NCBI GenBank assembly: GCA_027492575.1
Contig: JAPUEM010000149.1
Coordinates: 1-34,843, forward strand
Reading direction: 5' to 3'
Length of the DNA: 34,843 nt
DNA from: Propionicimonas sp.
GTDB taxonomy: Bacteria > Actinomycetota > Actinomycetes > Propionibacteriales > Propionibacteriaceae
In this document: one piece after another, positions 1-34,843 of the stretch
Numbering within the stretch: position 1 is the stretch's first letter
Layout of the letters: each line of letters opens with the position of its first letter
The notes under the pieces: model-generated
Databases searched by the model: none
What the model was told of the DNA's origin: nothing
The model's input: the letters and a program-made list of their open reading frames with translations, nothing else
Made by a program: the position numbers and the translations under genes

Positions 1-357
1 CTCCCGGTAGATGGCGAGTTCCTCGTCGAGGCTCGACGCGACCAGCAGGGAGAGCGCGACGTGCTTGCCCTGCAGCCCGGCCTGCAGCCCGGCGATGAGA
101 TCGGCGTAGAAGGTCTCGGTTCCCAGGGAGCGCGCCGGCCGCTTGATGACCAGCCCGACCAGCCCGGCCCGTGCTCCGGTGAGCGCGCGGGCCGCCGAGT
201 TCGGACGCCAGCCCAGTTCCTCGGCCGCGGCCCAGATACGCACCCGGGTCTCGTCGGAGATGCCCGGCTTGCCGTTGAAGGCGTAGGAGACCGCGCTCGT
301 CGAGACCCCGGCGCGACGTGCCACGTCCGCGCTGGTGACCCGACCTGCCCTGCTCAC
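1..357 (-). CDS. LacI-family transcriptional regulator, N-terminal part (runs off left edge)
   Basis: This is the first 119 codons of a LacI/GalR-type repressor; the rest lies beyond the left edge. Reading leftwards from a GTG at 355-357, the protein starts with a helix-turn-helix typical of the family (TSADVARRAGVSTSAVSYAF), then the hinge segment (RPNSAARALTGARAGLVGLV) and the start of the periplasmic-binding-protein-like effector domain. The GTG was chosen because it gives the usual short lead before the HTH; no strong Shine-Dalgarno is visible. The gene is divergent from the sugar-transport operon at 559 and shares with it a region holding a perfect palindrome with the CG centre that LacI-family proteins prefer. 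It is therefore very probably the local repressor, with a sugar as inducer. The effector cannot be read from this fragment. Confidence 0.9.
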   Translation of the reverse strand, partial: MSRAGRVTSADVARRAGVSTSAVSYAFNGKPGISDETRVRIWAAAEELGWRPNSAARALTGARAGLVGLVIKRPARSLGTETFYADLIAGLQAGLQGKHVALSLLVASSLDEELAIYRE

Positions 358-423
358 GCACAGACGATAACGCTCTGGTCACAGTTTCGGAGAATCCGGT
401 AAATCAGACCCCTCACACTATCG

Positions 424-439
424 ACTTAAGCGCTTAAGT
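424..439. promoter_or_regulatory. Perfect 16-bp LacI-type operator palindrome
   Basis: ACTTAAGCGCTTAAGT is identical to its own reverse complement and has the central CG step that LacI/GalR family regulators contact through the hinge helix. It lies between the divergent lacI-type gene and the sugar ABC operon, so it can control both. It stands out as an AT-rich patch in GC-rich surroundings. Binding by the adjacent regulator is inferred. Confidence 0.8.
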
Positions 440-558
440 TCTGTAGCCTCAGCGAGCAATGGCGGGCCCAAACCCCTACCTTGAGCACGCCGACTCGTAA
501 TACTGAAGCGTGTCAGTCACGGCCCGGTGACCGAGACGCCCAAACGAAGGAGTTTGAG

Positions 559-1875
559 ATGGTGCAGAAGCATGTTGCTCGCACGCGGATCGGACGCGGC
601 GTCGCCGTGCTCGCTGCTGTGGGACTTGCCGTCGGACTCGCCGCCTGCGGCAGCCCCGGTGGAACCGGTTCCCCCGCCCCAGGCGCTTCCAGTGAAGCCC
701 CCGGGGCGATCACCGGTGACATCACCCTCCAGACGTGGTCCCTCACGCCCACGTTCCAGGAGTACCTCGACGGCGTCATCGCCGCCTTCGAGAAGGCCAA
801 CCCGGGGACCAAGGTCACCCTCCAGGATCAGCCGGGCGACGGCTACGCCGACAAGGTGCTCACCCAGGCGTCGACCGACACCCTGCCCGATGTGATCAAC
901 CTGCCCCCGGATTTCGCCCTTCCGCTGGCCCAGGTGGGCGTGCTGGACAACCTGGCCGTCTCCGACCCGACGCTCGACCAGGTCTATGTCGCGGGCGCCC
1001 TGGACGCCTTCCGGTTCCCGGGCGTTGACGGCACCTTCGCCTACCCGTGGTACCTCAACACCGACATCAACTACTGGAACTCGAAGTTGATGACCGAGTG
1101 CGGCCTCGATCCGGCCAAGGTCCCGACCACGGACGCGGAACTGTTCGAGCAGGCGAAGACCTACAACCAGACCTGCAAGGACACCTACCTGATGAGCCGC
1201 GCGCCGGGCATCGAGGACTTCGCCCGCGCGGGCGTCCAGGTGATCAACCCCGAGGGCACCGAGTTCACCTTCGCGACCGACCAGTCGGTCGCGGTGATCG
1301 AGCGCTACGTCACGGCCTACCAGGAGGGCCTGCTGCCCGCCGCCGTGCTGAACGACGACTACCTGGGCAACTCCCGGATGTTCACCGAGGGCAAGGTGGG
1401 CTGGTCCACCGGCGGCGCACCGGCGTACACCTCCTTCGTCACCGACAACCCGAGCCTCGACGGCAACATCGTGATCAGCCCCGCGCTCGACATCCCCTCG
1501 CTCTACGTCCAGGGCATCGGCGTCTCCGCGCGCAGCAAGAACATCGCGACGGCCCGTGCCTTCGCCGCGTTCATCACCAACGCCGAGAACCAGAACGCCT
1601 TCGCCAAGATCGTGAGCATCTTCCCCTCCACGCTCGCCTCGGCCGAGGATCCCTTCTTCACCGAGAACGACGGGACGACGGCGAGCGCGGCCAAGGTGCT
1701 CGCGTTCGAGTCGCTGACCAAGGCCAAGTCGCTCATCCCGGTGCAGTTCAACTCCGCGATGGGCACCATCCTGCGTCAGCAGATCTCGCTCGCCATGCGT
1801 GGCGACATTCCGGCGAAGGACGCGCTGGACGCCGCCCAGAAGCAGATCAACCAGATGCTGGCGACCGCCCGGTAG
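559..1875 (+). CDS. Sugar ABC transporter substrate-binding lipoprotein (family 1)
   Basis: A 438-residue extracellular binding protein of the MalE / SBP_bac_1 type that would deliver a sugar or oligosaccharide to the permeases encoded next. The ATG at 559 was chosen because GAAGGAG lies just upstream and the product then opens with a basic n-region, a hydrophobic stretch and a lipobox (LAAC, Cys30). A low-complexity Gly/Ser/Pro/Ala linker follows, as in actinobacterial lipoproteins. The mature part has the family pattern QTWSLTPTFQEY, then AFEKANPGTKVTL. The frame is open further upstream but that extension would destroy the signal peptide. It is followed after 72 bp by the permeases, and the operon carries no ATPase, so a shared MsmK/UgpC-type ATPase elsewhere is likely. 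Linkage to an alpha-mannosidase suggests mannose-containing ligands. Confidence 0.92.
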   Translation: MVQKHVARTRIGRGVAVLAAVGLAVGLAACGSPGGTGSPAPGASSEAPGAITGDITLQTWSLTPTFQEYLDGVIAAFEKANPGTKVTLQDQPGDGYADKVLTQASTDTLPDVINLPPDFALPLAQVGVLDNLAVSDPTLDQVYVAGALDAFRFPGVDGTFAYPWYLNTDINYWNSKLMTECGLDPAKVPTTDAELFEQAKTYNQTCKDTYLMSRAPGIEDFARAGVQVINPEGTEFTFATDQSVAVIERYVTAYQEGLLPAAVLNDDYLGNSRMFTEGKVGWSTGGAPAYTSFVTDNPSLDGNIVISPALDIPSLYVQGIGVSARSKNIATARAFAAFITNAENQNAFAKIVSIFPSTLASAEDPFFTENDGTTASAAKVLAFESLTKAKSLIPVQFNSAMGTILRQQISLAMRGDIPAKDALDAAQKQINQMLATAR

Positions 1876-1947
1876 TCACAGGTCGAGCGGGGTCCTGGCC
1901 GAGGCCGAAACCACGGCCGGGATCCCGCTCACCGGAAGGAGTCCTGG

Positions 1948-2826
1948 ATGAAAGCACATCGTTGGTTCAGCCCGTGGGTGCTGGTGATACCCGCGCTTGC
2001 CTGGCTCTTCGTGTTCACGATCTACCCGTCGTTCAACACGGTCCGCCTGGCCTTCACCGATGCCCGTCCGCTGGGCGGCAACGTGAACTTCGTGGGTACC
2101 GAGAACTTCGCCCGGCTGGCGGAGGATCCCCAGCTGGGGATGGCCCTGGTCAACAGCCTGGTCTTCATGGTGATCTGCCTGCCCCTGCTCACCTTCGGTC
2201 CGCTGCTGCTGGCCGTCCTGGTGGAGAAGCAACTCAGGGGCATCGCGTTCTTCCGCGTCATCTACTACACGCCGGTGATCGCGTCGGCGGTCGTCGTCGG
2301 CCTGATCTGGAGCTGGCTGCTCGACGACCGGGGGATCTTCAACAACATCCTCATGGCGATGAAGTTCATCAGCACCCCGCTGCCCTTCCTCACCGAGCGC
2401 TGGCTGATCATCCTGAGCGCGGTCGCGCTGACCGTGTGGAAGGGGCTCGGCTACTACATGATCATCTACCTGGCCGCCCTGGGGAACATCGGCAAGGATC
2501 TGCACGAGGCGGCCGCCATGGACGGCGCCTCCCCGATCCGCCGCTTCTTCGCGGTGACCGTTCCGGGCGTCCGGGGGACGATGACCCTCATCGCGCTGCT
2601 GATCTGCGTGTCGGCACTGCGAACCTTCTCCGAGATCTACGTGCTGACCGGTGGCACCGGTGGCGCCGGTGGTGAGGCGATGACCCTGGTCATGCTGATC
2701 AAGCAGTACACCTCCGGCTTCTACGGGAACCTCGGCTACGGGTCCGCCCTGTCCATCGTGCTCTTCGCGGTCACCCTGGTGCCGATGGGGCTCATCGCTT
2801 ACGTCAACCGGAGGGCCGAGAAGTGA
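1948..2826 (+). CDS. Sugar ABC transporter permease (MalF/UgpA type)
   Basis: A 292-residue inner-membrane permease of the carbohydrate-uptake-1 family with about six membrane segments. The cytoplasmic EAA loop that contacts the ATPase is clear (EAAAMDGASPIRRFFAVTVP, around residues 188-207). The ATG at 1948 has a good Shine-Dalgarno (GGAAGGAG). The first membrane segment begins almost at once (WVLVIPALAWLFVFTIYPSF). The stop overlaps the start of the next permease (GTGA at 2823-2826), so the two subunits are translationally coupled and probably form a heterodimer. The predicted role is import of the sugar bound by the upstream lipoprotein. Confidence 0.93.
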   Translation: MKAHRWFSPWVLVIPALAWLFVFTIYPSFNTVRLAFTDARPLGGNVNFVGTENFARLAEDPQLGMALVNSLVFMVICLPLLTFGPLLLAVLVEKQLRGIAFFRVIYYTPVIASAVVVGLIWSWLLDDRGIFNNILMAMKFISTPLPFLTERWLIILSAVALTVWKGLGYYMIIYLAALGNIGKDLHEAAAMDGASPIRRFFAVTVPGVRGTMTLIALLICVSALRTFSEIYVLTGGTGGAGGEAMTLVMLIKQYTSGFYGNLGYGSALSIVLFAVTLVPMGLIAYVNRRAEK

Positions 2827-3722
2827 GCACCGTCATGTCGCCGAAGAAGGCCAAGGCAGAGACCATCGCCAAGCGGAAGGGCGCCTTCAGCTTCGGCACG
2901 GTCACCCCGCGGGAGAAGATCGTCCGCTACATCCTGCTGATCGTCATGATGTTCGTGGCGATCGGCCCGTTCCTGTGGCAGTTCTCCACCTCGCTCAAGG
3001 GGGCGGCGGAGGACATCTACACCTCCAGCCTGTCCCTGATCCCGGCCCAGCCGACACTGGACAATTACGTCAAGGTCGGCGAGGCGATCCCGGTCTGGCT
3101 GTACATCGGCAACTCGCTCTTCGTCGCCGCGCTGACCGTGGCCGGCAATGTCATCTTCACCACGATGGCCGGTTTCGCGATCGCCCGGATGAGCTTCCGC
3201 GGCAAGGCCTTCGTCGTGGCCTGCTTCATGGGCGTCCTGATCCTGCCGGGCGAGGCGACGATCGTCGCCCAGTTCGTCACCGTCCGGAACCTCGGGCTCT
3301 CCGACAGCCTGCTCGGCGTCGCGCTACCCGGCATGGTCGGGGCGCTCAACGTCCTGCTGATGTGGAACGCCTTCCGGATCATCCCCAAGGAGATCGACGA
3401 GGCGGCCGTGGTGGACGGGGCCAATGTCTGGCAACGGCTGCGGCTGATCCACCTGCCGGCGGTGCGCGGCACGCTGGCGGTCGTCGCCATCTTCGCCTTC
3501 ATCGGCGCCTGGGACGACTTCCTGTGGCCGTTGATCGTGCTGACCACGCCCGATCGGTTCACCCTCACGATCGGTCTGCAGTACCTGGCCGGGACCTTCT
3601 CCAACAACCAGCGGCTGATCGCCGCCGGCACGATGATCGCGTTCATCCCGATCGCGGTCCTGTTCGCCTCCCTCCAGCGCTTCTTCTTCAAGGGCGTCGA
3701 AGAAGGCGGCGTCAAGGGATGA
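2823..3722 (+). CDS. Sugar ABC transporter permease (MalG/UgpE type)
   Basis: A 299-residue partner permease with about six membrane segments and a MalG-type EAA loop (EAAVVDGANVWQRLRLIHLP, about residues 192-211). The GTG start at 2823 overlaps the previous stop by four bases; an ATG four codons later is an alternative. The basic N-terminal 25 residues (KKAKAETIAKRKG) precede the first membrane helix. Its own stop overlaps the next gene's start as ATGA (3719-3722), so permeases and glycosidase are one tightly coupled transcript. Confidence 0.93.
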   Translation: MSTVMSPKKAKAETIAKRKGAFSFGTVTPREKIVRYILLIVMMFVAIGPFLWQFSTSLKGAAEDIYTSSLSLIPAQPTLDNYVKVGEAIPVWLYIGNSLFVAALTVAGNVIFTTMAGFAIARMSFRGKAFVVACFMGVLILPGEATIVAQFVTVRNLGLSDSLLGVALPGMVGALNVLLMWNAFRIIPKEIDEAAVVDGANVWQRLRLIHLPAVRGTLAVVAIFAFIGAWDDFLWPLIVLTTPDRFTLTIGLQYLAGTFSNNQRLIAAGTMIAFIPIAVLFASLQRFFFKGVEEGGVKG

Positions 3723-4930
3723 GGTTCGGCGTCAACTACACCCCCGCCCAGGGGTGGTTCCACTCCTGGCTGGATCTGGATCGTGCGGCGGTGGCCCGCG
3801 ACTTCGCCCAGATCGCGAGCCTCGGGCTGGACCATGTGCGGATCTTCCCGCTGTGGCCGCTGGTGCAGCCCAACCGGACGCTGATCCGGCCACAGGCGCT
3901 GCACGACCTCCGCGATGTGGTGGACATCGCGGGCGAGGCCGGCCTGGACGTGGGGGTTGACGCCGTTCAGGGGCACCTCTCCAGCTTCGACTTCCTGCCG
4001 AGCTGGCTGCTCACCTGGCACGACCGCAATATGTTCACCGACCCGGACGTGGTCGGCTCGATAGCCGACTACGTCCGGGCGGTGTCCGCCGCGGTCGCCG
4101 ACGCCCCGAACCTCCTGGGGGTGACGATCGGCAACGAGGTCAACCAGTTCGCGGCCAAGCCGCACCCCGATCCGCACCTGGCCACCCCCGACCAGGTCAC
4201 CAGCTGGCTCGAGGTCATGGTCGGGGCGGCTCGGGAGGGCCTGGCCGGGGCGACCCCGCCCGCCGGCGTCACCCACTCGATGTACGACGCCTCCTGGTAC
4301 GACAACCGGCAGCCCTTCCTGCCCGACCACGCCGCGGAACTGGGCGATCTCACCATCACCCACTCGTGGGTCTTCAACGGCTCGGCCCAGCGCCACGGCG
4401 CGCTCGGCTCGGGCTCGGTGCGGCACGCCGAATACCTGCTCCGCCTCTCGGCGGCCTGGCAGCGGGACGCCGCCCGTCCGCTCTGGCTGCAGGAGGTGGG
4501 CGCCCCCACCAACGTGGTCCCGGCCCCCGACGGGCCGGAGTTCCTGGAGCGGACGGTCCGGCACGCCGCGACCGTGCCCGGGTTGTGGGCCATCACCTGG
4601 TGGTGCTCCCATGACGTCTCCCGGAGCCTGGCCGATTTCCCGCCGCTGGAGTACGACCTGGGGCTGTTCACCAGCGACGGCCACCTCAAGCCGACCGGAC
4701 GCCGGCTCGCCGAGCTGGTGGAGCGCCGCGACGAACTCGTGCCGTTGGCTGACGACGGGCCCGCGCTCGTCCTCGACGACTCCGACAGCGCTCTCTACCG
4801 CGCCCAGCTGGGCCCCGGCGGCAGCTTCTTCGAGGCCTGGAACGCCGCCGCCCAGGAGCGTGGCGTCGGCCCTCGGATCGTGCTGCGGAGCCGGCTTTCC
4901 GAGGACGATCGACCGGCCCGCGCCGAGTAG
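3719..4930 (+). CDS. Glycoside hydrolase, GH5-like (clan A) beta-glycosidase
   Basis: A 403-residue cytoplasmic protein (no signal peptide) with the features of a (beta/alpha)8 clan-A glycosidase. The two catalytic carboxylates are visible: a probable acid/base at Glu140 in GVTIGNEVNQF (the NE signature) and a probable nucleophile at Glu259 in LWLQEVGAP. The start ATG at 3719 overlaps the permease stop (ATGA), fixing the N-terminus at MRFGVNYTPAQGWFHSWL. A small beta-rich tail after about residue 330 may be an accessory domain. Being intracellular and coupled to the importer, it probably trims an imported oligosaccharide together with the alpha-mannosidase downstream. Linkage specificity (beta-mannosidic, beta-glucosidic or other) cannot be decided from sequence inspection. 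Confidence 0.8.
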   Translation: MRFGVNYTPAQGWFHSWLDLDRAAVARDFAQIASLGLDHVRIFPLWPLVQPNRTLIRPQALHDLRDVVDIAGEAGLDVGVDAVQGHLSSFDFLPSWLLTWHDRNMFTDPDVVGSIADYVRAVSAAVADAPNLLGVTIGNEVNQFAAKPHPDPHLATPDQVTSWLEVMVGAAREGLAGATPPAGVTHSMYDASWYDNRQPFLPDHAAELGDLTITHSWVFNGSAQRHGALGSGSVRHAEYLLRLSAAWQRDAARPLWLQEVGAPTNVVPAPDGPEFLERTVRHAATVPGLWAITWWCSHDVSRSLADFPPLEYDLGLFTSDGHLKPTGRRLAELVERRDELVPLADDGPALVLDDSDSALYRAQLGPGGSFFEAWNAAAQERGVGPRIVLRSRLSEDDRPARAE

Positions 4931-4978
4931 AGTTTCACCCGTTCCCCTGCATCACCAGCCCCTTCTCCGGAGGAATCC

Positions 4979-7900
4979 GTGCACGACGACATGGAGCTCA
5001 CGCGCGGCCGCGTCCGCCGGGTGCTCACCGAGCGCATCGTCCCCGCCATCCACGGCGCCCGCCTCGCGGCCGAGCTCGACTGGCACCCGCTGGCGGGCGA
5101 GCCGATCCCGCCCGCCGAGGGCCTCGCGCTGGACTACGCGCCCTATCAGGTCGGCACCCCGTGGGGCCCGGCCTGGGGCACCACCTGGTTCCGGGTGCGT
5201 GGCGCGGTGCCGCAGGAGTGGGCCGGGCGGCGGGTGGAGCTGCTCGCCGATCTCGGCTTCGACGTGAACATGACCGGCTTCCAGGCCGAGGCGCTGGTCT
5301 ACCTTCCGGACGGCACCCCGGTGAAGTCGCTCAACCCGCGCAACCAGTACGTCACGATCACCCGGGACGCAGTGGGCGGCGAGCAGGTCGAGCTTTACCT
5401 CGAGGCGGCCTCCAACCCGGTGCTGCTCGACTACCACCCCTTCCTGCCGACGCGGGAGGGAGACATCCTCACCTCCTCGCCACGTCCGCTGTACACCACC
5501 CGCCGGTTCGAGTTCGGCGTCTTCGAGCCCGAGGTCTTCGAACTCGCCGTCGATCTCGACGTGCTGCTGGAACTGCAGGCCGAGCTTCCGGCCGGGCCGC
5601 GGCGGGCCCGGATCCAGCAGGCCCTGGACGACGCCCTCGACGTGCTCGACCTGCAGGACGTCGCCGGCACCGCGGCCCGCAGCCGCGAGCGGCTCGCCGC
5701 CGTCCTCGCGGCGTCCGCGAGTGAATCCGAGCATCGGATCTCCGCCGTCGGGCACGCCCACATCGACTCGGCCTGGCTGTGGCCGGTGCGGGAGACCATC
5801 CGCAAGGCGGCCCGCACCTCGTCCTCGATGGCCGAGCTGATCGGCGACACCGACGACTTCGTCTTCGGCATGTCCAGCGCCCAGCAGTACGCCTGGCTGA
5901 AGGAGCACCGTCCCGAGGTGTACCAGCGGGTCAAGGCCGCCGTGGCCGAGGGCCGCTTCCTGCCGCTGGGCGGCATGTGGGTGGAGAGCGACACGGTGAT
6001 GCCGAGCGGGGAGTCGCTGGTCCGCCAGTTCGTCCACGGCCAGCGCTTCTTCGAGAGTGAGTTCGGCCTGCGTTGCCGCGGCGTCTGGCTGCCGGACAGC
6101 TTCGGCTACTCCCCGGCCCTGCCGCAGCTGATGGCGCGGGCCGGCTTCGAATGGTTCTTCACCCAGAAGATCTCCTGGAACCAGGTCAACGTCTTCCCGC
6201 ACCACAGCTTCCTGTGGGAGGGCATCGACGGCTCGCAGGTCTTCACGCACTTTCCGCCGATGGACACCTACAACGCCCAGCTCTCCGGCGCCGAGATCGC
6301 GAAGGCGTCGCGGCAGTTCCGTGAGGCGCGGGTGGCCACCGGTTCGATCGCCCCGGTCGGCTGGGGGGACGGCGGCGGTGGCACCACCCGGGAGATGGTC
6401 GGACGCGCCGCGCGCCTGCGCGACCTCGAGGGCAGCGCCCGCGTCCACTGGGAGCACCCGGACGCCTTCTTCGAGCGCGCCATGGCCGAGCTGACCGATC
6501 CGGCCGTGTGGGTGGGCGAGCTCTACCTCGAACTGCACCGGGCGACCCTCACCTCGCAGCACCGCACCAAGCAGGGCAACCGCCGCTGTGAGTGGCTGCT
6601 GACCGAGGCCGAGCTGTGGTCGGCCCAGGCCGCCCTCGATGCCGGCTACGACTTCCCCTACGACGAGCTCAAGGCCTTGTGGGAGCAGGTTCTGCTGCTG
6701 CAGTTCCACGACATCCTGCCCGGGACCTCCATCGCCTGGGTGCATCGCGAGGCCGTCGCCGAGTACGAACGCGTCGCAGCCGCGGCGGGGCGGTTGATCG
6801 AGCGGGCGCTGGCCGTGCTGGTCGGCGAAGGGCAGCAGGAGATCGTGGCGAACCCGGCTCCGTTCGGTCGCGGCGTCGTCCCGGCCGGTGGGGCCGTCGT
6901 CCGCTCTTCGCTCGCCGCCGACGTGTTGCCGGTCACGCTCACCAGCGGTGAGGCCGGATATGAGCTCGCCAACGGCCTGATCGAGGTGCACCTCTCCTGG
7001 GCGGGGACGGTCACCTCCGCCCGCGATCTGGCCACCGGGCACGACGTCATCGCCCCGGGCGCCGAGGGCAACCTCTTCCAGCTGCACCAGGACTTCCCGA
7101 ACATGTGGGACGCCTGGGACGTGGATCGCCACTACCGCGCGATGATGACCGTGCTGCGCGAGGACGCCTCGCTCAGCGGCGAACTGGTGGACGGCCGCGC
7201 CGTCCTGACGCTGGAGCGGCCGTTCTCGGCTTCGCACCTGACCCAGCGGATCGTCCTGGAGCCCGGTTCGCGGACGCTCCGGTTCGAGACCGAGGTCGAC
7301 TGGCACGAGGCCGAGAAGTTCCTCAAGGTCGCCTTCCCGCTCGACATCCGCGCCGACCACACCCTGGCCGAGACCCAGTTCGGCTACCAGCGGCGGGCCA
7401 CCCACACGAACACGAGCTGGGAGGCGGCCAAGTTCGAGGTCTCGATGCACCGCTACGTCCTCGCGGCGGAGGAGTCCGCGCCCGGGGCGCCGGTCGGAGC
7501 GGCGCTGGTCAACGACTCGCTCTACGGCCACGACGTCACCCGCCAGGTCGACGGCGCCGACGTCACCACCACCGTCCGGCTCTCGCTGCTGCGCGCCCCG
7601 CGCTTCCCCGACCCCGAGACCGACCAGGGCCGCCAGACCATGACCTACGGCCTGGTCGTGGGCGCGGACGTCGCTGCCGCGACCGCCGCCGGCTGGCTGC
7701 TCAACTCCCCGGAGCGGGTCGTCACCGGCGATCACGGGGTCGAGCCGTTGGTGGTCGTGTCGGGTGACGGGATCGTCGTGTCGAACGTCACGCTCGCCCA
7801 CGACCGCTCCGGCGATCTGGTGGTGCGGGTCTACGAGTCCCTCGGACGCCGCACCCGCGGCACCCTCACCGTCCGCGGCGACTTCGCCTCGGCCGACACC

Positions 7901-8044
7901 GTCTCGCTGCTGGAGGATCCGCTGGAACCGGCCGGGGCCGACCTGGCCGACGGCCGGGCGGTCGTCCCGCTGACCCTGCGCCCCTTCGAGGTGCGGACGC
8001 TGCGCTTCGTCCGCAACCCCGACAAGCTCGCCCGGATTGGCTAG
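4979..8044 (+). CDS. Alpha-mannosidase, glycoside hydrolase family 38
   Basis: A 1021-residue GH38 enzyme hydrolysing alpha-mannosidic linkages. The zinc-site signature HAHIDSAWLW is at residues 259-268 (His259/His261/Asp263). The catalytic nucleophile is probably Asp373 in GVWLPDSFGYS. A further conserved His577 lies in LLQFHDILPGTSI. Order of domains: an N-terminal accessory beta domain (about 1-240), the catalytic barrel, the mid three-helix region (about 500-620) and a C-terminal beta-sandwich. This length and layout match the bacterial/vacuolar class II mannosidases. The GTG at 4979 follows a GGAGG; an ATG four codons later is possible. There is no signal peptide, so it acts on imported substrate. 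It is the last gene of the LacI-controlled operon. Confidence 0.95.
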   Translation: MHDDMELTRGRVRRVLTERIVPAIHGARLAAELDWHPLAGEPIPPAEGLALDYAPYQVGTPWGPAWGTTWFRVRGAVPQEWAGRRVELLADLGFDVNMTGFQAEALVYLPDGTPVKSLNPRNQYVTITRDAVGGEQVELYLEAASNPVLLDYHPFLPTREGDILTSSPRPLYTTRRFEFGVFEPEVFELAVDLDVLLELQAELPAGPRRARIQQALDDALDVLDLQDVAGTAARSRERLAAVLAASASESEHRISAVGHAHIDSAWLWPVRETIRKAARTSSSMAELIGDTDDFVFGMSSAQQYAWLKEHRPEVYQRVKAAVAEGRFLPLGGMWVESDTVMPSGESLVRQFVHGQRFFESEFGLRCRGVWLPDSFGYSPALPQLMARAGFEWFFTQKISWNQVNVFPHHSFLWEGIDGSQVFTHFPPMDTYNAQLSGAEIAKASRQFREARVATGSIAPVGWGDGGGGTTREMVGRAARLRDLEGSARVHWEHPDAFFERAMAELTDPAVWVGELYLELHRATLTSQHRTKQGNRRCEWLLTEAELWSAQAALDAGYDFPYDELKALWEQVLLLQFHDILPGTSIAWVHREAVAEYERVAAAAGRLIERALAVLVGEGQQEIVANPAPFGRGVVPAGGAVVRSSLAADVLPVTLTSGEAGYELANGLIEVHLSWAGTVTSARDLATGHDVIAPGAEGNLFQLHQDFPNMWDAWDVDRHYRAMMTVLREDASLSGELVDGRAVLTLERPFSASHLTQRIVLEPGSRTLRFETEVDWHEAEKFLKVAFPLDIRADHTLAETQFGYQRRATHTNTSWEAAKFEVSMHRYVLAAEESAPGAPVGAALVNDSLYGHDVTRQVDGADVTTTVRLSLLRAPRFPDPETDQGRQTMTYGLVVGADVAAATAAGWLLNSPERVVTGDHGVEPLVVVSGDGIVVSNVTLAHDRSGDLVVRVYESLGRRTRGTLTVRGDFASADTVSLLEDPLEPAGADLADGRAVVPLTLRPFEVRTLRFVRNPDKLARIG

Positions 8045-8156
8045 GTCGCAGAACAAACCTCCCTCCAGACCGCCTCAGCGGGCCTCGCTCGGCCCGTTGC
8101 GGCAGATCTCGGGGTAGATCCGTCCAGTCGTGCTGGCCCGGGGGTACGCTGCCGGA

Positions 8157-9488
8157 GTGCGGAAGTGGGGGAAGATCCTCGGGATCGTGCTCGGGTCGGT
8201 CCTGGTGCTGGCGCTGGTGGCGGCAACCGGGGTCTACTGGTGGCAGCGGCCGATGCTGCTGACCGGGACGGGGTACGCGGCGCACAACGCCTGCGCGATC
8301 ACCCACGTGGCGGGACGCGACAACCCCGAGGCGGATCTGCCGGACAACCCGCTGGTGCCGGTGCTGCGTTCCTCGATCACTGAGGCGGGGGCCGAGGCCA
8401 CCGTGCTGGGGGTCTTCGCCAAGCAGACCGCCTGGTTCGCTCCCGGCTTCGGCTGCACGGTCTCCGGCCAGGCCCCCACGCTGCCCGACCCGACCCCGGT
8501 GAGCGCCGACGCCAACCCCTACGCCGCCGTTCCGGCGCCCACCGCTTCCGCCGAGGTGCAGGCGGCTCTCGACCACGCTTTCGGCGCCGACCTGGACGAG
8601 GCCGGACGTGCCGCGCTGGGAACGCGCGGCATCGTCGTGCTGGAGGACGGCGACCTGGTCGCCGAGCAGTACGCCGCTGGCTTCGACGCGGATACCCCGC
8701 AGCTGGGCTGGTCGATGACCAAGAGCCTGACCAACCTGCTGGTCGGACGCCTGGTCGCGCGCGGCGAGGTGAGCCTCGACGACGACCACCTGCGTCCGGA
8801 ATGGACGGACGGGCGCGCGTCCATCACGATCCGGAACCTGCTGCAGATGACCAGCGGCATCTCCTGGGACGAAACCTACAGCCTCGGCACCCCGATCACC
8901 CGGATGCTCTACCTCGAACCCGACATGGGCGGCTACGTGGCCTCCCTGCCGCTCGCGCACGAGCCCGGCACCCACCTGCAGTACTCCAGCGGCAGCACCA
9001 CCCTGCTGTGCTCGATCCTGGCGCCCAGCCGAGGTGGCGCCGACTGGCCGCGGGCCGAACTCTTCGCCCCGCTCGGGCTTTCCAGCATGACCCTGGAGCC
9101 GGACGGCGCGGGCACCCCGGTCTGCAGCTCGTACGCCTGGGCGACCCCGCGGGATTGGGCGGCGGTCGGCCAGTTCGCGCTGGCGGACGGCGTCTGGAAC
9201 GGCGAGCGACTGCTCCCCGAGGGCTGGATCGCCGAGTCGGTGAAAGCCGTCGACGTCGACTCCGAGGAGGACGGCTACGCCTCCGGCTGGTGGGCCAACC
9301 AGCGCCCGGACGGCACCCTGCGGCGTCCCGAGGTGCCGGCCGACACCTACTGGGCGATCGGCCACGACGGCCAGTGGATCGTCGTCGTCCCGTCCGAGCA
9401 GCTGGTGATCGCCCGCCTCGGTTTCACTCCGGACGCCGACGAGCGGGTCACCGAACTCACCGCCGCCCTGATCGAGGCGCTGCGCTGA
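8157..9488 (+). CDS. Serine hydrolase, class C beta-lactamase-like, membrane anchored
   Basis: A protein of about 443 residues of the beta-lactamase/transpeptidase-like superfamily. The active-site SxxK is SMTK (Ser186 when counted from GTG 8157). The second motif reads YSSGS (the YxN position is Ser, as in many esterase-like members). A late GHDGQW replaces the KTG box. This pattern resembles 6-aminohexanoate-dimer hydrolase/EstB-type enzymes rather than true beta-lactamases. The N-terminus is a single hydrophobic segment (ILGIVLGSVLVLALVAATGVYWW) that should anchor the enzyme outside the membrane. Two GTG codons, 8130 and 8157, could start it; the second gives the better short basic lead. 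The substrate is not predictable. It stands alone between the mannosidase operon and a repeat cluster. Confidence 0.85.
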   Translation: MRKWGKILGIVLGSVLVLALVAATGVYWWQRPMLLTGTGYAAHNACAITHVAGRDNPEADLPDNPLVPVLRSSITEAGAEATVLGVFAKQTAWFAPGFGCTVSGQAPTLPDPTPVSADANPYAAVPAPTASAEVQAALDHAFGADLDEAGRAALGTRGIVVLEDGDLVAEQYAAGFDADTPQLGWSMTKSLTNLLVGRLVARGEVSLDDDHLRPEWTDGRASITIRNLLQMTSGISWDETYSLGTPITRMLYLEPDMGGYVASLPLAHEPGTHLQYSSGSTTLLCSILAPSRGGADWPRAELFAPLGLSSMTLEPDGAGTPVCSSYAWATPRDWAAVGQFALADGVWNGERLLPEGWIAESVKAVDVDSEEDGYASGWWANQRPDGTLRRPEVPADTYWAIGHDGQWIVVVPSEQLVIARLGFTPDADERVTELTAALIEALR

Positions 9489-9504
9489 CTGGCCATCCCG
9501 GTCT

Positions 9505-9533
9505 GGAGATCCCCGCCCACGCGGGGATGACGG
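9505..9533 (-). repeat. Dispersed palindromic repeat R1, copy 1
   Basis: GAGATCCCCGCC..GCGGGGATGACGG is an inverted copy of the GTCATCCCCGC..GCGGGGATCTC palindrome that recurs at 9602, 9662, 13851 and 13885. It can form a GC-rich hairpin just after the serine hydrolase stop, so it may double as a terminator. Confidence 0.8.
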
Positions 9534-9601
9534 AGAGGTGCTACGGCCCCGAGCCTCGCTGTCCGTCGTCCGCGCACCACTGCTGTCATCCTGCGCTCCT
9601 T

Positions 9602-9630
9602 CTGTCATCCCCGCGAAGGCGGGGATCTCC
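9602..9630 (+). repeat. Dispersed palindromic repeat R1, copy 2
   Basis: TGTCATCCCCGCGAAGGCGG then GGATCTCC: a perfect copy of the R1 consensus, with CCCCGC pairing to GCGGGG around a short loop. It is one of three copies within 190 bp upstream of the toxin-antitoxin pair. Confidence 0.85.
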
Positions 9631-9661
9631 CATACTTCGGATTGGTCGCTGCGCCAGTCGA

Positions 9662-9690
9662 TCTGTCATCCCCGCGAAGGCGGGGATCTC
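9662..9690 (+). repeat. Dispersed palindromic repeat R1, copy 3
   Basis: Same palindrome as copy 2 and in the same orientation, 60 bp further on. The stretch 9534-9661 between the copies otherwise shows only a truncated GTCATCC remnant near 9585. Confidence 0.85.
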
Positions 9691-9713
9691 TCCCATCTCA
9701 ACGCGCAAGTGTT

Positions 9714-9727
9714 GACTAAGTTTAGTC
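9714..9727. promoter_or_regulatory. Putative antitoxin operator, 14-bp perfect palindrome
   Basis: GACTAAGTTTAGTC is self-complementary apart from its central two bases and lies 20 bp before the Phd-type antitoxin start. A TTGACT (9712-9717) overlapping its left arm could be the -35 element. Phd/YefM antitoxins bind such palindromes to autoregulate their operon, so this is the likely operator. Identity inferred from position and symmetry. Confidence 0.6.
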
Positions 9728-9747
9728 TAGTTAGGTACCGTGCAAGT

Positions 9748-9972
9748 ATGTCCACCGTGAATGTGCATGAAGCGAAGACGCATCTTTCGCGGCTCTTGGA
9801 GCGGGTCGAAGCCGGCGAGGTGGTCACGATCGCGCGTGCGGGCAAGCCCATCGCCGACCTGGTTCCGCACTCGCGGGTCGACATCGTGTGGGGGACGCTC
9901 CGTGGGCGCATCGAGATCGCCGCGGACTTCGACGCACCCGACCAGGAACTCGTCGAACTCTTCGAGGCGTGA
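9748..9972 (+). CDS. Antitoxin, Phd/YefM family
   Basis: A 74-residue protein starting MSTVNVHEAKTHLSRLLERV, the characteristic N-terminus of Phd/YefM antitoxins, which fold as a DNA-binding dimer. The next stretch (GEVVTIARAGKPIADLVP) is the conserved strand-turn-strand. The acidic C-terminus (DFDAPDQELVELFEA) would wrap the toxin. The ATG at 9748 is the only start that places this motif at the N-terminus. The stop shares a base with the toxin start (TGATG), so the pair is translationally coupled. Confidence 0.92.
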   Translation: MSTVNVHEAKTHLSRLLERVEAGEVVTIARAGKPIADLVPHSRVDIVWGTLRGRIEIAADFDAPDQELVELFEA

Positions 9973-10358
9973 TGCGCGGGCTGCTGCTGGATACCCAGGC
10001 CCTGCTGTGGCTGCTGGGGGACAGCCCTCGGATGGGTCCGGTGGCCCGTGCGCGGGTGGCTGCGGCGGCCGGCGTCCGCTACTCCGCGGCATCCATCTGG
10101 GAGATCGAGATCAAGCGGGCCTCCGGCAAGCTCCAGATCGAAGGCGACCTCGTTGCCGGGCTGGTTGCGTCGGGGCTCACCGAATTGCCCGTCACCGCGG
10201 CGCATGCGCTGGGGATCGGCGCAACGGAACTTCCGCACCGGGATCCGTTCGACCGGCTCCTGCTCACCCAGGCCGCGGCCGAGGGTCTGGCGTTCCTCAC
10301 CACTGATTCCGTCCTGTTGAGCCTGGCGCGCAGCGACATCATCGACGCGCGATCCTGA
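9972..10358 (+). CDS. Toxin, VapC-type PIN-domain ribonuclease
   Basis: A 128-residue PIN-domain protein, the toxin partner of the Phd-like antitoxin. The acidic residues expected around the metal site are present: Asp7 in LLLDTQALLW, Glu in SIWEIEIKRASGKL, and Asp residues in HRDPFDRLL and FLTTDS. The LLLDTQALLWLL start and SAASIWEIEIK block are typical of the PIN subgroup that is paired with Phd rather than VapB antitoxins. Expected activity is Mg2+-dependent cleavage of RNA, with the specific target unknown. Start ATG 9972 overlaps the antitoxin stop by one base. Confidence 0.92.
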   Translation: MRGLLLDTQALLWLLGDSPRMGPVARARVAAAAGVRYSAASIWEIEIKRASGKLQIEGDLVAGLVASGLTELPVTAAHALGIGATELPHRDPFDRLLLTQAAAEGLAFLTTDSVLLSLARSDIIDARS

Positions 10359-10400
10359 AACCCGGCCACCGCTTCTTCCTCGTCATGCCCGCGAAGGCTG

Positions 10401-10545
10401 TTCTTTGCGCCGCTCCCGTGCCGCGCGTCCTGACTCGTCCCTTTCCACCGCTGGCGTGGCGGTCGTCGTCTTCTCCTTGCGCCGCTGCCGCGGTGCGCGT
10501 CAAGACTCCTCCCTTCCCGCCGCTCTCGCGGTGTGGCGATCGTCT
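10401..10545 (+). repeat. Two diverged direct repeats with a 72-bp period
   Basis: A unit starting near 10401 (TTGCGCCGCTCCCGTG, then CGCGCGTC.TGACTCGTCCCTT, then CCGCTGGCGTGGCGG) recurs from about 10473 with many substitutions but conserved blocks (TTGCGCCGCT, GCGCGTC, CTCCCTT, CCGCT, TGGCG.TCGTC). The interval 10359-10609 has no convincing gene; a fragment of repeat R1 (CGTCATGCCCGCGAAGGC, from 10381) precedes the units. Confidence 0.65.
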
Positions 10546-10609
10546 GGGATCTCTCCGGTGTTGGCACGGGACCCTCGACGTGAGGTGGGTTGTGGGTTCA
10601 CGATGAGGC

Positions 10610-11842
10610 ATGACGAAGTACCTGATCATCGGCGGCGGAACCACGACAGCCCGTGCGGTCGAGGGCATTCGCGAGGTCGATGCCGACGGCTCGATCGCCG
10701 TCGTGGCTGCCGAACCTCACCTGCCCTACGACCGTCCGCCCTTGTCGAAGGGGATTCTGCTGGGCTCGGACGAACCGGCCGCCGCGCTGCCCCACGATGC
10801 TGAGTGGTACAGCGGGCGGCAGGTCGAACTGCGGCTGGGCGATCCGGTCGCGTCCATCGACCCGGACGGCCACACCGTCACCCTGATCAGCGGCGAGCAA
10901 CTGGAATGGGAGCGTTTGCTGCTGGCCACGGGCTCGTCCGTGCGGCACCTGGAGGTGCCCGGCGCCGACCTGCCCGGCGTCTTCTCGCTGCGCACGCTTG
11001 AGGACTCCCTCGCCCTGCTCGAACGGTTCAAGGAGGGCGGCCGGGTCGCCATCGTCGGCGCCGGCTGGATCGGGCTCGAGGTCGCGGCCGCCGCCCGCAG
11101 CCACGGCTGCTCGGTGGTGGTGATCGAGCCGCAACAGGTGCCGCTGCTGGCGGTGATGGGGGAGCGGATCGGCACCTGGTTCGCCGACCTGCACCGCGCC
11201 CACGGGGTCGACTTCCGGTTCGGCGCGGGCGTCGCCGCCATCGACGGGACGGACGCCGCCACCGGCCTCACCCTGGCCGACGGCAGCCACGTGCGGGCGA
11301 GCACCGTGGTGGTCGGGGTCGGCATCCGTCCCAACACCATGCTTGCCGAGGCGGCTGGGCTGGAGGTCGACAACGGCATCGTCACCGACGCCGGGCTGCG
11401 CACCTCCCGTCCGGACGTCTGGGCGGCGGGTGACGTCGCCAACTGGCAGAACCGGGCCCTGGGCCGATCGATAAGGGTCGAGCACTGGGCCAACGCCTAC
11501 GACGGCGGTCTGGCCGCCGGACGCTCGATGGCCGGCGCGGACGTGGTCTACGACCCGCTGCCCTTCTTCTACTCCGACCAGTACGACGCCGGCCTGGAAT
11601 ACACCGGCTACGTGCCGCGCGGCACCGAGACCGAGGTCGTCCTGCGCGGCGACCCGGAATCCGGCGCCTTCATGGCCTTCTGGACGGTCCCCGAAGGCGA
11701 CGGAGTGCGGGTGCTCGCCGGCATGCATGTCAACGTCTGGGACACCATCGATGCCATCATCGCCCTGATCCGCGCCGAGGCCCCGATCGATCCGGCCCGC
11801 CTGGCCGACCCTGAGGTTCCGCTGGCTGAGTTGGCTGCCTGA
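10610..11842 (+). CDS. FAD/NAD(P)-dependent oxidoreductase, ferredoxin-reductase-like
   Basis: A 410-residue flavoprotein of the rhodocoxin/putidaredoxin-reductase and AIF-like group. Domain order: an FAD-binding Rossmann segment at the N-terminus (KYLIIGGGTTTARAVEGI; the dinucleotide motif is a slightly unusual GGGTTTA), an NAD(P)-binding Rossmann motif in the middle (VAIVGAGWIGLEVAAAA), the second FAD motif (DVWAAGDVANW, about residue 267-277) and a C-terminal reductase domain. The segment ASTVVVGVGIRPNT is also typical of the family. Such enzymes pass electrons from NAD(P)H to a ferredoxin or rubredoxin. No ferredoxin or P450 gene is adjacent, so the partner is unknown. It stands alone on this strand, convergent with the HerA-like gene. 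Confidence 0.88.
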   Translation: MTKYLIIGGGTTTARAVEGIREVDADGSIAVVAAEPHLPYDRPPLSKGILLGSDEPAAALPHDAEWYSGRQVELRLGDPVASIDPDGHTVTLISGEQLEWERLLLATGSSVRHLEVPGADLPGVFSLRTLEDSLALLERFKEGGRVAIVGAGWIGLEVAAAARSHGCSVVVIEPQQVPLLAVMGERIGTWFADLHRAHGVDFRFGAGVAAIDGTDAATGLTLADGSHVRASTVVVGVGIRPNTMLAEAAGLEVDNGIVTDAGLRTSRPDVWAAGDVANWQNRALGRSIRVEHWANAYDGGLAAGRSMAGADVVYDPLPFFYSDQYDAGLEYTGYVPRGTETEVVLRGDPESGAFMAFWTVPEGDGVRVLAGMHVNVWDTIDAIIALIRAEAPIDPARLADPEVPLAELAA

Positions 11843-11854
11843 GCGATCAACTCG

Positions 11855-12015
11855 ACCGCCGGTCTTGTCGGTATCCGGCGGTTGCCGGGGCGGATCCCGA
11901 ACCGGACCGCCGCAGTTGCTGTTGTCAGCCTGGAATTCGGCCTTTTGGCGACAACAACGGCGGTTCAGTCGCCAGGCTGCCCCCCAACCGCCCTGACAAC
12001 GACAATTGCGGCGGT
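11855..12015. repeat. Four-site + + - - intergenic element A
   Basis: Four copies of a motif close to ACCGCCGYTGTTGTCG: forward at 11855 and 11906, reverse with their 5' ends at 11964 and 12015. The unit-to-unit distances are 51, 58 and 51 bp, exactly the same as in the elements at 16593 and 34452. The outer two spacer segments are not complementary to each other, so the symmetry is confined to the four sites. Units 2 and 3 pair with each other (ACCGCCG..GTTGTC with GACAAC..CGGCGGT). Unit 1 also has an 8-bp inverted repeat of its own (ACCGCCGG/CCGGCGGT), and unit 4 lies in a 10-bp one (CCCAACCGCC/GGCGGTTGGG). The element fills the convergent gap between the reductase and the HerA-like gene, where it could also stop transcription. 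Confidence 0.8.
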
Positions 12016-12047
12016 TGGGCTTCCGGGACGGGCTGCCCGGCCGCCCG

Positions 12048-13778
<1,731 letters not shown>

Positions 13779-13850
13779 GGCAGAAGCCTGCCACAACCAG
13801 CTTTCCCACCGCATCGGTGCGCCTCGGACCGTCATCCCCGCAGCCTTCTC

Positions 13851-13912
13851 CGTCATCCCCGCGAAGGCGGGGATCTCAGCCGGGAGGATTCCCGCCTTCG
13901 CGGGAATGACGG
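13851..13912. repeat. Inverted pair of R1 repeats forming a long hairpin
   Basis: A forward R1 copy (CGTCATCCCCGCGAAGGCGG, 13851-13877 overall) and a reverse copy (13885-13912, ending CGCGGGAATGACGG) face each other across 7 bp and can fold into one long stem. A partial copy (GTCATCCCCGC) starts at 13831. The pair lies between the HerA-like gene and the end of the antiporter gene, and the antiporter stop is inside it. Confidence 0.85.
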
Positions 13913-15276
13913 ATGAGAGGGAGCAGCGCGCGTCCGAGCAACGCCAGGGCGCCGACGACGCCCAACGCTGTCCACAGCACGCCGTCCACCAGGAAGATCA
14001 GGGCCATCACGACCAGCACCGGCAGCAGGTGGACGGCCGACCAGCGCAGGTAGCCGCCGAAGCTGGGCATCGCGACGCCGGCGGATTCGGCCACGGCTTT
14101 GGTGAGGAAGTTGGGCCCGTTCCCGATGTAGCTCAGCGCGCCACCCAGCACCGAGCCGAGCGAAACCGCCACCAGCAGCCCTTCCGGCACCCCCGCGACC
14201 CGTGGTTCACCGGGCAGCTGGGAGGCGATCTCGAAGAAGGTGGCGTAGGTGGGTGCGTTGTCGAGGAAGGCCGAGAGTCCGCCGCTGAAGACGAACATGG
14301 TCAGCTCGTTCAACGGCAGCGTGGGGGCGATCCGACGCAGGAAGTCGAGGGCGGGAACCATGGCCAGGAAGATGCCGATGAAGAGCGCCGCGACCTCCAG
14401 GATGGGTGCCCAGGTGAACTGATTGAGCCGGTACCGCACCTCCCGGTCGCCCAGCAGCAGGGAGGCCGCGATCGCTGCCGCCATGATCAGCTCCCGCCAC
14501 GGGATCGCCTGGACGATGCTCGCGTGACCGGTTTCCAGGGCGTGTAGATCGATGGACGGGGCCCAGGCGACCGCACCGATCACCACCGCGAGAAAGGCGA
14601 AGTTCAGCCCGCCGCGCAGACCCAGTGGCGTCCGGTCGAAGTCGTCCTCGACGATCGCGGCCAGGGTCTCGCGGGCGTAGGCGCGCCGGTCCAGCCCGTA
14701 GTAGGTCGCCAGCAGCAGGGTGTTGACCAGCAGCCATTGCGGCCACAGCCCGAAGGTCCACGAGAACGGGACGCCGCGCAGCATGCCGAGGAAGAGCGGC
14801 GGGTCGCCGAGCGGGGTCAGCAGCCCGCCGGAGTTGGCCACGATGAAGATCGTGAAGACCATGGTGTGCACCTTGTGGGCGCGTTCGGCGTTGGTGTTCA
14901 GCAACGGCCGGACCAGCAGCATGGCCGCGCCGGTCGTCCCGACGAAGGACGCCAGCACCGCCCCGATCGCGAGGAAGATCGTGTTGTTGCGTGGGGTGGC
15001 GCGGAGGTCGCCGGTGAGGACGATGCCGCCGGCGATCACGAAGAGCGCCAGCAGCAGGGTGATGAACTGGGCGTACTCGACCAGCGCATGGACGATCGAC
15101 GTCCCCGACCCCGCCGCCAGGTACCACCCGGCCACCGGCAGCCCCAGCGCCAGCGCGACGGCGAGCTTCACCGCGTTCCGCTCCCAGTGGTGAGCCGTGG
15201 CCGGCAGCAGCGGCAGGATCGCGATGCCGAGCAACAGCAGGACGAACGGGACCGCCGCCCACCACTCAACAGTCAC
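13876..15276 (-). CDS. Na+/H+ antiporter-like membrane transporter (NhaD/ArsB superfamily)
   Basis: A 466-residue, very hydrophobic protein with about 11-12 membrane helices, of the ion-transporter superfamily that includes NhaD, ArsB and CitMHS. Recognisable blocks are TGAAMLLVRPLLNTNAERAH, IFIVANSGGLLTPLGDPPLF (the conserved discontinuous-helix signature) and GLSAFLDNAPTYATFF, a second such break. The expected role is cation/proton exchange or organic-anion transport across the inner membrane. The GTG at 15276 has GAGAGG a few bases upstream. The last residues (IRHSREGGNPPG) are the translation of an R1 repeat, so the original stop has apparently been replaced by a repeat insertion or erosion. 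The natural C-terminus probably lies near residue 453. Confidence 0.85.
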   Translation of the reverse strand: MTVEWWAAVPFVLLLLGIAILPLLPATAHHWERNAVKLAVALALGLPVAGWYLAAGSGTSIVHALVEYAQFITLLLALFVIAGGIVLTGDLRATPRNNTIFLAIGAVLASFVGTTGAAMLLVRPLLNTNAERAHKVHTMVFTIFIVANSGGLLTPLGDPPLFLGMLRGVPFSWTFGLWPQWLLVNTLLLATYYGLDRRAYARETLAAIVEDDFDRTPLGLRGGLNFAFLAVVIGAVAWAPSIDLHALETGHASIVQAIPWRELIMAAAIAASLLLGDREVRYRLNQFTWAPILEVAALFIGIFLAMVPALDFLRRIAPTLPLNELTMFVFSGGLSAFLDNAPTYATFFEIASQLPGEPRVAGVPEGLLVAVSLGSVLGGALSYIGNGPNFLTKAVAESAGVAMPSFGGYLRWSAVHLLPVLVVMALIFLVDGVLWTALGVVGALALLGRALLPLIRHSREGGNPPG

Positions 15277-15348
15277 TGTCGAGATCCTCTCTCGTGCGGC
15301 TCAGCCTGGCAGCCCAGATGCCGTGCGATGGCGGCCCGACCCACCCCC

Positions 15349-15377
15349 GTCATCCCGGGCTCCGACCCGGGATCTCA
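15349..15377 (+). repeat. Dispersed palindromic repeat R1, CCGGG variant
   Basis: CGTCATCCCGGGCTCCGACC then CGGGATCTC: same frame as R1 (GTCATCCC..GGGATCTC) but with a CCGGG..CCGGG stem. The same variant recurs inverted at 21266-21292. The glycerate kinase frame runs into it. Confidence 0.75.
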
Positions 15378-16522
15378 GGGGTTCCGAGTGATCTGAGGCG
15401 GAGCAACGATTCCATGGTGAGGGCCAGGTCGTGGGGAGCGCGGAGTCGGGCCTCGGCGAACGGGATCGCCTGGTTATTGATGCTGAAGACCGCGGTCACC
15501 CCTTCGTCGTAGACGCCTTCGAAGCCGTCGGCGATGTCGCCGACGACGGCGATCACCGGCACCTGGTGCGCCTTGGCCCGGCGGGCGACACCGACCACCA
15601 CCTTGCCGGAGAGGGATTGGGAGTCGATCCGTCCCTCGCCGGTGAAGACCAGATCGGCGTCGTCGAGCAGGTCGTCGAACCCGACCGCGTCCAGCACCAC
15701 CTCGATCCCCGGACGCAGGGTCGCGCCGAAGAAGGCGAGCAGGCCGCCGCCCAGACCGCCGGCCGCCCCCGCGCCCGGGACGTCGGCGACGGTCACGCCC
15801 AGGTCGCGCTCGATCACTCGGGACGCGGCGCGCAGCCCGTCGTCCAGCCGCTGAACCAGATTGGGGGAGGCGCCCTTCTGCGGGCCGAAGACTGCTGCTG
15901 CCCCGCGCTCGCCGTACAACGGGTTGTCGACATCGCACATGACGGTGATCGTGCACGCGCGCAGTTCCGGGGCCAGGCCGGAGGCGCCGATCCGGGCGAT
16001 CCGGTCGAGGGTGCCGCCGGTCGGGACGAAGGGGTCGCCGGCGGCGTCCAGGAAGCGGACGCCCGCGGCCGCGGCAGCCCCGGCGCCGAGGTCGTTGGTG
16101 GCGCTGCCGCCGGCGCCGACGATCAGGTGCCGGGCGCCTGCCCGGGCGGCGGCGAGCATCAGCTCACCCACCCCGAAGGTGGTGGTGAGCGCGGGGTCGG
16201 CCCGTCCCTCGACCAGCGGCAGCCCCGCCACAGCCGCCATCTCGATGACGGCAGTGGCGTCGTCCAGCCGTCCGTAGTGGGCGGTGATCCGTTCACCGGG
16301 GAACGGTCCGGTCACCTCGGCAGCCACCCGGGTGCCGCCGGCCGCCGCCAGGAAGGCGTCGACGCTGCCCTCGCCGCCGTCCGCCACCGGCAGCGCGATC
16401 ACCTGGGCCTCGGGTTGGTGCCTGCGGACCGCGTCCGCCATGATCCGGCAGACCTCGGCCGAACTCATGGTCCCCTTGAACGAGTCGGGGATGAGGATCA
16501 CTTTCGGCACGGCTCCAACCAT
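15350..16522 (-). CDS. Glycerate kinase, GlxK/GarK family
   Basis: About 390 residues; it phosphorylates D-glycerate with ATP to a phosphoglycerate, feeding C2/C3 carbon into glycolysis. The family signatures are all present: VILIPDSFKGTMSSAEVC at the N-terminus, VIEMAAVAGLPLV, the GAGGSATNDLGAGAAAAAGV glycine-rich block and DLVFTGEGRIDSQSLSGKVV near the C-terminus. The ATG at 16522 gives a short lead; a GTG at 16510 would start even closer to the conserved strand. The frame is open far upstream but that part translates intergenic repeat sequence. The last eleven residues (GTPEIPGRSPG) come from an R1-variant repeat. It lies 73 bp from, and on the same strand as, the antiporter; a functional link is not evident. 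Confidence 0.92.
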   Translation of the reverse strand: MVGAVPKVILIPDSFKGTMSSAEVCRIMADAVRRHQPEAQVIALPVADGGEGSVDAFLAAAGGTRVAAEVTGPFPGERITAHYGRLDDATAVIEMAAVAGLPLVEGRADPALTTTFGVGELMLAAARAGARHLIVGAGGSATNDLGAGAAAAAGVRFLDAAGDPFVPTGGTLDRIARIGASGLAPELRACTITVMCDVDNPLYGERGAAAVFGPQKGASPNLVQRLDDGLRAASRVIERDLGVTVADVPGAGAAGGLGGGLLAFFGATLRPGIEVVLDAVGFDDLLDDADLVFTGEGRIDSQSLSGKVVVGVARRAKAHQVPVIAVVGDIADGFEGVYDEGVTAVFSINNQAIPFAEARLRAPHDLALTMESLLRLRSLGTPEIPGRSPG

Positions 16523-16592
16523 GGCAGGGCGGGCGGCAGGTGACCAGATCCACCACCAGATTGCGCGATGCCGCGGTCCCAGATGGCTGAAA

Positions 16593-16753
16593 CGCCGAAC
16601 TGTTGGGGTTATGAAGCTCGGTGGGGCCAGTGGTGCGCGCACTCGCCGATCTGTTGGGGTTACCAGCGGGCGGGAAGCCGCTATTACCCCAACGGATCGG
16701 CGGATCAGTCGGTCACGGGCCGGATCGCGTCCCATAACCCCAACAGATCGGCG
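16593..16753. repeat. Four-site + + - - intergenic element C
   Basis: Four near-identical copies of CGCCGATCTGTTGGGGTTAT: forward at 16593 and 16644, reverse with 5' ends at 16702 and 16753. Distances are 51, 58 and 51 bp, exactly those of the elements at 11855 and 34452, but the motif is different. Copies differ at only one to four positions, while the three spacer segments show no resemblance to each other. The element sits in the divergent gap between glycerate kinase and the TPP riboswitch, ending about 50 bp before the riboswitch promoter. Confidence 0.88.
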
Positions 16754-16804
16754 TTTCCCACGACAGCGCCGTCCACCGTGCGGAGCCCTCGCGGCGTCAG
16801 GGGG

Positions 16805-16810
16805 TACTCT
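16805..16810 (+). promoter_or_regulatory. Putative -10 box of the thiamine operon
   Basis: TACTCT fits TAnnnT and lies 9 bp before the riboswitch, which would start transcription at or just before the aptamer. No convincing -35 is seen. Confidence 0.5.
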
Positions 16811-16818
16811 GGAGGCCA

Positions 16819-16905
16819 AGACAGGGGAGCGCCGCAAGGGCGCTGAGAGTGCGGGAACGCAGACCCTCGAACCTGATCCGGCTAGCACCGGCGTAGGGAG
16901 TCGGG
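16819..16905 (+). ncRNA. TPP riboswitch (THI element)
   Basis: The sequence contains the conserved TPP aptamer parts in order: ACAGGGGAGC, the CTGAGAGTGC core, then GACCCTCGAACCTGATC and GGCTAGCACCGGCGTAGGGA. These form the pyrimidine- and pyrophosphate-sensing arms. It lies about 50 bp before the binding-protein gene of a thiamine-type ABC transporter, so thiamine pyrophosphate should repress the operon. The sequence after the aptamer shows a GAGG near the start codon (TTGGAGGAAAGA), which suggests control of translation initiation. Confidence 0.95.
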
Positions 16906-16952
16906 AATCTCCTCGGCAGCAGCCGAGCCCTCCGATTTCATTGGAGGAAAGA

Positions 16953-18023
16953 ATGTTCAAGCGACAGGCGATCGCCGCGGGGGTGTTGGCCCTGCTGCTC
17001 ACCGGATGCGCCGGGGTCTCCGGCCAGGTCAGCACGCCGCCGACCCAGGGCGAACCCGCGCCCCCCACCGAGAGCAAGACCCTCACGGTGCTGACCCACG
17101 ACAGCTTCTACCTGCCGGAGGAGACCCTGGCGGCCTTCGCCGAAACCACCGGCTACAAGGTGGAATACGTCCAGCCCGGGGATGGCGGCAGCCTGGTCAA
17201 CCAGCTGATCCTCACCAAGGACGCACCGCTGGGCGACGTGGTCTTCGGCATCGACAACACCTTCGCCGGACGGGCGATCGAGGCCGGCGTGCTCGCCCCC
17301 TACACCTCGCCCGCGCTGCCGGAAGGGGGCGCCGAACTGGGCAAGGACGGCGCCGGCCTGCTCACCCCGATCGACTTCGGCGACGTCTGCCTGAACGCCG
17401 ATCTGGGCTGGTTCGAGGCCAAGGGGCTGGCCGTCCCACAGACCCTGGACGACCTGCTCAAGCCCGAGTACGCCGACCTGCTGGTGGTGGCGAACCCGGC
17501 CTCATCGACCCCCGGGCTGGCCTTCCTCGTCGCCACCGTCGCGGCCAAGGGCGACGGCTACCTCGACTACTGGAAGCAGCTGAAAGCCAACGGGGTGAAG
17601 GTCGTCCCGGGTTGGACGGAGGCGTACACCGTCGAGTTCTCCGGTTCCTCGGGCAAGGGTCCGCGTCCGCTGGTGCTGTCGTACGCCAGCTCGCCCGCCT
17701 CCGAGGTCGGTGAGGATGGCAAGCCCCGCACCACGAACCTGCCGCAGACCTGCCTGCGCCAGGTCGAGTTCGCCGGTGTGATCGCCGGCGCCCAGAACGA
17801 GGTCGGCGCGCGGAAGTTCATCGACTGGCTGCTGAGCCCGGAGGTCCAGGCCCAGATCCCCGCCTCGATGTGGGTGTACCCGGCCGATCCCGCCGCCCCG
17901 CTCCCCGCGGAGTGGGCCGAGTTCGGCACCGCCGTCACCGACCCCTGGTACGTCCCCGCCGAGCGGATCGCGGCCGACCGCGAGACCTGGATCCGCGACT
18001 GGACCACCACCGTCATCGGCTGA
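16953..18023 (+). CDS. thiB: Thiamine ABC transporter substrate-binding lipoprotein
   Basis: A 356-residue lipoprotein of the ThiB/TbpA group. The ATG at 16953 follows TTGGAGGAAAGA. The signal peptide ends in the lipobox LLTGC (Cys19) and is followed by a Pro/Thr-rich linker. The mature N-terminus (TLTVLTHDSFYLPEETLAAFAETTGYKVEYV) and the blocks GDVVFGIDNTFAGRA, DFGDVCLNAD and LVVANPASSTPGLAFL are characteristic of thiamine-binding proteins of this family. The TPP riboswitch directly upstream strongly supports thiamine or a thiamine derivative as ligand. Confidence 0.92.
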   Translation: MFKRQAIAAGVLALLLTGCAGVSGQVSTPPTQGEPAPPTESKTLTVLTHDSFYLPEETLAAFAETTGYKVEYVQPGDGGSLVNQLILTKDAPLGDVVFGIDNTFAGRAIEAGVLAPYTSPALPEGGAELGKDGAGLLTPIDFGDVCLNADLGWFEAKGLAVPQTLDDLLKPEYADLLVVANPASSTPGLAFLVATVAAKGDGYLDYWKQLKANGVKVVPGWTEAYTVEFSGSSGKGPRPLVLSYASSPASEVGEDGKPRTTNLPQTCLRQVEFAGVIAGAQNEVGARKFIDWLLSPEVQAQIPASMWVYPADPAAPLPAEWAEFGTAVTDPWYVPAERIAADRETWIRDWTTTVIG

Positions 18024-18042
18024 CCCTCTCGTGAACCTCGCC

Positions 18043-18162
18043 CAGCCGGCCCCCACCCCACTCGGTCTCAGCAGAAACCGGGTGATTGAGGCCGGCTGTG
18101 TGCGCATTGCACGCACAAGGCCTGTATTGCCCGGTTTCTGCGAGAGGCGGTGGGGGCGGTGA
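18043..18162. repeat. Long inverted repeat between thiB and thiP
   Basis: The arms carry GCAGAAACCGGG followed by a GGCC about 8 bp later: forward 18071-18093, reverse 18119-18141. Pairing extends outwards into CCCCCACC on the left and GGTGGGGG on the right, and inwards to a TGTGTGCG/CGCACA core around CATTG. Each arm is about 45-55 bp, imperfectly matched. The right arm overlaps the thiP start region. Here there are only two units, unlike the four-site elements elsewhere. Confidence 0.75.
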
Positions 18163-19838
18163 CCGCGTTGGCCTCAGCCACGGTGCGGCGGCGTGGGCTG
18201 GGTGGGTCGCCGTGGGTGTGGGCGGCGGCCGCGGTGATTCCGCTGGGGTTCCTGGTGGTCTTCTTCGCCTGGCCGGTGGCGGCGCTGGTCGCCCGCGGGT
18301 TCCTGGACGAGAACGGGGCGTTCAGCCTGGCCGGGGTGCAATCGGTGCTCTCGTCGCCGCGCACCTGGCGGATCGTGGGGCAGACCCTGGCGCAGGCGGC
18401 GGCCGGCACCACCGCCGCGGTGCTGCTCGGGGTGCCGGGGGCCTTCCTGCTGTACCGCCGTCGCTTCCCCGGACGACGATTGCTGCGCGCGCTGGTGGCC
18501 GTCCCGTTCGTGCTGCCGACGGTGGTGGTCGGGGTCGCGTTCAGCTCCCTGCTGGCGCCGACCGGGCTGCTCGGCTGGCTGGGGATGCAGGAATCCTTCG
18601 CGGGCATCGTCGCGGCCCTGGTCTTCTTCAACTACTCGGTCGTGGTGCGGACGGTGGGCGGGCTCTGGGCCCGGCTCGACCCCCGGGCCCAGGACGCCGC
18701 CCGCACCCTCGGCGCCTCCGAACTGCGGGTCTTCGCCACCGTGACGCTGCCCGCGCTGGCGCCGGCGATCGCCTCGGGGGCGGCGCTCACCTTCCTCTTC
18801 TGCGCGACCGCCTTCGGGGTGGTGCTGGTGATGGGCGGAGTCTCCTGGGGCACCATCGAGACCGAGATCTGGTACCAGACCACCCAGCTGCTCGACCTGC
18901 CCGCCGCCGCCGCGCTCTCCATCCTGCAGCTGATCGTGGTGACCGCCTCCCTGCTCGTCGCGAATCGGGCGCGAACCCGTTCCGAGCGGGCGCTGCGGAT
19001 GCTCGGACGTCCGGTCGAGACCCCGCTGCGAAGGTCCGACTGGCCGGTCGTGGCGGTGACCGCGACGGCCGTCCTCGGCCTGCTCGCGACCCCGATCGCC
19101 GGCCTGGTCGTCCGCTCCTTCGTCACCCCGCACGGCTTCGGCTGGGGAAACTACGCCGCGCTGGCCGGACGCGCGGACGGGACGACGGTCAGCGTCTGGC
19201 AGGCGCTCACCAACTCCGTGATCATCGCCGCCGCGGCGACCGCGCTGGCGCTCGGCCTCGGGCTGCTGGTCAGCTACCTGCTGTCGCGCCGCCCCGCCTC
19301 GCCGGCCGGACGCTGGGTGCTGGCTGCCGCCGACTCCGCGTTCATGCTGCCGCTGGGGGTGTCGGCGGTGACGGTCGGTTTCGGCTTCCTGATCACGCTG
19401 AACCGGCCGCCCTTCGACCTGCGTTCCTCGTGGGTGCTGATCCCGATCGCGCAGGCGCTGGTCGCCCTGCCGCTGGTGGTCCGGACCCTGCTGCCCACCC
19501 TGCGGGCGATCGACCCCCGACTGCACGAGGCCGCGGCCACCCTCGGCGCCGGTGCGCGACGGATCGTCCTCACCATCGATCTGCCGTTCGCGCTGCGCGG
19601 GCTCGGTCTGGCGGTCGGCTTCGCCTTCGCCACCTCGCTGGGCGAGTTCGGGGCGACCTCGTTTCTGGCGCGTCCCGACCGGCCGACCCTGCCGGTGGTG
19701 ATCTACCGGCTGATCTCCCGCCCGGGGGCGGAGAATTTCGGGATGGCGATGGCGGCCTCGGTGCTGCTCGCCCTGCTGACCGCCACCGCGATGGCGGTCG
19801 CCGAATGGCTCGGACCCAAGGAGGTCAACCCATGGTGA
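18150..19838 (+). CDS. thiP: Thiamine ABC transporter permease (two fused permease halves)
   Basis: A 562-residue inner-membrane protein with about 12 membrane helices arranged as two permease domains, as in ThiP and the FbpB iron permeases. EAA-like loops are seen in both halves: DAARTLGASELRVFATVTLP (about residues 182-201) and EAAATLGAGARRIVLTIDLP (about 454-473). Start GTG 18150 or GTG 18159; GAGAGG lies before both. The position behind thiB in a TPP-controlled operon supports thiamine transport. Its stop overlaps ATG 19832 in ATGGTGA. Confidence 0.9.
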   Translation: MGAVTALASATVRRRGLGGSPWVWAAAAVIPLGFLVVFFAWPVAALVARGFLDENGAFSLAGVQSVLSSPRTWRIVGQTLAQAAAGTTAAVLLGVPGAFLLYRRRFPGRRLLRALVAVPFVLPTVVVGVAFSSLLAPTGLLGWLGMQESFAGIVAALVFFNYSVVVRTVGGLWARLDPRAQDAARTLGASELRVFATVTLPALAPAIASGAALTFLFCATAFGVVLVMGGVSWGTIETEIWYQTTQLLDLPAAAALSILQLIVVTASLLVANRARTRSERALRMLGRPVETPLRRSDWPVVAVTATAVLGLLATPIAGLVVRSFVTPHGFGWGNYAALAGRADGTTVSVWQALTNSVIIAAAATALALGLGLLVSYLLSRRPASPAGRWVLAAADSAFMLPLGVSAVTVGFGFLITLNRPPFDLRSSWVLIPIAQALVALPLVVRTLLPTLRAIDPRLHEAAATLGAGARRIVLTIDLPFALRGLGLAVGFAFATSLGEFGATSFLARPDRPTLPVVIYRLISRPGAENFGMAMAASVLLALLTATAMAVAEWLGPKEVNPW

Positions 19839-19897
19839 GCGATCGTCCACTGCGCCCGGCGGGCCCGACCAGGATCGAGGACGTGAATCGATGGTGA
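19832..19897 (+). CDS. 21-codon mini-ORF bridging thiP and thiQ
   Basis: This tiny frame has the best Shine-Dalgarno in the area (AAGGAGGT, about 7 bp before ATG 19832). Its start overlaps the thiP stop as ATGGTGA, and its own stop overlaps the thiQ start in an identical ATGGTGA. The encoded peptide is hydrophilic (MVSDRPLRPAGPTRIEDVNR, then Trp) with no recognisable motif. It may exist only to pass ribosomes from thiP to thiQ. Alternatively it is a relic of a duplicated start region. Confidence 0.4.
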   Translation: MVSDRPLRPAGPTRIEDVNRW

Positions 19898-20937
19898 GCG
19901 AGCCGATGACCGGCAGCCCTGCACGCCCCGTGGGTGCCCGCCCGGCCGCAACCTTGGCGAGCGAACAGGGGATCGGCTTGTCGGTGACCGATGCGGTCGT
20001 GCGGTACGGCCCCATCACAGCGGTGGACGGGGTCTCGCTGGAGGTCAAGCCGGGGGAGATCGTGGCGCTGCTGGGCGCCTCCGGCTCGGGCAAGTCGTCA
20101 TTGCTGCGCGCGGTCGCCGGCCTCGAACCGCTGGCCGGCGGCACGGTCGAGTGGGACGGTGAGGACATCACCGCGGTCCCCGTCCACAAGCGCGGCTTCG
20201 TGATGATGTTCCAGGACGGGCAGCTCTTCCCGCACCGCAGCGTGGCCGGCAATGTCGGCTATGCCCTCAACCACCTCGACCGTGCCGAGCGGGAGGCGCG
20301 GGTCGAGGAACTGCTCGACCTGGTCGGGCTGGCCGGGTACGGTTCGCGTCCGGTCACCGCGCTGTCCGGCGGCCAGGCGCAGCGGGTGGCGCTGGCCCGG
20401 TCGCTCGCCCCGCACCCCCGGCTGCTGATGCTGGACGAGCCGCTCTCGTCCCTGGATCGCGGGCTGCGCGAGCACCTGGTCGGCGTCCTGGAGCGGACGA
20501 TGCGCGCCACCGGCACCCCCGGCCTCTACGTCACCCACGACCAGGACGAGGCCTTCGCCATCGCCGACCGGATCGCCGTGCTCTCCGCCGGGCGGTTGCT
20601 GCAGATCGCCGAACCCGCGGAGTTGTGGCGGCACCCCGCTGACGCCGAGGTCGCCGAGTTCCTGGGCTACGGCCCGATCCTCACCCCGGACGAGGCCCGC
20701 GCGCTGGGCTGGTCGGGCCCGTCCGCCGGCCGGGTGGCCCTCGGCCCGGACGGATTGGTCGCCGACGAGGCCGGTGTGGTCGTCCCGGTGCTGGAGCGCA
20801 ACCCCGGCCGCGGCCGCCACCAGGTGACCGTCCGGTTGCCGGGCGGTCAGCCGGCCGAACTCCGCACGACCGACCTTCCAGGCGCCGAGCTCGCCGTCCG
20901 GATCGATCCGGACGGCACCGCCCTGCTGCCCGCGTGA
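19891..20937 (+). CDS. thiQ: Thiamine ABC transporter ATP-binding protein
   Basis: A 348-residue ABC ATPase of the ThiQ/PotA/FbpC group. After about 30 extra N-terminal residues come Walker A (LLGASGSGKSSLLRAVAGL), the Q-loop (VMMFQDGQLFPHRSVAGNV), the signature (ALSGGQAQRVALARSLAP), Walker B (RLLMLDEPLSSLDRG) and the H-loop (GLYVTHDQDEAFAIADR). A C-terminal regulatory-type extension follows (about 235-348). The ATG at 19891 has only a weak GAGG upstream; coupling through the 21-codon mini-ORF is likely. ATG 19906 is an alternative. It should energise the thiP permease. Confidence 0.9.
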   Translation: MVSEPMTGSPARPVGARPAATLASEQGIGLSVTDAVVRYGPITAVDGVSLEVKPGEIVALLGASGSGKSSLLRAVAGLEPLAGGTVEWDGEDITAVPVHKRGFVMMFQDGQLFPHRSVAGNVGYALNHLDRAEREARVEELLDLVGLAGYGSRPVTALSGGQAQRVALARSLAPHPRLLMLDEPLSSLDRGLREHLVGVLERTMRATGTPGLYVTHDQDEAFAIADRIAVLSAGRLLQIAEPAELWRHPADAEVAEFLGYGPILTPDEARALGWSGPSAGRVALGPDGLVADEAGVVVPVLERNPGRGRHQVTVRLPGGQPAELRTTDLPGAELAVRIDPDGTALLPA

Positions 20938-20984
20938 CCGACCTCCCCAGTTCGGCTTGGGAGCCGTCGTCCAGGACAGTCGCA

Positions 20985-21160
20985 CGCTGCGCTGCACGAT
21001 GGTCGTATTGGACGGGGGTCGACACACCTGGCATCGCGCTGCGCTACAGGATGGTCGCAATGGGCTGGTCCCGCCACCTGAGAATGACCAAGGCGTAGCG
21101 CAACGGCCGGCTCGATCCCGGCTCCGCTGGCAATACGACAATCCGGTAGCGCAGCGCGTG
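20985..21160. repeat. Four-site + + - - intergenic element D
   Basis: Four copies of a third motif, approximately GCGCTACNGGATGGTCGTAT: forward at 20989 and 21041, reverse with 5' ends at 21101 and 21152. The distances are 52, 60 and 51 bp, within 1-2 bp of the other elements. The similarity extends some 5-10 bp 5' of each unit (CGCTGCGCT; CCTGGCA in some copies). Copies are more diverged than in element C, unit 3 being the weakest. The element lies in the convergent gap between thiQ and the permease fusion. Confidence 0.7.
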
Positions 21161-21265
21161 CCAGGGGTGACCACACCTAGAAGATCCTGGGCCGGGACCC
21201 CAGCCTGAACTCCCGGACGACCGCCCCAGGTCAGCTGGGCGGCTCGACCAACACCGCCAGGGGTG

Positions 21266-21292
21266 AGATCCCGGATCGGAGTCCGGGATGAC
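21266..21292 (-). repeat. R1-variant palindromic repeat
   Basis: GAGATCCCGGATCGGAGTCC then GGGATGACG is an inverted copy of the CCGGG-type R1 variant seen at 15349. Its right half is also the start of the tandem duplication that follows. Confidence 0.7.
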
Positions 21293-21512
21293 GAAGAAGG
21301 TTGGCTGCGCCAGTTCGGCTTACGGAACGCTGATCAACGCACGGAGGACCCAACGATCCCTGAGCTTGTCAAAGGGTCGTTGCCGCGGCCCACATCGGAG
21401 TCCGGGATGACGAAGAAGGTTGGCTGCGCCAGTTCGGCTTACGGAACGCTGATCAACGCACGGAGGACCCAACGATCCCTGAGCTTGTCGAAGGGTCGTT
21501 GCCGCCTCCCAC
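21275..21512 (+). repeat. 119-bp tandem duplication
   Basis: 21275-21393 and 21394-21512 are near-identical, differing visibly only at TCAAAG/TCGAAG and GCGGCCC/GCCTCCC. Each copy holds a half R1-variant, a GGAACGCTGATCAACGCACG block and one CCCTGAGCTTGTC.AAGGG repeat. An inverted CCCTGAGC-type repeat follows directly at 21518-21542. The near-identity suggests a recent event. Confidence 0.9.
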
Positions 21513-21517
21513 ATCAT

Positions 21518-21542
21518 GACCCTTCGACAGGCTCAGGGATCG
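21518..21542 (-). repeat. Dispersed repeat R2 (CCCTGAGC..GTCGAAGGG), inverted copy
   Basis: GACCCTTCGACAGGCTCAGG then GATCG. Forward copies are at 21354-21379, 21473-21498 and 26888-26913; another inverted copy is at 26933-26958. Facing copies can form about 20-bp stems, here just after the permease stop, where a terminator would be expected. Confidence 0.8.
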
Positions 21543-21556
21543 TGGGTGAGCGCTTC

Positions 21557-23338
21557 CTAACGCACGGCCAGTTCGGCGACCTTCGCCTCGGGTTCCGCCG
21601 GGGTGGCCAAGGTGGTGCCGCGTCGCCGCGGGCGGCGCATGCCGGCGACCGCCACGGCGAAGACCGAGGTCAGGATCAGCGCGGCGGCCGGGGCCAAGGT
21701 CGTCCACGGGGCGCGTTCGACGTAGTCGATGCCCTCGCTCAGCAGCAGGCCCCATTCCGGCAGCGGCGGCTGGGCGCCCAGGCCGAGGAAGCCCAGCGCG
21801 GCCAGCGCCAGCGCGACGCCCGGCAGCCGCAGCATGCCGTGTCGCAGCAGCGGCCCGAGGGTGGCGGGCAGCACGTGCCGCACCCAGATCTCCAGCTTGC
21901 CGACCCCGGCCAGCGGCAGCCAGCTGACGTGCGGCAGCGCGGTCGCCTCGTCGATCAGTGAGGCGGCATGGGTGGTCAGCGGCGGCCAGGTGACCCAGAG
22001 CACCGCCAGTGCGGCGCCCGCCACGGACGGCCCCATCAGGGCGGCGATGATCACGCCGGCCAGGATGGTCGGGGTGGCGTTGGCGATCTCGGCGGGGCCG
22101 CGGGAGATCTCGCCCAGCACGGCCAGCAGCAGGCCGACCAGGATCGAGAGCAGCACGATCGCGAACGCCGGCGTCAGCGTCCCGAGGGTGCCGTGGGCGA
22201 CCCGGGCGAGCAGGTCGCGCCCGCTGGCGTCCGCTCCGAAGGGCAGCTCCCAGCTGGGCGGCGCCAGCCGGGTGTGCGCGATCGCGTACGGGTTGCGCGG
22301 CAGCCCGAAGAGCAGGATCAGCGCCAGCAGGGCGAGCGAGATCACCGCCGTCCACCAGGCTGCCCGGCCGTCGCTGCGCGCCTCGGGCGGGGGCGGCAGC
22401 GCACCGGGCGGCAACGGTCCGCCGCGCAGTGCCCGCCGGGCGACGCTGGTGAGGACGCCGACCGTGACCGCGGCCAGCGCCATCAGCAGGACGCCGGCCT
22501 GCAGCGCGGGCAGGTCCTGGGAGTTCGCCGCGCCGAGCAGGTAGCGCCCCAGCCCGGGGATCGCGAAGACCTGCTCGACGGCGACCGCGCCACCCAGGAT
22601 GCCGATGAAGACCAGCCCGAGTTGGTCGACCACCGCGGCCGCCGCACGGCGGTAGACCCCGCTCAGAATCACGGAACCGGGTGCGCCGGCCAGCCGCCAG
22701 ACCATCACCCAGCGCTCCTCGGCGACCCCGGCGATGGCGTCCGAGAGCAGCCGTCCCAGCAGGCCGCCGGCGGGAATGCCCAGCGACAGCGCCGGCAGGA
22801 CGGCGGTGTCGAGCCCCGTCCAGCCGTAGGGGGGCAGCCACTGCAGCTGGACGGCGACCACCACCAGCAGGGCGCTGGCCAGCAGGAACTCGGGCAGCGC
22901 GGTGAGCGCGACGCCGACCGGGCCGGACCCCTTCTGCGGCTGGTCGCGCAGCACCCGCAGCGAGGCCGGGGTCACCAGGGCCACCATGATCGCCAGCGCG
23001 ACGATCAGCGCGAACAGGGTCAGCGTGGCCGAGACCCCCAGCGCCGTCCAGACGCCGGCGCCGATCGGCTTGCCGCTCACCCAGGAGTTCCCCAGGTCAC
23101 CCTGCAGCACCCCCGACCACCAGCGCAGGCTGGTCGGGATGGGCCCACCGGCCAGGCCGAGTTCGGCCCGGATCGCCTCCAGCGCCTCAGGGGTGGGCTC
23201 GAGTTCGGCGTACCGGGCCCGCAGCACGGACGCCGCCGGATCCCGCTGCGACAGCCAGGGCAGCGCCCCCGCGACCAGCAGCAGCACCAGCCCGCTGATC
23301 GCCCGCGACACGATCCCGACGACGTTACTGTGCCGCAT
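21557..23338 (-). CDS. Fused DppB-DppC permease of a peptide/nickel-type ABC transporter
   Basis: A single 593-residue frame that contains two complete permeases usually encoded by separate genes. The N-terminal half (about 1-300) is DppB-like: an elongated loop (TPEALEAIRAELGL), GDLGNSWVSGKPI, and the core LPEFLLASALLVVVAV with VFAIPGLGRYLLGA. The linker (about 300-320) is Pro/Gly rich. The C-terminal half is DppC-like: LPFGADASGRDLLARVAHG, then the loop near LPLAGVGKLEIWVRHVLP and GLGAQPPLPEWGLLLSEGI. About 12 membrane helices are expected. The ATG at 23338 has GGAAGGCGGAG upstream. The fusion would guarantee a heterodimer-like pore. It belongs with the binding protein and ATPases upstream on this strand, though 396 bp of repeats separate it from the binding protein. 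Confidence 0.88.
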   Translation of the reverse strand: MRHSNVVGIVSRAISGLVLLLVAGALPWLSQRDPAASVLRARYAELEPTPEALEAIRAELGLAGGPIPTSLRWWSGVLQGDLGNSWVSGKPIGAGVWTALGVSATLTLFALIVALAIMVALVTPASLRVLRDQPQKGSGPVGVALTALPEFLLASALLVVVAVQLQWLPPYGWTGLDTAVLPALSLGIPAGGLLGRLLSDAIAGVAEERWVMVWRLAGAPGSVILSGVYRRAAAAVVDQLGLVFIGILGGAVAVEQVFAIPGLGRYLLGAANSQDLPALQAGVLLMALAAVTVGVLTSVARRALRGGPLPPGALPPPPEARSDGRAAWWTAVISLALLALILLFGLPRNPYAIAHTRLAPPSWELPFGADASGRDLLARVAHGTLGTLTPAFAIVLLSILVGLLLAVLGEISRGPAEIANATPTILAGVIIAALMGPSVAGAALAVLWVTWPPLTTHAASLIDEATALPHVSWLPLAGVGKLEIWVRHVLPATLGPLLRHGMLRLPGVALALAALGFLGLGAQPPLPEWGLLLSEGIDYVERAPWTTLAPAAALILTSVFAVAVAGMRRPRRRGTTLATPAEPEAKVAELAVR

Positions 23339-23377
23339 TCTCTCCGCCTTCCCGGCCGACGGGCTCGCCTCGCCGAG

Positions 23378-23659
23378 CGCCACCCTTCATGCTGAGCACC
23401 ACCCGTGACGTCGAGCGCCTTGCCCCAGGGTCAAGCGCTTGACGGGAGGGCTGGCAGTCAGCGGTAGGGATGGCTGTCGGTGCGGGACAGGGGACGGTTC
23501 CGTGTCCCGCACCGCACCGACCTTCCGGCACCAGCGAAACCGGGACGAGGAACCGTCCCCTGTCCCACGCGTCCCTTCGGGCCGAACGCCACCCTTCCCG
23601 CTGAGCACCACTCGTGACGTCGAGCGCCTGGCCCCAGGGCGAAGCGCTCGCCGGGAGGG
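23378..23659 (+). repeat. 73-bp direct repeats flanking a GGGACAGGGG inverted repeat
   Basis: Two 73-bp units, 23378-23450 and 23587-23659, share CGCCACCCTT, GCTGAGCACCAC, CGTGACGTCGAGCGCC, GCCCCAGGG and GGGAGGG blocks. Between them an inverted pair (GGGACAGGGGACGGTTCC at 23484-23501 and its reverse complement at 23549-23566) can form an 18-bp stem. A fragment (GGCGCTCGACGGGAGGG) recurs near 23700. The whole 23339-23734 gap holds no credible gene. The hairpin lies inside the transporter locus, between the binding-protein and permease genes. Confidence 0.85.
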
Positions 23660-23734
23660 AGGGCACTCGACAGGAGGGCCCGCGGTCAGGGGTCAGGGTG
23701 GCGCTCGACGGGAGGGCCGGCGGTCGGACGGGGG

Positions 23735-25282
23735 TCATGGGGCGTCGTAGTGGGTGTCGGCGGTGATCAGGATGCGCTCGCGGGGATCGCGGGCGGCGTC
23801 GACGACCCCGGGCACCTCGCCCTGGATGACCCGCTCGTGGAGCATCGGGATGGCGGCGTCGGTGGCGAGCACCTGGGCCTCGGCGAGCATGGTGGCGAGC
23901 TGGCGCTCCGGCCCGGCTTCGGTCTCGGACGCCACCCGGATCGCCTCGTCCACCTCCGGAGTGCACAGCTGCGAGATCGAGAAGCCGCCGCCGCAGGTGA
24001 AGTCCGAGGCCAGGTAGGCGACCGGGTCACCGGAGTCGAGCACGGTGGCGCGCGACAGGATGAAGGCGTCGAACTTGCCGTCCAGGGCGTCGGCCTCGAT
24101 GAACTGGTACTCGCGGACGTCCTGCTGCACGACGAAGCCGACCGCCTCCAGCTGCTGCTGGATCATCACCGCGACCTCGGGCAGTTCGGCGCGGTCGGTG
24201 AAGGTGCCCAGGGTGATCTTCACACCGTCCACCTTCGCCGGTGCGGCGCGCCGGCTCAGCACCTCGACGTAGGCCGGGTCCTTCCGCAGCCCGGCCGCCC
24301 AGGTCACCGCGGGGCCGAGCAGGCCCTCGGCGACGTCCGCCCGTCCCTCATAGACGGATTCGACGATCGCCGCCCGGTCCAGCGCCTCGCGGGCCGCGGC
24401 GCGCACCGCCGGATCCTTGAACGGACCGGATTCGGTGTTCAGATAGAGGGTGTTGGTGCGCGGCATGGGCACCTCGATGATCAGGCTCTGGTCGATGGAC
24501 GCCGCCTGCCCGGCCGGGATCGCCTCGACCACCTGCGCCTCGCCGGTGCGCAGCGCGGCGGCCCGGGCGGTGCCGTCCGGGACGAAGGCCACGTCGATGC
24601 CGGCGGCCTTCGCCTTCTCGCCCCAGTAGCCGTCGTAGCGGTCGAGGGTTGCCCCGACGATGCCGTTCACCGCCACCAGTTCGAACGGGCCCGAGCCGGT
24701 GCCGACCGGCGAGACCCCGGCGTCGGTGTAGGCGTCGGCGTCCAGGATCGCCAGCTGCGGGCTGGAGAGCCGGTGCGGCAGTAGCGGGTCGGGGGTGGCG
24801 GTGGTGATGATCACACCGTCCCCGTCCGCCGTCACGGTCAGCTGGGTGCCGTTCAGGATGCGCGGCAGCGGGACGGCGTCGATCGCGTGCTGCAGCGAGT
24901 TCACCACGGAATCCGGGGTGAGCGTGTGCCCGTTGTGGAAGGTCACCCCGGCGCGGACGGCGAAGCGCCAGGTCAGCTCGTCGGTCCGCTCCCACTCGGT
25001 GGCCAGGCTGGGCAGCGCGGTGCCCGCCTCGTCCAGCACCACCAGGGTCTCCGCGGTCGCCCAGCGCGAGAGCTTGAAGGCATCGTCGCTCAGCGGGGTG
25101 AGCCCCGATCGGGGCGGCTGCAGCATGGCGATCGAGATGCGGGTGCCCGCATCGGGGTTCGCCGGGTCGGCCGAGCCGGTGTTACCCGTCGTGGGGGCGG
25201 CGAAGCAGCCGGAGAGCAGCAGGCCCAGGGCGAGTGGGACGGCCGCGAAGCCCAGCTTGCGGGCACGCGCGGGAACGGTCAT
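23735..25282 (-). CDS. ABC transporter substrate-binding lipoprotein, family 5 (peptide/nickel type)
   Basis: A 515-residue extracytoplasmic binding protein of the DppA/OppA/NikA family. The ATG at 25282 follows AAAGGA. The signal peptide ends in the lipobox LLSGC (Cys26). Family features include LATEWERTDELTWRFAVRAG followed by VTFHNGHTLTPDSVVNSLQ, the hallmark of SBP family 5, and the late TFTDRAELPEVAVMIQQQLEAVGF block. The ligand may be a peptide, nickel chelate or other small complex. It lies between the two ATPase genes and the permease fusion on the same strand. Confidence 0.92.
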   Translation of the reverse strand: MTVPARARKLGFAAVPLALGLLLSGCFAAPTTGNTGSADPANPDAGTRISIAMLQPPRSGLTPLSDDAFKLSRWATAETLVVLDEAGTALPSLATEWERTDELTWRFAVRAGVTFHNGHTLTPDSVVNSLQHAIDAVPLPRILNGTQLTVTADGDGVIITTATPDPLLPHRLSSPQLAILDADAYTDAGVSPVGTGSGPFELVAVNGIVGATLDRYDGYWGEKAKAAGIDVAFVPDGTARAAALRTGEAQVVEAIPAGQAASIDQSLIIEVPMPRTNTLYLNTESGPFKDPAVRAAAREALDRAAIVESVYEGRADVAEGLLGPAVTWAAGLRKDPAYVEVLSRRAAPAKVDGVKITLGTFTDRAELPEVAVMIQQQLEAVGFVVQQDVREYQFIEADALDGKFDAFILSRATVLDSGDPVAYLASDFTCGGGFSISQLCTPEVDEAIRVASETEAGPERQLATMLAEAQVLATDAAIPMLHERVIQGEVPGVVDAARDPRERILITADTHYDAP

Positions 25283-25377
25283 GGAGGGTTCCTTTCTCAG
25301 GAGGGGCGGGGGTGATGGTCAGGTGGGCGGGGTGGTGATCATCGGGCGGGTGATGGTCGGTGGTGGCGGGGAAATGG

Positions 25378-26049
25378 TCAGGTGGTGGGCGGGACGATGG
25401 TCACGATCCGGGTGCAGCGTTCGGCGAAGGCCGGGTCGTGGGTGACCAGCAGCAGCGCGATGTCCGACTGCTCGACCAGGGCGAGCAGGGCGGTGGAGAC
25501 CCCCTGGGCGGTCACCGGGTCGAGGGCGCTGGTCGGCTCGTCGGCCACGATGACGGACGGTCCGGCGGCGATGGCCCGCGCGATCGCCGCGCGCTGCGCC
25601 TGGCCGCCGGAGACCTCGGTGGGCCGGCGATCCAGCAGTTCGCGTTCCAGGAAGGCCAGCTCGGCCGCCCGGTGCAGCGTTCGTTCGGTGGCGTGCTCGC
25701 CGGTCAGCCGGCGCACGGCGGTCTCGATCGAGCGCCGCAGCGTCCACCGCGGGACGAAGGCCGCCGCCGGATCCTGCGGGACGCCCTGCACCAGATGCCG
25801 CCGCTTCCGGGTGGGACGCACGCGATGCGAGCACCAGTGCTCGCCGTCCACGACGATGTGCCCCTGTTCCGGCGGACGCAGCCCCAGCACCACCTCGGCC
25901 AGGGTCGACTTGCCGGCCCCCGAGCGTCCGATCACCGCCACCGACTCGCCGCGCTCGATGTGGAAGGTGGTGGGGGCGAGGACGCGCCGGGCCTGGGCGC
26001 CGCGGCCGTGCGCGGCAGTCAGCTCGGAGAGTTCGATCACGGGGCTCAT
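25378..26049 (-). CDS. ABC transporter ATP-binding protein (DppF-like, half size)
   Basis: A 223-residue ABC ATPase. Visible motifs: Walker A VIGRSGAGKSTLAEVV, signature EVSGGQAQRAAIARAIA, Walker B SVIVADEPTSALD and H-loop LLVTHDPAF. The segment GVPQDPAAAFVPRWTL contains the Q-loop glutamine and the DP typical of peptide-transporter ATPases. It lacks the C-terminal oligopeptide-transporter extension that full-length DppD/DppF carry, making it about 100 residues short. Start ATG 26049 overlaps the stop of the other ATPase by four bases. The 95-bp gap to the binding protein contains short TGATGGTC-type repeats. Confidence 0.9.
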   Translation of the reverse strand: MSPVIELSELTAAHGRGAQARRVLAPTTFHIERGESVAVIGRSGAGKSTLAEVVLGLRPPEQGHIVVDGEHWCSHRVRPTRKRRHLVQGVPQDPAAAFVPRWTLRRSIETAVRRLTGEHATERTLHRAAELAFLERELLDRRPTEVSGGQAQRAAIARAIAAGPSVIVADEPTSALDPVTAQGVSTALLALVEQSDIALLLVTHDPAFAERCTRIVTIVPPTT

Positions 26050-26717
26050 GCCGGCACCTGCTCGCTCGCCTCGACCGGGATCTCCAGGATCTGGCCCTGC
26101 CGCACCCGCAGGTGCCGGGTGGCGAGCCGCTCGGCCACCGCGCCGTCGTGGGTGGCCACGACCAGCACCTGTTCGGGGTCGACGACACCGAGCAGCATCT
26201 CTAGGGTCTGATCCCGGGTTTCGTGGTCGAGGGCGCTGGTCGGCTCGTCGGCCAGGATCAGCGGCGCCTCGGTGAGCGTGGCCAACGCGACCGCGGCCCG
26301 CTGCTGCTGCCCGCCCGACATCTCGGTCGGACGCCGCCGGTGCAGGGCGTCGTCGGTCAGCCCCACCGCGTGGAGCACCTCGGTGACCCGGGCGGGGGTC
26401 GCGCCGGTCACCCGGCGCAGCTGGGCGGCCAGCCGGATCAGCGGGTGCAGGGCGTCCAGGCCGCGCTGCGGGACGAAGCCGGTGCGGTCGAAGCCGGCGA
26501 CCCGTTCGCCGGTGAACCGCAGCCCCACCTCCCACCGGCCGGCCAGGGTGCGCAGCAGCATCGACTTGCCGCTGCCCGAGGGGCCGGTGACGACCACGCG
26601 ATCGCCTGGGTACAGGTCGAGTTCTTCGACGGTCAGCAGCGTGGTGCCGTCCGTGGTGGTGACCTGGGCGTCGCGGAGGGAGACGAGCGGCCGCTGGGGC
26701 TGGCTTGGAAGATCCAT
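26046..26717 (-). CDS. ABC transporter ATP-binding protein (DppD-like, half size)
   Basis: A 223-residue ABC ATPase, first gene of this operon. Walker A is VTGPSGSGKSMLLRTLAG, signature EMSGGQQQRAAVALATL, Walker B PLILADEPTSALDHE and H-loop VLVVATHDGAVAE. The short FVPQRGLDALHP supplies the Q-loop. Like its neighbour it lacks the usual C-terminal extension; both are exactly 223 residues long. There is no Shine-Dalgarno before ATG 26717; the upstream DNA is AT-rich, with CATAAT 10 bp before the start, so a leaderless or nearly leaderless mRNA is likely. Confidence 0.9.
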   Translation of the reverse strand: MDLPSQPQRPLVSLRDAQVTTTDGTTLLTVEELDLYPGDRVVVTGPSGSGKSMLLRTLAGRWEVGLRFTGERVAGFDRTGFVPQRGLDALHPLIRLAAQLRRVTGATPARVTEVLHAVGLTDDALHRRRPTEMSGGQQQRAAVALATLTEAPLILADEPTSALDHETRDQTLEMLLGVVDPEQVLVVATHDGAVAERLATRHLRVRQGQILEIPVEASEQVPA

Positions 26718-26746
26718 AACGAGAACGATTATGAATACAACTATCG
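26715..26746 (-). promoter_or_regulatory. AT-rich promoter and possible Fur/Zur-family box
   Basis: An isolated AT-rich stretch in GC-rich DNA. On the minus strand it reads GATAGTTGTATTC, then ATAATCGTTCTCGTTAT up to the start codon. It contains a plausible -10 (CATAAT) and an imperfect ATAA..TTAT dyad resembling metal-regulator boxes. The dyad is too degenerate to name the regulator; a metal response is only a suggestion. Confidence 0.35.
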
Positions 26747-26801
26747 CCAGAGCGCAACCCGAACCTCGCTATGGAGGTCCTGATCAATGCGCCACCGACC
26801 C

Positions 26802-26958
26802 CCAGGAACGCTCCCTGAGCCCAAGAATGATTCCTGAGTCCCGAGGACGCTTCTTGAGCTCCAAGAGCGATCCCTGAGTCCCAAGAGCGATCCCTGAGCT
26901 TGTCGAAGGGTCGATGCCCGCAGCCCACACCACGACCCTTCGACAGGCTCAGGGATCG
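26802..26958 (+). repeat. 20-bp tandem array ending in a facing pair of R2 repeats
   Basis: Five units of about 20 bp (consensus AAGAGCGATCCCTGAGTCCC, spacing 19, 20, 20, 20 at the shared TGAG) run from about 26802 to 26900. The last unit merges into R2 (GATCCCTGAGCTTGTCGAAG, 26888-26913). An inverted R2 at 26933-26958 faces it, giving an approximately 25-bp stem. The block just before (26780-26800, CTGATCAATGCGCC) resembles the GGAACGCTGATCAACGCACG part of the 119-bp duplication, so this is another member of one composite repeat family. Confidence 0.8.
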
Positions 26959-27018
26959 TCAAGCGCTTCCCTTGGGACGTGCGGTGAGATGGCAGTCGCG
27001 AAATGTGATATGGGTCCG

Positions 27019-27024
27019 TACACT
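27019..27024 (+). promoter_or_regulatory. -10 box of the cysE leader
   Basis: TACACT fits the TAnnnT consensus. Seven bases separate it from the GTG at 27032, so transcription would start at the start codon itself, giving a leaderless message for the Cys-rich leader peptide. Confidence 0.6.
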
Positions 27025-27031
27025 GGTTCCC

Positions 27032-27103
27032 GTGAGTACGAGATTCGACGCGAGCCTCCCGCTGGGGATGGGCTGTCGAATGCTGTGTTGTCGCTGTTGC
27101 TGA
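27032..27103 (+). CDS. Leaderless poly-cysteine leader peptide (cysteine attenuator)
   Basis: A 23-codon frame starting GTG AGT ACG and ending in a Cys-rich tail (GCRMLCCRCC): five cysteines, at positions 15, 19, 20, 22 and 23, directly before TGA. It has no Shine-Dalgarno but a -10 box 7 bp upstream, so it should be translated from the very 5' end of the mRNA. It lies 60 bp before serine O-acetyltransferase, the committed step to cysteine. Leaderless poly-Cys short frames that attenuate sulfur genes according to Cys-tRNA supply are known from mycobacteria; this has the same design. Downstream, GCGGCG..CGCCGC (27120-27141) can form a hairpin, and GTTGTC (in the last codons) can pair with GACAAC at 27106, an alternative fold. 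Confidence 0.8.
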   Translation: MSTRFDASLPLGMGCRMLCCRCC

Positions 27104-27163
27104 CCTGACAACCGGCCCCGCGGCGTGGATTCTTCCGCCGCCCCAACTCGTAAGGACTCACCC

Positions 27164-27994
27164 ATGACCACTACTCATCCATCGTTCGCAGCCCAGAAGG
27201 CGAGCAGCTCTGTGTCCCACGTCCAGATCTGGAATCGCATCCGCGAGGAGGTGGCCGCCGATGCCGTCGTCGAGCCCGCCCTCGGCGAATTCCTGCGCAC
27301 CGCGATCCTCGATCACCACCATCTTGAGGATGCCCTCGGCTACCTGCTGGCCGACAAGCTGGCGGCACCGTCCGTCCCGGCCGAGCAACTGCGCGAACTG
27401 ATCGGCCACGCCTTCACCGACGACCGCTCGATCGGCATCGCCGTCCGGGAGGATCTGCGGGCGATCGTCAGCCGCGACCCGGCGGCCCGCGGCTACGCCA
27501 CCCCGCTGCTCTACTTCAAGGGCTTCCACGCCCTGCAGGCCTACCGCGTCTCCCACTACTACTGGACGCAGGGACGCCCGCAACTCGCGCTCTACCTGCA
27601 GAGCCGCATCTCCGAGGTCTTCGCCGTCGACATCCACCCCGGCGCCCGGATCGGCAAGGGCATCATGTTCGACCACGCCACCTCGGTGGTGATCGGCGAG
27701 ACCGCCGTCATCGAGGACGACTTCTCGATGCTGCACGAGGTCACCCTCGGCGGCACCGGCAAGGTCGGCGGCGACCGGCACCCCAAGATCGGACGCGGCG
27801 TCATGATCGGTGCGGGCGCCAAGGTGCTCGGCAACATCCGCGTCGGCGAGGGCGCCAAGATCGGCGCCGGCAGCGTCGTCCTGGACGACGTCCCGCCCTA
27901 CACCACCGTGGCCGGCGTTCCGGCCCGGTCCGTCACGTATCCCGTCCACGGCCTTCCGGCGCTGGACTTCGGGGATCTGGAAGGAAGCCTCTAA
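27164..27994 (+). CDS. cysE: Serine O-acetyltransferase
   Basis: A 276-residue enzyme that makes O-acetylserine from serine and acetyl-CoA, the first step of cysteine synthesis. The N-terminal helical domain (about 1-150; WNRIREEVAADAVVEPALGE) is present as in the E. coli-length enzyme rather than the shorter EpsC-like form. The C-terminal left-handed beta-helix has hexapeptide repeats: DIHPGARIGKGIMFDHATSV, then TAVIEDDFSMLHEVTLGGTG and GAGAKVLGNIRVGEGAKIGA. The active-site DH pair (FDHATS) and HEVTLGG are intact. ATG 27164 follows AAGGA; the frame is open 13 codons further but that part belongs to the leader region. Expression is probably controlled by the Cys-rich leader. Its stop shares a base with the next start (TAATG). 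Confidence 0.96.
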   Translation: MTTTHPSFAAQKASSSVSHVQIWNRIREEVAADAVVEPALGEFLRTAILDHHHLEDALGYLLADKLAAPSVPAEQLRELIGHAFTDDRSIGIAVREDLRAIVSRDPAARGYATPLLYFKGFHALQAYRVSHYYWTQGRPQLALYLQSRISEVFAVDIHPGARIGKGIMFDHATSVVIGETAVIEDDFSMLHEVTLGGTGKVGGDRHPKIGRGVMIGAGAKVLGNIRVGEGAKIGAGSVVLDDVPPYTTVAGVPARSVTYPVHGLPALDFGDLEGSL

Positions 27995-28524
27995 TGAACA
28001 CCTCTCTGGTCGGCGACGTGAAGGTGCCGCGCCGCAGCCCGTTCCACTTCCCGAACCCGGTCAACGAGTGGGCCGCCCGCTCGGTGGCCTTCGGGGTCTT
28101 CTCGCTGGCCGTGCTCACGCTGGTGACCGGCTGGTACTGGATCACCCTGGTGCTCTTCGTCGGCTTCGCGCTGCGGCTCGGCTGGGGGCCGCGGTACAGC
28201 CCGCTGGGACGCCTGGCCGTCCATGTCATCGCCCCCCGGCTGGGCAAGCCGCGGCTGGTGCCCGGCCCGCCCAAGCGCTTCGCCCAGGGCATCGGCACCG
28301 TGGTGACCGGGCTCGCAGCGGTGCTGTGGCTCACCACCGGCTCCGTGGTCGGCCCGGCCATCCTGCTGGGCATCCTGATCGTCGCCGCCGGGCTGGAGGC
28401 CTTCCTCGGCTTCTGCCTCGGCTGCTGGATCTTCGGCTACCTGATGGCCTGGGGCGTCATCCCCACCTCGGTCTGCGAATCCTGCGCCGACGTCTCCCGC
28501 CGCTACGCCGAGAACCCCGCCTGA
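27994..28524 (+). CDS. DUF4395-family membrane protein
   Basis: A 176-residue protein with about four hydrophobic segments (for example SVAFGVFSLAVLTLVTGWYW and AILLGILIVAAGLEAFLGFC). It matches the DUF4395 pattern: an N-terminal NPVNEWAARSVA, the middle GPRYSPLGRLA and a Cys-bearing end with CESCADVS. DUF4395 proteins often sit next to rhodanese or thioredoxin-like genes, in keeping with a role in sulfur or thiol metabolism. Here the gene overlaps the cysE stop by one base, so it is translated with cysE under the Cys leader. The CxxC-type pair could be redox active; its function is unknown. Confidence 0.85.
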   Translation: MNTSLVGDVKVPRRSPFHFPNPVNEWAARSVAFGVFSLAVLTLVTGWYWITLVLFVGFALRLGWGPRYSPLGRLAVHVIAPRLGKPRLVPGPPKRFAQGIGTVVTGLAAVLWLTTGSVVGPAILLGILIVAAGLEAFLGFCLGCWIFGYLMAWGVIPTSVCESCADVSRRYAENPA

Positions 28525-28528
28525 CCGG

Positions 28529-30046
28529 TCAGGCCCAGCGGGCCAACTCCCGCACGGTCTCGATGGTGTCGGCTTCGTCCGCCATCTTGTCCTCCCGGTA
28601 GCGGACGACCCGCGCGAACCGCAGCGCCATGCCACCCGGGTAGCGCGGTGAGCGCTGGACGCCGTCGAAGGCGATCTCGACCACCTGCTCGGGGCGGACG
28701 GTGACCACCCAGCCGTCGTCGGTTGTCATGAGCTCCTCGAACCGGGCGGTCTGCCAGGCGAGCATCTCGTCGGTCATCCCCTTGAAGGTCTTGCCGAGCA
28801 TCACGAACCCGCCGGTGGCCGGGTCGCGGGCGCCGAGGTGGATGTTGGAGAGCCGGCCGCGGCGGCGTCCGCTGCCGTGTTCCACGGCGAGCACCACCAG
28901 ATCGAGGGTGAGGACGGGCTTCACCTTGATCCAGCCGGCGCCGCGGCGTCCGGCCTCGTAGGGCAGGTCGAGGGCCTTGATCACGACGCCCTCATGGCCC
29001 TGGGCGAGGATGTGGCGCGAGAAGTCGTCCGCGGACGTGGGGTCGGCGGTGACCAGGCGTTCCACCCGCAGCCCGTCCGGCACCAGGCCGGCCAGCCGGG
29101 CGTGGCGGACGCTGGTCGGCTCGTCGATCAGGTCGTCGCCGTCCACCTCCAGCAGGTCGAAGAAGTAGGCGCTGAGCGCCAGGCCGGCCGGGTCGGCGGC
29201 GGAGGCGCTGCGGGCGGCGGTCTCTTGGAAGGCGCGCGGACGACCGTCCGCGTCGAGGGCGAGGGCTTCGCCGTCCAGGACGCAGCTGTGGCAGGGGAGC
29301 GCGGCGACGGCTGCCGCGATCTCGGGCAGCCGGACGGTGATGTCGTCCAGGCTGCGGGAATAGAGGCTCACCTGGTCGCCGCGTTTGTGGGCCTGGATGC
29401 GGATGCCGTCCAGCTTCGCCTCGACCGCCAGCGGCTCGAGGCCGAGCTTCGCGAACGCCTCGGCCACGGTCGGTGCGCTGGAGGCCAGCATGGGCAGCAC
29501 CGGGCGTCCGACTTCGAGGTGCAGACTCGTGAGCGCTGCCGGGCCCCCGGTCGCGGCGGCGCCGGCTGCTGCCGGGACCGACCCGCTGAGCATGGCCGCC
29601 CGCCGCACCAGGCCGATCGGCACCTCGAAGGCCTTCGCGATCGCCAGCAGCAGCACCCCTTCCAGGGCTCCCTGCCGGGTCTCGCCCACGATCAGCCCGC
29701 CCAGGAACTGCTGCTCGTCGGCCGTCGCGCGTCCCATCAACTCGGCCAGCCCGGACTGTCTGGCCAGTTGCGAACCCGGGCCTGACAAGCCACTCAGGTG
29801 CTCCAGGGCCCCATCGACCTCGGCGATCGCGAGGGTGGGCGAGTCGGCCGCCGGGAAGCCGGTGAGCGACCGCCAGCCGATCCCCGTCCGCCGCTGCCGC
29901 AGCCGGCCGGCGAGCAGATGCGCGAGCAACTCGACCTCACCGGGTTCCGCCGCGGCGAGCAGCTCGGCCAGCACCGCGACCTTGCCGTTGCGCGCACTGG
30001 TCGCCGCGACCTGCTGCGACGCCCGCACCACCGCCGAGAAGAGCAT
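28529..30046 (-). CDS. ligB: ATP-dependent DNA ligase (LigB type)
   Basis: A 505-residue ATP-dependent DNA ligase. The adenylated lysine is Lys211 in VEAKLDGIRIQ (motif I, KxDGxR). Other nucleotidyltransferase motifs are visible: SCVLDGEALALD (motif III), FFDLLEVDGDDLID, EGVVIKALDLPYEAGRRGAGW (motif IV and flank) and WIKVKPVLTLDLVVLAVEHG (motif V). An N-terminal DNA-binding domain (about 1-190) precedes the catalytic core, and an OB-fold follows. Length and layout match the actinobacterial LigB enzymes, which join DNA nicks and are dispensable beside NAD-dependent LigA. The ATG at 30046 was chosen over an upstream ATG because it begins MLFSAVVRASQQVAATSARN, the usual LigB start. Confidence 0.93.
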   Translation of the reverse strand: MLFSAVVRASQQVAATSARNGKVAVLAELLAAAEPGEVELLAHLLAGRLRQRRTGIGWRSLTGFPAADSPTLAIAEVDGALEHLSGLSGPGSQLARQSGLAELMGRATADEQQFLGGLIVGETRQGALEGVLLLAIAKAFEVPIGLVRRAAMLSGSVPAAAGAAATGGPAALTSLHLEVGRPVLPMLASSAPTVAEAFAKLGLEPLAVEAKLDGIRIQAHKRGDQVSLYSRSLDDITVRLPEIAAAVAALPCHSCVLDGEALALDADGRPRAFQETAARSASAADPAGLALSAYFFDLLEVDGDDLIDEPTSVRHARLAGLVPDGLRVERLVTADPTSADDFSRHILAQGHEGVVIKALDLPYEAGRRGAGWIKVKPVLTLDLVVLAVEHGSGRRRGRLSNIHLGARDPATGGFVMLGKTFKGMTDEMLAWQTARFEELMTTDDGWVVTVRPEQVVEIAFDGVQRSPRYPGGMALRFARVVRYREDKMADEADTIETVRELARWA

Positions 30047-30204
30047 GGCTCTTTCTACCCTGCGCACCCCGAGCCCCGGAAGCCGTCAGGCGGCTACTTC
30101 CTGCCATCCGGCCGGGCCGGGGGTCGCGCTGCCGCCCGTCCTCGCGGATGAAGCTGGGGGCGTCCCTGTCGCAGACTCCACCCGGATCCGCGCATGAGGG
30201 ACGA

Positions 30205-30405
30205 TCAGACTGGCTCGTCAGGATAGAAGACGTCCTCGATTGCGCACTCGAACGCGGACGCGATGCGGAAGGCCAAGGGGAGTGACGGGTCGAAGCGGCC
30301 CTTTTCGATGGAGATGATGGTCTGGCGCGAGACGCCGAGCGTGTCCCCGAGATGCTGTTGCGACCACCCGCGCGCCGCCCGCAGCTCGGAGAGGGAGTTG
30401 CGCAT
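30205..30405 (-). CDS. Small XRE-family transcriptional regulator
   Basis: A 66-residue protein consisting of one helix-turn-helix domain: LRAARGWSQQHLGDTLGVSR then QTIISIEKGRFDPSLPLAFR. It ends EDVFYPDEPV, like the YozG/Cro-like mini-regulators found with small membrane proteins. The ATG overlaps the stop of the membrane-protein gene by one base (TGATG), so both are one transcript. It probably binds the TCAAG repeats upstream of the pair. Confidence 0.9.
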   Translation of the reverse strand: MRNSLSELRAARGWSQQHLGDTLGVSRQTIISIEKGRFDPSLPLAFRIASAFECAIEDVFYPDEPV

Positions 30406-30884
30406 CAGCTGTCTGCCTTTCGCGCGACGAAGTAGCTGATCCAGAAGGCGGCGGCGCCGATTCCGAAGACTCCCATGAGAAGTAACGGCGGGGAGATGTC
30501 CACCTTCAGGAATGCGAGGAGGGCCGCGCCGAGACCGAGCGTGGCGATCAGCACGTGGTACGCGCCGGCGGCTGCCTTGTCGTACCAGCGGCTCTCCACG
30601 GAGGAGTCCGGATCGTTCGGTGCCCCCGTGAGGGTCGAGCGGTCCACGAGCAATGCCCAGGTTCCCATCGCCGTGACCGGAAGCGTCACGATCACTCCGA
30701 TCGCGTAGATGAGCCAGGGCCGGTCCTGGGTGGTTCCCATAAGGGAGATCGCCCACGCGATCCCCAGTGAGAGGATCACTCCGACCGTGAGTGAGGCTGC
30801 GATGAGAGCACGGCCACTCCCGCCGAAGCGTGAGCGACCCCACTTCGTGCGGGGCGGTTCCTGGGGGGTCTGTTGCGTCTTCAT
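30405..30884 (-). CDS. Small membrane protein paired with XRE regulator
   Basis: A 159-residue protein with four hydrophobic segments (ALIAASLTVGVILSLGIAWA; YAIGVIVTLPVTAMGTWALL; YHVLIATLGLGAALLAFL; LLMGVFGIGAAAFWISYFVA). The N-terminus is basic and Pro/Gln rich. The ATG at 30884 has AAAGG upstream; an in-frame GTG-type start ten codons earlier is possible. Membrane proteins of this size with four helices commonly sit before mini-XRE regulators (DUF2178-like architecture); I cannot assign a function. Confidence 0.8.
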   Translation of the reverse strand: MKTQQTPQEPPRTKWGRSRFGGSGRALIAASLTVGVILSLGIAWAISLMGTTQDRPWLIYAIGVIVTLPVTAMGTWALLVDRSTLTGAPNDPDSSVESRWYDKAAAGAYHVLIATLGLGAALLAFLKVDISPPLLLMGVFGIGAAAFWISYFVARKADS

Positions 30885-30907
30885 CGCGTGCCTTTCGCCG
30901 GTTCGAG

Positions 30908-30977
30908 CTGTCAAGTGAACTGTACTGTCAAGTGAACTGTACAGTCAAGCAACCTTGACGTCAAGCGTCCTTGACGT
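30908..30977. promoter_or_regulatory. TCAAG operator array and promoter of the XRE pair
   Basis: Within 70 bp TCAAG or its complement CTTGA occurs six times: a 17-bp tandem duplication (TGTCAAGTGAACTGTAC twice, from about 30909), a third TCAAG near 30945, a perfect palindrome CTTGACGTCAAG at 30954-30965, and a final CCTTGACG near 30970. On the minus strand TTGACT and TACAGT, 18 bp apart, make a good promoter lying across the array. The layout suggests cooperative autoregulation by the XRE protein. The rest of the gap, 30978-31170, has no convincing gene. Confidence 0.65.
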
Positions 30978-31170
30978 GAGATGCGCCGCCGGGGGCGAGC
31001 GAAACGCGGCGTCCATCGATGCTCCGCTCCTGGGTTCGTTCGCCTTGATGCCCAGGCCACCGCTGCCCTGCTGCCGGTACTCCGAGAGGGCTGTCCGGAA
31101 TTGTGGCGCCGCCGGTCTCCTCGCGTCCTGCGTGAGCACGTCGATCCGGTATCCCTCGGGCCTGTTCATC

Positions 31171-31176
31171 TAGGGT
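31171..31176 (+). promoter_or_regulatory. -10 box giving a leaderless FUSC-like mRNA
   Basis: TAGGGT fits TAnnnT and lies 7 bp before GTG 31184, so the message would begin at the start codon. This argues for 31184 rather than the in-frame GTG at 31175, which overlaps the box. Confidence 0.5.
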
Positions 31177-31183
31177 GCTGGGT

Positions 31184-32119
31184 GTGGAGGCCGAACTACG
31201 CGGGTGGGCGATTCCCCGACCGGTCGTGCTGTTGAGCGCGACCGTGACGCTGGCGATGGTCGGCGCCTTCGTGGTGGTGCTGTGGCTGGCCGGTCCCGCG
31301 GCGGCTCTGGCGCTGGGGATGGGCCTGCTCGCCGGCACCCGTCCGGCGCTGGCCTTGCCGCCGCGCTCGGCGATGGCCCTCACACTTCCGGCGGCGCTGG
31401 CGGGCGGGGTGGCCGTCGGGCTGCGCGGGGACGCGTTCGCGGCCGCCTGTTTCGTGGCGCTGTGCTGCGTGATGATCGCTCCCGCCGAGATGCGGCAGGA
31501 AAGCCTGCTCGCGGGTTTGCCCACCGCCGCCGCGGTGCTGGTCGCCGTCCCGGGAGCCTTCACTCCGGCGGAGACCGCCTTCTGGATGGTCGTCGGCGGC
31601 CTGATGGCGGTGGCGATCGCGGTGCTCGCGAAGTTCCCCAAAGCCGCGGTTCCCGGAACTCCCGCCGACCGGGCCTGGCGGCACGCCACCGTGATGGCGG
31701 CGTCGGTCGGGCTCGTGGTCTACCTCGTCCAGCTGTACGAGGTGCCGCACGGCTACTGGGTCGCGGTGACCCTGACGGTGGTGCTGCGTCCGCTGCACGA
31801 CCTGACCCGGACGAAGGCCCGCCAGCGCATCATCGGAACGGTCGGCGGAGTCGTGCTCGCGCTGCTGCTGGCCTGGCTGCTGCCCGCCTGGGGGGTCGTG
31901 CTCGCGCTCGCGGTCTGCCTGGCGCTGATGACCTCCTACGCCCTGCTGGGCGACTACCTCAAGCAGGTCGTCTTCCTGACCCCGGCGGTGGTCCTGCTCG
32001 CCCCCGCCGGCGGCGTCGGCCTGTACGCCGCCGAACGCGCCGTCGCGACCCTCGTCGGGACGCTGCTGGCCGGCGCGCTGGCCCTGCTGCTCGAACGCGC
32101 CGACTCCGACGAGCGTTGA
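31184..32119 (+). CDS. FUSC-like integral membrane protein
   Basis: A protein of about 311 residues that is almost entirely membrane-embedded (about 9-10 hydrophobic segments), ending in a short charged tail (LLLERADSDER). The central VPHGYWVAVTLTVVLRPLHD then LTRTKARQRIIGTVGGVV is the conserved block of the FUSC / aromatic-acid-exporter (AaeB, YccS) superfamily. These proteins export aromatic acids or related compounds, but the substrate here is unknown. Translation probably starts at GTG 31184 from a leaderless transcript. It is convergent with the large gene at 32123, whose stop is 4 bp away. Confidence 0.85.
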   Translation: MEAELRGWAIPRPVVLLSATVTLAMVGAFVVVLWLAGPAAALALGMGLLAGTRPALALPPRSAMALTLPAALAGGVAVGLRGDAFAAACFVALCCVMIAPAEMRQESLLAGLPTAAAVLVAVPGAFTPAETAFWMVVGGLMAVAIAVLAKFPKAAVPGTPADRAWRHATVMAASVGLVVYLVQLYEVPHGYWVAVTLTVVLRPLHDLTRTKARQRIIGTVGGVVLALLLAWLLPAWGVVLALAVCLALMTSYALLGDYLKQVVFLTPAVVLLAPAGGVGLYAAERAVATLVGTLLAGALALLLERADSDER

Positions 32120-32122
32120 GCC

Positions 32123-34264
32123 TCAGCCGCTCCGGGTGACCCAGCCGAGGAACGGTCCGCCGGCCGGCGGGCGCCCGTCCGCCGCATCGGCGAGGCCATC
32201 GAGAAGGATGCCCGCCTGGTCGGCCACGTCCGGGTGCAGGCCCGTCGCTGAGCGGCTGCCTGCCAGGAAGCCGGTGACTTCGTCCGCGGTGGCGAGACTG
32301 AGGTAGAAGAGCGTCTGGCGCCAGGCGAAGGCGGCGTTCTTCCGGTGCCGGAGCCGATGTCCGTTGGCCGCCTTGCCGAGGTGGGCCAGGGTCGCCGTCC
32401 AGGCCGAGTGTGCTTGGCTGGCCGGGTCGATGGCGGCGCCCCGCTTGGCAAGCACCGCGAGGTTCTGGGTGGTGAGGATCTGCGCCTGCTCGATCACCTT
32501 GCCGTTCTCGGCCGGGCTGAACCGCCAGGCTCCTGGCGTCCCGCCGCGTGACTGCACGAGAGCGTCGAACTCGGGGACGGTGGTCCGCGGCTCGCCGAGC
32601 CAGCCGGTTTCCTCGGCAGTGCCGAAGCCTCGAAGGGCCGCGTAGTCGATGTCGTAATACCGCGCGTACAGGGTGCCGCCCACCACGGTGGCGGCCTCCT
32701 GCGCCGCGCGCTGGAAGACGTGACTGAAGGTGCCCATGAAGATGTCGGCCGCCAGTTCGTAGGTGAGCGGGACGTCCTCGCCGGCCAGGGTGTACAGCCG
32801 GGCGAGCTCGCGGATCAGCGAGTTGGGCAGGACGGTGCCGGCGAAGTGCCGCAGTGCGAGGGTCGCCAGGTCGGCGGCCTGGGCGTGGGCGAGGTCCGGG
32901 GCGTCCGCCGCTCCGGTCCGTTCCAGCGCGGCGAACCAGGGGATCGCCTCGACTCTGACCTGCGACTGATGGTTGAGCAGCAGCACGCCCCGGCGGTGGG
33001 CGAAGGCGCGATAGGTGCGCTTGGCCAGCGTCCCGACGACCGGGTCGGCGTAGCGGGCGGCGACCGTCTCCGCGGTGAGCTGGGGCGCGAGTTCGGCCAG
33101 CGTCTCGGCCGAACCGACGATGCCCGCCTGCAGCAGCTCCGGCAGCGGTGCCTGGGTGGCCTGCCGCAGCGTGCGCACGATGGACGGCAGTCGCGCACCC
33201 GGAAGCTCGGCCACCAGCGCCGTCGGGTCGGCGGCCCCGCCGGTCAGCCCGAGGGCGTCCACGGCGGTGGCGACCTCGTGCGCCAGTGCGGCATGGGAGG
33301 CGAGTGACGCGCGGGCCGACTGGCCTCCCCGGAGGGCCTGAAGCTCGGGTGACCCGGGTTCGCCGCGCTTGGCCACGATGCAGCCGATCGCGTGGCGGAC
33401 CGTGCCCTGCGACGGGAGATCGGGCTGGGCGAGTCGCGTCCGGAAGCCGGTGAGCAGGGCCTGCAGATTCCCCTTCGGATCGGCGTGCCGGGAGGTCAGC
33501 CGGTGCTCGTCCGCCAGCCGGTCGTACTCCGCCAGCAGGTCGCGGGCGGCCTCGTCCCAGCCCGGTGGGAAGGTCGAGTCGATGCCGCCGGAGTCCGTGC
33601 GCGTCAGCCACCAGTGCGCCACCACCCGGTCGGTGAAGGGCGCCCACACCGTCAGCGCCTCTCGTTCGGCCTCGACCTGGCGCCGCGGACGCTTGCGCGC
33701 CAGTCGTCGTGACACCTCCGGCAGGGTCGCGACGTGGACGCCCGCGGGCTCGGGTTCGGTCGTCTCGTACGGCCAGAACCTGATCCGGCGAGCCCAGGGT
33801 TCGATCGTCCGGAGCAGGGTGTCGGCGGCTTCGGGCTGACCCGACCGCAGCAGGTGGGCGACCGTGAGCAGCGCCGTGTGCTCCGGCAGTTGGGCGCGAT
33901 ACCGTCCGGAATCGAGCCAGGTGCCGAGTTGGGCGAGCCCCGCGTCGGTGAGGAACCAGGCGAAGATTCGCGCCCGGGCCGCCGTGATGCCCAGCCGCTG
34001 GGCGAGGGTGATCTCGTCCGCTTCGAGCGGACCACCGGCTTCGGCCGCCCCGGTCGCGAAGCCGCCGCGGACGATCTGCGGGGTGAGCCACACCGGGAAC
34101 CCCTTCACCGGCGTGGGCGAGCCGACCCGCAGCCGCCCGGTGGCGAGTCCGGTGAGGACCTGCAACCACGAGTTCGCCCGCTTCTGGGCGCGTTCCTGGG
34201 CCTCCGGATCTGGGTCGGTCCCCGCCAGGGCCCGCCGCAACTGGTCCCAGGCGTAGCCGAACAT
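32123..34264 (-). CDS. Unrecognised 713-residue protein with tRNA-like leader
   Basis: A soluble, mostly helical protein with no signal peptide or membrane segment and no domain I can name. The ATG at 34264 has AGAGG 5 bp upstream; the frame is open further, but only across the tRNA-like element. Landmarks: an N-terminal region FGYAWDQLRRALAGTDPDPE, a GFPVWLTPQIVRGGFATG block, a charged middle (ARKRPRRQVEAEREALTVWA), a segment VLLLNHQSQVRVEAIPWFAA, a conserved-looking ELAADIFMGTFSHVFQRAAQ, and near the C-terminus a basic NGHRLRHRKNAAFAWRQ followed by TLFYLSLATADEV. Proteins of similar look occur in other actinobacteria as hypothetical proteins (from memory, unverified). Its mRNA should begin with the cloverleaf at 34293-34365, suggesting a link to tRNA or RNA sensing. 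That is inference only. Confidence 0.75.
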   Translation of the reverse strand: MFGYAWDQLRRALAGTDPDPEAQERAQKRANSWLQVLTGLATGRLRVGSPTPVKGFPVWLTPQIVRGGFATGAAEAGGPLEADEITLAQRLGITAARARIFAWFLTDAGLAQLGTWLDSGRYRAQLPEHTALLTVAHLLRSGQPEAADTLLRTIEPWARRIRFWPYETTEPEPAGVHVATLPEVSRRLARKRPRRQVEAEREALTVWAPFTDRVVAHWWLTRTDSGGIDSTFPPGWDEAARDLLAEYDRLADEHRLTSRHADPKGNLQALLTGFRTRLAQPDLPSQGTVRHAIGCIVAKRGEPGSPELQALRGGQSARASLASHAALAHEVATAVDALGLTGGAADPTALVAELPGARLPSIVRTLRQATQAPLPELLQAGIVGSAETLAELAPQLTAETVAARYADPVVGTLAKRTYRAFAHRRGVLLLNHQSQVRVEAIPWFAALERTGAADAPDLAHAQAADLATLALRHFAGTVLPNSLIRELARLYTLAGEDVPLTYELAADIFMGTFSHVFQRAAQEAATVVGGTLYARYYDIDYAALRGFGTAEETGWLGEPRTTVPEFDALVQSRGGTPGAWRFSPAENGKVIEQAQILTTQNLAVLAKRGAAIDPASQAHSAWTATLAHLGKAANGHRLRHRKNAAFAWRQTLFYLSLATADEVTGFLAGSRSATGLHPDVADQAGILLDGLADAADGRPPAGGPFLGWVTRSG

Positions 34265-34292
34265 GGTGCCTCTCGTCGTTGTGGGCGTATCG

Positions 34293-34365
34293 CCGACACG
34301 GCAGGTGCCGCCCCTGCTCCCTCCGGGTCCAGAGCCCGGTGCTCTCGCTGATGAGCTACGTGTCG
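34293..34365 (-). ncRNA. tRNA-like cloverleaf in the 5' leader of the 713-residue gene
   Basis: Reading 5' to 3' on the minus strand from 34365, the 73 nt divide exactly as a tRNA. Acceptor arm CGACACG pairs perfectly with CGTGTCG. Then come TA, a D-stem GCTC/GAGC with loop ATCAGCGA, a single A, an anticodon stem CCGGG/CCCGG with loop CTCTGGA, a 5-nt variable region AGGGA, a T-stem GCAGG/CCTGC with loop GGCGGCA, and a discriminator G. All 21 stem pairs are Watson-Crick. U33 is present and the nominal anticodon is CUG (Gln). But the T-loop lacks TTC, the D-loop lacks GG, and the encoded 3' end is CGA rather than CCA, so this is not a normal elongator tRNA. It ends 28 nt before the ATG of the 713-residue gene. 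Confidence 0.7.
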
Positions 34366-34373
34366 ATCCGCCC

Positions 34374-34379
34374 ACTCTA
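34374..34379 (-). promoter_or_regulatory. -10 box in front of the tRNA-like element
   Basis: TAGAGT (minus strand) fits TAnnnT and ends 8 nt before the cloverleaf, so transcription would begin at or a few nt before its first base. A TTGACT lies further upstream but about 25 bp away, too far for a standard -35. Confidence 0.45.
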
Positions 34380-34451
34380 GGCGACGAGACCCGTTGGGCC
34401 CTCTAGTCAAGGATCCTGCGGGCCGACCTCAGTCACCGCACATGTATCCGG

Positions 34452-34612
34452 ACCGCCGTTGTTGTCGCTCTCAGCCCAGTCTCCGTGCGGAAACGGCGTC
34501 GGACCGCCGCTGTTGTTGTTGTGGAGCTGAAATCGGCCGCGACAACCACCACAACGGCGGTTGCACCGGCGATCCCAGGGGAGACCCCTCTGACATCGAC
34601 AACAGCGGCGGT
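34452..34612. repeat. Four-site + + - - intergenic element B
   Basis: Four copies of ACCGCCGYTGTTGTCG-like units: forward at 34452 and 34503, reverse with 5' ends at 34561 and 34612. Distances are 51, 58 and 51 bp, identical to element A, with which it shares the motif, and to element C, with which it does not. Aligned with A, the four units match well (the first 14-16 bases of units 2 and 4 almost completely) while the spacers have diverged. It lies between the tRNA-like leader and the MerR-like gene. Confidence 0.85.
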
Positions 34613-34676
34613 CGGCGGCGTGGAGCCAACTCAGGGATCGTTGATCAGTGTTCCTCTGTCGCTTCGCTAGGTCATA

Positions 34677-34700
34677 TAACACTGTTGTTTTACAGTGTTA
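34677..34700. promoter_or_regulatory. Operator: 9-bp inverted repeat before the MerR-like gene
   Basis: TAACACTGT and ACAGTGTTA are perfect inverted repeats separated by 6 bp, in an AT-rich island. TAATAT at 34699-34704 overlaps its right end and would be the -10 box, 6 bp before ATG 34711. A regulator bound here would block its own promoter, consistent with autoregulation by the MerR-like protein. Confidence 0.75.
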
Positions 34701-34710
34701 ATATGGCGCT

Positions 34711-34843
34711 ATGGGCAGTTGGACGTTGACCGAGTTGGTCGGGATCGCCGCCAGGGCATTGGCGGTCAATGGCGTGCGGGTCGGCAGTGGGCGGGTCGCC
34801 GATGTGCCGAATGAGCGGCTGGTGCGGTGGTACTCGACGATCG
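34711..34843 (+). CDS. MerR-like HTH regulator, N-terminal part (runs off right edge)
   Basis: The first 44 codons of a protein starting MGSWTLTELVGIAARALAVN and continuing to RVADVPNERLVRWYSTI, where the window ends. The PNERLVRWYSTIG-type segment corresponds to the MerR recognition pattern (R.IR.Y...GLL). From memory, actinobacterial regulators of this type often precede VIT/VWA-domain genes; that cannot be checked here. ATG 34711 is chosen because a TAATAT box 6 bp upstream makes the mRNA leaderless. An ATG at 34703 leads to a stop after eight codons. Confidence 0.7.
   Translation, partial: MGSWTLTELVGIAARALAVNGVRVGSGRVADVPNERLVRWYSTI

Follow-up and report, generated by a model that had tools for sequence, protein, structure and literature searches.

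Canestrari et al. (2020) reportedly described the poly-Cys leaderless short ORFs of mycobacteria, and at Ms5788A a stalled ribosome is said to free the ribosome-binding site. Contiguous Cys codons in leaderless frames of M. smegmatis regulate the downstream genes by attenuation, this control being termed translation attenuation, and mycobacterial poly-Cys leaders precede cysA2, Rv0485 and nirA (PMC9031893, PMC13236596, PMC9094748, PMC4633059). The ilvB1 attenuator of M. tuberculosis (PMC13236596) is likewise an amino-acid-rich upstream ORF (uORF) placed before a biosynthetic operon, but it uses an intrinsic terminator, which was not found at the cysE leader considered here. In our literature searches for Cys-rich leaders only mycobacterial work was retrieved, nothing was obtained for Ms5788A by name, and the DUF4395 papers found did not appear to be about cysteine.

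The cysE-DUF4395 leader in the window

The window, i.e., the whole stretch of 34,843 nucleotides that was analyzed, is part of a Propionibacteriaceae genome and contains a short ORF in which the Cys codons are clustered late and which heads a cysteine-metabolism operon, these being traits of the poly-Cys leaderless attenuators (Table 1). We put at roughly four in five the probability that this uORF of cysE-DUF4395 is a leaderless poly-Cys attenuator sensing cysteine supply. The first-pass annotation had described a 23-codon GTG frame with five late Cys codons, TACACT 7 nt ahead of it and cysE 60 bp beyond it, and both its coordinates and its counts were right, with the Cys residues at codons 15, 19, 20, 22 and 23 and the 60 bp extending from the uORF stop to the cysE ATG. 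By consensus scan no full sigma-70 −35/−10 pair was found at the window promoter, which is also devoid of the extended TG that precedes the −10 element in 19 of the 27 uORF loci described below.

The DNA separating the ABC-transporter gene from the cysE promoter contains, at 26801–26959, a tandem array of five 20-nt units together with an inverted repeat of 26 nt that is 96% complementary. The repeat core, CCCTTCGACAGGCTCAGGG, is a dispersed REP-like element, present in the genome in 115 copies (57 forward and 58 reverse, with 0 in the backwards control).

Table 1. Features of the cysE-DUF4395 region, in positions of the window
Feature	Positions	Strand	Basis or remark
ABC-transporter gene	26046–26717	−	divergent neighbour, on the other side of the uORF from cysE
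Predicted −10 element TACACT	27019–27024	+	7 nt 5' of GTG
Putative leaderless uORF, 23 sense codons from GTG, MSTRFDASLPLGMGCRMLCCRCC plus stop	27032–27103	+	sequence; conserved in loci L031, L032 and L003
Putative Cys sensor tract, codons 15–23	27074–27100	+	five Cys codons: TGT ×4, TGC ×1
Stem GTTGTC (27087–27092)/GACAAC (27107–27112), Cys tract to spacer	27087–27112	+	predicted fold
C-rich, G-poor spacer, possible Rho-loading stretch	27104–27151	+	composition
Hairpin GCGGCG (27120–27125)/CGCCGC (27136–27141), no T run 3' of it	27120–27141	+	predicted fold
cysE Shine-Dalgarno (SD) AAGGA	27152–27156	+	flanks predicted to pair with the transcript's first 11 nt
cysE, serine O-acetyltransferase, 276 aa	27164–27994	+	Pfam SATase_N and Hexapep; ATG at 27164
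DUF4395 gene, 176 aa	27994–28524	+	Pfam PF14340; ATG overlaps the cysE stop by one base

Conservation of the leader and its place in operons

Other cysE loci were scored for TAnnnT lying 4–9 nt before an ATG or GTG that opens a frame of 10–45 aa with at least 3 Cys in the last 10, a criterion that was fixed after the first relatives had been inspected and with which all controls were scored as well. Out of the 100 family matches 70 were read for cysE loci, and the 142 loci were merged where the cysE sequence was shared, giving 87 non-redundant loci; eight gammaproteobacterial loci (L103–L110, the L numbers being our handles for loci) were excluded from the 87 and have the uORF in none of the eight. 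A leaderless Cys-tailed frame was found in the sense direction upstream of cysE (250 kb) in 27 of the 87 loci, compared with 0 matches on the antisense strand of the same 250 kb, one in the downstream control (280 kb, both strands) and one in total in 20 shuffles of the upstream set, i.e., about 0.05 expected per set, the shuffles being first-order chains and not exact dinucleotide shuffles. When the criterion was run on both strands of the whole 34.8-kb window, the uORF described here was the only match.

Conservation of the Cys codons in relatives, which the first-pass annotation had named as a check on its proposal, was thereby confirmed, and conservation above chance (27/87) is a further trait shared with the poly-Cys leaderless attenuators. 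Judged by these sequences, the Cys-tailed frame upstream of cysE is more than chance. Short leaderless frames are common in mycobacteria (PMC4633059), which would favour a frame that arose by chance or serves simple leaderless coupling, its Cys codons being without signal, but this reading is highly improbable in view of the 27 sense matches vs 0 antisense (about 0.05 expected) and of a Cys tail that is kept where the remainder has diverged. Two properties that lie outside the demands of the criterion agree with a non-chance frame: the gap between TAnnnT and the start is 6 or 7 nt in all 27 loci, with 4–9 permitted, and the Cys codons of the leaders are TGT in 79 of 120 cases vs 1 of 26 for those of cysE and window genes (Fisher p = 2e-9). 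The last Cys lies 0–5 codons before the stop in every one of the 27.

In a maximum-likelihood phylogeny of the 87 cysE proteins the uORF trait takes 7 changes vs 23.4 with shuffled labels, and in the window's own clade the uORF is present in 4 of 4 loci; since the uORF loci are related, 27 is not to be read as the number of independent origins. The 60 loci with no uORF, whose number counts against a cysteine-sensing attenuator, include many from Tessaracoccus, Arachnia and Propioniciclava, and also L038, L043, L047 and L050, which are near the window's genus.

Within the leaders themselves the number and spacing of the Cys residues differ (LCCRCC, LCCCCC, RCCCCG, MCMCCCR, AGCCCC), the last Cys is replaced by Ile in L031, the closest relative, a point against our preferred explanation, and the N-terminal halves are unlike between groups, with the Cys tail kept. 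Cys clusters are able to bind metals and the uORF is conserved, as would be expected if it encoded a functional Cys-rich micropeptide acting in trans, e.g., by metal or thiol binding, but such a peptide is very hard to reconcile with the varying Cys number and spacing, the dissimilar N-terminal halves, a TGT bias suggesting that codons and not the peptide are kept, and the fact that the uORF keeps to the front of cysteine operons. L039 and L041 share a conserved frame of 66 to 67 codons (MKDI...), placed after the uORF and before cysE.

The uORF heads cysE-DUF4395 in the window and in L031, and in most other uORF loci it stands directly ahead of cysE. It lies about 1 kb ahead of cysE in seven loci (L033–L037, L040 and L042), and where the genes were listed (L033, L034, L036, L037 and L040) the order is uORF, DUF4395-like gene, thioredoxin-like frame and then cysE; Pfam confirmed DUF4395 in L033, L034 and L040 and thioredoxin in L034 and L037, and the first gene in L042 opens with the same DPRGPRF start. 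In L055 (Propionicicella superfundia) a PALP (cysK-like) gene follows the uORF and precedes cysE. Micropruina glycogenica (L049), like P. superfundia a cultivable relative, has the same leader. As read from these loci, the uORF holds the operon-front place whether cysE, DUF4395 or cysK leads. By tblastn, DUF4395 was detected in 5 of the 27 uORF loci vs 0 of the 60 others, this search having overlooked divergent copies that were later shown by Pfam.

In L037 a thioredoxin-like domain and CysE are found in one open frame with no stop (from −432 to +789, counted from the cysE match). This is possibly a Trx-CysE fusion, though an SD-like stretch and an ATG precede the CysE part.

The DNA itself shows the frame, the geometry of its promoter, its conservation, the bias in its codons and its place in operons. 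Taken together, the last four give strong support to the leaderless poly-Cys leader that had been proposed for cysE-DUF4395.

Predicted response and output step

Transcription of cysE-DUF4395 would start at the GTG at 27032 or within about a base of it, and with the start predicted at the GTG the mRNA would open with the uORF; a 5' end at this predicted start agrees with the −10 element lying 6 or 7 nt ahead in all 27 loci. The five Cys codons, mostly TGT and just before the stop, would gauge charged Cys-tRNA. When cysteine is short, ribosomes would stall in the tract and cysE expression would rise, and when it is ample they would pass through the tract and expression would be low; by analogy, the output step may be the release of the ribosome-binding site of cysE. 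M. smegmatis is the model here for leaderless translation, for stalling and for the way in which expression responds.

A match to PAPS_reduct (the CysH/CysD family) was not obtained in this genome, which is rated 100% complete, vs matches in 14 of 14 control genomes, and this route of assimilatory sulfate reduction therefore seems to be absent. Cysteine synthesis may be controlled mainly at the O-acetylserine made by cysE. Neither pattern scans of the whole genome nor an inspection of six PALP loci revealed a second leaderless Cys uORF, the patterns used (TGYTGYTGYNNNTGA, 12 matches, all 12 examined; TGYTGYTGYTGY, 40 matches, with 30 loci and the match inside the window examined; and codons for DLCRV, 2 matches, both examined) covering not every possible Cys tract.

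With regard to RNA structure, the first-pass annotation had proposed a switch between two hairpins. Both of the pairings that it named, GCGGCG/CGCCGC and GTTGTC/GACAAC, are present in the sequence, but they appear side by side in one predicted fold and are therefore not mutually exclusive, which speaks against the switch. The window leader folds with a z of −1.06, with 25 of 200 shuffles folding as well, and the GTTGTC/GACAAC duplex is no better than shuffles (p = 0.18). Across the 27 loci, duplexes between Cys tract and spacer have a mean z of 0.09 when compared with shuffled spacers, and those between uORF and SD are near 0 at all positions.

In the predicted fold of the window the first 11 nt pair with both SD flanks (GUGAGU/ACUCAC and ACGAG/CUCGU), and the same pairing is seen in L031 with G-U pairs. 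A ribosome mask placed at the tract did not open the window SD (0.76 to 0.66), and among 15 leaders folded with a mask at the tract or the stop the SD was clearly opened by the tract mask in L060 alone. In L006 and L008 the uORF stretch CTGCGGTG is, by eye, complementary to CACCGCAG beside the SD, and both loci score in the duplex test of uORF and SD (z about −2.4). As a family-wide rule, hairpin switching was rejected and SD masking gained no support, with no consistent signal obtained from folds, masks or duplex tests; for a simple masking structure the modelling gives a negative result, the masking tests being of a kind that can overlook multi-step folding. A trp-type attenuator with an intrinsic terminator was likewise rejected, as no terminator-like site (GC-rich hairpin plus U run) was found in 26700–28700, before cysE or elsewhere.

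The spacer between the uORF and cysE is C-rich and G-poor, and this makes a Rho-dependent output a live rival to the output step of our preferred explanation, though not to its sensor. With the same Cys sensor, Rho would load on the spacer and end the transcript before cysE, and the loading site would be shielded by a ribosome paused in the Cys tract near the stop, in a way resembling tnaC. In the spacers of all 27 loci there is more C than G, by a mean of 0.215 of length, vs −0.02 in the 60 uORF-less loci (p = 7.6e-12; measured over the interval from −90 to −20 relative to the match start, the true 5' ends there being not known) and −0.018 upstream of the same promoters (p = 7.5e-9). A position of the Cys tract always beside the stop would suit such an output, as would the lack of an intrinsic terminator in the region scanned and of a masking structure in the duplex tests. 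On the other hand, Ms5788A-type spacers also lean to C (0.10 over 11 loci with uncertain gene starts) and the namesake of that family is reported to act by translation attenuation; moreover, the C excess may merely keep the RNA open, and the window spacer contains a GC-rich hairpin, which is unfavourable to Rho. We consider Rho a possible but rather unlikely output; if true, its gating would give the poly-Cys leader class another kind of output.

DUF4395 and comparison with known leaders

The tie between DUF4395 and cysteine supply put forward by the first-pass annotation gained independent support from other loci. Sampling of 197 genomes of the class showed DUF4395 in 151, and at 11 of 30 DUF4395 loci a short frame with a DLCR...C tail, resembling the Ms5788A leader, lies no more than about 260 bp upstream (one in the antisense control), though these 30 are the best-scoring of the 151 genomes and 11/30 is therefore not a class-wide rate. 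All eight DLCR...C peptides that were scanned against NCBIfam match leader_Ms5788A, five above the cut-off and three below it. With Ms5788A-like leaders at other DUF4395 loci, two unrelated leader sequences head DUF4395 operons, and it is through both of them that the uncharacterised DUF4395 is tied to cysteine supply. A broader reading, in which the Cys-sensing leaderless uORF gates Rho and DUF4395 is a co-controlled membrane part of cysteine supply under two unrelated leader families, is speculative and we hold it to be improbable.

At L173, L181, L182, L193 and seven other loci of the class, DUF4395 comes first after an Ms5788A-type Cys leader. The gene 3' of DUF4395 in the four named loci reads like what we take to be a CysA2-type sulfurtransferase, and the frame that is next in L181 and L182 is presumably SseC/DUF1416-like.

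When the window peptide and nine relatives were scanned with the NCBIfam models leader_Ms5788A, leader_Ms4527A and leader_Rv2334A, no match was obtained up to E 10, and the covariance models of Rfam 15 gave none up to E 5 in 26700–27300. The leader_Ms5788A family (NF042933) is also Cys-rich and heads DUF4395 operons in other actinomycetes, whereas the window peptide is without its RRAVDLCRV core; leader_Rv2334A (NF042939) has a poly-Cys tail too, but in the window cysE and not cysK is first. Rv2334 we take to be cysK1, beside cysE in M. tuberculosis, and the existence of an NCBIfam model for its leader means that control of cysE operons by Cys leaders is not wholly new in kind. Such control is probably not unique to this lineage either, since among 21 cysE loci of a presumed mycobacterial genus there are 3 with a Cys uORF some 1.15 kb ahead of cysE; one of these uORFs, scanned against leader_Rv2334A, reached 21.5 bits, below the cut-off of 35.

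If a leaderless poly-Cys attenuator is indeed what precedes cysE-DUF4395, ribosome-sensed control by cysteine would be carried to the cysE operons of Propionibacteriaceae and their relatives, and the 27 diverged natural variants constitute material for testing the output step. The leader differs from the mycobacterial poly-Cys ORFs in lineage, in target (cysE first, with DUF4395), in peptide and in that masking of the ribosome-binding site is at chance level. It resembles them in being, as predicted, leaderless, in having a Cys run near its end and in its first place in a cysteine-metabolism operon, and we judge it to be a new member of the mycobacterial poly-Cys leader kind, to which it adds a lineage, a gene order and a link with DUF4395.

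What the first reader, a model, noticed from the sequence alone, without database searches (positions are those of the whole stretch)
34293..34365. tRNA-shaped cloverleaf with non-canonical loops at the 5' end of a protein-coding mRNA
All four stems have canonical tRNA lengths (7, 4, 5, 5), every pair is Watson-Crick, and the connecting lengths (2, 1, 5) and the total of 73 nt are those of a tRNA. The T-loop is GGCGGCA instead of TTCRANY and the D-loop ATCAGCGA lacks GG, so the normal elbow cannot form and a tRNA finder would probably miss it. It starts about 8 nt after a -10-like box and ends 28 nt before the ATG of a 713-residue protein of unknown family. Known precedents for tRNA mimicry are the tRNA-like modules of bacterial Y RNAs and viral 3' ends; a mimic in a 5' leader could be a substrate for RNase P or tRNA enzymes that control the mRNA, or a decoy. 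Perfect stems argue against simple decay of a tRNA gene.
Basis: partly seen in the sequence, partly recalled or inferred. Interest (0 to 1): 0.85.

Follow-up and report, generated by a model that had tools for sequence, protein, structure and literature searches.

The report
tRNA-shaped RNA paired with unknown protein
Right in front of a gene for an uncharacterised bacterial protein sits an RNA folded like a tRNA; the two travel together across several phyla while the part that would read the genetic code changes freely, so this looks like an undescribed RNA-protein partnership rather than a tRNA for making proteins.

Summary
On the minus strand, 34365-34293 is a perfect 73-nt cloverleaf, 28 nt before the ATG of a 713-aa protein. 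It is not invisible to tRNA finders: ARAGORN calls it tRNA-Gln(CTG) and Rfam's tRNA model scores 46.6 bits. It is also not a local oddity. Homologues of the 713-aa protein occur in Actinomycetota, Planctomycetota and a third phylum, nearly always with 1-4 such cloverleaves directly upstream. In 148 Streptomycetales genomes, all 21 genomes with the RNA have the gene beside it. Stems covary strongly, and the contacts 54-58, 18-55 and 15-48 covary too, so the L-shape is kept but the elbow is recoded. The anticodon is the fastest-changing part (28 triplets, 58 loops, lengths 5-7), and many loops break decoding-tRNA rules. The protein matches no Pfam, NCBIfam, PADLOC or PHROGs family and no clear solved fold. 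Best reading: a dedicated non-decoding tRNA, cut from the 5' end of the mRNA, forming an RNP with the protein; the cellular role is inferred only. The main rival is a cis-acting tRNA-mimic leader.

The parts
34293..34365 (-). tRNA-like RNA, 73 nt including the discriminator-position G at 34293
   Evidence: Cloverleaf, ARAGORN, Rfam RF00005, own covariance model 84.1 bits versus 20-59 for ordinary tRNAs of the same genome that it matches
34328..34334 (-). Anticodon loop CTCTGGA (C32 U33 CUG G37 A38); fastest-evolving part across homologues
   Evidence: Parsimony counts, loop table
34306..34312 (-). T-loop GGCGGCA: G54, G55, C56, G58 in place of U54, U55, A58
   Evidence: Sequence; 54-58 and 18-55 covariation over 130 elements
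34345..34352 (-). D-loop ATCAGCGA: A14, U15 (covaries with A48 at 34318), A18, G19
   Evidence: Sequence and tertiary-pair table
34374..34379 (-). -10-like box TAGAGT, 8 nt before the element
   Evidence: Sequence; homologues share a TTG-18-TANNNT promoter just upstream, but the window's own upstream scores weakly on that profile (p about 0.19) and the consensus scan finds none
34269..34274 (-). Shine-Dalgarno-like GAGAGG, 4 nt before the ATG
   Evidence: Sequence
32123..34264 (-). Gene for the 713-aa all-helical protein of an undescribed family (P0001)
   Evidence: no Pfam, NCBIfam, PADLOC, PHROGs or PDB sequence match; model pLDDT 89.5

Best explanation
A two-part RNP module. A dedicated, non-decoding tRNA (one copy or a tandem array) is transcribed from a promoter right at its 5' end, as the first part of the mRNA of a conserved alpha-helical protein. 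tRNA processing (RNase P, RNase Z) probably excises it; in most actinobacterial members this would leave the start codon 1-3 nt from the new mRNA 5' end, giving a near-leaderless mRNA. The protein then binds the excised tRNA-like RNA by its invariant body (acceptor end, G30-C40/G31-C39, C32-U33, variable loop, recoded elbow) and leaves the freely varying anticodon loop exposed. The role is most likely stress or conflict related (accessory, patchy distribution), for instance sensing attack on tRNAs. Shown: conserved structure, co-occurrence, gene order, anticodon variability, non-decoding features. Inferred: excision, binding, role.
For: RNA and gene co-occur: of 148 Streptomycetales genomes, 21 have both, none has the RNA alone (the one extra RNA hit, G974, is an ordinary tRNA-Trp) and one has only a gene fragment; RNA body pattern in 2 of 396 Actinomycetota genomes, both with the gene. 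The association spans three phyla. Stem covariation and tertiary covariation 54-58 G.G 97 / U.A 32, 18-55 A.G 106 / G.U 19, 15-48 G-C 111 / A-U 10 / U-A 1 show a real L-shaped RNA. Not for decoding: 28 anticodons, 5-6 nt loops, pyrimidine 37 in 29 of 120 and G37 after A36 in 20, versus none of these in the 34 scorable tRNAs of the host. Tight arrays with 2-16 nt spacers look like tRNA precursors. First ATG 2-4 nt after the acceptor stem in 74 of 81 loci. No conserved partner gene.
Against: No expression, processing or binding data. Position fixed at the 5' end of the mRNA suits a cis element just as well. Some family members (Gemmata L119, L116, L120) have no adjacent RNA, so the protein can apparently work without one or with one in trans. 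Anticodon change is about as fast as synonymous sites (23-26 versus mean 17 steps), so neutral drift explains it without any exposed-loop function. The window's own promoter match is weak.
Confidence: 0.5

Rival explanations
1. Cis-acting tRNA-mimic leader: the element stays in the mRNA and controls the gene, for example as an operator bound by its own product (as in thrS of E. coli) or as a structure whose state gates translation of the adjacent start codon.
For: Constant position at the 5' end and 2-4 nt before the ATG in 74 of 81 loci; strict co-occurrence with the gene.
Against: Arrays of up to four copies, some 80-450 nt upstream; the sequence mimics no particular host tRNA and its elbow is recoded away from host tRNAs; the anticodon is not conserved, unlike a thrS-type mimic.
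Confidence: 0.27
2. Bait or sensor for tRNA-cleaving toxins: the exposed, diversified anticodon loop is a target for anticodon nucleases of phages or rivals, and cleavage changes the state of the protein. (A special case of the best explanation.)
For: Anticodon loop is the most variable part with an invariant frame; different loops within one array; accessory distribution. Precedent for anticodon-loop evolution under nuclease pressure: phage tRNAs (PMC10264068).
Against: The rate of change of the loop does not clearly exceed the neutral expectation; no defence family match, no phage or viral copies, no shared defence neighbours.
Confidence: 0.2
3. Dedicated aminoacyl donor: a tRNA charged by a host synthetase but kept from the ribosome, whose amino acid the protein uses, like the cell-wall tRNA-Gly of Staphylococcus.
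For: Elbow positions 18-19 and T-loop are altered, as GG18-19 is in S. aureus non-proteinogenic tRNA-Gly (PMC4052509); C1-G72 is near invariant and CCA is encoded in a few distant members.
Against: The protein has no recognisable transferase domain or fold; anticodon variability would scramble identity for synthetases that read it.
Confidence: 0.1
4. Ordinary or decaying tRNA gene that happens to lie beside the gene.
For: ARAGORN and Rfam call it a tRNA.
Against: The host has a separate, normal tRNA-Gln(CTG) (L027); stems are under strong constraint while the anticodon is free; co-occurrence with one gene family across phyla.
Confidence: 0.03

Closest known systems
Bacterial Ro60 (Rsr) with YrlA-type Y RNA
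   Same: A tRNA-like RNA encoded beside a large protein; some such loci also carry RNA-repair genes (PMC7790460).
   Different: YrlA has D, T and acceptor-like arms on a long basal stem and is a TruB substrate (PMC8394870); here a full cloverleaf with anticodon arm and no U55. The protein has no TROVE domain.
tRNA-Other pseudo-tRNA of Bacillus cereus
   Same: A tRNA-shaped RNA outside translation (PMC3399842).
   Different: tRNA-Other marks an island and acts in a larger regulatory RNA; in the passages read, no paired protein family, arrays or anticodon variability.
Non-proteinogenic tRNA-Gly of Staphylococcus aureus
   Same: Altered 18-19 and weakened fit to translation (PMC4052509).
   Different: Fixed Gly identity; not known to be linked to one gene in one transcript.
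Type III toxin-antitoxin systems (ToxIN type)
   Same: Tandem structured RNA repeats directly upstream of a protein gene (from general knowledge).
   Different: Their RNA is a short pseudoknot repeat processed by a small endoribonuclease; here a tRNA cloverleaf and a 700-900-aa helical protein.
thrS operator of E. coli (tRNA-mimic mRNA leader)
   Same: tRNA-like structure in the leader of a protein gene (general knowledge; mentioned in PMC8394870).
   Different: There the anticodon-like loop is the recognised part; here it is the part that is free to vary.

Membership tests
Decoding tRNA (tRNA-Gln CTG) | Four-arm cloverleaf of tRNA dimensions | tested here: met
Decoding tRNA (tRNA-Gln CTG) | T-loop TTCRANY with U54, U55, A58 | tested here: not met
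   GGCGGCA here; all 35 ordinary tRNAs of the genome have TTCRA. Distant homologues do keep it
Decoding tRNA (tRNA-Gln CTG) | Anticodon conserved among orthologues; 7-nt loop; purine 37; A37 after A36 | tested here: not met
   Family level: 28 anticodons, loops of 5-7 nt, pyrimidine 37 in 29 of 120, G37 after A36 in 20; host tRNAs 0 of 34 pyrimidine 37 and 5 of 5 A37 after A36. The window copy itself has CTG with G37, a normal loop
Decoding tRNA (tRNA-Gln CTG) | Aminoacylation and polysome association | not testable with these tools
   Needs an experiment
Ro60/Rsr with Y RNA | TROVE domain protein | tested here: not met
   No Pfam TROVE match in 43 members; hhalign against 12 actinobacterial TROVE proteins 0.3% probability
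Ro60/Rsr with Y RNA | Ring-shaped HEAT-like fold | tested here: inconclusive
   Confident, nearly all-helical model, no clear PDB match in Foldseek or VIA-align
Ro60/Rsr with Y RNA | Y RNA shape: long basal stem plus D, T and acceptor-like arms | tested here: not met
   Full cloverleaf including anticodon arm, no basal stem
Type III toxin-antitoxin | Tandem RNA repeats directly upstream of the protein gene | tested here: met
   1-4 copies, four in L071 and L102; the window itself has one copy
Type III toxin-antitoxin | ToxN/AbiQ-type endoribonuclease | tested here: inconclusive
   No Pfam, NCBIfam or PADLOC match; fold searches found no clear relative
Type III toxin-antitoxin | Protein toxic alone, neutralised by the RNA | not testable with these tools
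   Needs an experiment
T-box or other known riboswitch leader | Match to a curated Rfam family other than tRNA | tested here: not met
   Only a TPP riboswitch elsewhere and tRNA here reach gathering scores
thrS-type operator | Own gene product binds the leader and represses translation | not testable with these tools
   Needs binding and reporter assays
Non-proteinogenic cell-wall tRNA | Loss of GG18-19 | tested here: met
   A18 G19 in 108 of 130 elements; a partial loss only
Non-proteinogenic cell-wall tRNA | Fixed amino-acid identity and a Fem-type transferase | tested here: not met
   Anticodon free to vary; no transferase family match

The most novel reading that the evidence does not exclude
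A new class of bacterial RNP in which tRNA-shaped RNAs with a constant, protein-specific body carry an interchangeable anticodon loop used as bait, sensor or very short guide; arrays give one cell several loop sequences.
Probability: 0.2. Interest if true: 0.95.

Novelty: categorically new. Interest (0 to 1): 0.82.

Why it matters
If right, bacteria of several phyla carry dedicated tRNAs that are not meant for the ribosome, tied to one protein of unknown family and possibly unknown fold. It would add a second kind of tRNA-like RNP beside Ro60-Y RNA, and it opens a directly testable question: why is a tRNA body kept for so long while the anticodon is released? Such elements are called as ordinary tRNAs by standard tools (ARAGORN here), so they may add misleading anticodons to tRNA catalogues, including apparent suppressor or selenocysteine tRNAs (anticodon TCA, six elements, mostly Actinomadura).

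Tried and rejected
Known protein families: Pfam, NCBIfam, PADLOC, PHROGs and PDB sequences, single protein and (for Pfam, NCBIfam, PDB) alignment, gave nothing credible. Fold searches of the whole protein and the C-terminal domain: no match standing above background; the middle region was barely tested. Ro60/TROVE: rejected by profile comparison. Conserved partner genes: none within 3 kb of 85 loci or in 20 loci of 20 kb beyond clade-level synteny; the VIT-VWA and RNA-ligase neighbours are private to this genome in this sample. Phages and viruses: none. Own promoters for distal array copies: not supported by a fixed-offset profile. Positive selection on the anticodon: not shown, since its rate is in the upper range of synonymous sites. 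An RNA in trans in genomes whose gene lacks an adjacent one: not separable from ordinary tRNAs. The idea that the actinobacterial N-terminal extension is a decayed tRNA-like copy: weak (24% of loci at p below 0.05). Literature: seven full-text searches found no description of this pairing; most subscription papers are not held, so earlier reports are possible.

Full report
WHAT IS THERE. On the minus strand, window 34365-34293, the sequence CGACACG-TA-GCTC-ATCAGCGA-GAGC-A-CCGGG-CTCTGGA-CCCGG-AGGGA-GCAGG-GGCGGCA-CCTGC-CGTGTCG-G forms a perfect cloverleaf. It is followed after 28 nt (with a GAGAGG ribosome-binding-like stretch) by the ATG of a 713-aa protein ending at 32123. A strict geometric scan finds no second such structure in the window. 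The genome has its own normal tRNA-Gln(CTG) elsewhere, with a quite different sequence (L027).

IT IS A CONSERVED RNA-GENE PAIR. Relatives of the protein were fetched from genome collections (162 found, best 80 kept). ARAGORN already shows tRNA calls with differing anticodons just upstream of most of them. A structural scan finds cloverleaves upstream of 81 of 87 loci (62 with one, 17 with two, 2 with three). Two more (L035, L117) have the element with a 6-nt anticodon loop, and one (L036) is a cut contig, leaving three absences (L116, L119, L120). A covariance model built from 89 sequences separates them from the host's ordinary tRNAs: 68-98 bits for nearly all elements versus 20-59 bits for the ordinary tRNAs it matches (exceptions are one degenerate copy in L127 at 55 and a decayed middle copy in L074 at 38).

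CO-OCCURRENCE. In the same 148 Streptomycetales genomes, the protein is found in 22 and the RNA in 22; 21 genomes have both. The single RNA-only hit (G974) is an ordinary tRNA-Trp and the single protein-only hit (G964) is a gene fragment. Fisher's test even with those two counted gives p = 3e-23; related genomes are not independent, so the number is only a guide. In 396 Actinomycetota genomes a pattern of the RNA body occurs twice, both times at the gene. The family is patchy: 5 of 396 (one of them marginal), 22 of 148, 9 of 199 Planctomycetota and 10 of 189 in the phylum of L117's genome (two of these being marginal matches). RNAs also precede planctomycete genes (L134, L135, L136, L142) and those of the third phylum (L146-L152), so the pairing is old or often transferred together.

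THE FOLD IS UNDER SELECTION. Over 89 distinct sequences 99.9% of pair cells are paired, 11 of 21 pairs show changes on both sides, and no shuffle reaches the observed values. The collection step required pairing, which inflates the percentage but not the compensatory changes. Over 130 distinct elements the tertiary contacts covary as well: 54-58 is G.G 97 times and U.A 32 times; 18-55 is A with G 106 times and G with U 19 times; the Levitt pair 15-48 is G-C 111, A-U 10 and, in the window copy, U-A; G19-C56 stays. These counts are partly clade-wise, not independent events. So the tRNA L-shape is kept, while in the large actinobacterial clade the elbow has been recoded to a form without U54, U55 and A58, the targets of the T-loop modification enzymes (established knowledge).

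IT IS NOT BUILT FOR DECODING. Counting changes on the protein tree, positions 34-36 change 23-26 times, the most of any position, like the free loop sites 20 and 59 (21 each), while C32 and U33 never change. There are 28 anticodons and 58 different loops; lengths run from 5 to 7. Position 37 is a pyrimidine in 29 of 120 seven-nt loops and G follows A36 in 20; in the host's ordinary tRNAs 37 is a purine in 34 of 34 and A follows A36 in 5 of 5. Four-fold synonymous sites of the gene show a mean of 17 steps (5-95% range 8-27), so the anticodon is unconstrained; diversifying selection is possible but not shown.

TRANSCRIPT ANATOMY. Upstream of the first element homologues share TTG-18-TANNNT with an A-tract before it and CAT at -3 to -1, which puts the start of transcription a few nt before the element (inference). 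The window's own upstream matches this profile weakly and has only a -10-like TAGAGT. In 74 of 81 loci the first ATG lies 2-4 nt after the acceptor stem, that is 1-3 nt after the site where RNase Z would cut. Excision would leave a near-leaderless mRNA, a form that actinobacteria translate (established knowledge). The window organism, the Curtobacterium plasmid (L121) and the distant phyla instead have a spacer, often with a ribosome-binding site. Tandem copies are mostly 2-16 nt apart, as in tRNA precursors.

THE PROTEIN. 713 aa here, about 705-920 elsewhere, with many invariant polar residues, mostly in the C-terminal half. No known family or PDB relative by sequence. AlphaFold gives a confident, nearly all-helical model (pLDDT 89.5), and Foldseek and VIA-align give no match above background, also for the C-terminal domain alone. 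TROVE proteins of Streptomyces do not align with it.

NEIGHBOURS. Beyond the right edge, divergent from the module, lie a MerR-like regulator (its first 44 codons are in the window), a VIT-VWA protein and, about 7.7 kb away, an RNA ligase with a PHA02142 OB domain.

HOW IT MOST LIKELY WORKS. Best supported is a two-part RNP module: a dedicated non-decoding tRNA and its protein, made from one transcript, the RNA released by tRNA processing. Conservation, co-occurrence, order and non-decoding features are shown; excision, binding and role are inferred. The main rival is a cis-acting tRNA-mimic leader. The bait or sensor idea explains the free anticodon best but lacks direct evidence; a precedent for anticodon-loop evolution under nuclease attack exists in phage tRNAs (PMC10264068). 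Closest known systems are Ro60-Y RNA (PMC7790460, PMC8394870), the B. cereus pseudo-tRNA (PMC3399842) and S. aureus cell-wall tRNA-Gly (PMC4052509); none fits on membership. 'Categorically new' rests on the pairing as a whole and on the literature held here; an earlier description in a paper not held cannot be excluded.

Noticed in passing
L182 (contig C149 34001-43183), locus 827-4101 and 7986-9056: MerR-like regulator, VIT-VWA protein and an RNA ligase (PHA02142 OB plus RNA_ligase) lie just beyond the window's right edge, divergent from the module.
   Followed up: partly
window 34449-34613: Four copies of a CGGACCGCCG(T/C)TGTTGT-like repeat, two in each orientation, between the tRNA-like element and the MerR-like gene; possibly operator sites.
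   Followed up: no
window 34843 / contig C149 34844: The window stops at a run of 100 N in the contig, probably a scaffold gap; sequence on both sides of the gap overlaps, so the pieces are probably contiguous.
   Followed up: partly
window 16813-16916 (+): TPP riboswitch, Rfam RF00059, 64.4 bits.
   Followed up: no
window 28529-30067 (-): ATP-dependent DNA ligase gene and, at 30205-30843, an HTH_3 protein downstream of the 713-aa gene.
   Followed up: no
L071 2592-2902: Four tandem tRNA-like copies; the repeat before the last includes a copy of the start codon region (CTATGAACGACGACGTG), so the array appears to have grown through the start of the gene.
   Followed up: partly
L054, L067, L070, L087, L089: Actinomadura elements carry anticodon TCA and are called tRNA-SeC by ARAGORN, a likely source of false suppressor or SeC tRNA annotation.
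   Followed up: no
L111, L102, L074: Distal or middle copies with odd or broken anticodon arms, and a decayed middle copy in L074 (37.9 bits), suggest birth and loss of copies within arrays.
   Followed up: no
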